Of a stretch of 64,000 nucleotides of DNA, positions 1-64,000 are shown piece by piece. A program made the translations under genes and the position numbers. The stretch spans positions 1-64,000 of the forward strand of contig NZ_QVMT01000009.1 of the NCBI RefSeq assembly GCF_003418935.1, read 5' to 3'. The stretch is from Emticicia sp. C21 (GTDB lineage: Bacteria; Bacteroidota; Bacteroidia; Cytophagales; Spirosomataceae). Position 1 is the first letter of the stretch. Each line of letters starts with the position of its first letter. The notes beneath the pieces were generated by a model. The model was not told the DNA's origin. It searched no databases and saw only the letters and a list, made by a program, of their open reading frames with translations.

Positions 1-37
1 TGCAGAATGAAGTAAAAATGAAAACTTATAAAACAAA

Positions 38-69
38 AAGTAGTAGCAATCTCTTGATTACTACTACTT
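38..69. terminator. Stem-loop just after the left edge
   Basis: Arms AAGTAGTAGCAATC (38-51) and GATTACTACTACTT (56-69) flank a 4-nt loop. Read on the minus strand, the single C/A mismatch becomes a G-U pair and the stem is followed by TTTTTGTTTT, so it is a better minus-strand terminator. No minus-strand gene is visible upstream of it. It may instead be a 3' hairpin of the plus-strand gene that ends off the left edge. Confidence 0.45.
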
Positions 70-122
70 AAAAAATGTACCTTTAATATCTATAACCCTG
101 TATCGTTTTTTTAGGACTAGTC

Positions 123-156
123 AACTGTTACAGGGAGCCCTGTAACAGTTTTATTT
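123..156 (+). terminator. Rho-independent terminator
   Basis: Arms AACTGTTACAGGG (123-135) and CCCTGTAACAGTT (138-150) are perfectly complementary and followed by a T-rich run. It probably ends a plus-strand unit that starts left of the window and insulates the thiolase gene. Confidence 0.75.
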
Positions 157-169
157 TAATTCACATCAC

Positions 170-1348
170 ATGGAAAAGGCTTATATCATTTCTGCTGTAA
201 GAACGCCACTCGGAAGTTTTGGTGGGGCATTATCTACTATACCGGCACCTCAATTAGGAGCTACCGCCATTAAAGCGGCTATCAAAAAAGCAAATATTGA
301 CCCGAATTCTGTAGACGAATTGTTCTTCGGGAACGTTTGTCAGGCTAATATTGGGCAAGCACCTGCCCGCCAGGCAGCAATTTACGGAGGGCTATCGGTT
401 AAAACCAATACAACTACTGTGAATAAAGTATGTGCTTCCGGCATGAAGTCAATTATTTTTGGTAGTCAATCTATTGAATTGGGTGAAAATCAGTTAGTAG
501 TCGCTGGAGGAATGGAAAATATGTCAATGATTCCGTTTTATCTGGAAAAAGCCCGTTATGGATATGGTTATGGTAGTGGCGTTTTGGTCGATGGATTGGC
601 TAAAGATGGCCTGACAGATGCCTATCAGCCACAAGCAATGGGTTGTTTTGGCGATTCAACTGCAGCAAAATATGGGATCAGTCGTCAGGAACAGGATGAA
701 TACGCTATACAATCGTATAAACGCTCGGCAGAAGCCTGGGAAAAAGGTTATTTTGAAAATGAGGTAACTCCCGTGGAAGTCATTGATAAAAAGGGGAATA
801 TCAAGGTTGTAAGTCAGGATGAGGAGTATAAGAATGTGATTTTTGAGAAAATACCCAATCTGAAACCTGCTTTTACAAAAGATGGTACAGTTACGGCTGC
901 CAATGCCTCTACTATCAATGATGGTGCGGCTGCCTTAGTTTTGAGTTCGGGTGAGAATATTCAATTATCAGGTTTGAAACCGATTGCCAGAATTATTGCT
1001 TATGCTGATGCAGAACAAGAGCCAGAATGGTTTACTACTTCACCAGTATTTGCTGCGCAAAAAGCACTCGAGAGAGCAGGCCTCTCAGTTTCCGATATTG
1101 ACTTTTTTGAAGTAAATGAGGCATTTTCGGTTGTTCCTATGGTATTCTGTAAAGAACTAGATTTAAAATACGATAACGTAAATATTTTTGGTGGAGCAGT
1201 TTCAATTGGGCACCCGCTGGGTTGTTCAGGTGCGAGAATTGTGACAACCTTAATTAACGTGCTTCAACAGAAAAATGGCAAATATGGATTGGCTGCCATT
1301 TGCAACGGCGGTGGCGGTGCCAGTGCAATTATCATCGAAAAATTATAA
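170..1348 (+). CDS. Acetyl-CoA C-acetyltransferase (thiolase)
   Basis: A 392-residue thiolase of normal length that condenses or cleaves acetoacetyl-CoA in the cytoplasm. The nucleophilic cysteine is Cys88 in NKVCASGMKS. The C-terminal half carries the GHPLGCSGAR histidine motif and CNGGGGAS, which holds the second catalytic cysteine, so the active-site triad is complete. It starts at ATG 170 after a strong terminator, so it has its own promoter, and a terminator follows it. No other fatty-acid or ketone-body gene is adjacent, so the sequence does not decide between biosynthetic and degradative use. Confidence 0.95.
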   Translation: MEKAYIISAVRTPLGSFGGALSTIPAPQLGATAIKAAIKKANIDPNSVDELFFGNVCQANIGQAPARQAAIYGGLSVKTNTTTVNKVCASGMKSIIFGSQSIELGENQLVVAGGMENMSMIPFYLEKARYGYGYGSGVLVDGLAKDGLTDAYQPQAMGCFGDSTAAKYGISRQEQDEYAIQSYKRSAEAWEKGYFENEVTPVEVIDKKGNIKVVSQDEEYKNVIFEKIPNLKPAFTKDGTVTAANASTINDGAAALVLSSGENIQLSGLKPIARIIAYADAEQEPEWFTTSPVFAAQKALERAGLSVSDIDFFEVNEAFSVVPMVFCKELDLKYDNVNIFGGAVSIGHPLGCSGARIVTTLINVLQQKNGKYGLAAICNGGGGASAIIIEKL

Positions 1349-1365
1349 TTGATATAGTCTTCATG

Positions 1366-1397
1366 AAGAGATGCCTGCAAAAGCATCTCTTTTGTTT
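1366..1397 (+). terminator. Terminator of the thiolase gene
   Basis: Stem AAGAGATGC (1366-1374) pairs with GCATCTCTT (1383-1391), followed by TTGTTTT. It lies 18 bp after the thiolase stop codon, and the arabinokinase ATG follows at 1410. Confidence 0.75.
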
Positions 1398-1409
1398 TGA
1401 TGCTTCTTT

Positions 1410-2738
1410 ATGGAAATTAACTCTAATAGCTCTCCTATTTTAAGAAACTTTTTTGGTAATAACCAGCCGCTGGTTCAAGCAAGTTCAACAGGTCGTTTAG
1501 ATGTAATGGGCGGGATTGCTGATTATTCAGGCTCAATGGTTTTGCAGATGCCGATTAAAGAAAAGGCAACTGTAACAGTTGGACATAGAGGCTACAATCA
1601 ATTGCATATCAAAAGTCTTGATGTAACTGAAAACAATGAATTATTCATTGATTTAGAAGAATTACCCAAAAACTATAAAGAAGCCAATGAATACCTCAAA
1701 CAATTAGAGGGCGGCGATTGGGCATCTTATATTGTAGGTTGTTTTCTGGTATTAATGATTGAAAAGCAGTTGAATTTAGGTGGGATTGATATTTTAGTAA
1801 AATCAGAAGTGCCCTTTGGTAAAGGTGTATCATCTTCTGCAGCCATAGAAGTAGCAACCCTGAAAGCCCTTGGAGAATTATTTTCAATTGAGTTTTCTGG
1901 TACTGAACTGCCAATTTTAGCACAAAAAGCCGAAAATTTAGTTGTAGGCGCTCCTTGTGGGTTAATGGATCAATTGGCTTCCTATTTTGGTCATGATAAA
2001 TATTTGCTTCCCATTCTATGTCAGCCTGACAAGATTTTTTCAAGTATCAAAATACCAGATAATTTATATTTTGTTGGCATCGACAGTGGTGTCAGGCATG
2101 CTGTGAGTGGGGCATCTTATGGAGAAGTTCGGACGGCAGCCTCTATGGGTTTTTCAATTATAGCTCAGAAACAGGGAGTTTCAAAACATGATTTAAAAGG
2201 TACAAAGAACCACCTTCTACCTTATTCAGGCTATTTGAGCAATATTTCTCCCTCACAATATGAAGCAAAATATGCCAAATATCTTAGTTCGATGTACGGA
2301 AAAGATTTTCTGAATGAATTTAGTGTGGTAACCGATACTTTAGCACATATTAAGCCGGATACCTATTACAATATCAAGGCAAGTACACAGCACCCAATTT
2401 ATGAAAATCATAGGGTAAGATTTTTTACTGAAATGCTGAAAGGTATTAATGATAGAAATCATAGTGAGTTAATGCCATTAATGGGCGAATTGATGTATCA
2501 ATCTCATCAGAGCTATAATCAATGTGGCTTAGGCAATGAATACACGGATTTGCTTGTTGAAATGGCACACTCGAAAGGAGTAAATTCCGGGGTTTATGGT
2601 GCCAAGATAACCGGTGGTGGTAGTGGTGGTACCGTTTGCTTAATGGTTTATGGTGAACATGGACTTTTAACTGCTAAAGACATTATGAACCAATACAAAA
2701 AACAGACAAATCAGGACTCTCTTGTATTTTTTCAATAA
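1410..2738 (+). CDS. GHMP kinase resembling plant L-arabinokinase
   Basis: A 442-residue sugar kinase of the galactokinase/GHMP family. Seen: GRLDVMGGIADYSG at 28-41 (substrate loop), PFGKGVSSSAA at 135-145 (ATP-binding motif), VGAPCGLMDQ at 179-188 with the presumed catalytic Asp187, and KITGGGSGG at 399-407. From memory, these and the HPIYENHRVRFF segment match the C-terminal kinase half of plant ARA1 much better than bacterial GalK, whose signature begins with an RVN.IGEH motif. The glycosyltransferase-like N-terminal half of ARA1 is absent. The likely reaction is ATP-dependent 1-phosphorylation of L-arabinose or a related sugar. Substrate is inferred; galactose or fucose kinase activity is not excluded. 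A GH127 arabinofuranosidase lies 4.8 kb downstream. Confidence 0.8.
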   Translation: MEINSNSSPILRNFFGNNQPLVQASSTGRLDVMGGIADYSGSMVLQMPIKEKATVTVGHRGYNQLHIKSLDVTENNELFIDLEELPKNYKEANEYLKQLEGGDWASYIVGCFLVLMIEKQLNLGGIDILVKSEVPFGKGVSSSAAIEVATLKALGELFSIEFSGTELPILAQKAENLVVGAPCGLMDQLASYFGHDKYLLPILCQPDKIFSSIKIPDNLYFVGIDSGVRHAVSGASYGEVRTAASMGFSIIAQKQGVSKHDLKGTKNHLLPYSGYLSNISPSQYEAKYAKYLSSMYGKDFLNEFSVVTDTLAHIKPDTYYNIKASTQHPIYENHRVRFFTEMLKGINDRNHSELMPLMGELMYQSHQSYNQCGLGNEYTDLLVEMAHSKGVNSGVYGAKITGGGSGGTVCLMVYGEHGLLTAKDIMNQYKKQTNQDSLVFFQ

Positions 2739-2770
2739 GTTTACGCCTTAAATACTTTATCAATATTATA

Positions 2771-3631
2771 ATGAAATTTCTGTATTCTATTCTTCTCGTT
2801 TTAGTAATAGCTTGTCATCCTGTTCCGCAAAAATCTTTCATTCAGGTTCCCGGAAAAGGTTTAATTAAGTTTCTGAAATATAATTCCGGCTTTAAACCTA
2901 TGATTTCCTCGCATAGAGGTGGTGGAGATATTCCTGGTTATCCTGAAAATTGTCTTGAGTCTTTTGAATTTCTGGCGAGTAAAATTCCGACAATTATTGA
3001 ATGTGATATTGAGATTACGAAAGATAGCGTATTAATGATGATGCATGATAATTCATTGGATAGAACCACCACAGGGAAAGGCAAAATTATTGCCCGGAAT
3101 TGGGATGAAATAAAAGACCTGAATCTAAAGGATAATGCAGGAACTCTGACAACATTTAAAATACCTACATTGCAAGAAGTTTTGAAGTGGGGCAAAAATA
3201 AAGTGATTTTTGGATTAGATGTAAAGCGAAATACACCATATGAAAAAGTAGTGGCGATGGTAAAGAATTTAGGGGCACAAGATTATTGTATGATTATTGT
3301 CTATGATGAAAAGCAGGCAAAAAAAGTGTATGATTTAGATCCTGGCCTCATGATTTCTGTTACAATGAGAGATTTAAAAGAATATGAACGACACCAACGG
3401 GTAGGGATTCCTGACAAAAACATGGTGGCTTTTATCGGAACCAGAGAGCCGAACAAAGAATTTAATGATTTTTTGCATAAAAAAGGTATCTGCACTATTC
3501 TGGGTACATTAGGGAACCTTGACAAAATGGCTATTGCAAAAGGAGACCACCTTTATAAAGGTTTTGTAAATAATGGAGCTGATATTCTTTCCACTGACCG
3601 CATGTTTGAAGCTTATGAAGCAATTAAATAA
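2771..3631 (+). CDS. Glycerophosphodiester phosphodiesterase lipoprotein
   Basis: A 286-residue GDPD-family enzyme that splits glycerophosphodiesters into glycerol-3-phosphate and an alcohol. The first 15 residues form a lipoprotein signal ending in the lipobox LVIAC (Cys15), so it is probably anchored in the envelope. The TIM-barrel signature is intact: His48-Arg49, Glu59-Asn60, Glu77 and Asp79 for metal, and His92-Asp93. The gene starts 32 bp after the kinase gene on the same strand and may be cotranscribed with it. The physiological substrate (phospholipid breakdown products or another diester) cannot be read from sequence. Confidence 0.9.
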   Translation: MKFLYSILLVLVIACHPVPQKSFIQVPGKGLIKFLKYNSGFKPMISSHRGGGDIPGYPENCLESFEFLASKIPTIIECDIEITKDSVLMMMHDNSLDRTTTGKGKIIARNWDEIKDLNLKDNAGTLTTFKIPTLQEVLKWGKNKVIFGLDVKRNTPYEKVVAMVKNLGAQDYCMIIVYDEKQAKKVYDLDPGLMISVTMRDLKEYERHQRVGIPDKNMVAFIGTREPNKEFNDFLHKKGICTILGTLGNLDKMAIAKGDHLYKGFVNNGADILSTDRMFEAYEAIK

Positions 3632-3713
3632 CTTGGATTACTGAACTTCAATCGCTAACTTAGTTTTACCGACCACATTAAATCAATTAAAATACTTAAA
3701 TTAAATTTCATCA

Positions 3714-5072
3714 ATGCGAAATCTCTTGATTAGTCTTCTTACCATGTCTTGTGGTCTTACCATGGGGCAATCAGCACTAAAACCTAAAATCAGTACAAGT
3801 GCAGATGCCTTAGAAAAGAAAGTTGTGGCCTGGCGCCGTGATTTTCATGAAAACCCTGAATTAGGTAACCTTGAATTCAGAACCTCTAAAATCGTTGCGG
3901 ATCATCTTCGTTCATTGGGCATTGTGGTACAGGAAAAGGTGGGTGTAACGGGAGTTGTAGGGATACTTAAAGGCGGTAAACCGGGACCGGTTGTAGCACT
4001 TCGTGCCGATATGGATGGCTTACCTGTAACTGAGCGCGTGGATGTGCCTTTCAAATCAAAAGTAATGACGGAATATAATGGCCAGAAAACTGGAGTGATG
4101 CATGCTTGTGGGCATGATTCTCACGTAGCAATTCTGATGGGTGTTGCGGAGATTTTGTCGTCAATGAAAAATGATTTAGCTGGAACTGTGAAATTTATTT
4201 TCCAACCTGCTGAAGAAGGTGTTTATGATGCTAAATTATTGAAAGATGGCAAATCAGGTGCCGAATTGATGGTAATGGAAGGGGTAATGGAAAACCCTAA
4301 AGTAGATGCTATTTTTGGTTTACATATCAGCTCAGTAACAGAAGTTGGAAAAATTGGTTATCGCTCAGGTGCTACCATGGCGGCTGTTGACCAATTGGGT
4401 ATTAAATTAAAAGGTAAACAAACACATGGAGCCAATCCGTGGTCCGGAATTGACCCAATTGTTACTGCAGCGCAGATTGTGATGGGTCTACAAACCATTG
4501 TGAGCCGTAATGTAAATATTACCGAAAACCCAGCTATTGTAACTGTAGGCGCAATTCATGGGGGTATTCGTCAGAATATCATTCCGGAATCACTTGAAAT
4601 GATTGGAACTATCCGTACTTTTGGAACAGAGCAGCGTCAGTTAGTTCATCGCCGTATTAATGAAGTGGCTACAAATATTGCAGAGAGTGCAGGAGCAGTT
4701 GCTGACGTAAAAATCGATACGGGCTATCCTGTTACTTATAATGATCCTGCTTTAACTGATAAAATGATTGGTACTTTAGAAGCTATTGCTGGAAAAGCTA
4801 ACGTGAATGTTCAGCCTGTACAAACTGGTGCAGAAGATTTCAGTTTCTTCCAGCAAAAAGTACCAGGATTATTCTTTTTCTTAGGCGGCAAACCTAAAGG
4901 CCAAACAAGTCCTGCACCTCACCATACACCTGATTTCTATATCGATGAATCAGGTTTTACTTTGGGTATGAAATCTCTGGCGAGTTTAACAGTTGATTAT
5001 TTCGAAATGAATGCAGTGAAAGCAACTGATTTACAGGCTTCTAAGAGTAAAAAAGATAAAAAGAGCAAGTAA
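3714..5072 (+). CDS. M20-family amidohydrolase, exported
   Basis: A 452-residue metal-dependent amidohydrolase of the hippurate/N-acyl-amino-acid hydrolase group (peptidase M20). Seen: an N-terminal signal peptide ending near MGQS, RRDFHENPELG near 41-51, RADMDGLP near 97-104, and MHACGHDSH with Cys132 and His134 as likely metal ligands. A dimerisation-domain motif THGANPWSGIDP and the later TGAEDFSFF motif are also present. The tail is lysine/serine rich (KSKKDKKSK). It is followed by a strong terminator. Substrate is not predictable. Export suggests scavenging of N-acylated amino acids or peptides outside the cytoplasm. Confidence 0.9.
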   Translation: MRNLLISLLTMSCGLTMGQSALKPKISTSADALEKKVVAWRRDFHENPELGNLEFRTSKIVADHLRSLGIVVQEKVGVTGVVGILKGGKPGPVVALRADMDGLPVTERVDVPFKSKVMTEYNGQKTGVMHACGHDSHVAILMGVAEILSSMKNDLAGTVKFIFQPAEEGVYDAKLLKDGKSGAELMVMEGVMENPKVDAIFGLHISSVTEVGKIGYRSGATMAAVDQLGIKLKGKQTHGANPWSGIDPIVTAAQIVMGLQTIVSRNVNITENPAIVTVGAIHGGIRQNIIPESLEMIGTIRTFGTEQRQLVHRRINEVATNIAESAGAVADVKIDTGYPVTYNDPALTDKMIGTLEAIAGKANVNVQPVQTGAEDFSFFQQKVPGLFFFLGGKPKGQTSPAPHHTPDFYIDESGFTLGMKSLASLTVDYFEMNAVKATDLQASKSKKDKKSK

Positions 5073-5095
5073 TTTTGTGTTCTTATAAAATCCTG

Positions 5096-5136
5096 AAAAG
5101 GTTCGGCGTAAAACTTTACGCCGAACCTTTTTGTTT
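5096..5136 (+). terminator. Strong terminator after the M20 gene
   Basis: A 17-bp stem, AAAAGGTTCGGCGTAAA (5096-5112) with its complement (5115-5131), followed by TTTTTG then TTTT. The AAAAGG/CCTTTT outer arms make it look similar in both directions. Confidence 0.85.
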
Positions 5137-5180
5137 TATTAGAGGGCTAAACTTAAATTGCCCACCTAATTACGAAAGAT

Positions 5181-5813
5181 ATGTCTGCTGAAATCATTGA
5201 AATATTTCCAACTAATCCTGACGAGCGTAAGCTTCGCCAGGTAGTTGATTGCCTGAAAGGCGGAGGAATTATCATATATCCAACCGATACAGTTTATGCG
5301 ATGGGTTGCGATATATTCAGTACCAAGGGAGTTGAGCGGTTGTGTAAAATAAAAGGCATTAAACCTCAGCATCATAATTTTTCAATTGTTTGTCACGACT
5401 TAAGTAATATTTCTACTTACGCAAAGGTATCTAATAATGCTTTTAGATTACTCAAAAGGGCTTTACCTGGGCCGTTTACATTCATTCTTCCGGCCACTGC
5501 AGATTTACCCAAAATCATGCAAACCAATCGTAAAACCATTGGTGTCAGAGTGCCAGACCACAAAATTCCGCAAAGACTCATTGAGATGTTGGGTAATCCT
5601 ATTATTACCACGTCAGTAAAGGATGATATCGATGATATTATTGAGTACCCGAATGAAATAGAGGTGCTTTATGACCAGAATAAGGATAAAGCCGATATAA
5701 TTATTGACGGGGGTTGGTGCGGAATTGAACCCTCAACTGTTGTTCTAGCGATTGATGATGATTTTGAGGTAATAAGAGAGGGACTTGGAGATTTTGACGA
5801 AATTAACAGATAA
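5181..5813 (+). CDS. L-threonylcarbamoyladenylate synthase-like protein (Sua5/YciO/YrdC)
   Basis: A 210-residue protein of the Sua5/YciO/YrdC family, whose TsaC members make threonylcarbamoyl-AMP for tRNA t6A modification. The YrdC fold is recognisable from IIYPTDTVYAMGCD (31-44), the FSIV segment near 67-70, PGPFTFILPAT, TIGVRVPDH and the C-terminal PSTVV motif. Length fits the short form without the extra Sua5 domain. The shape is closer to the YciO branch, so t6A activity is likely but not certain. It has no close neighbours on its strand: a terminator lies upstream and 107 bp separate it from the next gene. Confidence 0.85.
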   Translation: MSAEIIEIFPTNPDERKLRQVVDCLKGGGIIIYPTDTVYAMGCDIFSTKGVERLCKIKGIKPQHHNFSIVCHDLSNISTYAKVSNNAFRLLKRALPGPFTFILPATADLPKIMQTNRKTIGVRVPDHKIPQRLIEMLGNPIITTSVKDDIDDIIEYPNEIEVLYDQNKDKADIIIDGGWCGIEPSTVVLAIDDDFEVIREGLGDFDEINR

Positions 5814-5920
5814 TTCATCTGCCAAAATAGTCTTATTTAATTTGATCAGAGTACATTAGCAGGCCGAATATATCTTTTACTCTAATTTTATCTTACCACT
5901 ACCTAAGAAAACCGTATACT

Positions 5921-7456
5921 ATGAAAATCCTATTCAAAAAGGTTCTTTCTCTAGCTTATCTAATATTTATTTTTCAAATAACTCATGCACAAAACCCTAA
6001 AGAATTAAGAACACTTATTGTGTTTTTTGATGGATTAAGGCCTGATTATATTACCCTAGAAAATATGCCGAATCTCTATACTTTCAGCAAAAAGGGTTCT
6101 TATGGCAAAAATCACCATAGTGTTTTTCCTACTGTTACAAGGGTGAATTCCTCCTCTTATTCAACCGGAAGTTATCCTAAAACGCACGGTTTGATGGGAA
6201 ATACGGTTTACTTTCCGAAAGTTGATAAAAAGCAGGGTTTGAATACAGGAGAAGCTGAAAATCTCAATAAAATTAATGACTCAGAGAATGGAAATCTGCT
6301 AACTGCTATTTCATTAGGTGAAATATTGACTAAAGCAGGAAAAAAGATGATGGTTTTTAGTTCAGGCTCTACCGGGTCTGCTTTATTACAAAATCATAAA
6401 GTAGGCAGCGGTGCGGTTATCAATACGAGCATGATTTTACCTGAATCATTTAGAGAACAAGTACTGAAAGAAATAGGTCCGATTCCGGAAAGTGTAAAGC
6501 CTAAACCTAATTTGCTGCAACACAAATGGATTACAGATGCCATATTGAAATATGGCATTACCTTAGATGGTCCTTTGGTGAGTTCGGTCTGGTTTTCTGA
6601 CCCGGATGGAGCGGCTCATACATTTGGCATTGGTTCTGAGTTTGCGATGGAATCAATCAGAATCGTTGATGAACAGTTTGGACGTATTCTGAAAGATATA
6701 GAACAGAAAGGTCTGACAAATAATTTCAACATCATTATTTCTGCAGATCATGGTTTTGCCACCTTTATCGGAAAAACTAATGTGGCTGATTTTTTAGTTA
6801 GTCAGGGCTTAAAACAAAGCAAAGAGAGTGAAGATGTGGTGGTATCTGAGGGAGCAATTTATGTTCAAAATCATGATAAAGCGAAGATTCAGCAGATAGT
6901 AACAATATTACAAGGTCAGGAGTGGGTGGGTGGTATTTATACAAAAGGGCTAAAAACAGGCGATGCCAAAGGTTTTATTGCAGGCACACTTTCTTTTGAA
7001 GCTATTCACTGGAATCATGCCAATAGGACTGCTGATATTTTGGTTGACTATAACTGGAATGATAATAAGAATGATAAAAACTATGCAGGAACAAGCTATG
7101 CTAAGGGAGTTGCAGGGCATGGCAGTCTAAGTCCTTATGAGGTACATATTGCACTCTTTGCAAACGGGCCAAGTTTTAAAAAGGCATTCGAGAGCAATCT
7201 GCCAACATCAAATGTTGACCTTGTTCCTACTATTCTACATTTGCATCAATTGCCCATACCAGCTTCTATGAACGGACGAGTTTTTTACGAATTATTAAAT
7301 GAGAAAAACACACCGAAATTACCTGAATTGAAGGTAGAAAAAATCAGTACTAAAGCAGCTTACCCGGGCGGCTCATATGAATTAGTACTACAGCAAGGTA
7401 TATTAGGAAAATATAGATACCTGGATTATTCTAAAGTAGTTCGTGCTAGTAAATAA
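5921..7456 (+). CDS. Type I phosphodiesterase/nucleotide pyrophosphatase-like protein
   Basis: A 511-residue exported member of the alkaline phosphatase superfamily, ENPP branch. A signal peptide ends near THAQ (about 24). Metal and nucleophile sites are visible: VFFDGLRPDY with Asp37, Thr73 in FPTVTRVN aligning with the ENPP nucleophile, STGSYPKTHG, SDPDGAAHTFG for the second metal pair, and ISADHGF. GVAGHGSLSP provides the late histidine. It probably hydrolyses phosphodiesters in the periplasm or at the surface. The exact substrate is unknown. A terminator follows it. Confidence 0.88.
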   Translation: MKILFKKVLSLAYLIFIFQITHAQNPKELRTLIVFFDGLRPDYITLENMPNLYTFSKKGSYGKNHHSVFPTVTRVNSSSYSTGSYPKTHGLMGNTVYFPKVDKKQGLNTGEAENLNKINDSENGNLLTAISLGEILTKAGKKMMVFSSGSTGSALLQNHKVGSGAVINTSMILPESFREQVLKEIGPIPESVKPKPNLLQHKWITDAILKYGITLDGPLVSSVWFSDPDGAAHTFGIGSEFAMESIRIVDEQFGRILKDIEQKGLTNNFNIIISADHGFATFIGKTNVADFLVSQGLKQSKESEDVVVSEGAIYVQNHDKAKIQQIVTILQGQEWVGGIYTKGLKTGDAKGFIAGTLSFEAIHWNHANRTADILVDYNWNDNKNDKNYAGTSYAKGVAGHGSLSPYEVHIALFANGPSFKKAFESNLPTSNVDLVPTILHLHQLPIPASMNGRVFYELLNEKNTPKLPELKVEKISTKAAYPGGSYELVLQQGILGKYRYLDYSKVVRASK

Positions 7457-7483
7457 GAATTGATAAAAATCTCTTATTTTTAC

Positions 7484-7512
7484 ACTGCTCAAAATTATTG
7501 AGCAGTTTTTTT
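7484..7512 (+). terminator. Terminator after the phosphodiesterase gene
   Basis: Stem ACTGCTCAA (7484-7492) and TTGAGCAGT (7498-7506) with loop AATTA, followed by seven or more T residues. Confidence 0.85.
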
Positions 7513-7562
7513 CGACCTATTAACACCGCCAATTTAATCCTAGTCTTCTTAACCTTTCAGCT

Positions 7563-9587
7563 ATGATCAAGAGATTCCTTACAGTATTATCCGTCCCACT
7601 TATTATCCATCAAACACAAGCGCAAAATTCTTTTTATATTGCTAATAAAGCATCTCTTGCGCCACTTGAATATATTGAACTACCCTTAGGAACAGTAAAA
7701 CCTAAAGGTTGGTTGCATACGCAACTGACAATCATGAAAAACGGTACAACCGGGCATTTAGACGAATACTATCCTAAAATCATGAATGATAATGGCTGGT
7801 TAGGTGGCAAAGGTGATGCATGGGAAGAAACTCCTTATTGGCTTGACGGTGCTCTCCCCCTCGCCTATTTACTGGATGATCAAACATTGAAAACTAAAGT
7901 ACAGAAATATGTCAATTGGGTGATAGATAGCCAAAGGCCCAATGGTTATATAGGCGGAATTACTAAAGATGAAAGAGAAGGCAAGACAATTGTTGAATGC
8001 AAGCAAGGTGATGACTGGTGGCCTAAAATGGTAATGATAAAGGTTTTACAACAATATTATACAGCTACTAATGATAAAAGAGTTATTAAATGCTTAACTA
8101 ATTACTTTAAGTATCAACATCAGAATCTTAAAAGTTGTCCATTAGTGAAATGGACTGATTGGGCAAAAGCCAGAGGAGGCGATAATCTGATGTCGGTTTA
8201 TTGGTTGTATAATATTACAGGAGATAAATTTTTATTGGAATTAGGAGATACAATTTACCAACAAACTACTCCATGGACTGACCTTCTAGGTAAACGCAAT
8301 TGGGTAATGCAAGCCGCTGCTAATCAAACCGATGAAAAATGGATGGAAAGACATGCAGTAAATGTAGGTATGGGCATAAAGCTTCCGGCTATTTATTATC
8401 AGGCTAAAAAGAATCCGGAACTATTAAAAAGCCTAAAAACAGGTTGGACAGATTTAATGACTTTACACGGGTTGCCTCATGGTATGTACTCAGGTGATGA
8501 AGATTTGCATGGAAATGACCCAACACAAGGCATTGAATTATGTTCAATTGTGGAGACAATGTTCTCTTTGGAGCAAATGATTAGTATAACGGGTGACCAA
8601 ACTTATATGGATGCTCTTGAACGCATGACTTACAATGCTTTGCCGACCCAAACAACTGACGATTTTAATTCGAGACAATATTTTCAGATAGCAAATCAGG
8701 TGCAGGTGAGCCGTGGTGTGTTTGATTTTTCTTTGCCATTCTGGCGAGGCATGTGTAATGTTTTTGGACCTTATGCAGGATACACATGTTGTACAGCCAA
8801 TATGCATCAAGGCTGGACAAAATTCACCTCGCATCTTTGGTATGCCACGCCTGATAAAGGTCTGGCTGCTTTATTATTTGCTCCCAGTACAATTAAAGCT
8901 AAAGTGGGTAATGGAACAGAGGTAAGCATTGAAGAAGAAACCAACTACCCATTTGAAGACCAGATTAATTTTATAATCAGTACTTCTAAATCAGTTGATT
9001 TTCCATTAGAGATACGAATACCGGTCTGGTGTAATGAGGCTACGTTAATATTAAATGGTCAAAAGCTAAGAGTGGAAAAGGGAGGCAAAATTGCCCGAAT
9101 CAAAAGAGTCTGGGCAAATGGTGATAAAATCACTTTGCAATTACCAATGGAGGTAACCACGTCTAACTGGGCAAAAAATTCTCGTGCTATTGAAAGAGGG
9201 CCGCTGGTTTATGCCTTAAAAATTGAAGAAGAGTGGACAAAAAAGGAAATCAAAGAAGAAGGAATTTACTATGATATTCAGCCAAAGAGCGATTGGAATT
9301 ACGGCTTGCCTCAGACAGTTATTAAAAAACCGATAGAAAATTCAACTGTTACAATAAAACCCAAATCAGATGCCTTTGTGTGGAATAGCTCGAATGCCCC
9401 GATTGAGATAAAAACAGTTGGTAAAAAGATTCCAAGTTGGAAAATTATTGAGGGTGTGGCTCGTCAGCCTGTTACTCCTCGTGATGGTCTGTATTTAGGT
9501 GAAGTAGACGATAAAGCGGAAACTATCACTTTGATTCCATATGGTTGTAGCAAGCTAAGAATTGTCGCTTTTCCTGTGGTTAAATGA
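7563..9587 (+). CDS. Glycoside hydrolase family 127 protein (beta-L-arabinofuranosidase type)
   Basis: A 674-residue exported glycoside hydrolase of the former DUF1680 family. A signal peptide ends near QTQAQ (about 21). An alpha/alpha-barrel follows and the last 200 or so residues look like beta-sandwich. The thiolate catalytic cluster known from GH127 is visible: Glu325-x-Cys327 (ELCS) and the adjacent pair Cys409-Cys410 in YTCCTANMHQGW, so a Zn-bound cysteine nucleophile is expected. Activity is probably removal of beta-L-arabinofuranose from plant glycans or glycoproteins, although this family and the related GH146 vary in linkage. It lies near a putative L-arabinokinase (1410-2738). A small lipoprotein gene follows 52 bp later. 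Confidence 0.9.
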   Translation: MIKRFLTVLSVPLIIHQTQAQNSFYIANKASLAPLEYIELPLGTVKPKGWLHTQLTIMKNGTTGHLDEYYPKIMNDNGWLGGKGDAWEETPYWLDGALPLAYLLDDQTLKTKVQKYVNWVIDSQRPNGYIGGITKDEREGKTIVECKQGDDWWPKMVMIKVLQQYYTATNDKRVIKCLTNYFKYQHQNLKSCPLVKWTDWAKARGGDNLMSVYWLYNITGDKFLLELGDTIYQQTTPWTDLLGKRNWVMQAAANQTDEKWMERHAVNVGMGIKLPAIYYQAKKNPELLKSLKTGWTDLMTLHGLPHGMYSGDEDLHGNDPTQGIELCSIVETMFSLEQMISITGDQTYMDALERMTYNALPTQTTDDFNSRQYFQIANQVQVSRGVFDFSLPFWRGMCNVFGPYAGYTCCTANMHQGWTKFTSHLWYATPDKGLAALLFAPSTIKAKVGNGTEVSIEEETNYPFEDQINFIISTSKSVDFPLEIRIPVWCNEATLILNGQKLRVEKGGKIARIKRVWANGDKITLQLPMEVTTSNWAKNSRAIERGPLVYALKIEEEWTKKEIKEEGIYYDIQPKSDWNYGLPQTVIKKPIENSTVTIKPKSDAFVWNSSNAPIEIKTVGKKIPSWKIIEGVARQPVTPRDGLYLGEVDDKAETITLIPYGCSKLRIVAFPVVK

Positions 9588-9639
9588 TCATTCCAACTAT
9601 ATCAATGATTTAAGTATCTTTAATCAAAAAACTAGGTCT

Positions 9640-9999
9640 ATGATGAAGATACTTAAATCATTTTTACTTATCATATTATCATTATTCTTTAGCTCGATGA
9701 GTTGTGAAGACGGCGCACCTGAAAGAGAAACTATTGATTTTCAATTCTTTCATAATATGCCGGGCAGTTGTCCTACCTACTTTTTTAATACTTTAGATTC
9801 ACACGTTGCCCATATCCCTACAGAATCTTCAAATTCTGTTATAAAGGCTTTTTTGAAAGACCAACCCGATGCGACCAAAGTCAGCATATCACTTCAAAAG
9901 ACCGGAAAAATTATTCAACATGAGTGCGGAGACCGAGAACCTAATCCTAAATTGCATCCATTTGTTGAAATAGAGATATTTTCAATTTCTGAACGCTAA
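9640..9999 (+). CDS. Small lipoprotein of unknown function
   Basis: A 119-residue protein if started at ATG 9640 (a second ATG follows at once). This start gives a clean lipoprotein signal with lipobox SMSC near residue 20, whereas the longer in-frame extension from 9562 overlaps the GH127 gene and hides the signal. The mature part has conserved-looking cysteines in PGSCPTYFF and QHECGDREP, suggesting a disulfide. I recognise no family. Its position 52 bp after GH127 suggests cotranscription. Confidence 0.7.
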   Translation: MMKILKSFLLIILSLFFSSMSCEDGAPERETIDFQFFHNMPGSCPTYFFNTLDSHVAHIPTESSNSVIKAFLKDQPDATKVSISLQKTGKIIQHECGDREPNPKLHPFVEIEIFSISER

Positions 10000-10019
10000 T
10001 TTATCTTGATATTTTGTTC

Positions 10020-10088
10020 TAAGAAGATTAATTCCGAAATTGTCAATTGTTCACTAGTTTCTGAAAACCTATTACTCTAATCTTCTTA
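10020..10088. repeat. 11-bp inverted repeat just upstream of the DUF1624-type gene
   Basis: TAAGAAGATTA (10020-10030) and TAATCTTCTTA (10078-10088) are perfect complements 47 nt apart. The second arm ends 3 nt before ATG 10092, so in mRNA the hairpin would cover the translation start region. Confidence 0.5.
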
Positions 10089-10091
10089 CCT

Positions 10092-11246
10092 ATGAAAAGA
10101 ATCAATTCCATTGATTTTACCCGTGGACTAGTTATGGTAATTATGGCGATTGACCATTGCCGTGATTTGCTCCACATCGGAATAAACCCAACAGATTTAA
10201 CTGTTACCACTCCCGCCCTATTTTTTACCAGATGGATAACGCATTTATGTGCGCCAACTTTTGTGTTCTTATCAGGTACATCAGCTTATTTATCTTATAA
10301 AAACCAGAATATGGGTTTAAAGGAAAGTCAGCGCTTTTTATTGAGCCGTGGACTATGGTTAATTTTCTTAGAATTTACAGTTATCGGTTTTGCGCTTTGG
10401 TTTGATTTCAAGTTCAGGATGTTTTTCTTACAAGTAATTGGCGCTATTGGGATTGGTTTTGTTATTCTTTCTTTTTTAATGAAATTATCATCTAAAACTA
10501 TTCTGATCATAGGATTAGTCATTATTTTTTGTCATAATCTTCTGGGGCTTTTGCCAATTAATAATACTCCCTTTTCATTACTATCCCCTCTATTCAGTTT
10601 TTCACTTTTCCAGATTACGCCTGATACCACTTTTGCAATTGGTTATCCTCCTATTCCATGGTTAGGAATTATGTTGGCCGGATATGGCTTTGGCGGAGTA
10701 GTTTTTGATAAATCTCAAAACGTGAGAAAGGCAGCACTATTAAAATTAGGCATAGGCTCATTAGCACTTTTTATAGTTTTACGCTTTATCAATATTTATG
10801 GTGACCCTGCCCCTTGGTCTCCTCAAAAAGATGCACTTTTTACTTTCATGTCATTCATGAATCTGACCAAATATCCTCCCTCTCTTTTATATACATTAGC
10901 TACATTAGGAATCAGTTTTCTTATTCTTTATGTGAGTGATGGGCCAAAGAATAAGTTCATAGAAATTACGTCTGTATATGGGAAAGTACCGCTGTTTTAT
11001 TATCTCATTCACTGGTATCTGATTCATACTATTATGTTTATCATGCTATACATGCAGGGGTTCAGCAACAAAGATTTTGTTTTTGGGCCTTTCCAGTTTG
11101 GTCGTCCGCAACAACCATCAGGTTTAGAATTAGGTGGAGTCTATCTCGTCTGGTTAGGAGTTATTATTAGTCTTTATCCATTATGCAAGTGGTATAGCAC
11201 TTATAAAGCAGAGCATAGAGATAAAAAATGGTTGCGATATTTGTAA
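10092..11246 (+). CDS. DUF1624/HGSNAT-like polytopic membrane protein
   Basis: A 384-residue integral membrane protein with about nine to ten hydrophobic segments. The opening RINSIDFTRGLVMVIMAIDH and the LSGTSAYLSY loop are typical of the heparan-alpha-glucosaminide N-acetyltransferase catalytic-domain family. These transfer acetyl groups across the inner membrane onto sugars, and the conserved membrane-edge histidine and aspartate are present (AIDHCRD). The bacterial substrate is unknown, possibly an envelope glycan. It is flanked by an 11-bp inverted repeat upstream and a convergent deoR downstream. Confidence 0.85.
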   Translation: MKRINSIDFTRGLVMVIMAIDHCRDLLHIGINPTDLTVTTPALFFTRWITHLCAPTFVFLSGTSAYLSYKNQNMGLKESQRFLLSRGLWLIFLEFTVIGFALWFDFKFRMFFLQVIGAIGIGFVILSFLMKLSSKTILIIGLVIIFCHNLLGLLPINNTPFSLLSPLFSFSLFQITPDTTFAIGYPPIPWLGIMLAGYGFGGVVFDKSQNVRKAALLKLGIGSLALFIVLRFINIYGDPAPWSPQKDALFTFMSFMNLTKYPPSLLYTLATLGISFLILYVSDGPKNKFIEITSVYGKVPLFYYLIHWYLIHTIMFIMLYMQGFSNKDFVFGPFQFGRPQQPSGLELGGVYLVWLGVIISLYPLCKWYSTYKAEHRDKKWLRYL

Positions 11247-11313
11247 TTTTTATCACAATTTTCATAAAAACAGTGTGTTTAACAATTGATAATGGCTTGG
11301 GAAACTGAGCATT

Positions 11314-12066
11314 TTATTTTAATATCCTTATTCCTAAGCTTTCATATTGATTTATCAAACTTTCATTTGCCCCTAAATCTGTAATCAGATAATTTGCCAT
11401 GTTAATTGGTGCAAAAGGCAAGTATTTATCTTTCTCGAACTTACTTGAATCACATAAAAGAAAACTTTCTTTGGCATATTTGGCAAGTGCAGTTGAAATT
11501 TCTGCTTCTTTTTCGCTTGAAGCACTTAATCCATTAGCGAAAGAAATACCATCTACTCCTAAGAAAGCTTTATCCGCTCTGTATCGGGTAAAATGTTCAA
11601 TGGCTACATAACCATGACTCGCCTGGCGCTCCATATCAATTTCACCTCCGGCAAAATTTAAACTGACCGAAGAATTAAGCAGAGCATTTACTATTGGGAT
11701 TGAATTAGTTACGACTTTGATTTTCATGTTCCGGATAAAGGGACAGATTCTAAATACAGTGCTGCCACAATCTAAAAATACTACATCTCCTTCTTTTATA
11801 TACGAAGCTGCTATCTGACATATATAATCTTTCTGTTCTCCTCTTACTGCTGATTTATTGACAAAATCAACAGGATCATAACTCAGACTAAGCTTCATGG
11901 CTCCACCATGTGTCCGGAATATCAGACCTTTATCAGACAGAATAGCTAAATCTCTACGGACTGTTATTTCAGAAGTATTCAATAAAACTGCTAATTCTTT
12001 TACATCAGCACTGCCATTTGTCTCTACTTTTTCTATAATTATCTGTTTACGTTCTTGGAAATTCAT
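11314..12066 (-). CDS. DeoR/GlpR-family transcriptional repressor
   Basis: A 250-residue sugar-responsive regulator. The N-terminal winged helix-turn-helix is clear: [14 protein letters not shown], then [20 protein letters not shown] and RTHGGA. The rest is the DeoR C-terminal sensor domain with [14 protein letters not shown] and FLGVDGIS, which usually binds a phosphorylated sugar. It is divergent from nudK and the 54-bp spacer holds four TCAAA boxes, so it very probably controls itself and nudK. Ligand unknown; a phosphosugar linked to GDP-mannose, arabinose or fucose metabolism would fit. Confidence 0.93.
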
Positions 12067-12076
12067 ATCTATTTTC

Positions 12077-12084
12077 TAAATTTG
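12077..12084 (+). promoter_or_regulatory. Promoter -7 element of nudK
   Basis: TAAATTTG matches the Bacteroidota TAnnTTTG element. A CTTG at 12054-12057 sits 19 nt upstream, a 3 of 4 match to the -33 TTTG. The predicted transcription start falls inside the TCAAA repeats. Confidence 0.55.
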
Positions 12085-12085
12085 T

Positions 12086-12120
12086 TCAAAAATAATCAAA
12101 ATAATTCAAAAACAATCAAA
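12086..12120. promoter_or_regulatory. Candidate DeoR operator: four TCAAA boxes at 10-bp spacing
   Basis: TCAAA starts at 12086, 12096, 12106 and 12116, exactly one helical turn apart. Neighbouring bases also form a 20-bp super-repeat, TTCAAAAA followed by AATCAAAA, twice. The block lies between the nudK -7 element and its ATG, where a bound repressor would block initiation. Tandem CAA-containing direct repeats are typical of DeoR-family operators such as those of Bacillus IolR. Confidence 0.6.
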
Positions 12121-12705
12121 ATGAATAATCGCGTTCGAAATTTGACTACAGAAATTTTATCTGATAATTGGTATACGCTTCGTAAAGTTACATTTGAATG
12201 GCAAAAGAAAAACGGAGAATGGCAAAAACAAAGTCGGGAAGCCTACGATAGAGGGAATGGCGCAACTATTTTATTATATAATAATGCAACAAAAACAGTC
12301 ATACTAACTAACCAGTTCAGAATTCCTACTTATGTGAATGGAAATGAAACCGGTATGCTAATTGAAGCTTGCGCTGGATTGTTGGATAAGGACGATGCTG
12401 AAAATTGTATTAAGAGAGAAACTGAAGAAGAAACTGGCTATAAAATAAGTCAGGTCAAAAAAGTCTTCGAATCCTATATGTCTCCTGGGTCTGTAACAGA
12501 AATATTGCACTTTTTTGTAGCAGAATATACCAAAGAACAAAAAGTAAATGAGGGAGGCGGTGTGACAGATGAGGAAGATATTGAAGTTTTGGAGCTTGAC
12601 TTTACAAAGGCTTTACAAATGATGGAAAATGGCGAAATAAAAGATGGAAAAACGATTATGCTTTTACAATATGCTCAGATTCATCAACTAGTAAGTTATA
12701 ATTAA
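12121..12705 (+). CDS. nudK: NudK-type GDP-mannose pyrophosphatase (Nudix hydrolase)
   Basis: A 194-residue Nudix hydrolase starting at ATG 12121. A longer in-frame extension from 12055 would overlap deoR and read through the operator. It closely follows the E. coli NudK pattern: [32 protein letters not shown], then the Nudix box [22 protein letters not shown] with its REx2EE core, and YMSPGSVTE. NudK hydrolyses GDP-mannose to mannose-1-phosphate and GMP. Divergence from a DeoR repressor suggests sugar-responsive expression. A hairpin terminator follows within the end of the convergent glycosyltransferase gene. Confidence 0.92.
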
Positions 12706-12726
12706 TCCTAATATCGCTAAAATTAC

Positions 12727-12757
12727 ACCTAGATTCTTGATTAAGAATCTAGGTTTT
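12727..12757. terminator. Shared hairpin terminator between nudK and the GT9 gene
   Basis: Stem ACCTAGATTCTT (12727-12738) and AAGAATCTAGGT (12743-12754), loop GATT, then TTTT on the plus strand. The TTA at 12741-12743 is the stop codon of the minus-strand gene, so the nudK terminator overlaps the last codons of its convergent neighbour. Confidence 0.75.
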
Positions 12758-13697
12758 CGAGCACTAAATCATTCATGCATTTAAAATGTCCTTTCGGGCA
12801 TTTATTATACCCTATTTTTGAGCAGGGTCTACAAGGAAGATTTTTATTTTCTATGATTCTGAATTCAGTTTGATAAGGATACATCCCAAATTCCGGAACA
12901 GTATTTCCCCAAATGGATATGATATTCTTTTTCAATGCGGAGGCGATGTGCATAAGTCCGGTATCATGGCTTACGACATACTGTGCTTGTTTCAAGATGG
13001 AAGCAGACTGGTTCAGACTATATTTGCCACAGGCATTATAGATGTTATTGCCAAGTGCTTGAACAACTATTTCTCCGGCGGGCTCATCTTCTTTTCCTCC
13101 CAAAAGAATAATTTTTTTATTGATTTTGCTGCAAAGTTCTATAATTCTTTCAACCGGAAGTTTTTTTGTAAAATGTTGACCACCAATAGCATAGGCTGCA
13201 AAAGGCTCTCCTGGCTCTATAATTCCTTCAAGATTTACTTCTTGGTTTGATGGAATGAAATAGTCCAGCCCTTTATTGTCATTTTTAATACCCAAAGTTT
13301 CAATCGTCTTTAGATTTCTTTCTACGATGTGAACATCGGGCATGCGATTGATTTTGAGATTGACTAAAAGCCATTTTTCAAAATTCAGTTTATTATAGCT
13401 AAAAGATTTTTTACCTAATCGATACTTGATAATAGATGTTCGAAGATTATTATGCAAATCAATTACATAGTCGTAATTTTCAGCCAGAAGTATTTTGATA
13501 AAAGAGTCAAGTTTCCCCTCTAATAAAAAAAATTTATCAATATATGGATTGCTTTCTACTAATACCTTAAATTGCCTTTTGGTAGCAAAGTGAACTTCTG
13601 CTTCTGGATATTGCTGTTTCAGACATCTAATCACCGGAGTTGTGAGTACAATATCTCCAATAGATGAAAAACGCAAGATTAAAAACTTTGTTTTCAT
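12741..13697 (-). CDS. Glycosyltransferase family 9 (heptosyltransferase-like)
   Basis: A 318-residue GT9 protein similar to ADP-heptose:LPS heptosyltransferases. Seen: FLILRFSSIGDIVLTTPVI at the N-terminus (acceptor-side loop), VIDLHNNLRTSI, and the nucleotide-sugar motif SHDTGLMHIASALKKNIISIWGNT. A cysteine cluster near the C-terminus (NLPCRPCSKIGYNKCPKGHFKC) is common in this family. It is the last gene of a three-gene minus-strand unit and overlaps the LpxL-like gene by 4 bp (ATGA), so translation is probably coupled. Role: transfer of heptose or a similar sugar to the lipid A core. Confidence 0.9.
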   Translation of the reverse strand: MKTKFLILRFSSIGDIVLTTPVIRCLKQQYPEAEVHFATKRQFKVLVESNPYIDKFFLLEGKLDSFIKILLAENYDYVIDLHNNLRTSIIKYRLGKKSFSYNKLNFEKWLLVNLKINRMPDVHIVERNLKTIETLGIKNDNKGLDYFIPSNQEVNLEGIIEPGEPFAAYAIGGQHFTKKLPVERIIELCSKINKKIILLGGKEDEPAGEIVVQALGNNIYNACGKYSLNQSASILKQAQYVVSHDTGLMHIASALKKNIISIWGNTVPEFGMYPYQTEFRIIENKNLPCRPCSKIGYNKCPKGHFKCMNDLVLENLDS

Positions 13698-14593
13698 TCT
13701 TTATAATTTACATCTATATATTGACCATTGACTTTCTGATATTTCCAACGTTTATGTGACCACATCCACGGAGTTGGATCTTGCCTGATATCTCTCTCTA
13801 ATTTCCTGGCGTGCTGCTCTAATATTTTTCCTTTTGGTAATTCCTTTGGTATAGTACTTATCATATCAAAAACCGCCCTATACTTGCCTCTGGCAATTCT
13901 TTTGATGCAGACATAAACTACAGGTACATTGAATCGATGGGCAAAGATTTCAGTTCCTGAGAAAAAGGAAGTTTCCTGATTTAGAAATGTCGTCCAATAA
14001 GCTCTATCAGGTGGTGCTGACTGGTCATTGGCTAAAATTAATAAGAAAGGCTTATCTCCTTTTGTATTAATTTTTTTGTATGCTTCTTCCATCGCAATCA
14101 TTTCTACGCCATATTTGGAGCGGAAATTAAGAAATAATTGATTGAAATATGGATTATGTTGCGTGCGGTAAATGGTTTTTATCTGAAAAGGCAACATAAA
14201 AGGTAAAACCTGATTTACCCACTCATGGTTGCCATAATGACCTGTTGAAACAATTACACTCTGACCTTTATTGTACAGATTGGTAACTACTTCAGGATTT
14301 TCTATACTTACACGTTTAAGCAATGCTTCTTTGGAAATCGTGAGACATTTGAGCATTTCCAGAAAAAAATCAATGATATATTGAAAGAAAGCCTTTTCTA
14401 TTTTAATTAACTCGGTTTCGCTCTTTTCCGGGAAACTGTTTCTCAGGTTAGCTCTTACCACTGATTTTCTATAGCCGACTATATAGTAAATAATTATATA
14501 TAAAAAATCGGAAAGTAGATAGAGAATCGGAAAAGGTAAAATGGAAATAAAATATAAAAAGGGTAATGCTATATAATAACCACCTGCTCGCAT
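13694..14593 (-). CDS. LpxL/HtrB-family lipid A acyltransferase
   Basis: A 299-residue inner-membrane acyltransferase. One or two hydrophobic segments span residues 7-40. The catalytic H-x4-E motif is His119 to Glu124 in STGHYGNHEW. The later NDQSAPPDRAYWTTFL and FFSGTEIFAHRF blocks are typical of Bacteroidota LpxL/LpxM-like proteins. It adds a secondary acyl chain to lipid A. The start codon overlaps the stop of the MobA-like gene by one base (TAATG), and its own end overlaps the heptosyltransferase gene, so the three genes form one tight operon. Confidence 0.9.
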   Translation of the reverse strand: MRAGGYYIALPFLYFISILPFPILYLLSDFLYIIIYYIVGYRKSVVRANLRNSFPEKSETELIKIEKAFFQYIIDFFLEMLKCLTISKEALLKRVSIENPEVVTNLYNKGQSVIVSTGHYGNHEWVNQVLPFMLPFQIKTIYRTQHNPYFNQLFLNFRSKYGVEMIAMEEAYKKINTKGDKPFLLILANDQSAPPDRAYWTTFLNQETSFFSGTEIFAHRFNVPVVYVCIKRIARGKYRAVFDMISTIPKELPKGKILEQHARKLERDIRQDPTPWMWSHKRWKYQKVNGQYIDVNYKE

Positions 14594-15210
14594 TAGTTCT
14601 GATTGTAATTAGACAAAAAATTCCGGTACTCCTCCATCGTATCCAGGTCGATTTTCCCCTCAGGGAAATCAATAGTAACTGTATGTTCTTTATTGGCTAA
14701 AATTACTTTTTTTGCTCCGTTATCGCCGCTTAATTCCAATAAGTCATTGAATAGTTTTCTTTTAAATAATACCGGTATCCCTATTTGATTATCATATTTA
14801 CAGGCAACAATGTCTGGAGAACTCTCAGTATTTCCAGTTACACCTTTAGCCTTTTCGACTATTTTTTGAATCAATTCTGCAGAGACTAAAGGCATATCAA
14901 CTGTCAAAAAGATAATCGCCTCCAACTCTTTATAAGTCATGTACGAGCCAGCCAATCCCATTTTAATTGAACTCGACATGCCATTTTCCCATTGTGGATT
15001 ATCTATAATGGTAATTGGCATATGCTCTAATTCTTTACGAATCATCTGCCGATTAGCTCCAAGTACCACAACAATCGGATAACAAGCTGTTTCCATTGTC
15101 ATTTCTGTAATTCGCTTAATTAATGAAATCCCATCAATATGAAGCAATTGCTTGGGAACACCCATTCGAGAAGAAGCACCTGCTGCTAAAATTATTATTC
15201 CTGTATTCAT
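14593..15210 (-). CDS. MobA-like NTP transferase
   Basis: A 205-residue nucleotidyltransferase. The N-terminal ILAAGASSRMGVPKQLL signature binds the nucleotide, and FLTVDMPLVSAE carries the metal-binding aspartate. Length and motifs fit the family that includes molybdenum cofactor cytidylyltransferase (MocA) and similar MobA-like enzymes. No molybdenum enzyme gene is in the window, and it is the first gene of an operon with LPS-type genes, so a role in activating a sugar or other cofactor is possible. The family is certain; the substrate is not. Confidence 0.85.
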   Translation of the reverse strand: MNTGIIILAAGASSRMGVPKQLLHIDGISLIKRITEMTMETACYPIVVVLGANRQMIRKELEHMPITIIDNPQWENGMSSSIKMGLAGSYMTYKELEAIIFLTVDMPLVSAELIQKIVEKAKGVTGNTESSPDIVACKYDNQIGIPVLFKRKLFNDLLELSGDNGAKKVILANKEHTVTIDFPEGKIDLDTMEEYRNFLSNYNQN

Positions 15211-15303
15211 CTATATAAATACCCTCAACCTATTGGGTTGAAAGAATGTAATTATCTAAAAAATAATTGGTGTTAAATCAGAAGGACAGACTTAATAAGG
15301 CTA

Positions 15304-18180
15304 TTAGTGCGCCTCTAACCAATTGTTGCCAACGCCCATACCTGTTTCCATCTTAACTGGTAACGGAATAGCGCTACACATTAGTTCATCAACTCTTTGT
15401 TTCAGATAATCTACCTCACTCCGAAGTGCATCAAAAACTAACTCATCATGCACTTGTAAAATCATTTTTGATTGCAGCTTTTCTTTTCTCAGGAAGTCGT
15501 GAATATTAATCATAGCTACCTTAATCATATCTGCTGCTGAGCCTTGTATAGGGGCATTAATGGCATTTCGCTCGGCAAATCCTCTATCGACTAAATTCTG
15601 AGAATTGATGTCACGCAAATATCTCCTTCTTCCTAATATGGTTTCAACATATTTAGTTTCTCTGGCTTTATTAATAGCAGAATCCATAAAAATCTTGATT
15701 TTCGGAAACTCCATCCAATAAGCATCAATCATTTCCTTAGCTTCACCACGAGGAATACTCAGTCGTTGAGATAAACCAAACGCCGAAATACCATAAATAA
15801 TCCCAAAGTTGACCATCTTTGCTTTTCTACGCATATCAGACGTAACCTGGTCGATAGGAACTTTGAAGACCTTTGAGGCAGTTGTAGAGTGAATGTCTAT
15901 ACCCTGATTGAAAGCATTCAACATACTTTCGTCCTCGCTGAAAGCTGCCATAATGCGCAATTCAATTTGCGAATAGTCAGCCGATAATATCACATGGTTT
16001 TCATCACGAGGAATAAACGCTTTACGTATTTCACGACCTCTTACTGTACGGATTGGTATATTCTGCAAGTTAGGGTTAGTCGAACTCAAACGTCCCGTGG
16101 CAGCTACTGCCTGATTGTAGGAAGTATGTATTCTTCCAGTCTTTTTAGAAATCAGGGCAGGCAATGCATCTACGTAAGTACTTTTAAGTTTTAACAACTC
16201 TCTGAAATCTAAAATCTTTCTTACAATCTCATGTTCACCTTCCAATTTTGACAAAACATCTTCACCAGTGGCGTATTGACCTGTTTTAGTCTTTTTGGCA
16301 CCTTTGTCTATTTTAAGTCTCTCAAATAAAATCTCACCTAATTGTTTGGGGGATGAAACGTTAAATTCGCCGCCTGCCAGACTATATATACTTCTTTGAA
16401 TCTCCTGAATATCAGTATCCAATACTCTTGACATTTCATGCAAGGTATCAACGTTTACCTTTACTCCCGACATTTCCATATCTGCCAGCACGCAAACAAT
16501 TGGCATTTCAACATCCATTAAAAGCTTTTCTTGCAAACCAATCGCACTCAATCTTGGTTGTAATACCTGTTTCAATTGCAACGTAATATCGGCATCTTCT
16601 GCGGCATATTCTTTTACTTTTTCAACATCAACTTCCCGCATCGTCAGCTGACCTTTGCCTTTTTTGCCAATCAGGGTTTCTATTGAAACAGGGTCGTAGT
16701 TCAGATAAACGTTAGCCATATAGTCCATCCCATGTCTTTGCTCTGGCTCAATGATATAGTGCGCCAACATGGTATCGTACATTTTTCCTTTTACTTCTAC
16801 CCCATAGTTTTGCAGAATCATCAAATCATATTTAATGTTCTGCCCTATTTTCATGATTGACTCATTTTCAAAAATTTCTTTAAATTCCTGAACAAGATGA
16901 AACGCTTCTTCCTGATTTTCAGGAAAGGGAACATAATAAGCCTCGCCTTTACGATAAGCAAATGACATACCTACAATTTCAGCATCAATAGCATCAACAG
17001 AGGTAGTTTCGGTATCAAAGCAGAATTCATCCTGCTGAGAAAGATAGTATATCAGGCTTTTTCTTAACTCAGGTGTATTAATCAGATGATATTCATGAAC
17101 AACTGATTCAATAGTATCTTTAGAGGAAGCGTGAAATCCGAATGTTGCTTCTTCTTCCAAATCCGCAGGGAGCGCAGTATTATTTGAAGTATCGGACTCA
17201 AACATGGAAATCTGTTGACCAGATTTTGCGCCAATGGCAGATTTTTTCTCTCCAACAGCAGTTGTCGGTTTTGCTACAGGACTGGTTGTTGCTGTGTTTG
17301 AGGGGTCGTCAGGTAATAATCTTTTCCTAAGCGTTCTGAATTCTAATTCGTCAAGCAATGGTGATAATAAATCCACATGCGGCGGCATGATTTTTAGTTT
17401 ATCAGCATCAAAATCAATAGGTACATTCAACTCAATTCTTGCCAGTTCTTTCGACAATAAGGCAATTTCTTTACTATTTCTGACTGACTCTCCTAATTTA
17501 CCTGATATTTTTTCACTATTGGCTATCAAATTTTCAACTGTATCATACTCAGCAATTAATTTAGCGGCTGTCTTTTCTCCCACCCCTTGAATACCAGGAA
17601 TATTGTCTACTGCATCACCCATTAATCCGAGTATATCAACTACCTGATCTACACGTTTGATTCCCCATCGGCTGCATACTTCATTCACACCCATTACTTC
17701 AGTGTCTTTTCCACCAATAGCAGGTTTATATAAATAAATATGTTCTTCTACTAACTGCCCGTAATCCTTATCTGGGGTCATCATAAATACTTCAAATCCC
17801 TCCCTTGCTGCTTTTTTAGCGAGTGTACCAATGACATCATCAGCCTCAAAGCCTTTGAGGCTCAGGCAAGGAATATCCATTGCTTCCATCAGTTTCTTTA
17901 CATATGGGATAGCTATAGTAATATCATCCGGTTGTTCCTGACGATTAGCTTTATATTCAGGGAATCTTTCATTACGAAAAGTTCCTCCCGGCAAGTCAAA
18001 AGCAACACCAAGGTGCGTTGGTTTTTCTTTTTGAATAACTTCTAGTAAAGCATTGGCAAAACCGAAAACACAGCTTGTATTTAAACCATTAGAAGTGATT
18101 CGAGGCGCTTTAAGAAACGCAAAGTGCGCTCTGTAAATAAGCGCCATGGCATCAAGAAGAAATAGTTTTTTGTCGGGCAT
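15304..18180 (-). CDS. polA: DNA polymerase I
   Basis: A 958-residue replication and repair polymerase with all three domains. The 5' nuclease domain spans about 1-290 (LLDAMALIYRAHFAF; GIQGVGEKTAAKLI helix-hairpin-helix). A low-complexity linker follows near 290-350. The 3'-5' exonuclease domain begins at about 370 and keeps the DTETT motif (FDTETTSVDA), so proofreading looks active. Polymerase motifs are intact: ADYSQIELR (A), RRKAKMVNFGIIYGIS (B) and QVHDELVFD (C). It is a single gene with a 110-bp divergent spacer to the haloperoxidase gene. Confidence 0.98.
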   Translation of the reverse strand: MPDKKLFLLDAMALIYRAHFAFLKAPRITSNGLNTSCVFGFANALLEVIQKEKPTHLGVAFDLPGGTFRNERFPEYKANRQEQPDDITIAIPYVKKLMEAMDIPCLSLKGFEADDVIGTLAKKAAREGFEVFMMTPDKDYGQLVEEHIYLYKPAIGGKDTEVMGVNEVCSRWGIKRVDQVVDILGLMGDAVDNIPGIQGVGEKTAAKLIAEYDTVENLIANSEKISGKLGESVRNSKEIALLSKELARIELNVPIDFDADKLKIMPPHVDLLSPLLDELEFRTLRKRLLPDDPSNTATTSPVAKPTTAVGEKKSAIGAKSGQQISMFESDTSNNTALPADLEEEATFGFHASSKDTIESVVHEYHLINTPELRKSLIYYLSQQDEFCFDTETTSVDAIDAEIVGMSFAYRKGEAYYVPFPENQEEAFHLVQEFKEIFENESIMKIGQNIKYDLMILQNYGVEVKGKMYDTMLAHYIIEPEQRHGMDYMANVYLNYDPVSIETLIGKKGKGQLTMREVDVEKVKEYAAEDADITLQLKQVLQPRLSAIGLQEKLLMDVEMPIVCVLADMEMSGVKVNVDTLHEMSRVLDTDIQEIQRSIYSLAGGEFNVSSPKQLGEILFERLKIDKGAKKTKTGQYATGEDVLSKLEGEHEIVRKILDFRELLKLKSTYVDALPALISKKTGRIHTSYNQAVAATGRLSSTNPNLQNIPIRTVRGREIRKAFIPRDENHVILSADYSQIELRIMAAFSEDESMLNAFNQGIDIHSTTASKVFKVPIDQVTSDMRRKAKMVNFGIIYGISAFGLSQRLSIPRGEAKEMIDAYWMEFPKIKIFMDSAINKARETKYVETILGRRRYLRDINSQNLVDRGFAERNAINAPIQGSAADMIKVAMINIHDFLRKEKLQSKMILQVHDELVFDALRSEVDYLKQRVDELMCSAIPLPVKMETGMGVGNNWLEAH

Positions 18181-18291
18181 TGTGTAATTATTCGGTATAA
18201 TTGTTGCAAAATCCTTTTCTAAATCAGATTTTTGTTTGGAATAGAATCCAGATTCAAATATTCGCCTTTTTATTAATATAATCTCTCAACT

Positions 18292-19797
18292 ATGAAAAAA
18301 TCTTTTTTAAGCATAATTTTAATCATAGTGTGCTCAGGAGTATTTGCGCAACAGAAGACTCCAACTAAAAGTAAGTCCAAAACTAAACCTGCTCCCGTTA
18401 CCAAAAAGACTAACACTCCTAAAACTTCTACAAAGGTAATTCAACCACAGGTAAATTCACAAGAAGATAATACAATTGAAGAAGTTAATACAGCTACATC
18501 AGCACAAATTGGTAGTCCTACATTTATCAGAGTTGAGCCGGTCAGAAAATATAATTATGACTCATCTGACCTTGTAGTAAAGTGGCATGAATTAATTTTT
18601 GACCTGGTAGAGCAGACAGTAGGCTATAGCCCAAATGTTTCGGCAAGAAATATGGCCTATATCAATTTAGCAGCTTATGAAGCTATACTTCCTGCCTATC
18701 CGGATAATTTCTCGTTGGCAGGACAGTTACAAGGTTTGACAAAACCAGACAGTCTTTTTGCCGATAATACAAATTTCAACGCACCTCTGGCTGTGTCAAG
18801 TGCCATATTTACTATGGTGGATAAGTTATTTATTTCGTCGCCATATATCTGGATGGAAAAAGTTTATGCGTTAAACGATACCATCAACGATCATTTTGCG
18901 CAAAAACTTACCCCTGAAACGTTGGAAAAGTCAAGAAAGTATGGAGAAAAAATTGCGAATTGGATTTATCAGTACTCAATGACTGATGGCGGGCATAATA
19001 CCTTTATGCGCACGTATGATATGAATTATAAAATACCAGTGTGTACTTCTTGTTTTGAAATTAACAGAGTAGCTGATTTAGAAAATACAGGGCCTTTACA
19101 TCCGTACTGGGGTAAAAACAGAACATTTTTGAAAGAAAATCAGAATGGAGTGGATATAAAGCCTAAAGTAGAATTTTCAATCTATCCTAATTCTCCATTT
19201 TATAAAATGGCTTTAGAAGTTTATAATATTTCAAAAGAAGTAAAACCGAATAGTGAGAAATTACAAATAGCTAACTTCTGGGACGATGCCTCATCATTTA
19301 CTTATTCAGCACCGGGCCATTCTGTTTCTATTCTCACTCAGGTGCTTAAACAAAACCCTAAAGGATTGGACCAGGCAACTGAATTATACAGTAATCTTAC
19401 TATTGGGCTAAACGATACCTTTATAGCTACCTGGAAGATTAAATATGAACAGAACTTCATCAGGCCGATTGCTTATATTAAACGATATATTGATAGCAAA
19501 TGGGAAGCCGCTTTGTTGACACCTCCATTCCCCGAATTTCCATCTGGTCACTCTGCACAATCGGCAGCCATGGCAACTATTCTAACCGATAAGTTAGGGG
19601 ATTCAGTAATCTATACAGATTATTCAAAGTATTTTGTAGGCCCACCTAAGCAATTTGCCTCATTCTGGGCAGCGGCCAAAGAGTGTAGCATTTCGAGAGT
19701 ATATGGGGGTATCCATTTTAGAGATGGAATTGATCAGGGTTCTGAAGTAGGAAAGATCGTTGGCAAAAATTGCTTAAGTTTACATTATAAAAGGTAA
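18292..19797 (+). CDS. Vanadium-dependent haloperoxidase/PAP2-family exported protein
   Basis: A 501-residue exported protein. A signal peptide ends near SGVFAQ (about 20), followed by a Lys/Thr/Pro-rich linker to about residue 55. The vanadate- or phosphate-binding site of the PAP2/haloperoxidase fold is visible: RPIAYIKR starting at Arg391, PSGHS with His420, and GGIHFRDG with His475. The protein could be a haloperoxidase or an acid phosphatase; sequence motifs alone do not decide. It heads a tight plus-strand unit with an FAD oxidoreductase (18 bp gap) and a PEBP protein (12 bp gap). Confidence 0.88.
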   Translation: MKKSFLSIILIIVCSGVFAQQKTPTKSKSKTKPAPVTKKTNTPKTSTKVIQPQVNSQEDNTIEEVNTATSAQIGSPTFIRVEPVRKYNYDSSDLVVKWHELIFDLVEQTVGYSPNVSARNMAYINLAAYEAILPAYPDNFSLAGQLQGLTKPDSLFADNTNFNAPLAVSSAIFTMVDKLFISSPYIWMEKVYALNDTINDHFAQKLTPETLEKSRKYGEKIANWIYQYSMTDGGHNTFMRTYDMNYKIPVCTSCFEINRVADLENTGPLHPYWGKNRTFLKENQNGVDIKPKVEFSIYPNSPFYKMALEVYNISKEVKPNSEKLQIANFWDDASSFTYSAPGHSVSILTQVLKQNPKGLDQATELYSNLTIGLNDTFIATWKIKYEQNFIRPIAYIKRYIDSKWEAALLTPPFPEFPSGHSAQSAAMATILTDKLGDSVIYTDYSKYFVGPPKQFASFWAAAKECSISRVYGGIHFRDGIDQGSEVGKIVGKNCLSLHYKR

Positions 19798-19815
19798 GTA
19801 ATAAATCTGATTCCT

Positions 19816-20940
19816 ATGCATGATGCCATTGTTATTGGAGGCGGACTAGGAGGACTAACGGTAGCAATTGAGCTAGCCGGAAAGGGATTTTCTGTGATTG
19901 TAATTGAAAAGCATGCTTACCCATTCCATAAGGTATGCGGTGAGTATATCTCAAATGAAGTAAGACCCTATCTGGAACATATAGGATTAGACATTAATAA
20001 ACTTGGCGCTTCAACCATTAATAAATTTCAGCTTACTTCAATTAAGGGGAAAAGTCTGCACTCTCCTTTACAAATGGGTGGCTTCGGTATTAGTCGCTAT
20101 ACGCTTGATTATGAATTATATAGAATTGCGCTAAATATTGGTGTACAATTTGAACTAAATGCAAGTGTTGAAGATACCCAACGTATAAACGATACGTTTT
20201 TTGTGGATACCAATACAAATAAAACTTTTCAGGCAAAAGTACTTATAGGTTCTTATGGAAAACGAGCACGGGTTGACAAAGTCATTCAGCGGCCAATTCC
20301 AAAACAACAGACCAGTTATTTAGGTATTAAATACCATATCTCGCTTGATTATCCAAAAGATTTGATTTCCTTACATAATTTCCACGGCGGTTATTGTGGC
20401 ATTTCTGCTATTGAAGACAATAAATTCTGTCTTTGTTATTTAAGCCAGACCTCGAATTTGAAACACAAAAGTGGAATTAAACAAATGGAAGAGGATATTC
20501 TCTACAAGAATCCATTTCTGAAAGAAATTTTTACAAATGCTGAATTTCTCTTTAAAAAACCTGAGGTGATTAATGAGGTAGTATTTGTAAGTAAAAGTCA
20601 GGTTCATGAAAACATAATTATGGTTGGTGATTCCGCCGGATTAATTACACCTCTTGCAGGTAATGGTATGTCCATTGCTATCAGGTCGGGTTTTTTTTCA
20701 GCACAATTAATAACAGAATTTTTACAAGGAAATATTAACAGAACAGAATTAGAAAAGTTATATATATCAAACTGGAACAGCAATTTCAGAAATCAGCTCT
20801 GGCGAGGCAGACAATTGCAAAAATTATTTGGCAAAGAAAAGATCTCTGAACTGGCTATTACCTTTTTAAAGAATCTCCCTGTGCTGATGCCGCTGGTTAT
20901 CAGAAGTACGCATGGAAAAGTATTAGAATTCGACCATTAA
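19816..20940 (+). CDS. FAD-dependent oxidoreductase of the geranylgeranyl reductase type
   Basis: A 374-residue flavoprotein with the N-terminal dinucleotide fold IVIGGGLGGLTVAIEL and an acidic VIVIEKH strand end. YPFHKVCGEYIS and the second FAD motif VGDSAGLITPLAGNGMSIA follow. This layout is typical of geranylgeranyl reductase-like and flavin monooxygenase-like enzymes acting on hydrophobic substrates such as isoprenoids or aryl polyenes. No substrate can be assigned. Tight spacing with the haloperoxidase and PEBP genes suggests one operon. Confidence 0.85.
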   Translation: MHDAIVIGGGLGGLTVAIELAGKGFSVIVIEKHAYPFHKVCGEYISNEVRPYLEHIGLDINKLGASTINKFQLTSIKGKSLHSPLQMGGFGISRYTLDYELYRIALNIGVQFELNASVEDTQRINDTFFVDTNTNKTFQAKVLIGSYGKRARVDKVIQRPIPKQQTSYLGIKYHISLDYPKDLISLHNFHGGYCGISAIEDNKFCLCYLSQTSNLKHKSGIKQMEEDILYKNPFLKEIFTNAEFLFKKPEVINEVVFVSKSQVHENIIMVGDSAGLITPLAGNGMSIAIRSGFFSAQLITEFLQGNINRTELEKLYISNWNSNFRNQLWRGRQLQKLFGKEKISELAITFLKNLPVLMPLVIRSTHGKVLEFDH

Positions 20941-20952
20941 CGCAATTAAAAT

Positions 20953-21462
20953 ATGGAACAAAACGAAGACTCAACTTTTAAGAGGAATTTCACACTTAAA
21001 AGCAACAACTTGAAGGGGCAGGCAACTGCTAAAGATTTTTTTAACAGCTTCGGCTGTACCGGGCAAAATACATCACCTCACCTATCATGGACTGATGCAC
21101 CAAAAGGCACTGAGAGTTTTGCCGTAACCATTTTTGATGTAGATGCGCCAACTGGAAGTGGATGGTGGCACTGGATAATTTTTAATATCCCGCCAGAAGT
21201 AACTGAATTGAAACCAGAGGCAGGAGATATTAATAAATCAATTGCACCTGAAGGATGCATTCAAGCCCGGAATGATTATGGGACTTTTGGCTATGGCGGC
21301 CCTTGTCCTCCGCCAGGTCAACTTCATCAGTATATCATCACAGTATTTGCACTAAAAACGAAATTAGATTTAGATAAAGATACCGTTCCAGCTATTATCG
21401 GTTTTAATATTAATGACAATACAATTGCCAAAGCATCTATTGTTATCTACGCTAAGCGTTAA
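20953..21462 (+). CDS. YbhB/YbcL-type PEBP (Raf kinase inhibitor-like) protein
   Basis: A 169-residue phosphatidylethanolamine-binding protein family member. It has the usual anion-binding pocket motifs TIFDVDAPTGSGWWHW and GPCPPPGQLHQYIITVFAL. There is no signal peptide, so it is probably cytoplasmic. It is the third gene of the haloperoxidase unit and converges on queE. Cellular roles of bacterial PEBP proteins are poorly known. Confidence 0.93.
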   Translation: MEQNEDSTFKRNFTLKSNNLKGQATAKDFFNSFGCTGQNTSPHLSWTDAPKGTESFAVTIFDVDAPTGSGWWHWIIFNIPPEVTELKPEAGDINKSIAPEGCIQARNDYGTFGYGGPCPPPGQLHQYIITVFALKTKLDLDKDTVPAIIGFNINDNTIAKASIVIYAKR

Positions 21463-21513
21463 TTTTAAAGCTTTTGAGCCGTCAGTGTTAGAGATTAGCA
21501 AGATAAACCTATC

Positions 21514-22125
21514 TTAAGGTATATCCATAAACTTATGTGTTTGCAAGCTCACTTTCCATTGAGGGTTTTCTTTTACATAATCAATTATCAAAGGCAGCAT
21601 CTCACTTTGCTTGCTCCATTCAGGTTGTAGCAATAACATGCAATCTTCATTGATTAAACTGGCATGTTTTTCAGCAAAAGCAAAATCCGATTTATTATAT
21701 ACAATCACTTTTAATTCATTTGCTACTCTATATATACTTTCGTGAGGCTCTTTAAATTTTTTGGGTGAAAAACATATCCAATCCCAGACGCCTGAAACCG
21801 GATACACACCGGAAGTTTCTATATTTGTTTGAAATCCGGCTTGTTTTAAAGCAATTGTTAAATGGTCTAAATTATACATTAAAGGTTCTCCACCAGTAAT
21901 TACTGCCATTCTACCCTTGTATTCAGTAGCACCTTCAACTATTTCTTCTATTGTAAATTGAGGGTGTATTGAAGCATCCCAGGATTCTTTTACATCACAC
22001 CATACACAACCCACATCGCACCCACCCAAGCGAATAAAATAGGCAGCCTTCCCCGAATGATACCCCTCACCTTGCAAGGTATAAAACGATTCCATCACGG
22101 GCAATTTTACTTCTTCTGTAACCAT
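21514..22125 (-). CDS. queE: 7-carboxy-7-deazaguanine synthase
   Basis: A 203-residue radical SAM enzyme that makes 7-carboxy-7-deazaguanine in queuosine biosynthesis. Seen: YTLQGEGYHSGKAAYFIRL, then the CX3CX2C iron-sulfur motif CDVGCVWC with the usual tryptophan before the last cysteine, and ITGGEPL. I place the start at ATG 22125; the longer in-frame reading to 22143 begins with GTG. No other queuosine gene is in the window. It is divergent from ispG over about 240 bp. Confidence 0.93.
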   Translation of the reverse strand: MVTEEVKLPVMESFYTLQGEGYHSGKAAYFIRLGGCDVGCVWCDVKESWDASIHPQFTIEEIVEGATEYKGRMAVITGGEPLMYNLDHLTIALKQAGFQTNIETSGVYPVSGVWDWICFSPKKFKEPHESIYRVANELKVIVYNKSDFAFAEKHASLINEDCMLLLQPEWSKQSEMLPLIIDYVKENPQWKVSLQTHKFMDIP

Positions 22126-22338
22126 TAAGCAATAATTTTTCACAAAATTACCAATATTCTATCAAATTCGTATAAGTGTCTTTTTATCGTGAATACAATC
22201 ACGGAAAATTGACATTTCCTATAATTAAATCACAATTCAATCACAAGTTTTGTACTTTTTTTAGAAGAAAAAAAATCAAGATTGAATTTATATTAAATTT
22301 TTCAACCATTCTTTCATAAAAGACGTTATATTCATGTT

Positions 22339-22346
22339 TAGATTTG
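22339..22346 (+). promoter_or_regulatory. Promoter -7 element of the ispG operon
   Basis: TAGATTTG matches TAnnTTTG and lies 22 bp before the ispG ATG. No good TTTG -33 element is seen at 19-nt spacing, so support is moderate. Confidence 0.45.
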
Positions 22347-22368
22347 CGTAAAAAAACTGAAACATTGA

Positions 22369-24339
22369 ATGTCTGAATCAGAAAAAAAATATTGCGATTC
22401 TTTAACCGAATATTCCCGAAGAAAAACGAATCAAGTGCAGGTAGGTGATGTCTGGATAGGTTCTGATTACCAAATCAGAGTGCAATCCATGACTACAATT
22501 GATACGATGGATACTATTGGTTCTGTTGAGCAAACTATCCGGATGATTGAAAGTGGCTGTGAGTTGGTAAGAATCACCGCCCCAAGCGTTAAGGAAGCAC
22601 AAAACCTTGAAAATATAAAAAAAGAACTTCGAAGCAGGGGTTATTCTACCCCATTAGTTGCTGACATTCATTTTACCCCTAATGCCGCAGAATTAGCCGC
22701 ACGAATTGTAGAAAAGGTGCGTATCAATCCGGGCAATTACGCGGATAAGAAGCGTTTTGAGTTTATTGATTATACTGAAGCAAATTATCAGGCTGAGCTA
22801 GACCGAATCAGAGATAGGTTTTTGCCTCTTGTAAAGATTTGTAAAGAATATGGCACTGCTATGCGAATTGGTACTAACCATGGCTCCTTATCTGACCGCA
22901 TTTTAAGTAAATATGGTGATACACCTTTAGGAATGGTTGAATCAGCTTTGGAATTCTTAAGAATCTGTGAAGACGAAAACTATTTCAATATAGTTATTTC
23001 GATGAAGTCTTCTAATCCACAAGTAATGGTTGAAGCCTATCGCTTACTCGTTCAAAGACTGAATGCTGAACAATTAAAGCCTTATCCACTGCATTTAGGC
23101 GTTACAGAGGCCGGTGAAGGTGAAGATGGTAGAATTAAATCTTCAATGGGGATTGGTACATTATTAGAGGATGGTTTAGGAGATACTGTTCGTGTTAGTT
23201 TAACAGAAGATCCTGAATTTGAAGCCCCTGTTGCTAAAGCATTGGTCGACAGATATACTTATAGAAAGGAGAAAACTACATTTATTCCGGAAATTATATA
23301 TAATCCTATCAATCCCTATCAATATCAACGCAGAGAAACAGTTGAAGTAGAAAATTTCGGAGGGTTGAATGTGCCGAGGGTAATTGCAGATTTTTCGGAC
23401 ATTTTGGTTGAAAAACATGAAGATTTAAAGCCTATCGGTCATTTTTATTTGCCATTGCCTGATAAATGGCGCATGAATGACATTGGCGCAGACTATATTT
23501 ATAGCGGTAAAAAATCGATTCCTTTCATGCTGCCAAATGGCTTGAAAGAGATTTTAGATGCAGAGACTTGGGCTTTGCATGAAGATAAGATTAATAAGTT
23601 TCCATTGTTCGATGCGAAAACATTTGTTGAGGCAATACAACGCAAAGATCTTCATCAATCAAACAATTTTGTAAAACTTAGCATTACAGATTTAAATGCT
23701 GATTTTATTGAAACTATCAAACAATATACGAATGTTATATTAATAGCAGAAACTGACAACGAAGCTGCTATGCCTGAATTAAGAAAATTATACTTCGATT
23801 TGCTTAATTCAAACGTTAAAAATCCGGTAGTTCTCAAAAGAGATTATTCAAATATTTCAGAGATTGACGGACAATTATATGCCGCCACTGATTGCGGTGG
23901 ATTGCTGGTTGATGGTTTTGGTGATGGCATTATGTTATCTTTTGATAATCCTGTAGTAGCTAATAGTACTTCGTTTGGCATTTTGCAAGCCGCTCGTACC
24001 CGTATGAGCAAGACTGAATATATCAGTTGTCCGTCTTGTGGTAGAACCTTATTTGATTTGCAGGAAACCACAGCCATGATTCGTAAAAATACAGACCATT
24101 TGAAAGGTGTTAAGATTGGTATTATGGGTTGTATTGTGAATGGGCCTGGCGAAATGGCAGATGCTGATTATGGATATGTAGGTATTGGAAAAGATAAAAT
24201 TGCTTTATATAGAGGGCAGAATGTGGTAAAAAAATCGGTGCATGCTGATAATGCAGTAAATGAATTAATAGAATTAATTAAAGAAGATGGTCGTTGGTTA
24301 GAGCCAGAAGTTTTAGAAATGGAGCTAATGAACGGGTGA
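22369..24339 (+). CDS. ispG: 4-hydroxy-3-methylbut-2-enyl diphosphate synthase, long form
   Basis: A 656-residue iron-sulfur enzyme of the MEP isoprenoid pathway. The TIM barrel begins at about residue 20 (VGDVWIGSDYQIRVQSMTT). The [4Fe-4S] ligands are in the C-terminal part: Cys554 and Cys557 in CPSCGR, Cys588 and Glu595 in GCIVNGPGE. The extra 250-residue middle insert is the known long form of Bacteroidota, Chlamydiae and plants. It is the first of five tightly spaced plus-strand genes ending in a terminator at 25962. Confidence 0.97.
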   Translation: MSESEKKYCDSLTEYSRRKTNQVQVGDVWIGSDYQIRVQSMTTIDTMDTIGSVEQTIRMIESGCELVRITAPSVKEAQNLENIKKELRSRGYSTPLVADIHFTPNAAELAARIVEKVRINPGNYADKKRFEFIDYTEANYQAELDRIRDRFLPLVKICKEYGTAMRIGTNHGSLSDRILSKYGDTPLGMVESALEFLRICEDENYFNIVISMKSSNPQVMVEAYRLLVQRLNAEQLKPYPLHLGVTEAGEGEDGRIKSSMGIGTLLEDGLGDTVRVSLTEDPEFEAPVAKALVDRYTYRKEKTTFIPEIIYNPINPYQYQRRETVEVENFGGLNVPRVIADFSDILVEKHEDLKPIGHFYLPLPDKWRMNDIGADYIYSGKKSIPFMLPNGLKEILDAETWALHEDKINKFPLFDAKTFVEAIQRKDLHQSNNFVKLSITDLNADFIETIKQYTNVILIAETDNEAAMPELRKLYFDLLNSNVKNPVVLKRDYSNISEIDGQLYAATDCGGLLVDGFGDGIMLSFDNPVVANSTSFGILQAARTRMSKTEYISCPSCGRTLFDLQETTAMIRKNTDHLKGVKIGIMGCIVNGPGEMADADYGYVGIGKDKIALYRGQNVVKKSVHADNAVNELIELIKEDGRWLEPEVLEMELMNG

Positions 24340-24352
24340 TAAAATTAAAGCG

Positions 24353-24547
24353 ATGATACAAAAACTTAAACACTTTCTTTCAATTGGGCCTGTTTTTGCT
24401 TACTTTTTCAGGGTATTTCGCAAAGACAAAGAAGGAAAATATCCCCATAGTTTTAATCTGAAAATGATGCATGGAATTAATAAGATTTCAATAGTCATGT
24501 TTTTGATTTGCGTGATTATCATGGTAACCCGTTGCGCAACCAGATAA
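24353..24547 (+). CDS. Small membrane protein (possibly DUF6728)
   Basis: A 64-residue protein with one clear C-terminal membrane segment (about 44-58, ISIVMFLICVIIMV). A conserved-looking front contains GPVFAYFFRVFRKDKEG and NLKMMHGINKISI. I recall a Bacteroidota family of this shape, DUF6728, but cannot confirm it. It sits 13 bp after ispG and 8 bp before the MmcQ-like gene, so it is very probably translated from the operon mRNA. Function unknown. Confidence 0.75.
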   Translation: MIQKLKHFLSIGPVFAYFFRVFRKDKEGKYPHSFNLKMMHGINKISIVMFLICVIIMVTRCATR

Positions 24548-24555
24548 GAATAACA

Positions 24556-24909
24556 ATGAATATAGAATCGTTCAGAGAATACTGTTTATCTAAGAAAGGC
24601 GTAACGGAAGAGCTACCATTTGGCCCTGATACCTTGGTTTATAAAGTGATGGGCAAAATGTTTGCACTGACAGGGTTGGATTCTGAACGATTCAAAATGA
24701 GTTTGAAAAATAGTCCTGAAAAGAATGAGGAACTGAGGGCGGAGCATACTTGCGTTACTGGCGCGTATCATATGAATAAACGCCATTGGAACACGGTTTC
24801 TGTGGATGGAACGGTGAAAGATAATATATTAAAAGAATGGATAGATGATTCTTATGGGATTGTGGTAAGTAATTTGCCAAAGAAAATTCAAGAAGAACTC
24901 ACTAAATGA
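24556..24909 (+). CDS. MmcQ/YjbR family protein
   Basis: A 117-residue protein starting at ATG 24556; the longer in-frame start at 24508 would overlap the preceding gene. The family signature is plain: IESFREYCLSKKGVTEELPFG at the start, KVMGKMFAL, and GAYHMNKRHWNTVSVDG with its HMNK..W motif. Members adopt a CyaY-like fold and are often called DNA-binding, with little direct proof. It is the third gene of the ispG operon. Confidence 0.9.
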   Translation: MNIESFREYCLSKKGVTEELPFGPDTLVYKVMGKMFALTGLDSERFKMSLKNSPEKNEELRAEHTCVTGAYHMNKRHWNTVSVDGTVKDNILKEWIDDSYGIVVSNLPKKIQEELTK

Positions 24910-24913
24910 TAAT

Positions 24914-25471
24914 ATGATGGAGGCCTTGCTGATTGGCATACCGTTTTTGATTTATATCTTTCTGAGAATCAGATTGGGTAGTGATATTTCGCCCCAGGAA
25001 TACGATGAAATTATTTTTAAAGACGGAATTGAGGCTTACAAATCAGCCGATTATCTAGCTGCTTTCAGATATTTTGATGCGGAGGTGCATGAATACCCAA
25101 AATCTTCGACAGCGTATTTGTATAGAGGTAAATGTCATTATTCTTTTGAAAACTGGGAAGCAGCTTTGGCTGATTTTGAAAAATCTATCAGGCTTGATAA
25201 TGCTTTAGCTGACACTTTTTACTGGAAAGGCCTTTGCCATTATCAGTTAGAAGATTATACTTTATCACTTTTTGAACTAAAACGAGCATCAAGAATGTAT
25301 TTAGACAAAAATGCAGAAGTGATGCGCATGATTGGCGAATTGGAGTTTAGGAAAGCTGACTTTGAAAGTGCAGAAAAAAGCTTTAAAATAGCTGCTGACT
25401 TAGGAGATAATAAATCCAATATACTGTTACAAACGCTTTTCTATGGGAATATCAGAAAAGCATCAAGTTAA
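24914..25471 (+). CDS. TPR-repeat protein with N-terminal membrane segment
   Basis: A 185-residue protein. Residues 3-20 form a hydrophobic anchor (EALLIGIPFLIYIFLRI). Three or so tetratricopeptide units follow from about residue 42, recognisable from AYKSADYLAAFRYFDAEV, YRGKCHYSFENWEAALADF and YWKGLCHYQLEDYTLSLF. It probably acts as a protein-binding scaffold at the inner membrane. It is 4 bp after the MmcQ gene and 9 bp before the next gene of the same operon. Confidence 0.82.
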   Translation: MMEALLIGIPFLIYIFLRIRLGSDISPQEYDEIIFKDGIEAYKSADYLAAFRYFDAEVHEYPKSSTAYLYRGKCHYSFENWEAALADFEKSIRLDNALADTFYWKGLCHYQLEDYTLSLFELKRASRMYLDKNAEVMRMIGELEFRKADFESAEKSFKIAADLGDNKSNILLQTLFYGNIRKASS

Positions 25472-25480
25472 ATCAAAGAA

Positions 25481-25900
25481 ATGACTGAAGACGAATATCT
25501 TTTTGTTTACGGTACTCTATTGAGCGAGTACGGTAATATTGAATCGCACGAGTGGATAAACAAGTTTGCTGAGCCTATGGGCAAGGCTATGATGGAAGGT
25601 AAGATGTATATGGTTGATTACTACCCGGGTATTGTACCTTGCCAGAGCGGAGAAAAGTATTTTGTGAAAGGCGAACTATATAAACTAAAAGAGCCTGAGA
25701 AACTGTTTTCTCTTTTAGATAAATATGAAGAATATAACCCGATGGACCCGGCGCATTCGGAATATGTAAGAAAAAAGGCAACTATTTTTCTTAAAACCAA
25801 TAAACAGGAATATAATGCATGGGTTTATTACTTTAATCAATCGGTAGAAGATCTAGAGTTTATGCCTAAAGGAGATTTTATTAATGAATATCATAAATAG
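25481..25900 (+). CDS. Gamma-glutamylcyclotransferase family (AIG2-like) protein
   Basis: A 139-residue GGCT-fold protein. The family opening YLFVYGTLLSEYGN (about 5-18) holds the YGTL substrate loop. GELYKL and the acidic LLDKYEEYNP with the presumed catalytic glutamate follow. Members cyclise gamma-glutamyl amines or amino acids; the substrate here is unknown. It is the last gene of the ispG operon, followed by a clear terminator. Confidence 0.88.
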   Translation: MTEDEYLFVYGTLLSEYGNIESHEWINKFAEPMGKAMMEGKMYMVDYYPGIVPCQSGEKYFVKGELYKLKEPEKLFSLLDKYEEYNPMDPAHSEYVRKKATIFLKTNKQEYNAWVYYFNQSVEDLEFMPKGDFINEYHK

Positions 25901-25961
25901 AATCCAGTTTATAAGCATTTTGAAAACAATCATATAATAATTTTTATTAATCTTTATTTTC

Positions 25962-25996
25962 GGTTGACAGTATTTAGCTGTCAACCATTTTTTTTG
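25962..25996 (+). terminator. Terminator of the ispG operon
   Basis: Perfect 9-bp stem GGTTGACAG (25962-25970) and CTGTCAACC (25978-25986) with loop TATTTAG, then ATTTTTTTTT. Confidence 0.9.
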
Positions 25997-26106
25997 CATT
26001 TTTCAAACAATATCTATCAGGAAACAACGTATTTCATAAAATGAAGCAACCATTTTTATGGCATATTAGTTTTATCATATAGAGAAGTGCACTGAAAAGT
26101 TATGAA

Positions 26107-28599
26107 ATGAAGCAACTATATTTTTTAATTATATTCTTATCCTCCACTTTAGTTTTCGCACAAAATACTTATACAATCAAAGGGAAAGTTACAGATTTTG
26201 TTACACACGACCCGATCCCCTTTGCTGCTGTTAGTATCAAGAATTCAACTATAGGTAGAAATACTGATTTTGAAGGCAATTTTATTCTTCAATTGCCTAA
26301 TCTTACCTCTGATTCATTGCTTATCAGTTGCATGGGTTATACAACCAAAACTGTTTTTATCAGACGTGACTCACTTATACAGGTGGTTAATATTCAATTA
26401 AAGCCATCGGATATTTTATTACATGAAGTAACGGTGCATGCCGGAGAGAATCCTGCATGGGCTATCATCCGCAAAGCGGTTTCAGCCAAATCTGATAACA
26501 ATTTCAAGAAAATCAGCGCTTTTGATTATATAAGCTATAATAAGATTGAGGTCGATGTTAACAATATAACAGACAAATTAAGGAAACGTAAAATAGCTGA
26601 GAAAGTAAATAAAGCTATTGAAGACATAGGTACATTGACTGACGATGAAGGGAAATCTTTAGTACCTACCTTTATTTCTGAGTCAATTTCTCATTATTAC
26701 TTCAGAAATGACCCGAGGCTTTCAAAAGAAATTATTGAAAAAACCAATATTAAAGGAATTGGGGTTACAGATGGTAGTCTGACAGCTCAATTGATAGGCT
26801 CTACTTTTCAGCAGTATAACTTCTATGTGAATCAGGTAGATGTACTCAATAAGAATTTTGCATCGCCGATTGCTGATGATTGGCGCCTGATTTATGATTA
26901 TTATCTGGCAGATAGTAGTTATATAGGTGATGACTATTGCTATAGAATTGAATTTACACCTAAACGTAAGCAGGATTTAGCTTTTGCCGGTACTATGTGG
27001 ATTAATAAAGGTTCATGGGCCATTGCTCAGATTGACGCTACTATCACAAAAGATGCCAATCTGAATTTTGTAGAGCGCATTAAGATTCAACAGGAATTAG
27101 AACCTATTGATAGTATATGGATACCCGTTAAAAATCGAATAGTTGTTGATGTTTCAGAAATTACTAAAGGTTCAGCAGGTTTGCTTTTGAAGTTTACCAA
27201 CTATAATGAAGACATTGTCACGAATAGGCCAAAAGATGTAAAGTTTTATGATAGAGGAATTGAGATTGCTCCTGATTATCGTGAAAATGACAAAAAATAC
27301 TGGCAATCTGTAAGGCCAGAACCTTTTACGGATAAAGAGCAATTGGCTTATACAATGATAGATACAATTAAAAGTATTCCGGTCGTTAAGACTTATACTG
27401 AAATAGCTAAAATACTGTCGAGCGGTTATACACGTTTGTTCACTGGTATTGAACTAGGGCCGTTGGTATATTCCGGTGCTTACAATAATGTTGAGGGAGT
27501 AAGAGTACGATTAGGATTGAGAACTAATTATGAGTTTAGCAGAAAATGGGTTCTCGAGGGTTATCTGGCTTATGGAACAAAAGACGATGCCTGGAAGGGA
27601 GGAGGTGAAATAACCAAGATATTCTCAAGAAAACCATGGACAACCTTAAGTCTTAAACTTACACATGATATTGAGCAGGTAGGTCTTCGAAAAGAAGATT
27701 TAGGCTTAGGAGCTGTTTATTCAGCTTACATGCGCTTCTTTACCTTGATGAGACCTTTCTACGAAAACGAAAGCAGAATTCAGTTTCAACGGGAAGTAGC
27801 TAAGGGCATTTTTACCACCGTGGGTTTCAGAACCCGGAGTTTTGACCCATTGTACTCTTTTCAGTATAGACTCCGTCCTGAATTGGGAGATTCCTCACCA
27901 ACGACTACTCATTTTAATACTTCTGAGTTTCTATCAGAAATAACTTTTGCAAGAGATGAACTGGCTGTTATTAACGATAACGAACGATTGAGTTTCGGAA
28001 CCATTAAATCTCCAACTATTTCAGTTAAGTACATTGTAGGAGCTAAAAACCTTTTAGGCGGAGATTTTACCTATCATAATATAGCAGCTAAGTATAGCCA
28101 CACTTTGAACCTAGGTTATTTCGGTAAGACTTATTATCGTGCAGAAGCAGGGGCCATCTTGGGTACAGTCCCCTACCCGCTTCTGAAGAGTCATTTAGGT
28201 AATGAAACAATTTTTATAGTGGGTAATTCTTTTAACCTGATGAATAACTTTGAATTTATCAGCGACCGTTATTTCTCAGTAAGATATACTCATGATTTCG
28301 AAGGATTACTTTTCAACCGTTTCCCACTTATCAAAAAATGGAAATGGAGAACATTTACGACCGGCAAATTTTTATGGGGGACATTGACTGATAAAAATTA
28401 TAATATAACACCACAGAATCCTGAAACAGATTTCAGGAACTTTTCAAGACTTAGTACGGCACCTTATATTGAATTAGGATATGGTATAAGCAACATCTTC
28501 AAGTTTTTCCGTGTAGAAGCGATGCACCGTCTTACTTACTTAGACAGACCTGACATTAAGCAATTTGGCGTAAAAGTTTCGGCGGAAATCTCTTTATAA
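26107..28599 (+). CDS. DUF5686/carboxypeptidase-regulatory-like outer membrane protein
   Basis: An 830-residue exported protein. A signal peptide ends near LVFAQ (about 19). Residues 22-105 form a CarboxypepD_reg-like beta-sandwich (YTIKGKVTDFVTHDPIPFA; NTDFEGNF) as found in front of many Bacteroidota outer-membrane proteins. The rest matches the DUF5686 type, with alternating beta-strand patterns in the last 350 residues that suggest a beta-barrel. ATG 26107 overlaps a two-codon reading frame ATGAAATGA at 26102. Function unknown; transport or envelope maintenance is plausible. It converges on the next gene with only 3 bp between stops. Confidence 0.85.
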   Translation: MKQLYFLIIFLSSTLVFAQNTYTIKGKVTDFVTHDPIPFAAVSIKNSTIGRNTDFEGNFILQLPNLTSDSLLISCMGYTTKTVFIRRDSLIQVVNIQLKPSDILLHEVTVHAGENPAWAIIRKAVSAKSDNNFKKISAFDYISYNKIEVDVNNITDKLRKRKIAEKVNKAIEDIGTLTDDEGKSLVPTFISESISHYYFRNDPRLSKEIIEKTNIKGIGVTDGSLTAQLIGSTFQQYNFYVNQVDVLNKNFASPIADDWRLIYDYYLADSSYIGDDYCYRIEFTPKRKQDLAFAGTMWINKGSWAIAQIDATITKDANLNFVERIKIQQELEPIDSIWIPVKNRIVVDVSEITKGSAGLLLKFTNYNEDIVTNRPKDVKFYDRGIEIAPDYRENDKKYWQSVRPEPFTDKEQLAYTMIDTIKSIPVVKTYTEIAKILSSGYTRLFTGIELGPLVYSGAYNNVEGVRVRLGLRTNYEFSRKWVLEGYLAYGTKDDAWKGGGEITKIFSRKPWTTLSLKLTHDIEQVGLRKEDLGLGAVYSAYMRFFTLMRPFYENESRIQFQREVAKGIFTTVGFRTRSFDPLYSFQYRLRPELGDSSPTTTHFNTSEFLSEITFARDELAVINDNERLSFGTIKSPTISVKYIVGAKNLLGGDFTYHNIAAKYSHTLNLGYFGKTYYRAEAGAILGTVPYPLLKSHLGNETIFIVGNSFNLMNNFEFISDRYFSVRYTHDFEGLLFNRFPLIKKWKWRTFTTGKFLWGTLTDKNYNITPQNPETDFRNFSRLSTAPYIELGYGISNIFKFFRVEAMHRLTYLDRPDIKQFGVKVSAEISL

Positions 28600-28602
28600 A
28601 CA

Positions 28603-29589
28603 TTAATAGATTTTCTCCATAATGTCTTTGGCTACATTAGGTTTGTAATGGTATATCTCGTAATAATTAGTCTTATCATTGGTATATTCATTCTGTCCTG
28701 AGAAGTCATAAATACGCTCTTTGCCAAAGAAGCTTTGTAGTACTTTCAGATCATCAGCATTAAAATATTTCTGGTCGTAGGTAGGGCCAAGAACGATTTT
28801 ATAGTTGGTATGATTTCTTTCTAAAACTGCCTTAATTCTTTTTAAATATTGGATCTGATAAGGTTTAATCACTTTGCCCACTAACTGTTTCTCAGGACTT
28901 CGTTCATAAAATAATACGGGCTGGTTGTAATATTTAACTGAATCTCTTTTGATTTCATCAATATAACTTGTAAAAATAAAATCATTTACTACAGGCGTAT
29001 AATTGATTTTCCTGAATTCAAGATATTTCTTCATATAACTACGAAATTTCCCGAATAGCTTATAATCATAAAAGGCAGTAAAGAAGCCTTGCGAGAAATA
29101 AGAATTCAGAAAAATGGTTTGATATTTTAACCAAGGTAATTTACTCACACGGTAATCCTGAATAAATACGCATCCTAAAGTATCTTGTTCATAATCAAAA
29201 ATGCTCCTATCCCAGACCAATAAAGCGTTATCAATCTTATTTCCTTGTTTTTCAATAAATTCCAATTTGGTAGCAATACCGTAGACTGTTTCGCAAGAGG
29301 CATCAAAATGATAAGGTGTTTTATCATTGATATGCTTTCCCCAATCCTGGGTATAAAAAACACTTGAACGAGAGCTACCGAATATAAATGATTTGTAGTC
29401 TTGCTTGGCATTATTATTCAGAAAAACCTGCGTACTGATGCGGTCTCTGTTTAAACTTTTAGCAAAGTTATCCGGGTAGGCCTGGTAAGCATGCAGAATC
29501 TGAAATGGGTCGAAGACGAAATAACCTATACCCAATAAAATAACTGGTAATAAGAAAATAAATATCTTTTTGAAAAACTTTAAAAACAT
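28603..29589 (-). CDS. Membrane-anchored SGNH-like protein of unknown function
   Basis: A 328-residue protein starting at ATG 29589; the longer reading to 29598 begins with TTG. An N-terminal hydrophobic anchor (about 8-26) is followed by an extracytoplasmic domain. FIFGSSRSSVF resembles the first block of SGNH hydrolase folds, and a late block KIVLGPTYDQKYF may hold another. I do not see a confident Ser-Asp-His set. It lies 24 bp downstream of a secreted esterase-like gene on the same strand, so the two may be cotranscribed. Confidence 0.65.
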   Translation of the reverse strand: MFLKFFKKIFIFLLPVILLGIGYFVFDPFQILHAYQAYPDNFAKSLNRDRISTQVFLNNNAKQDYKSFIFGSSRSSVFYTQDWGKHINDKTPYHFDASCETVYGIATKLEFIEKQGNKIDNALLVWDRSIFDYEQDTLGCVFIQDYRVSKLPWLKYQTIFLNSYFSQGFFTAFYDYKLFGKFRSYMKKYLEFRKINYTPVVNDFIFTSYIDEIKRDSVKYYNQPVLFYERSPEKQLVGKVIKPYQIQYLKRIKAVLERNHTNYKIVLGPTYDQKYFNADDLKVLQSFFGKERIYDFSGQNEYTNDKTNYYEIYHYKPNVAKDIMEKIY

Positions 29590-29613
29590 CGAACACAAAA
29601 TTTAGTACACAAA

Positions 29614-31644
29614 TTACTCAATAATCAGTTTTTTAATAATTCTCTGATTCTCCGTATTAATACCCTCTATCAAATAAATTCCAGGATTAAGTTTTGAAGT
29701 TGGAATTAAAACATTTTCACCATTAACCGGAATTCGCTGGATAATATTGCCTTGACCATTTAACAATAATAATTCCTGAACAGAAGGTTGTATATTAACT
29801 TTTATATCAATACCTTTTGCCACAGGATTTGGATAAATGATTACTTCGTCATTTGAGAATGTTATACCTACCATATCAAGTGGCACTGACACTTCTACAA
29901 CATTACTGTAAATTTCATCATCAATATTCAAGCGGTAATAATACTTTACACCTTTTTTTATCTTTAAATCCAGGAATGGCCCTTGAGTCAATGTAGCAAT
30001 TTTAACAAAATTATCGGGCATTCCTACTGATTTCTCAATAGAATAGAATAAGTTATTTTGAGCAGACCATTCTAATGAAACACGCTTCAATATTCCCCCA
30101 ATCGATTTAACTGATAATATGGGTTTTGGGGTATTAACATGCAAACTGATAGGAAAGTTTTTGAATGTAAAAGCCCGCAATCCACGCGAATTTTTAATGT
30201 AGGGAATCCCTGCTAAAGATTCGGAATTTAGCGTAAAATTATCAGGGCAGTAGCTAACTTGTTTTGCATTACTTGGTTCTGATAATTTCAATATTATTTT
30301 ATTACCTATACCTACTCCACCAATAACTTTTCCTGCTACTCCATCAAGATATATATAGTCTTTCAAAAGAGTTGGAACTCCATTATTTTTTTTGACGGTA
30401 TAATCGGGGTACTGCATTTTCTGAAACTTATCAAATTCCAGAACTAGTGAATCACGGTTTTCTGAAAAATAGGCTTTTTTAATGTTTGGTGTATGCACTT
30501 CAAGGGTATCGATACTATTCATAAAATCCTTGGCGATAAGCCTTGATATCTCCTGACCATTCAATTGATAACCCTCTAAAGTATAATGTAAACCATCAAA
30601 CCCTGGTGTACCAATTGTTGAAAAGCCTTCACAATCTGGGTAAAGCTGGTTGACTTTTCTTTGAAAATCCCTTAAATCGCCTGCTTTGTTGTTATCTGTC
30701 CAATAAATATTATTCTGGAATACGTATATTTTCTTTACTCCTGGATAATCTTCTAAAATTTGCTTTCTTAATTGGGCAAATTTAGTGGGATAAACTTCAG
30801 CTCGATTTGCCTCAAAAGCTTCACTTTCACCTTGCCGCCAGATAAATATTCTGGCTGTTTTACTTAGCCCGACTTTGTTTGCTTTTTTGAGCATTTGCCC
30901 ATAATAATACTGTATATCTTCATGATTTTTCTCATTCCGAATCATTAGTTCATCAATACTTTTATTTCCTACAGCACCATTGATAATTCCTATTGGAACT
31001 TTAAATTTATCAATTAGTTGACGCTGAATTTCTAGTCCGACCATACCAGATAGATAGTAATTCCATTTCATAGTCGGAAACCATGAATAATCATTTGTCT
31101 GAAAATTGGCGAATGTTGTACGACCATATTTGAATTCGTCTTTGAATTTAGCTAACTCCGTCGGGTCGTTGGCTTCGGCGTTAGACTGTCCATAAATAAT
31201 TATGTTATCGCCACACAAAACCTGGGTCGATTCCCTAACTAAAACAGAATCCTGTCCTCTGAAAGCATAAAAGTAAAACTCGTATTCAACCAATCCGGCT
31301 GTTATGATAGGTTGAAATGAAAAAGGAGCATTTAACAGGTCGCCAGCTTGAAAAGTCAGTTTCTGTTTTTTATAATAAATATCCTTTTTATCTTTTTTTG
31401 CAATAACCGCTACATCGGTGTAGCCCTCTGTATACAATTTTCCTTTGATAGTCACTATTCCTCTGTTCAAATCATCACGCTGGTAGATTTGCGCCGTAAT
31501 TGGGAATTCATCATAAATAACCGCTTGAGCATAAGAAGAAGACAAAGAAATACAAAAAAGTAGTCCTAAAATAAAAAGAGTTTGTCCAACCATATTTAAT
31601 CGGACAAACTCTTTTTTATGTATGCAGATTGCTATTTTATTCAT
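29614..31644 (-). CDS. Sialate O-acetylesterase-like protein with T9SS sorting domain
   Basis: A 676-residue secreted protein. The esterase core (about 150-385) carries IIIYGQSNAEAND with the SGNH-type serine, GNKSIDELMIRN, WRQGESEA and DGLHYTLEGYQL with the late Asp/His pair. A fibronectin-like part follows. The last 75 residues (VIYPNPVAKG to KLIIE) are a type A T9SS C-terminal domain, so export to the surface by the type IX system is predicted. Two starts are possible: ATG 31644, or ATG 31593, which gives a compact signal peptide MVGQTLFILGLLFCIS. The second ATG lies in the loop of a 15-bp hairpin. Probable role: deacetylation of surface or dietary glycans. Confidence 0.87.
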   Translation of the reverse strand: MNKIAICIHKKEFVRLNMVGQTLFILGLLFCISLSSSYAQAVIYDEFPITAQIYQRDDLNRGIVTIKGKLYTEGYTDVAVIAKKDKKDIYYKKQKLTFQAGDLLNAPFSFQPIITAGLVEYEFYFYAFRGQDSVLVRESTQVLCGDNIIIYGQSNAEANDPTELAKFKDEFKYGRTTFANFQTNDYSWFPTMKWNYYLSGMVGLEIQRQLIDKFKVPIGIINGAVGNKSIDELMIRNEKNHEDIQYYYGQMLKKANKVGLSKTARIFIWRQGESEAFEANRAEVYPTKFAQLRKQILEDYPGVKKIYVFQNNIYWTDNNKAGDLRDFQRKVNQLYPDCEGFSTIGTPGFDGLHYTLEGYQLNGQEISRLIAKDFMNSIDTLEVHTPNIKKAYFSENRDSLVLEFDKFQKMQYPDYTVKKNNGVPTLLKDYIYLDGVAGKVIGGVGIGNKIILKLSEPSNAKQVSYCPDNFTLNSESLAGIPYIKNSRGLRAFTFKNFPISLHVNTPKPILSVKSIGGILKRVSLEWSAQNNLFYSIEKSVGMPDNFVKIATLTQGPFLDLKIKKGVKYYYRLNIDDEIYSNVVEVSVPLDMVGITFSNDEVIIYPNPVAKGIDIKVNIQPSVQELLLLNGQGNIIQRIPVNGENVLIPTSKLNPGIYLIEGINTENQRIIKKLIIE
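31573..31616 (-). terminator. Hairpin terminator overlapping the signal-peptide region
   Basis: On the minus strand AAAAAGAGTTTGTCC (31616-31602) and GGACAAACTCTTTTT (31587-31573) form a perfect 15-bp stem with a 14-nt loop, followed by ATTTT. It lies 52 bp after the glnN stop and so looks like the glnN terminator, yet it is inside the 5' coding part of the next gene. The loop contains ATG 31593, an alternative start. The plus strand also has a T run after the stem. Confidence 0.7.
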
Positions 31645-31667
31645 TCAATATTGCTGACAAGTAATAT

Positions 31668-33860
31668 TTAGCGAATGTACAACAATTCTCTATATTTCAC
31701 AAGTGGCCAATCTTCGTCATCAATCAAGAGCTCTAATTTGTCAACAGGGTATCTGATTTCCTCAAAGAAATTCTTGATGTCATTACCATATAATTTAGCT
31801 CTTTGCTCTAAATCTTCTACGGCATTGGCATGCTTACGCGCTTCCGTCATTTCTTCTACTTTCTTCGAAATTTCAGAAACACGGGCGGATATTTCTTTGA
31901 TAATATTTACGATTGGCTCGGCTTCCTGATGTAATTCCATATCTTTTAAAGACTTAGCTGTCTGCACCAATTTGGCCTGATAATTAATAGCTGTTGAAAC
32001 TACGTGGTTCATAGCTAAATCACCAATTAAACGAGATTCAATCTGAATTTTCTTGATATAGTTTTCTAATTCAATTTCATAGCGCGCATGAATTTCTCTC
32101 TCGGTTAATACCCCTAATCTCTCAAAAATCTCAGTAAATTCTGGTCTCAAATAGGCTTTTAATGCCTCTGGAGTACTACCAACATTTGATAATCCTCTTT
32201 TCTTAGCCTCTTCTTTCCACTCTTCTGAGTAACCATTTCCTTCAAACAAAATCTTTTTAGATTCTTTGATATAACCTTTCAGAATTTTAACAATTACTTC
32301 TTCCTTTTTACCCTCATGCTCCGTCATTTCAGCGTCGTATGCTGCTCTGAATTTAAGCAATTGATTTGCCACGATCGTATTCAACACCATCATTGGCTGA
32401 GCTGAATTAGCTGAACTACCTACCGCACGATATTCAAATTTATTTCCGGTAAAGGCAAATGGAGAGGTACGATTTCTATCGGTATTATCTAATAAAATTG
32501 ATGGGATTCTATTTAATCCTAATTTAATATAGGCGTTCTCCCCTTTTTCGATAGATACTATCTCTTTATTCTCAATATCTTCAAGTACTTTAATCATTTG
32601 AGTACCCAAGAAGATTGAAACAATAGCCGGAGGAGCTTCGTTAGCACCTAAGCGGTGTTCGTTACCTGCTGTAGCAATACTCGCTCTTAATAAATGGGCA
32701 TTGTCATGCACTGCTTTAATAACATTTACCAGAAATGTAACAAATCGTAGGCTTTCTTTAGGCTTAGTACTTGGCCCTAGCAAATTAACGCCTGTGTCGG
32801 TGCCTAACGACCAGTTGTTGTGCTTACCGCTACCATTAATACCTGCAAATGGCTTTTCATGAAAAAGCACCTCAAAATTATGTTTTCTGGATACTTTTCG
32901 CATCACGTCCATTAATAGGATATTGTGGTCGCAAGCCAGGTTTACTTCCTCAAATGTTGGAGCTGCTTCAAATTGAGCTGGTGCCACCTCGTTATGACGG
33001 GTTCTTACCGGAATACCCAATTTTAAACATTCAAATTCAAAATCAACCATAAATGCGTTGACACGCGGTGCAATGCTACCAAAATAATGATCTTCTAATT
33101 GCTGTCCTTTAGCGGGTGCATGACCAAAAACCGTTCTACCCGACATCATCAGGTCAGGACGAGCGTTAAATAAGGCTTTATCAACTAAGAAATATTCTTG
33201 CTCTGCTCCTAAAGTAGCTGAGACCTTTTCAACATGACGATCAAAGATAATGGCTACATCAGTAGCAGCTTTGTCTAACGCATGTAATGATTTGAGCAAA
33301 GGCGACTTAGAGTCTAGTAGTTCACCTGTATAAGAAACAAAGATAGATGGGACGCAAAGAGTACCTGTTCCCGCTTCATTATAAATAATAAAAGCCGGAG
33401 ATGTTGGGTCCCATGCAGTATAGCCTCTGGCTTCGAAAGTTGCTCTGATGCCACCACTAGGAAAAGAAGAGGCATCTGGCTCTTGCTGTACTAATGAACT
33501 GCCTTTGAATTTCTCCAGGGCTTTGCCATCAATATTAATATCAAAAAAAGCATCGTGCTTTTCTGCCGAACCACCTGTTAATGGTTGGAACCAGTGTGTA
33601 TAATGGGTAGCACCTTTCGACACCGCCCACGATTTCATAGCCGAAGCTACTTCGTCAGCAATTTCACGATCTATTTTCTCACCACTTTTAATGGCAGTTG
33701 TTACTTTCATATACGCCTCCGGAGAAAGCATGGCACGCATTACATCATCATTAAAAATGTTTGCCCCATAATACTCAGTTACTTTTCCGGTAGGTACATC
33801 TACTTTAACAGTTTGGCGGCTTTGTGCTTCATCAACCGCCTTAAATCTTAATCTTGCCAT
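31668..33860 (-). CDS. glnN: Glutamine synthetase type III
   Basis: A 730-residue GSIII, the large dodecameric form common in Bacteroidota, making glutamine from glutamate, ammonium and ATP. Seen: an N-terminal extension with THYTHWFQPLTGGSAEKHD, the catalytic segments GAEQEYFLVD, VAPAQFEAAP, INGSGKHNNWSLGTDTG, GNEHRLGANEAPPAI and NRTSPFAFTG, and a long helical C-terminus. Its length is typical. A second, unrelated-type synthetase (GSII) lies 7 kb away. Upstream is a 185-bp divergent spacer. Confidence 0.98.
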   Translation of the reverse strand: MARLRFKAVDEAQSRQTVKVDVPTGKVTEYYGANIFNDDVMRAMLSPEAYMKVTTAIKSGEKIDREIADEVASAMKSWAVSKGATHYTHWFQPLTGGSAEKHDAFFDINIDGKALEKFKGSSLVQQEPDASSFPSGGIRATFEARGYTAWDPTSPAFIIYNEAGTGTLCVPSIFVSYTGELLDSKSPLLKSLHALDKAATDVAIIFDRHVEKVSATLGAEQEYFLVDKALFNARPDLMMSGRTVFGHAPAKGQQLEDHYFGSIAPRVNAFMVDFEFECLKLGIPVRTRHNEVAPAQFEAAPTFEEVNLACDHNILLMDVMRKVSRKHNFEVLFHEKPFAGINGSGKHNNWSLGTDTGVNLLGPSTKPKESLRFVTFLVNVIKAVHDNAHLLRASIATAGNEHRLGANEAPPAIVSIFLGTQMIKVLEDIENKEIVSIEKGENAYIKLGLNRIPSILLDNTDRNRTSPFAFTGNKFEYRAVGSSANSAQPMMVLNTIVANQLLKFRAAYDAEMTEHEGKKEEVIVKILKGYIKESKKILFEGNGYSEEWKEEAKKRGLSNVGSTPEALKAYLRPEFTEIFERLGVLTEREIHARYEIELENYIKKIQIESRLIGDLAMNHVVSTAINYQAKLVQTAKSLKDMELHQEAEPIVNIIKEISARVSEISKKVEEMTEARKHANAVEDLEQRAKLYGNDIKNFFEEIRYPVDKLELLIDDEDWPLVKYRELLYIR

Positions 33861-34045
33861 TTTTATTAGTAGTTTTGTTGAGATGTCCTATATTTGGGGT
33901 TAAAAATAGGAAAGAACGTTGATAAAAAAAACAATTACCCCTTTTGCTAATTAATAAATATAGCTTTTACCTTCTAATAAGGCATTATTTCTCAAATATT
34001 GGTAGAGAATAGCCCCAATAGATACTAATTTACTGAACCGATTCA

Positions 34046-35884
34046 ATGAAAGAACGCTTACAATTTTTACTGATTTATTACGGGTTTTGGGTTATTTTTT
34101 TTCTGGTTGCCAGAGTAATATTTTTAGGGTATCATATTGAGGACACAAAGTTATTAACGCTACAGACTATATGGGGGGTTTTCTGGAATGGAATAAGAAT
34201 GGATTTTTCAATGGCAGGGTATCTTTCAGTTATACCGTTTTTGCTAGTTTCTTTATCAAACTTCATAAAAAAAAGCAGGCTTGAAAACTGGATCTTTACC
34301 TATACATTTTTATTAGTCCTAATTGCAAATCTGATAATCGTCATTGATTTGCAGGTTTTTAATACCTGGGGCTATCACCTCGATGCTACTCCCCTACGCT
34401 ACCTGAAAACGCCTCGAGAAGCATGGGCCTCTGTAAGTTCTTCCCCATTGCTGCAATTGTTTATTAGCTTTCTGATCCTGCTAACCGTCGCTTCTTTAAT
34501 TGTGTATCGTATTATTACTAAAAACATTGATAATTGGAATTATATCGACAATCTTCCTTTTATACCTGTGGCTATAGTGTGTACACTCGCATTGATTATT
34601 CCTATCAGAGGAAGTCTTGGTATTTCTCCGATGAATCAGAGTACAGTATACTTTTCTACAAATAATTTTGCCAATATTGCTGCTGTTAATCCAAACTGGA
34701 ATTTCTTTAGCTCTTTGGTAAATGGCTCTATAGATAAGGTAAATCCATATACTTACTTGCCTAAAGAAGAATTGAGTAATAATATCAAAGAACTTTACGA
34801 AAGTTCTAATACTTCAGATAAGGTGTTAAATAGCGATATTAAAAAGCCAAATGTACTGGTTATTATCTGGGAGAGCTTTACACAAAAGGTAACGGAACGA
34901 AAAATTGATGGAATTGAAATAACACCCAGATTTAATCAGCTGAAAAAAGAAGGCATTTATTTCTCTAATATTTATGCCAGCGGTGATAGAACAGACAAGG
35001 GGATTCCTGCCATTTTAAGTGGATATCCGGCTCAGCCTACTACTTCTATTATTACCGAGCCAAACAAATCTTCCAAATTACCTGTTTTGAGTAAAGATTT
35101 TGAAAGTAATGCCTATTCAACAGATTTTTATTATGGAGGAGAAGTAGAATTTGCTAATATCAAATCTTATCTTTTTTCTGCTAATTTTCAGAAAATTATT
35201 AGTAAGCAGGATTTTGATTCTAAGTACTGGAATTCTAAATGGGGTGCGCATGACGATATTGTGTTCAAAAAGTTTCTGAATGACCATTCTACTGTCAATC
35301 AGCCATTCTTTTCAACAATATTGACATTGAGTAGCCATGAGCCTTTTGAGATTCCTACAGAGAATACATTCGAAGGAGAGGATGAGCCATCGAAGTTTAT
35401 GAATGCCATGCATTATGCGGACCAATCGTTAGGTGATTTTATAGATTCGGCAAAAAAGCAATCGTGGTGGCCAAACACCCTAGTAATTATTATCGCAGAC
35501 CATGGGCATAGAATACCTGAAACAGGGAAGAAGGTTGACGATTTTAAGATTCCGATGTTGTGGCTCGGTGGGGCATTGGCGAAGCAGGGAGTTGAAGTGG
35601 CGAAGATTGCTTCACAGATTGATATTTCATCAACCTTATTGAATCAGGTTGGCCTGAAAGCTTATGCTTATAACTGGAGTAAAAATATTTTCGATCCAAA
35701 GACAAAACCCTGGGCTTTCTTTTCGTTTAATAATGGATTTGGTTTTGTTCAAACCAAGCAGGAATTGGTTTTTGATAATATAGGTAAAAAGATGATTGAG
35801 TTGAATGGGTCTTTGAATACACATGATATTGATATGGGTAAAGCCCTTATGCAAAGAATGTTTCAGGATTATTTAGATAAATAG
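34046..35884 (+). CDS. LtaS-like sulfatase-family membrane protein
   Basis: A 612-residue inner-membrane protein with five N-terminal transmembrane segments (to about residue 190) and an extracytoplasmic sulfatase-type domain from about 268 (VLVIIWESFTQKV). The nucleophile is Thr316 in GDRTDKGIPAILSGYP, as in phosphoglycerol transferases such as LtaS and MdoB. WGAHDDIVF and IIADHGHR supply metal ligands. It probably moves a phosphoglycerol or phosphoethanolamine group onto an envelope glycan or lipid. The small ferredoxin gene begins 2 bp after its stop. Confidence 0.9.
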   Translation: MKERLQFLLIYYGFWVIFFLVARVIFLGYHIEDTKLLTLQTIWGVFWNGIRMDFSMAGYLSVIPFLLVSLSNFIKKSRLENWIFTYTFLLVLIANLIIVIDLQVFNTWGYHLDATPLRYLKTPREAWASVSSSPLLQLFISFLILLTVASLIVYRIITKNIDNWNYIDNLPFIPVAIVCTLALIIPIRGSLGISPMNQSTVYFSTNNFANIAAVNPNWNFFSSLVNGSIDKVNPYTYLPKEELSNNIKELYESSNTSDKVLNSDIKKPNVLVIIWESFTQKVTERKIDGIEITPRFNQLKKEGIYFSNIYASGDRTDKGIPAILSGYPAQPTTSIITEPNKSSKLPVLSKDFESNAYSTDFYYGGEVEFANIKSYLFSANFQKIISKQDFDSKYWNSKWGAHDDIVFKKFLNDHSTVNQPFFSTILTLSSHEPFEIPTENTFEGEDEPSKFMNAMHYADQSLGDFIDSAKKQSWWPNTLVIIIADHGHRIPETGKKVDDFKIPMLWLGGALAKQGVEVAKIASQIDISSTLLNQVGLKAYAYNWSKNIFDPKTKPWAFFSFNNGFGFVQTKQELVFDNIGKKMIELNGSLNTHDIDMGKALMQRMFQDYLDK

Positions 35885-35886
35885 CT

Positions 35887-36153
35887 ATGAGCAAAATAGA
35901 CATACCCAGCCATACTATTTTCGTTTGTGATGGGAGTAAGTGTGGCAAATATAGTAAATCCATTCGCCGGGTTTTTAAAGATAAAATTAAAGAAAACCAT
36001 TTGAAAGGTGAAGTGCTTCTTATAAAGATGGATTGCTCTGATAATTGCGACCATGCCCCTGTAGTAAGTTTTCAGCCTGAAAACTTTTGGCATGGTGAAG
36101 TGACAGAGAAAAAAGCTGAGATTTTTTTCAATAAATATATATTGGAAGAGTAA
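35887..36153 (+). CDS. Thioredoxin-like [2Fe-2S] ferredoxin domain protein
   Basis: An 88-residue protein with the four cysteines of thioredoxin-fold [2Fe-2S] ferredoxins: Cys14 and Cys19 in FVCDGSKCGK, and two more in KMDCSDNCDHAPVV. It is much shorter than classic members, like other single-domain versions in Bacteroidota. Its start lies 2 bp after the LtaS-like gene, so it is translated from the same mRNA, although no functional link is obvious. A terminator follows. Confidence 0.85.
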   Translation: MSKIDIPSHTIFVCDGSKCGKYSKSIRRVFKDKIKENHLKGEVLLIKMDCSDNCDHAPVVSFQPENFWHGEVTEKKAEIFFNKYILEE

Positions 36154-36155
36154 GT

Positions 36156-36181
36156 AATGGGTAGGCAAAAGCCTACCCATT
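36156..36181. terminator. Convergent hairpin between ferredoxin and metE
   Basis: An 11-bp stem, AATGGGTAGGC (36156-36166) and GCCTACCCATT (36171-36181), with AAAA loop. It lies 2 bp past one stop and 4 bp before the metE stop, so it probably serves both strands. T-runs are weak. Confidence 0.7.
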
Positions 36182-36185
36182 ATGT

Positions 36186-38501
36186 TTATGAATTTATTTG
36201 CACTGATTTACGGATAAATTTAGCGGCCTCAATCATGTTTTTCAGCGCCTCTTCAGTTTCATGCCAGCCTCTGGTTTTCAATCCGCAATCAGGATTTACC
36301 CAAAGATTTCTTGCAGGAATTACTTCTAGAGCCTTTTCTAATAAAACTATCATTTCTTGTGTACTTGGGATTCGTGGTGAGTGAATATCATAAACACCTG
36401 GCCCTATCTCATTCGGATATTTAAAATCAGCAAAGGCTGATAGTAGTTCCATCTGAGAGCGGGATGTTTCGATAGTGATCACATCTGCATCCATAGCCGC
36501 AATATGCTCAATGATATCATTAAATTCTGAATAACACATATGTGTATGAATCTGGGTTTCGTCTGCTACACCCGCGGCACTCAATCTGAAAGCGTTTACT
36601 GCCCACTGCAGGTATTCGTTCCATTTTGATTTTCTTAACGGTAAACCCTCTCTAATGGCAGGTTCATCAATCTGAATTAATTTTATTCCGGCTTTCTCTA
36701 AATCCTGTACCTCATCCCGAATAGCTAAGCCAATCTGGAAAGCGGTTTCAGAACGAGATTGGTCATCTCTCACAAATGACCATTGTAGGATAGTTACCGG
36801 GCCTGTTAACATACCCTTCATTAATTTGTTGGTCTTTGATTGTGCCAAAGCAGACCATCTCACAGTCATGGCTTCCGGACGTTCAACATCTCCATAAATG
36901 ATAGGAGGCTTTACACAACGGCTACCATAACTTTGTACCCAACCATTTTGCGTAAATACATAGCCCGAGAGTTTTTCACCGAAGTATTCAACCATATCGT
37001 TGCGCTCAAATTCGCCATGAACCAATACATCAATACCTAAATCTTCCTGCCAACGAACTGATTTTTCAATTTCTATTTCAATCAATTGGTTATAAGCCTC
37101 TTCTGTTAGCTCTCCTTTTTTTAATCTGGCTCTTAATTGTCTGATTTCAGTTGTTTGTGGGAAAGAGCCAATGGTTGTCGTCGGGAAAGCCGGTAATTTT
37201 AATGCTTTTGTCTGAGTTTCTTGTCTTATCTCAAAAGCATTATCTCTATTAAAGTCACTTTCCTGAAGCACTTTAACTCTTTCTTTTACCTGAGGTTTGT
37301 GAATTTTAGCAGATACTTTTCTTTGTCCAATGGCTACTTGATTCTTACTCAAGTGAGTAAAGTATTTTTTAGCAGTTGTTGAATCAGAAAGATGGGCTAA
37401 TGTCACCACTTCTGATAATTTCTGTTTGGCAAAAGCCATCCAATTTTTGATTTCGGCAGGTAAGGTTGCTTCATCTTTTTCTAAATCCAAATCACATGGA
37501 GTATGCAGTAAAGAGCATGAGGGAGCAATCCAGATTCTATTGCTTCCAAGTACTTTTGTTGCTTTTAGGATAGTATTTAAAGAATTAGTAAAATCATTTT
37601 TCCAGATATTTCGTCCGTCTACTACACCTAGCGATAGGATTTTATTCGAATTCTTGAAAGATGAATTATCTAAAATAATATCTAATTGGTGTGGAGCTCT
37701 TACCAAATCAATATGAAGGCAATCAACAGGTAATGAAATTGCCAGGTTTGTATTTTCTCCTAAATCCTCAAAATAGGTAGCGATAATAAATTTTTGTTGC
37801 GGCAAAACTTCTCTGATAGATTGATAAGCTTTTTGGAAGGCAATTTGCTCATCTACACTTAAATCCATTACCAGATAAGGTTCATCGATTTGAATCCACT
37901 CAGCACCAGCCCCAAAAAGTTCTTTTAGAACTTCAATATAAACGGGTAGCAATCTTTCCAGTAAATCAATTCTATTGAAGCCACTTTCTTTTTCCTTACC
38001 TACCAGTAAGTAAGAAACAGGACCGATAATTACAGGCTTTGTTAAAATGCCTACTGATTTGGCTTCATTGAATTGATTGACTGCCTTTTTTGAGAAATAA
38101 CTAAATTGCTGGTCTTTTATAAATTCAGGGACAATATAATGGTAATTGGTATCAAACCATTTGGTCATTTCCATAGCGCTGATGTCTATACCTTCTTTTT
38201 GAACGCCACGAGCCATAGCAAAATACAGACTTAGCTCATTATTTTGTAAGGCTTGATAGCGTTCGGGAATGGCACCAACTGTCAAAGACATGTCTAAAAC
38301 AAGGTCATACAACGAAAAATCGTTTGAGGGAATCAGGTCAATTCCGGCATTTTTTTGTATCTGCCAGTTTTTTAATCTGATTTGTGCTGCTGTTTCCAAT
38401 AATTCAGTTTGTGTGGCTTTGCCTGCCCAAAAAGCTTCCGATGCTTTTTTTAATTCGCGTTTGTTACCAATACGTGTGTAACCTAAATTTTGAGTGCGCA
38501 T
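36186..38501 (-). CDS. metE: Cobalamin-independent methionine synthase
   Basis: A 771-residue MetE that transfers a methyl group from methyltetrahydropteroyl-polyglutamate to homocysteine. Both barrels are present. The N-terminal half starts with the TQNLGYTRIGNKRELKKA block, and the C-terminal half has FPTTTIGSFPQTTEIR. Zinc ligands are visible in THMCYSEF (His and Cys) and NPDCGLKTRGWHE (Cys). A cobalamin riboswitch in the leader implies repression when vitamin B12 is available, which in turn suggests a B12-dependent MetH elsewhere in the genome. Confidence 0.98.
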   Translation of the reverse strand: MRTQNLGYTRIGNKRELKKASEAFWAGKATQTELLETAAQIRLKNWQIQKNAGIDLIPSNDFSLYDLVLDMSLTVGAIPERYQALQNNELSLYFAMARGVQKEGIDISAMEMTKWFDTNYHYIVPEFIKDQQFSYFSKKAVNQFNEAKSVGILTKPVIIGPVSYLLVGKEKESGFNRIDLLERLLPVYIEVLKELFGAGAEWIQIDEPYLVMDLSVDEQIAFQKAYQSIREVLPQQKFIIATYFEDLGENTNLAISLPVDCLHIDLVRAPHQLDIILDNSSFKNSNKILSLGVVDGRNIWKNDFTNSLNTILKATKVLGSNRIWIAPSCSLLHTPCDLDLEKDEATLPAEIKNWMAFAKQKLSEVVTLAHLSDSTTAKKYFTHLSKNQVAIGQRKVSAKIHKPQVKERVKVLQESDFNRDNAFEIRQETQTKALKLPAFPTTTIGSFPQTTEIRQLRARLKKGELTEEAYNQLIEIEIEKSVRWQEDLGIDVLVHGEFERNDMVEYFGEKLSGYVFTQNGWVQSYGSRCVKPPIIYGDVERPEAMTVRWSALAQSKTNKLMKGMLTGPVTILQWSFVRDDQSRSETAFQIGLAIRDEVQDLEKAGIKLIQIDEPAIREGLPLRKSKWNEYLQWAVNAFRLSAAGVADETQIHTHMCYSEFNDIIEHIAAMDADVITIETSRSQMELLSAFADFKYPNEIGPGVYDIHSPRIPSTQEMIVLLEKALEVIPARNLWVNPDCGLKTRGWHETEEALKNMIEAAKFIRKSVQINS

Positions 38502-38689
38502 TTTTTGATTGATTTGTTAAAGGTTATTTATACCCCGAACCTACCAATATTCTCCTTTAACAAGAGAATCTTTACAGAATTGTCAAAGCGATGCTACTCA
38601 AGCCGTTTTTCAAGGCTAGAACATCCAAATCATTTCTATAAAATCAATGCTTGACTAAAGCCTTATCCGTGAAAGCATAGTCATTAAGA

Positions 38690-38870
38690 TTAACGGCAAG
38701 TCTCCTGACTTATGAATATTACTCTGTCGCCCTTCTCATTTTGCAAACAATGGGCTTTATTGACAAAACTTATTCTTTACAGAACATTCATTTACAGTAG
38801 CACGTCTGTTCGTGATTTTCACACGATTCCTTTTTAATTTTGTTTAAGCTTACTCAAACAAAACCGTCAA
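38690..38870 (-). ncRNA. Cobalamin riboswitch upstream of metE
   Basis: Read on the minus strand, the hallmarks appear in order. Closing stem TTGACGG (38870-38864) pairs with CCGTTAA (38696-38690) through one G-U. Next come AGGAATCGTGTGAAAATCACGAA-type conserved core pieces and CTACTGTAA. The B12 box AGTCAGGAGACTTGCC lies next to the closing stem. About 190 nt separate the aptamer from the metE ATG. I cannot identify the expression platform with confidence. Repression of metE by adenosylcobalamin or related cobalamins is the expected outcome. Confidence 0.92.
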
Positions 38871-38899
38871 TCCGATTGAAAGGTATTGCGAAGACGAAG

Positions 38900-38930
38900 C
38901 AAATGTAAAACACTTTATCTAAATTACAAA
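38900..38930 (-). promoter_or_regulatory. Promoter of the metE riboswitch transcript
   Basis: On the minus strand TTTG (38930-38927), then exactly 19 nt, then TACATTTG (38907-38900). This is a perfect match to the Bacteroidota TTTG-N19-TAnnTTTG promoter. The transcript would start about 20 nt before the aptamer closing stem. Confidence 0.8.
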
Positions 38931-39034
38931 TAATTTTTAGTTAAATAATCTTGATTAATTAGTCTTATTAGATATTATAACCACAAAATAAGAAATTAAT
39001 AGGTAAAATTATTATCTTCTAAAGTCTTAAAAAC

Positions 39035-39061
39035 AAAAAAGCACGGGCTGAGCCCGTGCTT
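39035..39061 (-). terminator. Terminator of the ferritin gene
   Basis: On the minus strand AAGCACGGGC and GCCCGTGCTT form a 10-bp GC-rich stem (arms 39061-39052 and 39048-39039) with a 3-nt loop, followed by TTTTTG. Confidence 0.9.
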
Positions 39062-39083
39062 CTATTCTTTTACATGAGAATTA

Positions 39084-39614
39084 TTATTCTATTTCGCCAC
39101 TGCCGATTTTACCGATTTCTTTGTCGATAACAAATAGGCCGGTACCGTCTTTGCCTATAACATCAAATAATTCGATAGCGCGACGGGCGTTTGCCTCTTC
39201 TTCCACTTGTTCTTTCACAAACCATTGTAAAAAGTTCTCTGTAGCATAATCTTCTGCATTACGCGCTTTAGTAACTAATTTGTTAATAGCATGCGTTACA
39301 TTGATTTCGCTTTGTAGCGCATCTTCGAAAACACTTTGGAAAGTCCCCCACTCTACTTGTGGTGTACCTACTTCAGGGCTGATAGCTGTACCACCCACTG
39401 ATGCCACATAGTGGAAGATTTTGAGCATGTGCTCACGTTCTTCGTTTGATTGTTTATATAAATAAGCGGCGCTTTTCAGATAACCATTTCTCTCACACCA
39501 AGAGGCCATTGATAAGTATTTGGCAGAAGCCTCAGCTTCCATTTTTATCTGTCCGTTTAATGCGGTTTCTATTTCTTCTTTTAAAGAGGTGCGAAGTCTG
39601 ACTAAATCTTTCAT
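39084..39614 (-). CDS. ftnA: Non-haem ferritin
   Basis: A 176-residue iron-storage protein of the bacterial ferritin (FtnA) type. The four-helix bundle carries the ferroxidase ligands: the early Glu in LNGQIKMEAEASAKYL, EEREHML with Glu and His, and LQWFVKEQVEEEANA. No haem-ligand methionine in the bacterioferritin position is evident. It has a strong terminator. It probably oxidises and stores iron in the cytoplasm. Confidence 0.95.
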   Translation of the reverse strand: MKDLVRLRTSLKEEIETALNGQIKMEAEASAKYLSMASWCERNGYLKSAAYLYKQSNEEREHMLKIFHYVASVGGTAISPEVGTPQVEWGTFQSVFEDALQSEINVTHAINKLVTKARNAEDYATENFLQWFVKEQVEEEANARRAIELFDVIGKDGTGLFVIDKEIGKIGSGEIE

Positions 39615-39728
39615 GTTCTATAATAATGTTTTTTCAAATGTATAACATTATTACAAACCAACTAGTAAAATTGTTCAAAATGTAGCTTATCGGAGCAAAA
39701 TTTAGAGATATTCTAAATATAAATAGAA

Positions 39729-40094
39729 TTAAACGACCTCGTATTCGCCTAAAACTTCATTCAGGAATGAATTTACGTATAGGGCAAATTTTGCACCTGA
39801 TAGTAATTCTCTTAAATGAATAAGGTCACAAAGATGTAGTGTAAAGGTTTGATTTGAGTTAGGAGCATTGATAATATCGAAGTCGGCTTCGTCTGATAAA
39901 TCGTAGAGTTTATCAATAATGTTTATGCCGTCAATTAGTCTTTTGAAATTGATAAAGTTATGAACCTTGAAAGCTGTAATAATACCACCAAATTCTAAGA
40001 AGATTCTGTTTGTAAGATTACACTGATAGGCTTGACCTTTACTAGTTCTATATAACTCTATCTGAGAAGATTCCATTACTTGTTGGTACCCCAT
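39729..40094 (-). CDS. Hypothetical protein
   Basis: A 121-residue protein from ATG 40094 (the longer reading to 40133 starts with TTG; another ATG is at 40076, giving 115 residues). I do not recognise it. The front half, ELYRTSKGQAYQCNLTNRIFLEFGG, is beta-rich. The middle FINFKRLIDGINIIDKL and the end LIHLRELLSGAKFAL look helical. It has no signal peptide and no membrane segment. It lies 114 bp upstream of ferritin on the same strand, with no terminator seen between them, so cotranscription is possible. Confidence 0.65.
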   Translation of the reverse strand: MGYQQVMESSQIELYRTSKGQAYQCNLTNRIFLEFGGIITAFKVHNFINFKRLIDGINIIDKLYDLSDEADFDIINAPNSNQTFTLHLCDLIHLRELLSGAKFALYVNSFLNEVLGEYEVV

Positions 40095-40294
40095 TTGTAA
40101 TTGACTTAATAAGACTTTAATATTCTGATACAAAAGTATGGCTTGTTTAGAATAAATCCAAATTTAATTACGATTTATTTGGAACGGGTCTAAATAGCTT
40201 CAGTTAAGGCATATGTTGGATAATATATCTGTCTGATTTTACGAAAAAGCGTTATCAAATACTTTGAAAACAGAATGTTATTTCTGAAATTCAG

Positions 40295-40358
40295 GGATGT
40301 CTAATCTTGGATTACAACTCATTAATAGACATCCACGCGAAAACTATTATGGTTTTCG
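40295..40358. repeat. Two consecutive inverted repeats in the glnII upstream gap
   Basis: GGATGTCTA (40295-40303) pairs with TAGACATCC (40326-40334). Four nt later CGAAAAC (40338-40344) pairs with GTTTTCG (40352-40358). A third, CAATGC-CAATA-GCATTG, lies nearby around 40382-40399. Together they could fold as a small structured RNA or be remains of a mobile element. Confidence 0.4.
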
Positions 40359-40444
40359 AAGAAAAAAAGAAAGAGTCAAGCGCAATGCCAATAGCATTGG
40401 TGTAGCAAATATATTTCTCATTATGATTAAGAAAGCCTATGACT

Positions 40445-40690
40445 ACTATTTATGAGGGGGAACCAATGAAGTCTTCAAGGTATTAACCACTAAAACGGAA
40501 CCTGAAAAGGTAACCGATATGGCAGCTACCTTTTTAAACGTTGGCAGCATAGGAAACTGGTTTAAAAGTGAGATTGGTTATAATTACCAACAGATAGTTT
40601 CAGAATCAGGCAAGTATCGACAAAGAAATGGGCATCAGAAAAGGTTGCCAATATGGTGGGAACCTTTTTGACCGAGGACAGCAAAAATAT
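40445..40690 (+). repeat. Decayed relative of the 80-bp hairpin repeat (locus A)
   Basis: Two clear copies (about 40491-40548 and 40622-40683) and one weak copy near 40450-40475 of the unit described at 52077-52375. Each clear copy keeps GAAAAGGT, ATATGG and ACCTTTTT. Stem arms are AAAAGGTA with TACCTTTT in the first and AAAAGGTT with AACCTTTT in the second, a compensatory change. Copies are 134 bp apart here, not 80, so the array looks eroded. The first copy begins CACTAAAACGGAA exactly as in locus B. Confidence 0.7.
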
Positions 40691-41081
40691 CCAGATTATT
40701 GTAACAACTTCCCAGTAGGTAGAACTTTATTTAAACATCAAAGACAGCTCATTTGAATTAGTCAATTCTACTTAAAATATACTTTTATAGATAAGCATTA
40801 ATTCTTAAAAAAATCAAATCAATCAAAAATACAATTTTCACAATTATTAGTGCAATTTTTCGTTAAATGATAAATATTTTTTATTTTTTCTAAAAAATAA
40901 GGTTTCAAAAAGGCATCAGCAATTCATTTTTTTATAATTTTATACTGAAATAAGAATATAGTTTATTTACAAACCGAGGAGCAATCTTACTTTTTCTATA
41001 ATTAATTGCATTTTTTAAAGAATATGAAATTTTTGACTAAAATAATTGGAGTTTAAAGAATCTTATATTGTTTTTAGCATA
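40690..41081. other. AT-rich gap before glnII, no gene seen
   Basis: Very AT-rich DNA without a credible reading frame on either strand. The only structure is a 20-bp palindrome, TTATTTTTT-CT-AAAAAATAA (40881-40900), which might be a regulator site or a weak bidirectional terminator. The glnII promoter candidate lies at its right end. Confidence 0.5.
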
Positions 41082-41089
41082 TATATTTG
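41082..41089 (+). promoter_or_regulatory. Promoter -7 element of glnII
   Basis: TATATTTG matches TAnnTTTG and lies 48 bp before the ATG. No TTTG is seen 19 nt upstream, which may mean an activator is needed. Confidence 0.45.
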
Positions 41090-41137
41090 TATCATATTCT
41101 TTGATTAATAACCGGAACATCTTAAAAAATTACAACA

Positions 41138-42154
41138 ATGTCAGTAGCTAAATTAGAGTACATTTGGCTTGATGGTTACAAACCAACACAAAGCCTTCGC
41201 AGCAAAACCAAAATAGAAAAAAATTTCAGTGGTAAATTGGAAGATTGTGATATGTGGTCGTTTGATGGTTCATCTACAGAACAAGCACCAGGTGGTTCAT
41301 CTGATTGCTTATTGAAACCTGTATTTATCTGTCCTGACCCAGCTCGTTTAGGAACCGGATATTTAGTAATGTGTGAGGTATTGAATGCTGATGGCACTCC
41401 GCATGAGTCTAACGGTCGTGCAACAATTGAAGATGATGATAATGATTTCTGGTTTGGTTTCGAGCAAGAATATTTCTTGTGGAATCCTGAAACTAACAAA
41501 CCATTGGGTTTCCCGGCAAACGGTTACCCAGCTCCGCAAGGACAATACTATTGTTCGGTAGGTGCAGCTAACGCATTTGGTCGTGAAATTATTGAAGAAC
41601 ACCTTGAAATCTGTTTGAATGCTGGCTTGAACGTTGAAGGTATCAATGCTGAGGTAGCTGCTGGTCAATGGGAATTTCAGGTATTTGCTAAAGGTGCAAA
41701 ACAAGCAGGTGATGAAACCTGGATTGCACGTTATTTATTGGAAAGATTAGGTGAAAAATATAATGTTGCTATCAACTGGCATTGTAAACCGCTTGGTGCA
41801 ACAGACTGGAATGGTTCTGGTATGCATGCTAACTTCTCAAACACTGTCTTGAGAACTGCAGGTAAAAAAGAAACTTACGATATTATCTGTCAGGCGTTCG
41901 CTCCTTTTGTGAAAGAACACATTGCAGTTTATGGTGCTGATAACCACTTACGTTTAACTGGTAAGCACGAAACTCAATCAATTGACAAATTCTCATACGG
42001 TGTGTCTGACCGTGGTGCATCAATCCGTATCCCGATTGCAGCGGTTCAGAAAGGTTGGAAAGGCTGGTTAGAAGACCGTCGTCCAAACTCTGCGGCAGAT
42101 CCTTACAAAGTGGCTGCCCGTATCATTAAAACCGTTAAAACAGCAGAAGTTTAA
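41138..42154 (+). CDS. glnII: Glutamine synthetase type II (eukaryote-like)
   Basis: A 338-residue GSII, the short form typical of eukaryotes and some bacteria. Seen: LEYIWLDGYKPTQSLRSKTK at the start, MWSFDGSSTEQAPGGSSD, the catalytic glutamates in FWFGFEQEYFLW and GINAEVAAGQWEFQV, then DWNGSGMHANFS and RRPNSAADPY. All active-site blocks are present and the length is normal. It has its own promoter region and terminator. With GSIII at 31.7-33.9 kb the cell has two non-homologous-type synthetases close together. Confidence 0.97.
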   Translation: MSVAKLEYIWLDGYKPTQSLRSKTKIEKNFSGKLEDCDMWSFDGSSTEQAPGGSSDCLLKPVFICPDPARLGTGYLVMCEVLNADGTPHESNGRATIEDDDNDFWFGFEQEYFLWNPETNKPLGFPANGYPAPQGQYYCSVGAANAFGREIIEEHLEICLNAGLNVEGINAEVAAGQWEFQVFAKGAKQAGDETWIARYLLERLGEKYNVAINWHCKPLGATDWNGSGMHANFSNTVLRTAGKKETYDIICQAFAPFVKEHIAVYGADNHLRLTGKHETQSIDKFSYGVSDRGASIRIPIAAVQKGWKGWLEDRRPNSAADPYKVAARIIKTVKTAEV

Positions 42155-42182
42155 GATTTTTTCGAATAATATTTTGTTTACA

Positions 42183-42217
42183 AAGCCTCATGACCCTGTT
42201 ATGAGGTTTTTGTTTTT
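42183..42217 (+). terminator. Terminator of glnII
   Basis: Stem AAGCCTCAT (42183-42191) pairs with ATGAGGTTT (42201-42209) through one G-U, followed by TTTTTGTTTTTT. It touches the stop of the convergent GNAT gene. Confidence 0.85.
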
Positions 42218-42705
42218 TATTGTTTGATAGTTCTTGAAAAAAAATACACTTTATTTCCGTTTCGCTCTATATCATGGCCTTCTCTTATCAAACCCATTTT
42301 TTCTAAAACTCTCATAGAGGCAGGATTTCTTGCATCTACATATCCAATAATTTTATCAGGATTAAGATTTGCCAACGCATAGTCAACCATGGTTTCAGCC
42401 ATTTCAGATGCATAGCCTTTGCCCCAATGTTCTTCAAAAACACTGTAGCCGATTTCAATCACACCTTTTGGCTCTTCTACAAATTTTATCAGCCCAATAA
42501 TTTTTTGGTTGGTATTATCTATAACAAAATAATTCCCAAAAATGGGATCGTCGGTATATCTCAGATACCTTTGAATAGCTTCCTCAGTTGTGAGTGCATG
42601 ACCTGTAATGTATTTCATAACATTATAGGTAAACCTAATCTCGTTGAATTTATGAATTGATGTTTCTTTTACTTTCAGAAAATCAAATCTTGAACTTTTT
42701 AACAT
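42217..42705 (-). CDS. GNAT-family N-acetyltransferase (RimJ/RimL-like)
   Basis: A 162-residue acetyltransferase. The acetyl-CoA loop is visible in EEHWGKGYASEMAETMVDYAL (motif A, Q/RxxGxG/A-like) and ARNPASMRVLEKMGL is the usual motif B. The arrangement matches RimJ/RimL-type enzymes that acetylate protein N-termini or small molecules. The substrate is unknown. It is divergent from mtaB, with two candidate -7 elements only 11 bp apart in the spacer. Confidence 0.9.
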   Translation of the reverse strand: MLKSSRFDFLKVKETSIHKFNEIRFTYNVMKYITGHALTTEEAIQRYLRYTDDPIFGNYFVIDNTNQKIIGLIKFVEEPKGVIEIGYSVFEEHWGKGYASEMAETMVDYALANLNPDKIIGYVDARNPASMRVLEKMGLIREGHDIERNGNKVYFFSRTIKQ

Positions 42706-42768
42706 AAAAAGGTATTGTTTTTAGGAGTCATGAAATAATAGTAGTACTGGTTTTCAATGGAATAAGGG

Positions 42769-42776
42769 CAAATCTA
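42769..42776 (-). promoter_or_regulatory. Promoter -7 element of the GNAT gene
   Basis: TAGATTTG on the minus strand matches TAnnTTTG, 63 bp before the GNAT start codon. It lies back to back with the mtaB element. Confidence 0.4.
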
Positions 42777-42787
42777 TTAATTTTCAT

Positions 42788-42795
42788 TAAATTTG
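42788..42795 (+). promoter_or_regulatory. Promoter -7 element of mtaB
   Basis: TAAATTTG matches TAnnTTTG and lies 19 bp before ATG 42815, which would leave a very short 5' leader. Confidence 0.5.
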
Positions 42796-42814
42796 CACCT
42801 TGAAATTTGTTTTT

Positions 42815-44143
42815 ATGAAAAAAGTAGCCTTTTATACATTGGGTTGTAAGCTAAATTATTCTGAAACCTCAACTATCGGACGTATGTTTGAAGAACGAGG
42901 GTACCAGAAAGTGGAGTTTAATCAGCAACCTGATATTTTTATAATTAATACTTGTTCTGTGACCGAAAATGCAGACAAGAAATGCAAAAAGATTGTCAGG
43001 GAAGCGAATAAAATAAATCCTGATGGTTATGTGGCCATTATTGGTTGCTATGCTCAGTTGAAGCCAAAAGAGATTTCGGAGATTGAGGGGGTTGATGCAG
43101 TTTTGGGCGCAGCAGAAAAATTCAGATTGATAGATATTATTGGTGATTTTGTAAAAGAACCTAAAGAACCAACAGCCAAAGTTTATAATTCGAAAATTGA
43201 AGAGGCCATTGATTATCATACTTCCTACTCTTTAAATGACCGTACACGTACTTTCCTGAAAGTACAAGATGGTTGCGATTATCCTTGTTCTTATTGTACC
43301 ATCCCATTGGCTCGCGGCAAAAGCCGCTCTGATACTATTCAGAATGTGGTGAAAGCTGCTTATGAAATTGCTGAAAGCGGAGTAAAAGAAATTGTATTGA
43401 CTGGTGTAAATATTGGTGATTTTGGTTTGCAAAACGATGAGCGAAAGGAAACTTTCTTTGAATTGGTTAAGGCGCTTGATAATGTAGATGGCATCGAAAG
43501 ATTCAGAATCTCAAGTATTGAACCAAATCTTCTTACAGACGAAATCATTGAATTTGTGGCTAGCTCAAAACGATTTGTTCCTCATTTTCATATTCCTTTG
43601 CAATCGGGTTCTAATAAAATATTAGGGTTGATGCGCCGCAGATACAAAAGAGAATTGTATGCAGATAGAGTTGCCAAAATAAAAGAACTCATGCCTGATT
43701 GTTGTATTGGTGTTGATGTGATTGTCGGACATCCGGGTGAGACAGATGAAGAGTTCATGGCTACTTATCAGTTTCTAAATGACCTGGATATTAGTTATTT
43801 GCACGTATTTACTTATTCTGAACGTCCGAATACACTAGCATTGAATATCAAGCCTGTAGTTCCTGCGAATAAAAGGACTGAACGTTCAAAGATGTTACAC
43901 ATACTATCGGACAAAAAGAGACGCTATTTTTATGAGCAACAAATGGGTAAAAACTTCTCGGTTTTATTTGAAGAAGACGTTGAAAATGGTTTGATGCAAG
44001 GCTTTACTGAAAACTACGTGAGAGTGGTGGCAAAATATGATCCTCTATTAATTAACGAAACCAAGAAAGTAAATCTGGTGGCAATTAATGAAGACATGCT
44101 TGTTGAAGTTGAAGAGGTGTATGAGGAACTAGTTCATGCTTAA
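42815..44143 (+). CDS. mtaB: tRNA t6A37 methylthiotransferase MtaB
   Basis: A 442-residue radical SAM methylthiotransferase that converts t6A to ms2t6A at position 37 of tRNAs. I start it at ATG 42815; an upstream in-frame TTG at 42800 overlaps the promoter. The N-terminal cluster uses cysteines in TLGCKLNYSE, INTCSVT and IIGCYAQ. The radical SAM cluster is in DGCDYPCSYCTIP. FHIPLQSGSNKIL and DVIVGHPGETDEEF follow, with a C-terminal TRAM-like domain. The opening LGCKLN rather than LGCQMN distinguishes MtaB from MiaB. A strong terminator follows. Confidence 0.95.
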   Translation: MKKVAFYTLGCKLNYSETSTIGRMFEERGYQKVEFNQQPDIFIINTCSVTENADKKCKKIVREANKINPDGYVAIIGCYAQLKPKEISEIEGVDAVLGAAEKFRLIDIIGDFVKEPKEPTAKVYNSKIEEAIDYHTSYSLNDRTRTFLKVQDGCDYPCSYCTIPLARGKSRSDTIQNVVKAAYEIAESGVKEIVLTGVNIGDFGLQNDERKETFFELVKALDNVDGIERFRISSIEPNLLTDEIIEFVASSKRFVPHFHIPLQSGSNKILGLMRRRYKRELYADRVAKIKELMPDCCIGVDVIVGHPGETDEEFMATYQFLNDLDISYLHVFTYSERPNTLALNIKPVVPANKRTERSKMLHILSDKKRRYFYEQQMGKNFSVLFEEDVENGLMQGFTENYVRVVAKYDPLLINETKKVNLVAINEDMLVEVEEVYEELVHA

Positions 44144-44163
44144 TTTAACAATAACGATAATAG

Positions 44164-44199
44164 AAAGGTAGCTTCTGAAGTCAGTAGCTACCTTTTTTT
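44164..44199 (+). terminator. Terminator of mtaB
   Basis: AAAGGTAGCT (44164-44173) and AGCTACCTTT (44186-44195) with an inner CTGA/TCAG stem, followed by seven T residues. Confidence 0.9.
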
Positions 44200-44207
44200 A
44201 TTTAAAA

Positions 44208-47200
44208 TTATGGATTAAACTGGCAAGATTCTATAGAGGTTGCCTGAATATCGTTGGCAACTGTTAAACCCCAACCTGCTCTATCAGAATACAGACCCGA
44301 CAAACCAGTCATAGTCAGGCGCGAATAACCGACACCGCGGGAATCATCAGGGCAAATATTACCACTACCCCCATATTGTCGACTCCCACCCCACTCCCAT
44401 GCTAAATATCCGATACCTTTCTGGTTGCAAACCTGCATGATGGCTAAATAGTCATTAGGAGTAGCATCTAGCGGACAATCTTGTGCTACAGAAAACTCTC
44501 CAACTATCAGACAGATACCTGCGGTGACAGCATTGTTTGCGGCGTTAGTTAGTCTGGTAGTATAATTATCGTTGTTCCAATAGAGATGTGATGAAAAAAT
44601 GAGATTATGATCAGGGTCATTAGCCAGTAAGGTTGGCGCTGCACTAACCAATGCTTCTATATTTTGGCCGCAGTCAGTAGCGTCAATTGTTATCGGGCAT
44701 TTGAGTCCTGCATTTCTTAGGGCTGTGATTGATGGTGTATAAGCATCAACCATTTTTTGCACCACGGCAGGTGTATTTCCTTGCCAATCACTTCCTACTT
44801 CATTGGCAATATTCAGAATCAGATAATTTTCATATTTTTTTAAGACAGCCAGAACATTAGCCGAAGTCCAGTAATTAGTGGCAATCTGAATATTGGCAGG
44901 GGTCAAATTGGCACAGGTTAAATCGTGCAACTCTACCATAGCTATCATTTTACTCGCAACAATATGTTTTATCAAAGTATCCAACACCTTATAATCTCTG
45001 CTATATTCTGTATTGGCACTCCAGGGTAAACGGACTGTATTGGTACCTGATTTTTTGATTTCTTTAATCCTGTTTAAAGTATTCATGCGGTTATTTATGT
45101 CATATTGCCAGTAACCCCCAAAATTTACCCCTCTTATAATAAAATCCGTTCCGCACTTATTCTTGATTTTTGTACCCTGCACCGTTAAGTACGGCACTCC
45201 GGTTCCATTAGTACACCCACCCATTTGGGCAGTAAATACAGCCCCTGTATTTATCTGAAATCCCGGACTTAATGTAATTGCTTTACCTGCCTGAAAAGTA
45301 ATGCTTGCCGTACTACCAATTGAGGTTCTGATATAGGCAGGATCGTTTGAAGCAACGTTATTCAGCACCGTTCTGACAGAGTTTGAAGCGCTCAATGTTA
45401 CCATTCCGGAAATCGTATTCGATGGATAATCATTCCCTGAAACAATTAAATTTTCAACACAAGGACTACCCACAATGAATTTTACTGTAGCTGTTTTGCT
45501 AAAAGTCAAATCATCAGTCAAATGATACATAAGACTATCAGTACCAATGAACCCATTAGCTGGTGTGTAAGTGAATACTCCGGTTGGGCGCCCCATAGAC
45601 ATTTGCCAGACAACTGTACCGTGTTGCACTCCCAATACTTCGTAAGGAAAAGGAAGAGTAGCTTCCGTATCATTGTCTTTAACATTTCCGCTTACGGCTG
45701 TATTGACATTTGTCGAAAAAGTATCATCAGCAGCAAATTGTCTCAATAAAACTAAATATCTGGAATTGATACAAGACGATGCATTTGTGCAACTTACTTC
45801 AATATACATCATATTATAGTCACCACTATTATCGGCTGTTAATGTAATAGAATTAGTATTGGCAGCAGAAGACCCATAAGTCCATTGCAATGTGCCTGTG
45901 CAATTCGTAACTGATAATGTTACTGTCTGACCAGCATGAATATAGATATTATCATTCCCTACATTGTTTTCAATTGGTAGTGTTGAAGTAAGATTAACTG
46001 CCGGATTAGGGTTAACAGTAATTGTTACTTCATTCGATGGGTTTGAATAATTTGGAGCAATTGTACATACGGCTGTATAAGTAGTTGTTGTAGTAGGATA
46101 AACATAAATAGATGTACCCGACTGACCACTACTCCATGTTATTACTCCGCCCATACAACCTGTCGCCGTTAGATTGCTTGCGTCTCCCTCGCAAATAGTA
46201 AGCGGGTTACCGGCAATAACAGGTGGTGTTATTCCTCCACCATTATTTACCGTGACGGTTACATTAGTTCCAGCCGACTGACAATTGATGCCAAATGTAC
46301 AATAGGCAGTATAAGTAGTAGTTGGCAGTGGAGAAACTGAAATAGCGCTTGTTGTTGCTCCAGTATTCCATTTTACACCATAACCGCTTGTGCAGGTTGC
46401 TGTAAGCGTTGTACTTTGCCCGGCATTGATAGTAATACTGCTTGGTGAAACATTTGGTACAGGATTAGTATAAGTAGTTAACTGATAATCTTTTACGAAA
46501 TTCCAGATTGCTAACGAGCCATTGATACCTCCGGTTTGTGCAGTTGTTGGCCAGGTATGTCCCATGCCTCTGATAATCATCATCGATAATTCTTTGTTGG
46601 CACCCCCTCCCGGACAAAAAGTAAGTTTATCAACTGTTGTATTACCGGAAGTAAAGTAAGTACCGGTAAAGTTTCCGGGTTCATTGTTGCATCCTTTATG
46701 AGAAAGTGGAAACATTGGCCAAATCCATTGATTATTGAGGCTGGGAGGTGTAGCTGGATATGGATTCGGAAGATTAGTGCCTGCAAACTGAGTACCAGAC
46801 GTTACATCGGCAGTACCATGCACGTGCATTAATGGTATTTTGGGCGTATTCACATTGTTGATAATGTTTTGCCATACATCAGTACCTGAATAATCCTGCG
46901 GAAAACCTGCCACCGGTGCAAAAGCGGCAAAGGCATTGAATAATTTCGCAGAAGCAAAATAGGTCATATTCGATCCACTTGAAATGCCTGTGGCATAAAC
47001 TCTGTTTTTGTTGATCCCATAGTTAGTATGCAGATAATTGATTATGGCCAACATGAATGTTGAATCAACCTGTCCATTCAGATAGGCAGGCTGGTCAATC
47101 CGATAACTAAAATAGGATTGTCCTGATAATTTATCCGGATAGACGGCAATAAAATTATTTGCATCTGCTAAGGGACTAAAACCTGTTGTAGCTTCTATTC

Positions 47201-48626
47201 CTGCTCCTGTGCCACCATCACCATGAAAAACCATCAATACTGGTAGGTTACAATCAGGATTGGCAGAAGGTAAATGAAATCTGAAAGTACGACTATCGGT
47301 TCTCGTACTTCCAGTCGTAGTTGGCGTTACTACTGATATAGTAGCATTCTGGCTTATACCTCCTCCACCATTGACAGTTATAGTTACACTGGTTCCGGAA
47401 CTTTGGCAAGTTCCACCCCGGACACAATAAACTGTATAAGTGGCATTACTAGTAAGTGTAGGAGTTGTAAAATTAGGAGTAGTTGCCATTTGAGTAGCCC
47501 CATGCTTCCATAAATAAGTTTGGTCAGCTGCACAATTAGTGGCAGTGAGATTAGCATTCTGTCCGGAGTTAATAGTAGTGCCATTAGCAGTTGGGTTGCC
47601 GGGAGTTGGTAATAATGTACATGGTATAATAGCAGATTGGCCGTTTCCCGGAAAAACTTGTGCAAAAGTAGTTACAGCAAAAGTTGGTGTACCATTAGTT
47701 GGTAAAAACTCGTACTGAAATGTATTTCCTCCATTTACCTGATTATTAATATAGATTTTTTTTGAATAAAGTTCATCATAAACCATCCCACCTAATTGTT
47801 GACCGCTTGCTGATACGGCCCAGGTATTAGCATCAGTTCCTCCTGTTAAGTTTTTTGCAGTATAATTAGCTGCATTGATTTCAGAAAGTATGGTTGTAAC
47901 TGGCGAACTATTAATTCTTACTGCATAATTATTATTGTTATTGGCTATCCAGATATTTCCAGAAGCATCTCTCACTACCCCTTCTGGTGCTTGTAAGTAA
48001 TTGGCTGAGACGGTTACAGGCTTAACAAAAGCCGCGGGTGTAGAAGTAGTAAGATAAGAAGTACTAGTGGGAAAATCTGATAATCGACAAACCGCTAAAC
48101 TATTGAGACTATAACTTGCGGCCCAAAGGGTGCTGGAAGCGTTATCAAACATTAAACCTCCTAAAACATAACTGCCATTACTAAAAAATCTTACTGTAAC
48201 CTTATTTGCTGAACTATACACACCTGCATTCGGCATAAACTTAGTGACGGTTCCGTCCATATTTGCCGAATAAATATTTCCATTGGCATCTGCCACCACT
48301 TGAAACGTCTGTTGATTATTGATCAGTATAACCGGAGCATCGGATGCAAATATACCTGAAGAAAAACTTACATTTTTGTACCATATAATCCCATGTCCAC
48401 TGGCTGCGTTATCATCATAAGCTACAAACATATTATTTCCCGAGAAACAAACCCCGTTGGCTCCGTGTCCTACCGGTAAAGTCTGACTCACTCCATTCAA
48501 ATAAAATTTGATATTTCCTGTGGCAGGATTAAATGTATTGGTAGTGCTGGAGAAATTGGGTACAGCAATGTTGGTCTGAGCATACACCTGCTGCATGATA
48601 AGCAACAGAAGTAAAATTTTTTTCAT
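44208..48626 (-). CDS. Secreted multidomain protein: esterase plus GH5 glycosidase
   Basis: A 1472-residue exported protein. In order: signal peptide ending at VYAQ (17); beta-propeller-like region (about 20-340); Ig-like module (345-425); PHB-depolymerase/feruloyl-esterase-like domain (430-730) with Ser549 in GISSG, HVHGTAD and GMGHTWP; two more Ig-like modules (735-890); cadherin-like region near 985-1080; a 3-coathanger stack module (about 1085-1165, ITLSPGFQINTGAVFTA); and a C-terminal GH5 catalytic domain (1170-1465) with acid/base Glu1276 (NEVGSDW) and nucleophile Glu1377 (VGEFSV). No T9SS tail is obvious. A plant-polysaccharide role such as mannan or decorated xylan is inferred. The LytTR regulator gene ends 1 bp upstream. 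Confidence 0.9.
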   Translation of the reverse strand: MKKILLLLLIMQQVYAQTNIAVPNFSSTTNTFNPATGNIKFYLNGVSQTLPVGHGANGVCFSGNNMFVAYDDNAASGHGIIWYKNVSFSSGIFASDAPVILINNQQTFQVVADANGNIYSANMDGTVTKFMPNAGVYSSANKVTVRFFSNGSYVLGGLMFDNASSTLWAASYSLNSLAVCRLSDFPTSTSYLTTSTPAAFVKPVTVSANYLQAPEGVVRDASGNIWIANNNNNYAVRINSSPVTTILSEINAANYTAKNLTGGTDANTWAVSASGQQLGGMVYDELYSKKIYINNQVNGGNTFQYEFLPTNGTPTFAVTTFAQVFPGNGQSAIIPCTLLPTPGNPTANGTTINSGQNANLTATNCAADQTYLWKHGATQMATTPNFTTPTLTSNATYTVYCVRGGTCQSSGTSVTITVNGGGGISQNATISVVTPTTTGSTRTDSRTFRFHLPSANPDCNLPVLMVFHGDGGTGAGIEATTGFSPLADANNFIAVYPDKLSGQSYFSYRIDQPAYLNGQVDSTFMLAIINYLHTNYGINKNRVYATGISSGSNMTYFASAKLFNAFAAFAPVAGFPQDYSGTDVWQNIINNVNTPKIPLMHVHGTADVTSGTQFAGTNLPNPYPATPPSLNNQWIWPMFPLSHKGCNNEPGNFTGTYFTSGNTTVDKLTFCPGGGANKELSMMIIRGMGHTWPTTAQTGGINGSLAIWNFVKDYQLTTYTNPVPNVSPSSITINAGQSTTLTATCTSGYGVKWNTGATTSAISVSPLPTTTYTAYCTFGINCQSAGTNVTVTVNNGGGITPPVIAGNPLTICEGDASNLTATGCMGGVITWSSGQSGTSIYVYPTTTTTYTAVCTIAPNYSNPSNEVTITVNPNPAVNLTSTLPIENNVGNDNIYIHAGQTVTLSVTNCTGTLQWTYGSSAANTNSITLTADNSGDYNMMYIEVSCTNASSCINSRYLVLLRQFAADDTFSTNVNTAVSGNVKDNDTEATLPFPYEVLGVQHGTVVWQMSMGRPTGVFTYTPANGFIGTDSLMYHLTDDLTFSKTATVKFIVGSPCVENLIVSGNDYPSNTISGMVTLSASNSVRTVLNNVASNDPAYIRTSIGSTASITFQAGKAITLSPGFQINTGAVFTAQMGGCTNGTGVPYLTVQGTKIKNKCGTDFIIRGVNFGGYWQYDINNRMNTLNRIKEIKKSGTNTVRLPWSANTEYSRDYKVLDTLIKHIVASKMIAMVELHDLTCANLTPANIQIATNYWTSANVLAVLKKYENYLILNIANEVGSDWQGNTPAVVQKMVDAYTPSITALRNAGLKCPITIDATDCGQNIEALVSAAPTLLANDPDHNLIFSSHLYWNNDNYTTRLTNAANNAVTAGICLIVGEFSVAQDCPLDATPNDYLAIMQVCNQKGIGYLAWEWGGSRQYGGSGNICPDDSRGVGYSRLTMTGLSGLYSDRAGWGLTVANDIQATSIESCQFNP

Positions 48627-48627
48627 T

Positions 48628-48972
48628 TTATTTTTTGTTAAATGGATTAAAGTGTTGATTTAGAAAGGAATAAAAGGCTGTTTTTCTTCTTCTTGAAATA
48701 GATACTTCTTGTTGGTTCACCATAATTACTTTCCCTGCATTCATCTCTTGCATATTAACATATGTCAGGTTAACCATATGTGAGCGGTCAAGCCTATAGA
48801 AGGCGTTTGTCAGGAGAAATCTTTGTTCTAGAACCTTTAGAGTGGTAGCTACAACAAGCATTCTACCATTACGTAAGTATAATTGTGTATAGTTGTGATC
48901 TGCCTTTAACAAAAGCACATTTTCAGGATCAACACTCATTCTGCCACCAATGGCTATTTTTTCTATTTTCAT
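48628..48972 (-). CDS. Stand-alone LytTR DNA-binding protein
   Basis: A 114-residue protein that is essentially one LytTR domain: VLLLKADHNYTQLYLRNGR near 19-37, LEQRFLLTNAFYRLDRSHMVNL and EVSISRRRK. There is no receiver domain, so it is not itself a response regulator. It is third in a minus-strand unit of four genes and its stop lies 1 bp from the start of the esterase/GH5 gene, so it is likely to regulate this locus. How it senses a signal is unknown. Confidence 0.88.
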   Translation of the reverse strand: MKIEKIAIGGRMSVDPENVLLLKADHNYTQLYLRNGRMLVVATTLKVLEQRFLLTNAFYRLDRSHMVNLTYVNMQEMNAGKVIMVNQQEVSISRRRKTAFYSFLNQHFNPFNKK

Positions 48973-49002
48973 GGACTTAATAATTAATGTTTATTTTTTA
49001 CT

Positions 49003-50037
49003 TTATTTTTTAGCCGATAAATCTATATAAGTATAAATTTCTTCTCCTGAATAATTTGTACCGTTCCATTTTCCTGAATAGGTCTTTTTAGCAGGAAATC
49101 CCTTCTCATTAAACTGGTAATTATTTGTGTAATTATGATCAGCAGAACTCTCAGACCCATTGGGTTGTATATAAACTATTCTGGTATTCAATACATTATT
49201 CGAATAATTGCCATTGGAATTGACATATTTAGGCCAACCTTTGAAGAATGAAGTTGGATTTGCTAAATACGTTGCCTTTTGTGAATCAAAAGTCTGTTCA
49301 GTGTAAGAATACTGTTTACCAGATTCCCATCTTTCAGTTTTTATCAGATGATCTGCCGCATCATATTTATAAAAATTGGTGCTTGTACCATATTTATTTT
49401 GAACTATGAGTCCATTACTGTAAGTATCATATTCCATCTCAGGTCCGTTGCCTGACTGATAAACCTTTTTGGTTATTTTTCCACCACTTAGAAATGTAGT
49501 AGACTTACTTGTTCCACTTGATGAGCTCACACTTTCCTGTAAAATCTGGGTTAGACTCCCTTTCGAATCATAGGTATAACTGGTCGTTGTCTGATAAGTG
49601 GATATTTCCTTTTTACCAGTTGCAAAAGTGGTTCGTTCGTAAGTATTGTTTGAAACTTCCTGACTTAAGCGGCCTTTCTGATAAGTATACTGAATATTAG
49701 TAGTTGAAATATCTCTAGTATCCTTTCCGCCAGAGTTCATATCACTTTTTGCACTAGTTACAAATCCATCTTCATTGTATGAGTAGGTTGTAGTGGATAA
49801 ACCATTCGATTCATCTGAAGTACTTTTGTTTTTTGAACTTGTAATACTTCGGAAAAGTTGGTTATTGGTATTGTACTCATAATTAACCACATAATTGTTG
49901 CTAACCCAACCACCACCGGTTGAATTTTGAGTACTACTTGCCAGCAAATATGTTGGTTGCTCATTCTCTGGGTCAATGTTTTTTGAGCAGCTTGACAAAG
50001 TGGCAAGCGAACAGATAATCAATACTAGTTTTTTCAT
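49003..50037 (-). CDS. YD-repeat-like lipoprotein
   Basis: A 344-residue lipoprotein with lipobox LSSC (Cys17). The mature part is a run of degenerate YD/RHS-like strands: YEYNTNNQLFRSI, YSYNEDGFVTSA, YTYQKGRLSQEV, YTYDSKGSLTQIL and similar, rich in Ser, Thr, Tyr and Asn. It probably forms a beta-rich surface or periplasmic structure. It lies 30 bp upstream of the LytTR gene and 27 bp downstream of the next lipoprotein gene, in one operon. Function unknown. Confidence 0.8.
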   Translation of the reverse strand: MKKLVLIICSLATLSSCSKNIDPENEQPTYLLASSTQNSTGGGWVSNNYVVNYEYNTNNQLFRSITSSKNKSTSDESNGLSTTTYSYNEDGFVTSAKSDMNSGGKDTRDISTTNIQYTYQKGRLSQEVSNNTYERTTFATGKKEISTYQTTTSYTYDSKGSLTQILQESVSSSSGTSKSTTFLSGGKITKKVYQSGNGPEMEYDTYSNGLIVQNKYGTSTNFYKYDAADHLIKTERWESGKQYSYTEQTFDSQKATYLANPTSFFKGWPKYVNSNGNYSNNVLNTRIVYIQPNGSESSADHNYTNNYQFNEKGFPAKKTYSGKWNGTNYSGEEIYTYIDLSAKK

Positions 50038-50064
50038 GGCTTTATTATATTTATTTGACTACTT

Positions 50065-50919
50065 TTACTTACCTGACTGATAAATAGAATACAGTAACGC
50101 CTTAGCTATACGTTTAGCCTCTTTCTCACAGATATGTCCCTGCCCTTCCGGAGCATCAACCCCTTGTTCCTTACTTGGGCAACCAGCCGTTGAGCGATAT
50201 TGATCACATATCCGCCAGAAATTGCCAAGCTTACATTGGCCATTATCCGATTCGAGTTCCTGTAATTCAAAAATTATGTCTTTATCTTTAAAACTTGATT
50301 TCATCCAGTCAGCTATTTTCATTTTTGCTGCATTTCCATCATCTTTTGTTACGATATAAATAAGTGGAGGGGTAACATGTATGAATTTTAAACCGGGAAT
50401 TTGCATGCGTAAATCATCAATCATTTGCTTGTAGGCAGTTTTCACTAGCTCAATATTAGTATCATTAATATCTGCATAGCCAAATTTGAAAATCGCTATC
50501 TTAATAATAGATTTATGAGTCAGGGCCATTTCTTTAAATTCTTTCAGCTTCTCCATCGGATTTCCGTTAGAAACACTAAATACATTACCACTTAAACCTT
50601 TGTCAGGTTTCTCGTTTCGGTCAAAATATTCGAATTTAAATCCATTAGCATTGGCACCATCTTCCAGGTCTCCTCCAACAGATTGATGCATAAAGATGGT
50701 GTTCCACAATTTTATCTTATTTCTCTCCTCTGTTGATAATTTATCCCAGGCATCAATGCCAGCAATGCCTACTATACCTGGTTGCCCATTTCCCAAATTT
50801 GTATTTGTAGCGGGAGGATTATTATTAACATTAGGATTTTCATCCATCTCGTTTTTACAACTCCAGAAGAAAAGAGCTGCCAACAACATTGCATAAAGAA
50901 GATTATAGAAAGTTTTCAT
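50065..50919 (-). CDS. Lipoprotein of unknown function, SGNH-like features
   Basis: A 284-residue lipoprotein with lipobox FWSC (about Cys21) and a short Asn/Pro-rich linker. The domain from about 65 contains IFMHQSVGGDLEDG, IAIFKFGYADIND and KFIHVTPPLIYI, which resemble strand-loop blocks of SGNH/GDSL-type folds. The usual first serine motif is altered (HQSVGG), so I do not claim an enzyme. Six or so cysteines in the last 60 residues may form disulfides. It is the first gene of the LytTR/GH5 operon. Confidence 0.7.
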   Translation of the reverse strand: MKTFYNLLYAMLLAALFFWSCKNEMDENPNVNNNPPATNTNLGNGQPGIVGIAGIDAWDKLSTEERNKIKLWNTIFMHQSVGGDLEDGANANGFKFEYFDRNEKPDKGLSGNVFSVSNGNPMEKLKEFKEMALTHKSIIKIAIFKFGYADINDTNIELVKTAYKQMIDDLRMQIPGLKFIHVTPPLIYIVTKDDGNAAKMKIADWMKSSFKDKDIIFELQELESDNGQCKLGNFWRICDQYRSTAGCPSKEQGVDAPEGQGHICEKEAKRIAKALLYSIYQSGK

Positions 50920-51064
50920 GGAACTATATTATTAGCAGCTAATGCCAGATAAATACAAGTCCTTAATCCTATACGCATCCAATACTCTATCATGCGGGTT
51001 TACCACATGAAAAAGGAATAGAATAAACAGTATTTAGTGTTTCATAGCTGATTTAAATATCAGT

Positions 51065-51077
51065 TACAAATTTTGTA
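51065..51077. promoter_or_regulatory. Candidate operator palindrome upstream of the lipoprotein/LytTR operon
   Basis: TACAAA-T-TTTGTA is a perfect 13-nt inverted repeat about 145 bp upstream of the operon start, between it and the LuxR-type gene. A second short repeat, CTGAT and ATCAG, lies beside it. Binding partner unknown. Confidence 0.25.
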
Positions 51078-51126
51078 GAAAAACAGATATGAGTAAATAG
51101 CATAAAAGTGTTACGTGGTGATAACA

Positions 51127-51756
51127 TCATTTAACCAATTTTTCACGAAAAGCTTTGGAAACAGCTTCTGTAGCAGATTGGACGTGGAGTTTTTGATAGA
51201 TATTCTGTAGATGTCGGCGAACGGTCTCTATAGAGATTTTAGTTGACGCAGCAATCAATTTATAAGAATTGCCATAAGAAAGCAATTGGAGAATTTCTCT
51301 TTCTCTTTCGGTAAGATCGTACTCTTTGGTTGATTCGGTTTGATGAAAAGCCTGTAACACTTGTCTGGCTATAGCCGGTGACATGGGTGCGCCCCCATTT
51401 TGAACATCTTTGATTGCCTGGATGAGCATGGTTGCGGAATCCCGCTTCAATATATAACCATCAGCGCCTCGTTTCAGGCATTCAAATAAACGTTTATCAT
51501 CATCAAATACGGTATGCATCAAAACTTTTATCCCTTTATTTGCCTGTTTGACTTGGAGCACACCGTCTAATCCATTGACTTCAGGCATGTCAATATCCAT
51601 TACAATTACATCAGGTTGTTCTTTACTAATGTCATCCAAAACATTAAGGCAATTCTGGTGAACTCCTGTTACTTCAAAACCCTCAGTATTTTCTAGCATC
51701 ATCATAACTAATTCGCTTAGGCGTAGATTATCTTCATATATGGATACTTTAGTCAT
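51127..51756 (-). CDS. NarL/LuxR-type response regulator
   Basis: A 209-residue two-component regulator started at ATG 51756; the longer reading to 51774 begins with GTG. The receiver domain (about 1-120) has the acidic pair YEDN, the phosphorylatable aspartate in DVIVMDIDMPEVNG, the MHTVFDD threonine region and ILKRDS lysine. The C-terminal LuxR HTH has DLTEREREILQLLSYGNSYKLIA and STKISIETVRRHLQNIYQKL. No histidine kinase gene is adjacent. It could control the operon at 44.2-50.9 kb, but that is only positional inference. Confidence 0.93.
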   Translation of the reverse strand: MTKVSIYEDNLRLSELVMMMLENTEGFEVTGVHQNCLNVLDDISKEQPDVIVMDIDMPEVNGLDGVLQVKQANKGIKVLMHTVFDDDKRLFECLKRGADGYILKRDSATMLIQAIKDVQNGGAPMSPAIARQVLQAFHQTESTKEYDLTEREREILQLLSYGNSYKLIAASTKISIETVRRHLQNIYQKLHVQSATEAVSKAFREKLVK

Positions 51757-52076
51757 GGTTAGTTTTGTTTTCACAGGTCAGTCAATCACGGTAGCGATGA
51801 ATTTGTTAATTCTCTGAACAAATGAAGTAGATAAAATTCATTTTTGCAATAACACTTTCGGGTTATTTCTTAGTTTAGAATTGATTTGTTTAGGCTTATT
51901 CCTTCCCTTTAAATGTATTTTTTTGTTGAACCTGCATCAAATGATGAAAGCCTAAATAAGAGTCATTCGCATGAGTAATAGCGCAGCAGTCTAATTATAC
52001 TAAAAATCTACCTAAACACTTTGAAAACACAAACTTACATCGGAAATTTATTGGAGTGTGCATGAGTATCTGTCAC
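51757..52076. other. Intergenic DNA left of the repeat array, no gene seen
   Basis: AT-rich upstream region of the response regulator gene, without a credible reading frame. At its right end ACTTTGAAAACA (from 52018) and about 28 following bases resemble 40261-40300 in the other repeat locus, so the homologous block extends beyond the repeats themselves. Confidence 0.5.
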
Positions 52077-52375
52077 TAAAACGGAATCAGAAAAAAAGCA
52101 ATATGGTAAGAACATTTTTGAACGAGAACAGAGAGCGTTGCAGTATTAGCCAAGAAAACGAACCCAGAAAAGGTGAACAATACGGTGGGAACCTTTTTGA
52201 AATAGAACAGAGAGCATTGCATGTACCATACAAGAAAACGAACCCAGAAGAGGTAAACTATATGGTGGCAACCTTTTTGAAAGGGAACAGAGAGATTTTC
52301 AGATCCAAGCCACGAAAGCGAAGCCAGAAAAGGTTACCAATATGATGGGAACCTTTTTGGGCGAGAGTGATATGT
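52077..52375 (+). repeat. Tandem array of four 77-80 bp hairpin repeats (locus B)
   Basis: Four units begin near 52078, 52155, 52235 and 52315, with periods 77, 80 and 80 bp. Each has about 58 conserved bases (AAAACGAACCCAGAAAAGGT, then ATATGGTGGGAACCTTTTTG, then GAACAGAGAG) and about 20 variable bases. Three units can fold AAAAGGT with ACCTTTT followed by a T run, like a terminator; the first is damaged. In one frame the core reads PEKVxNMVGTFL, but stops and frameshifts interrupt it, so no intact protein is encoded now. Related copies lie at 40445-40690. Confidence 0.85.
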
Positions 52376-52512
52376 TTAAAGATTTTAAAGTAATGAAAAT
52401 CTTAGACAACCTCTTTATCTCAATTTTAATGATTTTTAACTGATTACTCTACAAACTATCGAGTTCTGTCTAAATCTAAGTACTCGTTTTAAACCATCTG
52501 AAAATTGTTTTG
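52376..52512. other. Short gap after the repeat array, no gene seen
   Basis: AT-rich sequence between the last repeat and the M28 peptidase promoter. I see no gene or convincing structure. Confidence 0.5.
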
Positions 52513-52520
52513 TATTTTTG
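52513..52520 (+). promoter_or_regulatory. Promoter -7 element of the M28 peptidase gene
   Basis: TATTTTTG matches TAnnTTTG and lies 26 bp before ATG 52547. A TTTT at 52487-52490 is a weak -33 candidate. Confidence 0.45.
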
Positions 52521-52546
52521 TTAAACATCTAATCTAAACATTGTTC

Positions 52547-53911
52547 ATGAAAAAAGGACTATTCTTAATTGGCTTCATCATCATTTCATTTAACATTTCA
52601 GCACAGAAGATTATTAACCGGGACCCGCAAATCGAAGCGCTTGTAAGTCAGGTTTCAAGTGATACTCTCAGGGCTTATATTGACAAGTTGGTTAGTTTCG
52701 GTACAAGAAGTACACTCTCTACCACTACTGATAGCAAGCGTGGTATTGGAGCAGCCAGAAAATGGGTTTTGAGCAAATTTCAGGAATTTGCCAAGCATTC
52801 AGAAGGTAGAATGACAGCCTATCTGGACACCTGGACTCTACAACCAGATGGTAAAAGAGTTGATAAACCTATTGAAATTGCCAATGTGATGGCCACATTA
52901 AAAGGCACTGATCCTAATGATAATCGCGTATTTCTGGTTAGTGGGCATATTGATAGTCGGGTAACTGATGTAATGAACAGAGAGTCTGATGCTCCCGGTG
53001 CTAATGATGATGGTAGTGGTACAGTAGCAGTAATAGAGTTAGCCAGAATTATGTCAAAGTCTAAATTTCCGGCTACTATTATTTTTGCAACCGTAAGTGG
53101 AGAAGAACAAGGCCTTCTAGGTGCGAATCATCTCGCAGAGAAAGCAGTATCAGAAAACTGGAATCTGGAAGGTATATTGAATAATGATATTATGGGTTCA
53201 AACCACAGTAATGAAACAAATATCATTGATAACACACGTTTAAGAGTATTCAGCGAAGGACTACCAGCCTTTGAAATGGACAAAAAAGTAGGGGCTATTA
53301 GGCAATATGGGGTTGAAAATGATGGAAAAGCCCGTCAATTAGCCCGCTATTTGAAAGAAACAGGCGAACGCTATGTTGACAATCTCGAAGTAGTAATGAT
53401 TTATAGAAATGACCGTTTCTTACGGGGTGGCGACCATACGCCATTCGTGAATAAAGGGTTTGCAGCTGTTCGTATTTCTGAAATGAATGAGAATTTTTTG
53501 CACCAACACCAGGATTTACGTATAGAAAAAGGAATTGAGTATGGCGATTATGCCAAGCATATGGATTTTGAATATCTTCGTAAAAATACTGGTGTAAATC
53601 TGGCTACACTTGCTAATCTGGCAAAATCTCCATCTATGCCTGAAGATGTGATTCTCGATGTGAGTGGTTTAGGTAATTCAACCAGTCTTCGTTGGAAAAC
53701 CTCAAAAGCCGGAAAAGTAAAAGGTTATTATGTTTTGATGCGCGAAACCGCCATGCCTTACTGGCAAAAGAAGTTTTTTACGACTGATGTAAAAATTACT
53801 TTACCCTATTCAAAAGATAACTATTTCTTCGCTGTGCAATCTGTGAGTGAAGATGGTAATGAAAGCTTACCGGTATTACCGAGAGTAGGTTTAAGAAATG
53901 CTGGAGAATAA
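52547..53911 (+). CDS. M28-family metallopeptidase, exported
   Basis: A 454-residue aminopeptidase-like protein starting at ATG 52547. A signal peptide ends near NISAQ (about 19). The di-zinc site of peptidase M28 is visible: SGHIDSR (first His), GANDDGSGTVAVIELARIM (bridging Asp), SGEEQGLLGA (catalytic Glu-Glu), NNDIMG (Asp) and GGDHTPF (late His). The last 80 residues look like a fibronectin type III module. It probably trims peptides in the periplasm or outside the cell. Confidence 0.93.
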   Translation: MKKGLFLIGFIIISFNISAQKIINRDPQIEALVSQVSSDTLRAYIDKLVSFGTRSTLSTTTDSKRGIGAARKWVLSKFQEFAKHSEGRMTAYLDTWTLQPDGKRVDKPIEIANVMATLKGTDPNDNRVFLVSGHIDSRVTDVMNRESDAPGANDDGSGTVAVIELARIMSKSKFPATIIFATVSGEEQGLLGANHLAEKAVSENWNLEGILNNDIMGSNHSNETNIIDNTRLRVFSEGLPAFEMDKKVGAIRQYGVENDGKARQLARYLKETGERYVDNLEVVMIYRNDRFLRGGDHTPFVNKGFAAVRISEMNENFLHQHQDLRIEKGIEYGDYAKHMDFEYLRKNTGVNLATLANLAKSPSMPEDVILDVSGLGNSTSLRWKTSKAGKVKGYYVLMRETAMPYWQKKFFTTDVKITLPYSKDNYFFAVQSVSEDGNESLPVLPRVGLRNAGE

Positions 53912-54002
53912 TAAGTAGTTTAAATTAGTATTGAATTAAAATTGCAATAGACTTCCAACGTTATTCTGAAAAACAGAATCACTATCAAAAAAAACCAGAA
54001 AT

Positions 54003-54416
54003 ATGAAACTACTTTTTGTTGCACTAAGTCTTGCTTTTATTCTTGATACTTGTGATTCTAAAGTTATTGAACCCAAAGAACTAATAGGTAAATGGAATCC
54101 GGCCTATAAGGTTCAAAATAAAAACCCGGATGGTACATGGGGGGCATGGTCAACCATTAATACTTTTGTGGCATTGCCTCAGATGGAGTTCACTTCCAAC
54201 GGAGATTTTTTAAGAGATGGAAAACCCGGTGCGGATTGTTGCTCTGCCGGCAATAAATTCACTGTGGCGAATAATGTTATTACATTTTCAGATTTAAAGT
54301 CTTGTCCTCAAGTAAAATGTATGGATTGCTCTAAGTGGACCATCAATCAGCTAGATTCTGACACTTTAGTTATTGAAGTTTGTGATTCAAGAAGCAAATA
54401 TTCGAGAGGGAAATAA
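54003..54416 (+). CDS. Cys-rich lipocalin-like lipoprotein, paralogue 1
   Basis: A 137-residue lipoprotein with lipobox LDTC (Cys17). The mature domain begins ELIGKWNPAY, like lipocalin-type small lipoproteins. It keeps the cysteine set shared by its two neighbours: an adjacent Cys-Cys pair (GADCCSAG), CPQVKCMDC and a final Cys in IEVCDSR, six in all, suggesting three disulfides. Ligand and role unknown. First of three tandem paralogues; its own terminator follows at 54457. Confidence 0.82.
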   Translation: MKLLFVALSLAFILDTCDSKVIEPKELIGKWNPAYKVQNKNPDGTWGAWSTINTFVALPQMEFTSNGDFLRDGKPGADCCSAGNKFTVANNVITFSDLKSCPQVKCMDCSKWTINQLDSDTLVIEVCDSRSKYSRGK

Positions 54417-54456
54417 TAGTAGAATAAAGAAATAATATTTTAGATTATAGTCGAGG

Positions 54457-54492
54457 AATGGGTGTGGTATAAATCCTGCACTCATTTTTTTT
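54457..54492 (+). terminator. Terminator after lipoprotein paralogue 1
   Basis: AATGGGTG (54457-54464) pairs with CACTCATT (54479-54486) through one G-U, with a small GG/CC inner pair, followed by TTTTTT. Confidence 0.7.
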
Positions 54493-54559
54493 GATGCTAT
54501 AAAACCATCCATTCCAACTTTATTCTTAAAAAAGGTATCATTACCAAAAAAACTAAACT

Positions 54560-54973
54560 ATGAAAACTCTTTTTATCTTCCTTTGTCTGATAATCGCCTT
54601 AAGCAGATGTGATTCTGATTCAATCTCACCTGTTAAGCTGTTTGGCAAGTGGAATCCAACCTATCAGAGGCAAATTAAGAATGATAATGGTTCATGGAAA
54701 CCATGGACCATGATAAATACGCTTGAAGCAATCCCTCAATTGGAGTTTACTGCCGAAGGCAAGTTCTTAACAGATGCCTTGCCATCAAAAGATTGTTGTT
54801 ATCCAATGGGTAATTATAGCCTTTCAAGAAATGTTATTACGTTTGAAGCCCAAATAATATGTCCTAATGGATTATGTGTGGACTGCAAAAAATGGATAAT
54901 TAATAGTCTGGATTCAGATACACTGATTGTTGAATCATGTACTTCAAGAAACAAGTATGTAAGAGTCAAATAG
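54560..54973 (+). CDS. Cys-rich lipocalin-like lipoprotein, paralogue 2
   Basis: A 137-residue lipoprotein with lipobox LSRC (about Cys17). It shares KLFGKWNPTYQ, the Cys-Cys pair (SKDCCYPMG), CPNGLCVDCKKW and VESCTSRNKY with its neighbours, but diverges in the central strands. A terminator separates it from paralogue 1, so it probably has its own promoter. Paralogue 3 starts 50 bp downstream. Confidence 0.82.
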   Translation: MKTLFIFLCLIIALSRCDSDSISPVKLFGKWNPTYQRQIKNDNGSWKPWTMINTLEAIPQLEFTAEGKFLTDALPSKDCCYPMGNYSLSRNVITFEAQIICPNGLCVDCKKWIINSLDSDTLIVESCTSRNKYVRVK

Positions 54974-55023
54974 AATAATTAAATCTGGATATTCCCTTAA
55001 AAAGACCACATTGAAAAAAAAAT

Positions 55024-55434
55024 ATGAAAAGACTATTAGCAACGTTTGCCACTGTAATTTCAGTTTTTGCCTGCAAATCAGATGTTATTGTTCCCGAAAA
55101 ACTGATTGGAAAATGGTTTCATACAAATCAGGTACAATACAGAACCGCTGATGGTTGGGGGCCTTGGAATACGTTTGTCAATATAACTGCCATCCCTCCT
55201 ATAGAATTTACTGCCAAAGGGAATTATTTAAGAGATGGAAAACCAGGAGCTGAGTGCTGTACTGCAGGTAATAAATTTACAGTTTTGAATAATGTAATTA
55301 AATTCTCAGATGTGCTGGATTGCCCCCAGATGAGTTGCATGCCTTGTAGAGAATGGTCTGTACTTAGATTAGATACGGATTCACTGGTTGTTGAATCATG
55401 TGGATTAAGAATTAAGTATGCTAGAATTAAATAG
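55024..55434 (+). CDS. Cys-rich lipocalin-like lipoprotein, paralogue 3
   Basis: A 136-residue lipoprotein with lipobox VFAC (Cys17). It has KLIGKWFHTNQ, GAECCTAG, CPQMSCMPCREW and VESCGLRIKY, so all six cysteines of the group are kept. It looks closer to paralogue 1 in the central NKFTVxNNVI segment than to paralogue 2. The convergent amt terminator hairpin lies 80 bp downstream and could serve both. Confidence 0.82.
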   Translation: MKRLLATFATVISVFACKSDVIVPEKLIGKWFHTNQVQYRTADGWGPWNTFVNITAIPPIEFTAKGNYLRDGKPGAECCTAGNKFTVLNNVIKFSDVLDCPQMSCMPCREWSVLRLDTDSLVVESCGLRIKYARIK

Positions 55435-55514
55435 ACCTTCAATCGCAATTTGAGTCTATCGTCTTCCTATAAATTCTTCTAATCTGATTATCAAATATTC
55501 AGTTTTAACAAAAG

Positions 55515-55543
55515 AAAATGCCCACTAAAGTAGCGGGCATTTT
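55515..55543 (-). terminator. Terminator of amt
   Basis: On the minus strand AAAATGCCCGCTA and TAGTGGGCATTTT (arms 55543-55531 and 55527-55515) form 13 bp with one G-U and a 3-nt loop, then TCTTTTG. On the plus strand one C/A mismatch weakens it. Confidence 0.8.
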
Positions 55544-55624
55544 AACTTATGGAGTACAACAAAACCACAATAAAAGTACGGTTTAACCCGCAATTGTGAT
55601 TTTGTTATAAAGTAACAATATCGT

Positions 55625-56968
55625 TTATGCTAATTCTGGTACGCCAGCCTCAACCAAAGACTCATCGTGTTGGCTTACATCAAGACCTGATTTTTCATCA
55701 GAATCAGAAACACGTAGCGGTAGAATTAAATCAGTAACTTTCAAAAGAACAAATGACATAGCAAATGCGAATACCGAAACAACAACCAGAGCAATCATAT
55801 GGTTCACAAATAATTTTGATGCACCAAAGAATAAGCCTTCATCAACTACCGCACCATTAACGCCTTTACTTGCAAAAATACCTGTCATAATCATACCTAC
55901 CATACCACCTACCCCATGGCAAGGGAATACATCTAGTGTATCATCTAAAGCCGTTTTAGTTTTTAAGTGTGCTAAGTAGTTAGAAATAAGAGAGGCAATT
56001 GAACCAATAAATATTGAATGAGGGATAGTTACGAAACCTGCAGCAGGCGTTATAGCCACTAGACCAACTACTACACCGATACAGAAACCTAGTGCTGAAA
56101 CTTTTTTGCCACGAGCAGCATCAAATAATACCCAAGCCAAACCAGCCGCCGCAGCAGCAGTATTAGTTGTAGCGAAAGCTGAAGCAGCTAATGTACCAGC
56201 GCTCAATGCAGAACCTGCGTTGAAACCAAACCAACCGAACCAAAGTAAACCAGTACCCAATAATACATAAGGAATATTTGCCGGAGGAAGGAAGCTTCCA
56301 TCAACGTGTGCACGACGACGTTTCAGGTAGATTGCACCTGCTAAAGCAGCCCAACCAGCTGACATATGTACCACAGTACCACCAGCGAAGTCAAGTACAC
56401 CTAATTTGAACAAGAAACCTTCAGGATGCCATGTCCAGTGCGCCAGAGGAGCATAGATGAACAAGCTGAAAAGGATAATAAACAATACGTATGACTTAAA
56501 GTTGATACGTTCTGCTAATGAACCTGTTACAAGAGCAGGGGTGATAACTGCGAATTTCAATTGGAAGAAAGCAAAAACAACCAAAGGAATAGTTGGTGCC
56601 AGCGACCATGGTTTGCTTTCTAAAACTCCTTTGAACATAAAGAATGTAGAAGGATCTCCTACGAAACCACCAATAGAGTCTCCAAATGCTAAGCTAAAGC
56701 CGACTGTAACCCAAAGAATTGAGATTACACCCATCGCAATAAAGCTTTGCAACATAGTTGAGATGACGTTTTTGGTGTTCACCATACCGCCGTAGAAATA
56801 AGCTAGTCCAGGTGTCATGATTAAAACCAATGCAGTACTGACAAGCATCCAGGCTGTATCTGCTCCATTAATACCATCTGTAACAATTGTTGATGGCACA
56901 GCAGGCATAAACACTCCTGCGATTGCTATGGCAAGCAAAATAATCAGAGGAAGAGGATTTTTACGCAT
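55625..56968 (-). CDS. amt: Ammonium transporter
   Basis: A 447-residue Amt/Rh-family inner-membrane channel with eleven predicted helices. Seen: DTAWMLVSTALVLIMTPGLAYFYGG near 38-62 (family signature), the twin-histidine pore (first His in GGTVVHMSAG, second in FPCHGVGGMVGMIMTG), and FGWFGFNAGS. A hydrophilic tail follows. It lies 73 bp downstream of a porin gene on the same strand, a common Bacteroidota pairing for ammonium uptake. No PII (GlnK) gene is next to it. Confidence 0.96.
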   Translation of the reverse strand: MRKNPLPLIILLAIAIAGVFMPAVPSTIVTDGINGADTAWMLVSTALVLIMTPGLAYFYGGMVNTKNVISTMLQSFIAMGVISILWVTVGFSLAFGDSIGGFVGDPSTFFMFKGVLESKPWSLAPTIPLVVFAFFQLKFAVITPALVTGSLAERINFKSYVLFIILFSLFIYAPLAHWTWHPEGFLFKLGVLDFAGGTVVHMSAGWAALAGAIYLKRRRAHVDGSFLPPANIPYVLLGTGLLWFGWFGFNAGSALSAGTLAASAFATTNTAAAAAGLAWVLFDAARGKKVSALGFCIGVVVGLVAITPAAGFVTIPHSIFIGSIASLISNYLAHLKTKTALDDTLDVFPCHGVGGMVGMIMTGIFASKGVNGAVVDEGLFFGASKLFVNHMIALVVVSVFAFAMSFVLLKVTDLILPLRVSDSDEKSGLDVSQHDESLVEAGVPELA

Positions 56969-57041
56969 AATGTGTTTGGGGTTTAAGTGTTGTACAAAAA
57001 ATTAATGTAAATGTTTAGTTTAGGTTTATTGACGAAGTATA

Positions 57042-58166
57042 TTAGAATTTGAAGATTAGCGCTGCACCAATTGTTGACTGAGAACTTTTAGTGAATTTGC
57101 CATCGCTATCCTGGAATTGCTCACCATCTGCACCGATTCCTTTAGCGTAGCTATCAAGACGGAACTCAGGTTTGAACAATAGGTTTTCAGAGATTGTAAC
57201 GTTTGATGTTAAAGTGAATGAGTTTACTGAAGTACCGCCGTCAGGTCTTGATGGATTTTTCAAACCGCGGATACCGCTTGTATTATCGAAGTATTCGTAA
57301 CGTGCTCCTAAACCGAATTTATCAGTAAAGGCAACTTGCGCATACAACGCAGCACCACCCCATGATTTTTTATCTTGTGTACCATAAGCAGCATTCACAC
57401 CTAATAAGAATTTCTCAGTGATCTGGTATGATGTTGTTAAATCAATGATTGAGTAGTATGATTTTTCAGTTACACCTTCATCACTTCCTAACCAGTTTAA
57501 ATAAACATTCCAACCTTCAACAGGTGAAACGTAAAACTGAGCCATTACTCCTAATTTATCATTATTATCATCTTTAGTATCAATACCATTAACAAGACCT
57601 GCTGTTAACGAAGCTTTGCTTGAAAGCGCGACTGTAGCTTTTAAACCAGTATGATAGAATGGACCGTTACCAAAAAGGTTTGACAACGAGTAGTTGTAAT
57701 TTACCGGGGCATCAATTACTTCATAACCGATATGAGTACCGAACTGACCAGCTGTTAATGAGAATTTGTCTGATGCTTTCCAGGTAATGTAAGCTTGTTT
57801 AATTGCTAAGGCTGTACTGGTTGCTCCTGTAACCGGGCTGATAATATTACCATAGTTTCCAAGGTCAGCGTGGTTACCGAATACTAGATCAATTACTCCA
57901 TCCACTTTATCAGTCGAGTATGTCAATTTCGTTTGCGCAAGACCTAATTGGAACTGACCAGGTTTTTGGTCGAAGATGCGCTCGAAACCTGAAACTCCTA
58001 AATTTGATCTTGATGCAGGGTTATTTAAGTTGCCGAAAAAATAAGTATCAACGTAGCCTGAAAATGTAAGTGGGTTCTTTTTCTCTTCTGTGGTTGTTGT
58101 ACTTTCTTGTGCTTGAGTCGCTGCAATTGAAAACAACGATAATACTGTAAAAATCAATTTTTTCAT
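57042..58166 (-). CDS. Outer-membrane beta-barrel porin (OmpL-like, BBP2 type)
   Basis: A 374-residue protein started at ATG 58166, which gives a typical signal peptide ending at AATQAQ; the longer reading adds 26 unlikely residues. The mature part alternates polar and aromatic strands throughout, opens with NPLTFSGYVDTYFFGNLN and ends in an aromatic (LIFKF), as beta-barrels do. It resembles putative beta-barrel porin-2 proteins. Pairing with amt suggests passage of ammonium or small nitrogen compounds across the outer membrane. Confidence 0.85.
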   Translation of the reverse strand: MKKLIFTVLSLFSIAATQAQESTTTTEEKKNPLTFSGYVDTYFFGNLNNPASRSNLGVSGFERIFDQKPGQFQLGLAQTKLTYSTDKVDGVIDLVFGNHADLGNYGNIISPVTGATSTALAIKQAYITWKASDKFSLTAGQFGTHIGYEVIDAPVNYNYSLSNLFGNGPFYHTGLKATVALSSKASLTAGLVNGIDTKDDNNDKLGVMAQFYVSPVEGWNVYLNWLGSDEGVTEKSYYSIIDLTTSYQITEKFLLGVNAAYGTQDKKSWGGAALYAQVAFTDKFGLGARYEYFDNTSGIRGLKNPSRPDGGTSVNSFTLTSNVTISENLLFKPEFRLDSYAKGIGADGEQFQDSDGKFTKSSQSTIGAALIFKF

Positions 58167-58440
58167 AATAATCTTTGGTTTAAGTGGCGATTTCTTTAAA
58201 GCAGATTTCATTACAAATGTTCGGTAAAAATATTTTAATTCCAAATTTTACGTTCAAAAAAAATAATAATTTCTTAAAAAAAATATTTTTTAGTCATTTA
58301 TAGCTATTATAAAATATAAAATATTAGAAAAATACAATAAATATTGAAAACAAAGATTATACTGATTTTTCATCAATATTCAGTATATTATTCCGAAGTG
58401 CAATTATTTCTTAAATATGTACAATTGTAAGATAGAAGTA
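58167..58440. other. AT-rich leader and promoter region of the porin/amt unit
   Basis: Extremely AT-rich DNA with no gene. It contains an inverted repeat ATACTGA (58359-58365) and TCAGTAT (58380-58386), a possible operator. I see no exact TAnnTTTG on the minus strand, so an activated promoter is possible. Confidence 0.45.
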
Positions 58441-58472
58441 AAAAAAATGCCTGCCCGATTTCTCGGACAGGC
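58441..58472 (-). terminator. Terminator of ferredoxin copy 1
   Basis: On the minus strand GCCTGTCCGA and TCGGGCAGGC form a 10-bp stem (one G-U) closed by a GAAA tetraloop, followed by ATTTTTTTT. Confidence 0.92.
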
Positions 58473-58511
58473 TTCTAATATTGGTAACGAAATACAAATC
58501 AATTCTAAATA

Positions 58512-58862
58512 TTATACTTCAGCATGAAGCCAAGATTTTTTAGCAGCAAGTATATCATCATCTTCGATATTATCTGGATCAGGCACACAACAATCAACCG
58601 GGCAAACTGCTGCACATTGTGGTTCTTCATGAAAACCATGACATTCTGTACACTTATCTGTTACTATATAATAAAATTCGTCTGATATCGGTGACATTGG
58701 GTCTTTACCTCCAATAATCGAGCCGTCGCCTAATTCAACTTCCGTCAATTTTGTTCCTCCTCCCCATGTCCATTCTACTCCACCTTCATAAATTGCCGTG
58801 TTTGGGCACTCGGGTTCGCATGCAGCACAATTGATACATTCGTCTGTAATCACTATTGCCAT
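58512..58862 (-). CDS. 4Fe-4S dicluster ferredoxin, copy 1
   Basis: A 116-residue ferredoxin with two cluster-binding regions: [13 protein letters not shown] near 10-22 and, after an insert containing [35 protein letters not shown]. It is a soluble electron carrier. It differs from copy 2 at only six positions, including Ala13 in place of Gly within the first cluster loop. Its -7 element (TATATTCG) is one base off the consensus seen in copy 2. The duplicated unit includes promoter and terminator. Confidence 0.95.
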   Translation of the reverse strand: MAIVITDECINCAACEPECPNTAIYEGGVEWTWGGGTKLTEVELGDGSIIGGKDPMSPISDEFYYIVTDKCTECHGFHEEPQCAAVCPVDCCVPDPDNIEDDDILAAKKSWLHAEV

Positions 58863-58898
58863 ACTTTCTCTGTTTATTTAGTAGTTTTAAATAATTTA

Positions 58899-58906
58899 CG
58901 AATATA
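58899..58906 (-). promoter_or_regulatory. Degenerate -7 element of ferredoxin copy 1
   Basis: TATATTCG on the minus strand, aligned with TATATTTG of copy 2 in otherwise similar upstream DNA. One base departs from TAnnTTTG. Confidence 0.4.
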
Positions 58907-59024
58907 CAGCTTCAAGGCTTCATATTTAAACGATTTTAAATTATGCTCCATTACCTTTTGGAATAGTTAAATTTGAAGACTTACTACTCTCAAAACAAAC
59001 TGTATAAAATTTCCAGAAACAAGA

Positions 59025-59060
59025 CAAAAAAAGTGCCTGCATGATTTCTCATGCAGGCAC
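59025..59060 (-). terminator. Terminator of ferredoxin copy 2
   Basis: On the minus strand GTGCCTGCATGA and TCATGCAGGCAC form a perfect 12-bp stem with a GAAA tetraloop, followed by TTTTTTTG. Confidence 0.95.
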
Positions 59061-59097
59061 CGAATATGGAGAGCCAAATTTATATCAATATTAAATA

Positions 59098-59448
59098 TTA
59101 TGCTTCAGCATGAAGCCAAGATTTTTTAGCCGCAAGCGTATCATCGTCTTCAACGTTATCAGGATCAGGGACACAACAGTCAACCGGGCAAACGGCTGCG
59201 CATTGTGGTTCTTCGTGAAAACCATGACATTCGGTACACTTATCTGTAACTATATAATAAAATTCATCAGAAACAGGCGACATCGGGTCTTTACCACCGA
59301 TAATCGAACCATCTCCTAATTCAACTTCTGTCAATTTTGTTCCTCCACCCCATGTCCATTCTACTCCACCTTCATAAATCGCCGTGTTTGGGCATTCAGG
59401 CTCGCATGCACCACAATTGATACATTCGTCTGTAATCATTATCGCCAT
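59098..59448 (-). CDS. 4Fe-4S dicluster ferredoxin, copy 2
   Basis: A 116-residue ferredoxin with cluster motifs [13 protein letters not shown] and [22 protein letters not shown]. It is nearly identical to copy 1, pointing to a fairly recent tandem duplication of about 590 bp. It is divergent from the acyl-CoA reductase gene over 115 bp. From memory, a ferredoxin of this type beside such a reductase recurs in Bacteroidota, so it may be the reductase's electron partner. Confidence 0.95.
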
Positions 59449-59485
59449 ACTCTCTCTATATTTTTAGTAGTTTTCAAATAATCAA

Positions 59486-59493
59486 CAAATATA
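59486..59493 (-). promoter_or_regulatory. Promoter -7 element of ferredoxin copy 2
   Basis: TATATTTG on the minus strand, 37 bp before the start codon, matches TAnnTTTG. Confidence 0.5.
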
Positions 59494-59518
59494 CGGCTTC
59501 AAAGTTTCAATTTAGTCG

Positions 59519-59526
59519 TATTTTTG
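59519..59526 (+). promoter_or_regulatory. Promoter -7 element of the acyl-CoA reductase gene
   Basis: TATTTTTG matches TAnnTTTG, 37 bp before the ATG. It is nearly back to back with the ferredoxin element, so both promoters share one 115-bp spacer. Confidence 0.45.
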
Positions 59527-59563
59527 TAGGTTTTTAAGATACAAATCATTTTTTCTAAAAATA

Positions 59564-60583
59564 ATGCAATTAAAAGACCTTATACTTACATTTTCACAAT
59601 TAGGGGATTTCATACTTGATGAAAATAACGCTGAACTGATTAAACAATGGTCTTATGCCACCCGCAATGAAAATGCCTGGTTTACAGAAGATAACGTAAA
59701 ATTAGCCCTGAATAATACAGCTAAATATTATCTCAATAAAGAACAATTAGAAAACTTTGTTGTCGCTAACCATATTGAAACAAATATTAGTCCAAAAAAA
59801 GTGGGGATTGTAATGGCAGGAAATATTCCTGTTGTAGGATTTCATGACTTGCTATGTGTGGTTTTGAGTGGAAATATCGCTATGGTTAAGTTAAGCTCAA
59901 GTGATTCTATTCTGATGCGTTTTCTCATTCATAAAATATTTGAGATTAATCCTGAGCTTAAAGAATTGATCCGAGTGGTAGATAAACTGAATGCAGCCGA
60001 AGCGATGATTGCTACCGGAAGCGATAATACAGCTAAACATTTTGAGTACTATTTTTCTAAAATACCACATATTATTCGCAAGAACCGAACTTCAGTCGCT
60101 ATTCTGACAGGTGCAGAGTCGAGAACGCATTTAGCTAATCTGGGCAATGATATTTTTCAATACTTTGGACTCGGTTGCAGAAATGTTTCGAAAATGTTTG
60201 TCCCAAAGGGTTATACATTTGATAAATTCTACGAATCTATAGAGTACTGGAGTACTATCAGCATTCACCATAAGTATAATAACAACTACGACTATAATAA
60301 GTCGGTATTACTCGTAAACAAAACACCACATTTTGATAATGGCTTTTTATTATTAAAGGAAGATACTGCTTTGGTGTCAGCTATTTCGGTTTGTCATTTT
60401 GAATATTATGAGAGTGAAAACCATTTGAAGGAGTTAATTTCAAACCATCAGGAAAAGATTCAGTGTATTGTATCTAAAGAAAGGACTTTTAAGAATAGTT
60501 TTGATTTCGGAGAAGCACAATCACCACATTTAAATGATTTTGCAGATGGAGTGAATACGATTGAATTCCTGAAAAATATCTGA
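59564..60583 (+). CDS. Acyl-CoA reductase (LuxC-like)
   Basis: A 339-residue member of the LuxC/aldehyde dehydrogenase-like family that reduces acyl-CoA to aldehyde. Seen: VGIVMAGNIPVVGFHDLLCV (cofactor loop), VKLSSSDSILMRFL, RKNRTSVAILTG, and GLGCRNVSKMFVP with the presumed catalytic Cys205. The C-terminus has the FGEAQSPHLNDFADGVNT block. It is shorter than classic LuxC. No LuxE or luciferase gene is present, so bioluminescence is not implied. The stop lies 1 bp from the convergent VWA gene stop. Confidence 0.9.
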   Translation: MQLKDLILTFSQLGDFILDENNAELIKQWSYATRNENAWFTEDNVKLALNNTAKYYLNKEQLENFVVANHIETNISPKKVGIVMAGNIPVVGFHDLLCVVLSGNIAMVKLSSSDSILMRFLIHKIFEINPELKELIRVVDKLNAAEAMIATGSDNTAKHFEYYFSKIPHIIRKNRTSVAILTGAESRTHLANLGNDIFQYFGLGCRNVSKMFVPKGYTFDKFYESIEYWSTISIHHKYNNNYDYNKSVLLVNKTPHFDNGFLLLKEDTALVSAISVCHFEYYESENHLKELISNHQEKIQCIVSKERTFKNSFDFGEAQSPHLNDFADGVNTIEFLKNI

Positions 60584-60584
60584 T

Positions 60585-61778
60585 TCAATACTTCAATTTC
60601 CTATTCTTAAGGCATTTCATGGCTTTTTCAATACCATTAATAGTTATAGGAAACATGCGTTCATCTGTCCACTCTCTGATTTGCTTAATGGTACTGGTAT
60701 ATTGCCAATAACCATCATTAATCGGGTTTAACCAGACAAGATTCGGGAATTTATCTTTGAACCTTGCCAACCAGGTTAAGCCTGATTCTTCATTATAATG
60801 TTCCACACTTCCCCTTGGTTCTGATAATTCCCAGGTAGACATGGAGGCATCTCCTACAAAAATAACCTTGTAGTCTTTATTATATTTATTCAGGACCTCC
60901 CAGGTAGAAATCTTGTCTTCATATCGTCGCCCATTATCTTTCCATAAATTCTCATAGATGCAATTATGGAAATAATAGTGTTCTAAATGTTTAAACTGAT
61001 ATTTGGCCGAAGAGAAAAGAGTTGAGCATTCTTCAATATAATCATCCATTGAGCCACCCACATCTAACAACAAAAGTATCTTCACCCGGTTCTGCTTGGA
61101 TGCTTGCATTTTAATATCCAGGAGACCTGCATTCTCGCTGGTCTTGTGGATTGTCTCATCTAAATTCAGTTCATCCTCCACCCCTTCTCTTGTTAATATC
61201 CTTAAGCGTCGTAACGCCATTTTTGTATTTCGGGTATTCAATTCAAGGTCTTCATCGTAGTTTTTAAACTCTCTTTTATCCCACACCTTAACAGCGCTTT
61301 TCCTACCACTGTTCCCTCCTATTCTGACTCCGGCAGGATTATATCCGGAATTACCGAACGGAGATGTACCACCTGCACCAATCCATTTGCTTCCCCCTTC
61401 ATGTTTTTCTTTTTGCTCCTCTAATAATTCCCGAAATCTATTAAGCAACTCCTCCAGTCCACCCATTGCTTTTATGGCTTCCTTTTCTTCGTCGGTCAGT
61501 TCTTTTAGTAAATTTGTTTTTAGCCAATCTTCATTGATATTCGCCAATATTTTCTCAACAGGGATATTTTCAGAATCCCCAAAGAATTGGCCAAACAATC
61601 TATCAAACAAATCAAGGTTTTGTTCGTGCTTAACAAAAATGGCCTTACTTAAAAAATAAAACTCCTCTACATTATAGGCAATCACTTCCCTGTCGAGAGC
61701 CTCCAGTAAAGTCAAGTGCTCTCTCAATGAAACCGGAAGTTTATTACTTTTAAGATGATAGAAGAAATCTAAAAGCAA
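60585..61778 (-). CDS. VWA-domain protein, CoxE-like (MoxR partner)
   Basis: A 397-residue cytoplasmic protein. It starts with TTG at 61778; no in-frame ATG gives the family opening LLDFFYHLKSNKLPVS. The von Willebrand A domain in the C-terminal half has the MIDAS motif DVGGSMDD and the later VGDASMSTWEL. Such proteins act with MoxR ATPases as chaperone-like or metal-insertion systems. The gene lies in the same frame as moxR and is separated from it by the moxR TAA and eight sense codons, so stop readthrough would give a fusion. Confidence 0.9.
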   Translation of the reverse strand: MLLDFFYHLKSNKLPVSLREHLTLLEALDREVIAYNVEEFYFLSKAIFVKHEQNLDLFDRLFGQFFGDSENIPVEKILANINEDWLKTNLLKELTDEEKEAIKAMGGLEELLNRFRELLEEQKEKHEGGSKWIGAGGTSPFGNSGYNPAGVRIGGNSGRKSAVKVWDKREFKNYDEDLELNTRNTKMALRRLRILTREGVEDELNLDETIHKTSENAGLLDIKMQASKQNRVKILLLLDVGGSMDDYIEECSTLFSSAKYQFKHLEHYYFHNCIYENLWKDNGRRYEDKISTWEVLNKYNKDYKVIFVGDASMSTWELSEPRGSVEHYNEESGLTWLARFKDKFPNLVWLNPINDGYWQYTSTIKQIREWTDERMFPITINGIEKAMKCLKNRKLKY

Positions 61779-61801
61779 TTTTGTAGATATTTTAAATGGT
61801 G

Positions 61802-62662
61802 TTATTTAATTCCTTTTTCTCTCAGCGCTTTGTATAAATCATAATCTGATTCGTTCTTTAACAAAGCACCTAAAAATGGTGGTATTTCGTTAATCTCACT
61901 TAAATCATTCAAATCATTAGCTGATACTCTACCAACCAGAAGCAATTTCAACCAATCTATTAATTCGCTTGTTGAAGGTCTTTTCTTCAGGTTTTTGATT
62001 TCTCTGATACCAAAGAAAGTTTTCAACGCATTTGTAAGTAATGCTTCTTCAAGGCCCCGATAATGTACATCAACAATTTGTTGCATGGTTTCCTTATCCG
62101 GGAATCGGATAAAATGGAAGAAGCAACGACGCAGAAAAGCATCAGGCAGTTCCTTTTCATTATTAGATGTGATAATAATAATTGGTCGATGTTTGGCTTT
62201 TATGGTTTGCTTTAACTCATAACAATAGAACTCCATCCTGTCGAGTTCCTGCAATAAATCGTTTGGAAATTCAATATCGGCTTTATCAATTTCATCAATC
62301 AATAATACACTCTGCTCGTCGGTATCGAATGCCTCCCAGATTTTACCTTTCTTAATATAATTCTCCACATGATTCACTCGGGTATCACCTAATTGAGAAT
62401 CACGCAAGCGAGAAACCGCATCATACTCATATAAGCCTTGCTGAGCAGTTGTAGTAGACTTAATATGCCAGGTAAAAAGTTGCTTTCCTAAAGCCCTGGC
62501 AACCTCAAAAGCCAGAAGTGTTTTGCCAGTACCAGGCTCGCCCTTTATAAGCAAAGGTCTTTGCAAGGATATAGAAGCATTTACTGCTGTTTGCAGTTCT
62601 CTGGTTGCTACATAATCAGATGTACCTGTAAAGCTATTGTTTTTATCGAAATTGCCTGCCAT
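61802..62662 (-). CDS. MoxR-family AAA+ ATPase
   Basis: A 286-residue AAA+ ATPase. Walker A GEPGTGKT is at 41-48, Walker B is SVLLIDEIDKAD, sensor 1 is IIITSNNEKELPDAFLRRC with the arginine finger region, and a small lid domain follows. The genetic pairing with a VWA protein is the hallmark of MoxR systems, which remodel or activate protein complexes. The client here is unknown. It lies between the acidic 177-residue protein (21 bp upstream) and the VWA gene (23 bp downstream) in one operon. Confidence 0.95.
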   Translation of the reverse strand: MAGNFDKNNSFTGTSDYVATRELQTAVNASISLQRPLLIKGEPGTGKTLLAFEVARALGKQLFTWHIKSTTTAQQGLYEYDAVSRLRDSQLGDTRVNHVENYIKKGKIWEAFDTDEQSVLLIDEIDKADIEFPNDLLQELDRMEFYCYELKQTIKAKHRPIIIITSNNEKELPDAFLRRCFFHFIRFPDKETMQQIVDVHYRGLEEALLTNALKTFFGIREIKNLKKRPSTSELIDWLKLLLVGRVSANDLNDLSEINEIPPFLGALLKNESDYDLYKALREKGIK

Positions 62663-62683
62663 AATTGTTCTGATTGCCGATGA

Positions 62684-63217
62684 TTACTCTTCCTCACTCA
62701 TGAAGCTATATAAAGTCGGGTCAAGCTTTAACGTACCTGCATTAAATTCATTCACGAATTTAGTAATGACTTCACTGTCAATCTCTTCTACATTCAAGGC
62801 AATATCTAAACCAATACCGTACTCAAAGTCTTCGTCAATCTCTAAAGTCTCTGCTACCTGAATCACTTCTTCTTCTTCCAATTCTTCTATTATTTCTTCC
62901 AGCATCAATTCCATGTCTTTATTGACCTTGTAATTGGGTTTACGTTTATCTACCTCTATGTAGTCTGGGTAAGATTTTTTCATTCTGTTCTCCGCCTCTT
63001 CAAAAACCAGACTGCTATGATTTAAGCGTAATGTTCCCATTACGGCATCATAAATTACTTCCTGTCCATTATGCTTGCCAACAAACTGAAAATGTGCAAA
63101 TTCGCCTGAATCATTCATGCCGTCTTCATCCTCTACTATTACATAGTTTTGTCCTTCCTGCTGACATTCGGCTTTTAGTTCGGCTATTTCCTGTGGGTCA
63201 AATCCTTCGTTTTTCAT
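62684..63217 (-). CDS. Acidic conserved hypothetical protein linked to MoxR
   Basis: A 177-residue, strongly acidic protein with no signal peptide. The N-terminal half (FAHFQFVGKHNGQEVIYDAVM) looks like a small beta-rich fold. The middle has a Glu-rich helix (LEEIIEELEEEEVIQVAE). I do not recognise a domain. It lies 2 bp after the MBOAT gene stop and 21 bp before moxR, so it belongs to this operon and is a candidate adaptor or client of the MoxR/VWA pair. Confidence 0.75.
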   Translation of the reverse strand: MKNEGFDPQEIAELKAECQQEGQNYVIVEDEDGMNDSGEFAHFQFVGKHNGQEVIYDAVMGTLRLNHSSLVFEEAENRMKKSYPDYIEVDKRKPNYKVNKDMELMLEEIIEELEEEEVIQVAETLEIDEDFEYGIGLDIALNVEEIDSEVITKFVNEFNAGTLKLDPTLYSFMSEEE

Positions 63218-63219
63218 AT

Positions 63220-64000
63220 CTAAAATTGGAAATAAATAAATTGTGAATTATTATAAACACCATAGCATAAAATCATAAAAAGTACCAGATAATATGCCCC
63301 CCATCTTTGCCAGCGTGGTTTGGCATCAATCCAGGATGATAAGTTTTTACCTCTCTGCAACCACTGAACTACTTCCATGATAACGAATGAAATGATAATT
63401 AAATATAGTTCATTTTTACCGATCATGTATAGCACATGGTCTAAAGAATGTGATGGGGCTTTGAAAATATTTTTGGCAATATAAATAGCATCTGCATTTG
63501 TATTGGCTCTAAAGAAAATCCAGGCAAAGGCTACTAATACAAATGTAATTGCCCCGTGAAGCAGTTTTTGAGGAATGGTAGCATGTTCCAGCGAGGTTTT
63601 AACACCTGTAATTTTCCTTTGAAATGCACCAGTAATTTGACCAACAATCAAGTAAAATCCATGCAATGCTCCCCATATTACATAATGCCAATTAGCACCA
63701 TGCCATAAACCACTTACCATGAACACAAAAAAACGATTAAAGTATTGTCGAGGCTTTGAAACACGGTTTCCACCTAATGGTATATAAAGGTAATCACGAA
63801 ACCAGGTAGAAAGTGATATATGCCAACGTCGCCAGAACTCTCCTACTGATTTAGATAAATAAGGTCTATCAAAGTTTTTCATCAGTTCAAAGCCCATCAC
63901 GCGAGCCGAACCCAGAGCAATATCCGAATAACCAGAAAAATCGCAATATATCTGAAAGGTGAAGAATATTGTGGCTACAATAAGCGGTAATCCCTGATAT
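63220..64000 (-). CDS. MBOAT-family O-acyltransferase (5' end outside the window)
   Basis: The C-terminal 259 residues of a membrane-bound O-acyltransferase; the reading frame stays open to the window edge, so the gene continues to the right. Visible motifs are FQIYCDFSGYSDIALGSARV (coded from 63957), FWRRWHISLSTWFRDYLYIPLGGNR, and SGLWHGANWHYVIWGALHG with the catalytic histidine. These are typical of AlgI/DltB-like enzymes that acetylate or acylate exopolysaccharides or cell-wall polymers. An internal GTG at 63900 is not the true start. A partner AlgX/AlgJ-like gene may lie outside. Confidence 0.93.
   Translation of the reverse strand, partial: YQGLPLIVATIFFTFQIYCDFSGYSDIALGSARVMGFELMKNFDRPYLSKSVGEFWRRWHISLSTWFRDYLYIPLGGNRVSKPRQYFNRFFVFMVSGLWHGANWHYVIWGALHGFYLIVGQITGAFQRKITGVKTSLEHATIPQKLLHGAITFVLVAFAWIFFRANTNADAIYIAKNIFKAPSHSLDHVLYMIGKNELYLIIISFVIMEVVQWLQRGKNLSSWIDAKPRWQRWGAYYLVLFMILCYGVYNNSQFIYFQF

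Follow-up and report, generated by a model that had tools for sequence, protein, structure and literature searches.

What is the tandem array of hairpin-forming units of about 80 bp that lies between two divergent genes in the window, the 64,000-nucleotide stretch of Emticicia sp. C21 DNA analyzed here? TRF placed the array at 52099–52359 (period 80, 3.3 copies, score 315), one of only two arrays in its window-wide output. Repeat finding recovered 80-nt copies at 52151, 52231 and 52311, the later two 80% and 61% identical to the first, together with 44-nt partial copies at 52099, 52178 and 52258 (spacings of 79 and 80). As detailed below, we consider that the array probably forms the interior of a non-autonomous, MITE-like transposon, now decayed, which has IS5-type ends and carries a phage terminase small-subunit gene (terS) and its 5′ leader.

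An array of four units inside a larger element

Repeat finding, combined with sequence inspection for the first unit and with a core profile for the others, delimits four units on the + strand: a worn unit 1 at 52074–52150, unit 2 at 52151–52230 (core 52164–52200), unit 3 at 52231–52310 (core 52244–52280) and unit 4 at 52311–52390 (core 52324–52359). Units 2 and 4 keep the AAAAGGT/ACCTTTT stem in full, unit 3 has a single mismatch in it (AAGAGGT) and unit 1 no longer has it. The intergenic gap measures 766 bp between the flanking ORFs (51774 and 52541). The array is thus as the initial annotation had described it, with four units about 80 bp apart in a gap of about 770 bp, most of them able to fold this stem. 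A CRISPR array was considered for the locus and rejected, as 80-nt copies at 80% and 61% identity are not near-identical and the spacers share terS codons.

The copy of the element to which the array belongs spans about 51883–52413. Its left end, a worn inverted repeat GATTTGTTTAGG at 51883–51894 (+), was placed by comparison with two intact MITEs of the same genome (L128 and L129), whose left half resembles the stretch that follows. This call rests on that longer similarity and on the bounds of an insertion (about 51866–52400, see below), because a mismatch scan did not single out the left end. A conserved leader, also found 5′ of terS in terS-terL loci, matches its profile at 51987–52052 (+) with 53.2 bits, and the repeat region abuts it directly. 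The right end, TTAGACAACCTC at 52402–52413 (+), has 2 mismatches to GAASTTGTTTA, a match that is weak alone, being reached by 23% of shuffles. The units are frameshifted and therefore look non-coding.

A second copy, which had escaped notice, lies at 40231–40711 (+), with its leader from 40231, two unit cores at 40500–40535 and 40635–40671 and a worn right end near 40711. The next ORF after it, at 41138–42154 (+), we take to be glutamine synthetase. Elsewhere in the window, positions 54003–55434 hold three tandem paralogous small ORFs (137, 137 and 136 aa) with the pattern LxGKWxxxxQ...CCxxGNxF, lipoprotein-like by reading.

A dispersed family restricted to two species

BLASTN of the 6.64-Mb C21 genome (33 contigs) returned 72 repeat matches, and a profile search of stretches fetched from it found 133 units in 40 stretches, forming 41 arrays of 1 to 6 units. 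Among 92 unit periods, 55 are multiples of 3 and 48 equal 75, 81 or 90 bp; 13 are 80 bp, like those of the window array. A similar family occurs in one sister species, Emticicia sp. BO119 (G001). Within a set of 58 genomes of relatives (own genome counted, with at most 12 candidates scored per genome), the DNA repeat was present in 2. A search for the exact core pattern in an 84,980-genome collection, which possibly does not include the C21 genome itself, yielded one species; tightened slightly, the pattern matches 65 of the 133 units. The unit pattern found no match among viral contigs. Three loci (L018, L019 and L034) are occupied in both species with differing unit numbers, while L017 and its sister orthologue have three units each. 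The search of genome and relatives and the comparison of copy number proposed in the initial annotation have thus revealed a dispersed family, shared with a sister species, whose unit counts change at some loci and are equal at another. We conclude that the terS-derived MITE-like element is real and lineage-restricted.

The repeat unit descends from a terminase gene

The origin of the unit is clearest in the best-preserved copies. A single open frame runs through all units of L006 and L029 (five 90-bp units each), L014 (five 75-bp units) and L017 (three 75-bp units). L029 (308 aa) and L017 are open genes, and their products match PHROG 309, the terminase small subunit, with E=5.5e-43 and E=5.5e-41, respectively. 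Pfam gave only weak HTH matches for these two proteins, below the cut-off. A structural model of L029 (mean pLDDT 68.5) has a confident HTH part, with the repeats lying between beta strands and modeled partly at low confidence. Its best Foldseek match was the Sf6 small terminase (prob 0.99 but E 0.11; none at E<=0.001), and a terS sequence profile run against solved structures found no clear relative (best E 0.0053). Upstream of the intact orphan terS of L017, an ORF of FNSSMVRLK repeats (L017:105-542) is probably a CRISPR array read as protein.

The C21 genome also contains a repeat-free terS adjoining terL (L086), and in alignment the unit falls on the linker of this protein (EKAAEVDSAFF in terS, EKVTNMVGTFL in the unit). 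In terS, the region homologous to the unit lies between the N-terminal HTH part and a conserved AQIFWLKNR block; copies carry this region 1–6 times in tandem, often with periods of 75, 81 or 90 bp. Relatives of the sister's terL-linked terS are annotated in phages as terminase small subunit. Descent of the unit from terS is near certain. Intact copies, and periods that keep the coding phase, show it to be a palindromic stretch of phage terS that has been duplicated in tandem. The 30-bp palindromic core may have promoted growth of the arrays through slippage or template switching.

Intact genes survive in a few copies; most, including that in the window, are frameshifted. The sister species also has an orphan terS (L167) with one unit and a half, in which the right-end motif directly follows the stop codon. 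For the open gene L017 and its orthologue L171, dN/dS is 0.16 (0.20 in the repeats) over 218 codons, a value from a single pair in which L171 has an early stop. The stages stand side by side, from an array-free terS beside terL through an orphan terS with about 1.5 units and open genes with three or five units to dozens of wrecks, and a phage packaging gene can be seen turning into a mobile repeat. Of the earlier suggestions, a relic of a repetitive protein holds in the form of a terS-derived ORF with repeats of 25–30 residues. The idea that the array is simply a decayed fragment of some known gene family is right about the unit, which is a piece of terS, but falls short for the element, which has its own leader, ends and bias in position and direction.

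Leader, ends and mobility

The leader is common to 45 loci of the C21 genome, the terL-linked terS included (51 profile rows, of which 6 are from the sister), and longer copies, such as the one in the window, start with the stretch that resembles the left half of the two MITEs. These MITEs, which are array-free, have 16-bp perfect inverted repeats, GAAGTTGTTTAGGATT, 3-bp duplications (AAT and ATT) and a shared left-end sequence. Ends of the GAASTTGTTTA type were found within one mismatch on the right at 8 of 38 loci and on the left at 4 of 38; both ends lie within two mismatches at 5 of 38, a level at which chance matches are common. Exact target duplications were absent from the array-bearing copies with both ends readable (ATT at the left end against TTT at the right in the window copy; GGT/ATT at L012), and no left inverted repeat was found at L029, L017 or the orphan terS L167. 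At L004, L006, L008, L030, L074, L166 and L167 the leader is preceded by a further module, TGTCAAAATCTGATAAAGCA..., which contains short repeats and is partly present at a terS-terL locus too.

Sites in the sister species provide direct views of insertion. The window site is empty there, with a split alignment that delimits a 535-bp insertion at about 51866–52400, and the L012 site is likewise empty, revealing a 675-bp insertion with inverted repeats at the join. The L006 site is also empty, with an imprecise joint; at the L016 site the sister has longer, unrelated sequence free of units, and L023 gave no scorable result. The family is therefore dispersed (41 arrays), short (the 535-bp insertion) and devoid of a transposase of its own, its ORFs being terS relics, and two of its sites, that in the window and L012, are empty in G001. 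Mobility of the element is well supported, and our reading is of a non-autonomous, MITE-like transposon with terS as cargo, now in decay.

An insertion sequence with similar ends carries DUF4096/DDE_Tnp_4 (IS4/5-type) transposase domains, although it looks truncated, and 3-bp target duplications fit an IS5 subgroup. Mobilization by an IS5-type enzyme is probable, and an IS5-family transposase acting in trans could have moved the copies. Several C21 contigs (L130, L131, L132, L133, L134 and L136) end about 110–190 bp past a TGAASTTGTYTA motif, as if broken inside multi-copy insertion sequences with the same kind of ends. The duplication length is not given in the excerpted text of PMC12730594.

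The strongest rival needs no transposon. On this view, integrating phages or satellites, or ectopic duplication, dispersed terS, whose copies then decayed into a plain pseudogene family with a hairpin that is only coding sequence. That only a minority of copies keep recognizable inverted-repeat ends agrees with this account, as do the presence of the leader 5′ of terS in terS-terL loci and the dN/dS of the intact, repeat-bearing L017/L171 pair. We nonetheless regard it as unlikely: copies stop soon past the array and do not run into terL, right ends recur (including the one at the stop codon of L167), and the left-end sequence is common to free MITEs. Two further observations against it, on position and on codon phase, are given below.

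Position and direction relative to genes

Unexpectedly, the placement of the copies relative to the genes beside them proved strongly biased. When ORFs of 100 aa or more are counted, the next gene and the copy point the same way at 34 of 36 C21 loci (19 between divergent genes, 14 co-directional and 1 without a left gene), the exceptions being L028 and the well-kept copy L017. Agreement is 36/36 with ORFs of at least 150 aa, but this filter skips a 138-aa, apparently real gene behind L017. Five further C21 loci agree without exception. In the sister species, where loci were picked by the exact core pattern and 5 of 28 were dropped at locus edges, direction agrees in all 23 scorable loci (14 divergent, 9 co-directional). 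The two sets are not fully independent, because at least L018, L019 and L034 are common to both genomes. Considering co-directional sites only, the counts are 14 to 1 in C21 (two-sided binomial 0.001) and 9 to 0 in the sister.

Convergent gaps are nearly avoided by the copies. In 139 kb of control DNA from the C21 genome (64 kb of window, 20 kb each of L086, L087 and L180 and 15 kb of L088, the two window copies included), 7322 of 25968 intergenic bp (28%) are convergent; given this background, at most one convergent site in 59 has P=9e-8. Left neighbors are balanced, 15 to 15 with 6 unknown, while the next gene is nearly fixed in direction, so the array-bearing end faces a gene start. This strong bias in position and direction also speaks against a plain pseudogene family.

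Replacement of a resident promoter by the element was examined as well. The promoter consensus TAnnTTTG is not missing more often in element-bearing genes than in controls (8/35 versus 15/49, with L007 left out of the 36 loci), so promoter replacement is unsupported. Copies of the MITE-like transposon may have been retained before genes as upstream regulatory DNA, or insertion may be drawn to promoters in one direction; selected regulatory retention and targeted insertion are both unproven as the cause of the bias. The position data raise the hypothesis of a regulatory role, and a position just 5′ of genes, pointing toward them, makes the element a candidate mobile gene switch. So strong a statistical pattern of near-fixed position and direction calls for a mechanism, whether mobile regulatory DNA or direction-sensitive target choice.

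The hairpin as an RNA or DNA feature

Hairpins upstream of genes could also act as RNA, either as a bank of intrinsic terminators or, within the 5′ region of the following gene, as protein-binding RNA, and a terminator-like or RNA-binding repeat was one of the possibilities in the initial annotation. The layout of A-tract, stem and T-tract is suggestive, as is the location of copies upstream of genes, and folding of the + strand of the array is slightly more stable than that of shuffled sequence (z -1.78, matched by 4 of 100 shuffles; - strand z 0.07). The scans at the locus were less favorable. No terminator was called, in a weak test whose rule wants a free T tail; 2 promoters were predicted versus 3.2 in shuffles; and at gathering thresholds Rfam had no family at the array. 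Its sole match in the window was a cobalamin riboswitch at 38678–38883 on the minus strand (83.3 bits). A perfect terminator-like hairpin lies between genes at 5089–5132 of the window, with outer arms, AAAAGGTT...AACCTTTTT, the same as those of the repeat core.

Across the units of the family, G.T and A.C mismatches number 31 and 29, which is no signature of an RNA strand. In 88 distinct cores (131 of the 133 units kept), core pair 14-25 is paired in 80 versus 74.7 in shuffles, a level reached by 0 of 2000, and pair 12-27 in 65 versus a shuffle mean of 59.0 (largest 69); the five other core pairs that were shuffled had no excess pairing. Overall, covariation is weak and strand-symmetric, with one compensated change noted by eye in a unit pair of L019/L094. 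About half of the copies, moreover, sit between divergent genes, where there is no read-through from upstream genes. We therefore judge a function as RNA to be improbable, and the terminator or RNA-binding interpretation did not fare well.

The three codon positions of the core carry similar information (1.40, 1.50 and 1.49 bits), which counts against a hairpin that is merely coding, as a plain pseudogene family would have it; core conservation is in part a selection effect, because the units were found with the core profile. At the corresponding position, the terL-linked terS forms a stem of its own, AAAAGGCG/CGCCTTTT, which 2 of 100 shuffles reach. Palindromes are not in excess in terS linkers generally: 4 of 82 scored (84 given) had p<=0.05, the C21 terL-linked terS among these 4, and the L167 and L169 linkers were cut too short. 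At three loci occupied in both species, identity is 188/223 in the core, 178/225 in the leader and 484/792 in the rest, a comparison on which we do not rely because alignment of the rest is poor at two of these loci and, in L019/L094, core and rest differ little (84% and 79%). Selection on the hairpin is likely but unproven, and a cause at the level of DNA or of mutation (slippage or template switching) fits the hairpin at least as well as an RNA structure does.

The earlier notion of a mobile REP-like element was apt as to mobility, given dispersal and an empty sister site; REP-like palindromes moved by a RAYT (Y1) transposase independently of terS would account for dispersed, tandemly grouped palindromic cores of about 30 bp, but are a very remote prospect with units that continue terS codons and a leader that precedes the array, in the same orientation, in 22 of the 23 sister arrays scored and lies 5′ of the C21 arrays examined.

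A split phage-like gene cluster

The terL-linked terS belongs in both species to a phage-like cluster of terS-terL, portal and protease-capsid-tail genes that is split by bacterial genes, some of them identical in kind between the two. In C21 it comprises L180, L088, L087 and L086 (contig C23, about 520–593 kb) and in the sister L177 and L178 (contig C22, 364–404 kb). The order is terS-terL, bacterial genes, portal, more bacterial genes, and then protease, capsid and tail, with MFS, Crp-like and reductase genes within the terL-portal distance of about 26 kb in C21 and about 15 kb in the sister. PHROG matches were obtained for 9 of 10 cluster proteins scanned. Eleven phage-like genes compared between the species have 0 inner stops and dN/dS of 0.02–0.17 where dS is unsaturated (it is saturated for TerL and one tail gene). 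The cluster's terS and capsid gene occur in only 2 of 11 genomes of the genus, those of these two species.

The split cluster resembles a gene transfer agent or a domesticated phage, which makes it a candidate for the former in Bacteroidota. Conceivably, the terS-derived repeats are linked to a domesticated particle of this sort. In its boldest version, to which we give only a slim chance, the element would be a minimal packaging parasite, a transposon reduced to terS and its own binding sites (the leader and palindromic array, serving as a pac-like site) that recruits terL and the capsid of the split cluster, so that chromosomal copies become packaging starts. If this were true, genes behind copies would be transferred preferentially.

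Comparison with known systems

A survey of open-licence papers for terS-bearing transposons, Emticicia insertion sequences and gene transfer agents of Cytophagales returned nothing relevant. The HTH part and C-terminal AQIFWLKNR...WRDK block are shared with PHROG 309 terminase small subunits, whose linkers differ in having no palindrome excess in the 82 sequences scored, and most Emticicia copies have no adjoining terL in the stretches inspected. Rickettsia palindromic elements are likewise palindromic DNA in protein genes, read in frame, and they insert into many different host genes; the Emticicia palindrome, in contrast, belongs to one gene, terS, and multiplies within it. Correia elements and other bacterial MITEs, some of which carry promoters, are similar as small mobile DNA mapped predominantly immediately 5′ of genes, but the excerpted account describes neither a terS relic nor a tandem array in them (PMC10969869).

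The closest precedent is BrickBuilt, a MITE with an inner minisatellite from Porphyromonas gingivalis, and by architecture, as far as the excerpts of its description go, the Emticicia element is a variant of the kind it represents (PMC4596501). BrickBuilt has 19 intergenic copies in one strain, only 4 of which have both ends; transposase is absent inside, promoter activity was measured, and the ends were compared with insertion sequences such as the IS5-family ISNme1 (PMC4596501). Differences are nonetheless evident. BrickBuilt repeats are 23 nt without spacers, whereas the Emticicia unit is a 75–90-bp piece of terS with a palindrome; the excerpts name no phage gene for BrickBuilt, while some Emticicia copies are intact terS genes; and direction toward the next gene is nearly fixed in the Emticicia element, compared with BrickBuilt (PMC4596501). 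What the two have in common is their occurrence in Bacteroidota and a plan of leader, tandem repeats and tail, with short inverted repeats at the ends (PMC4596501).
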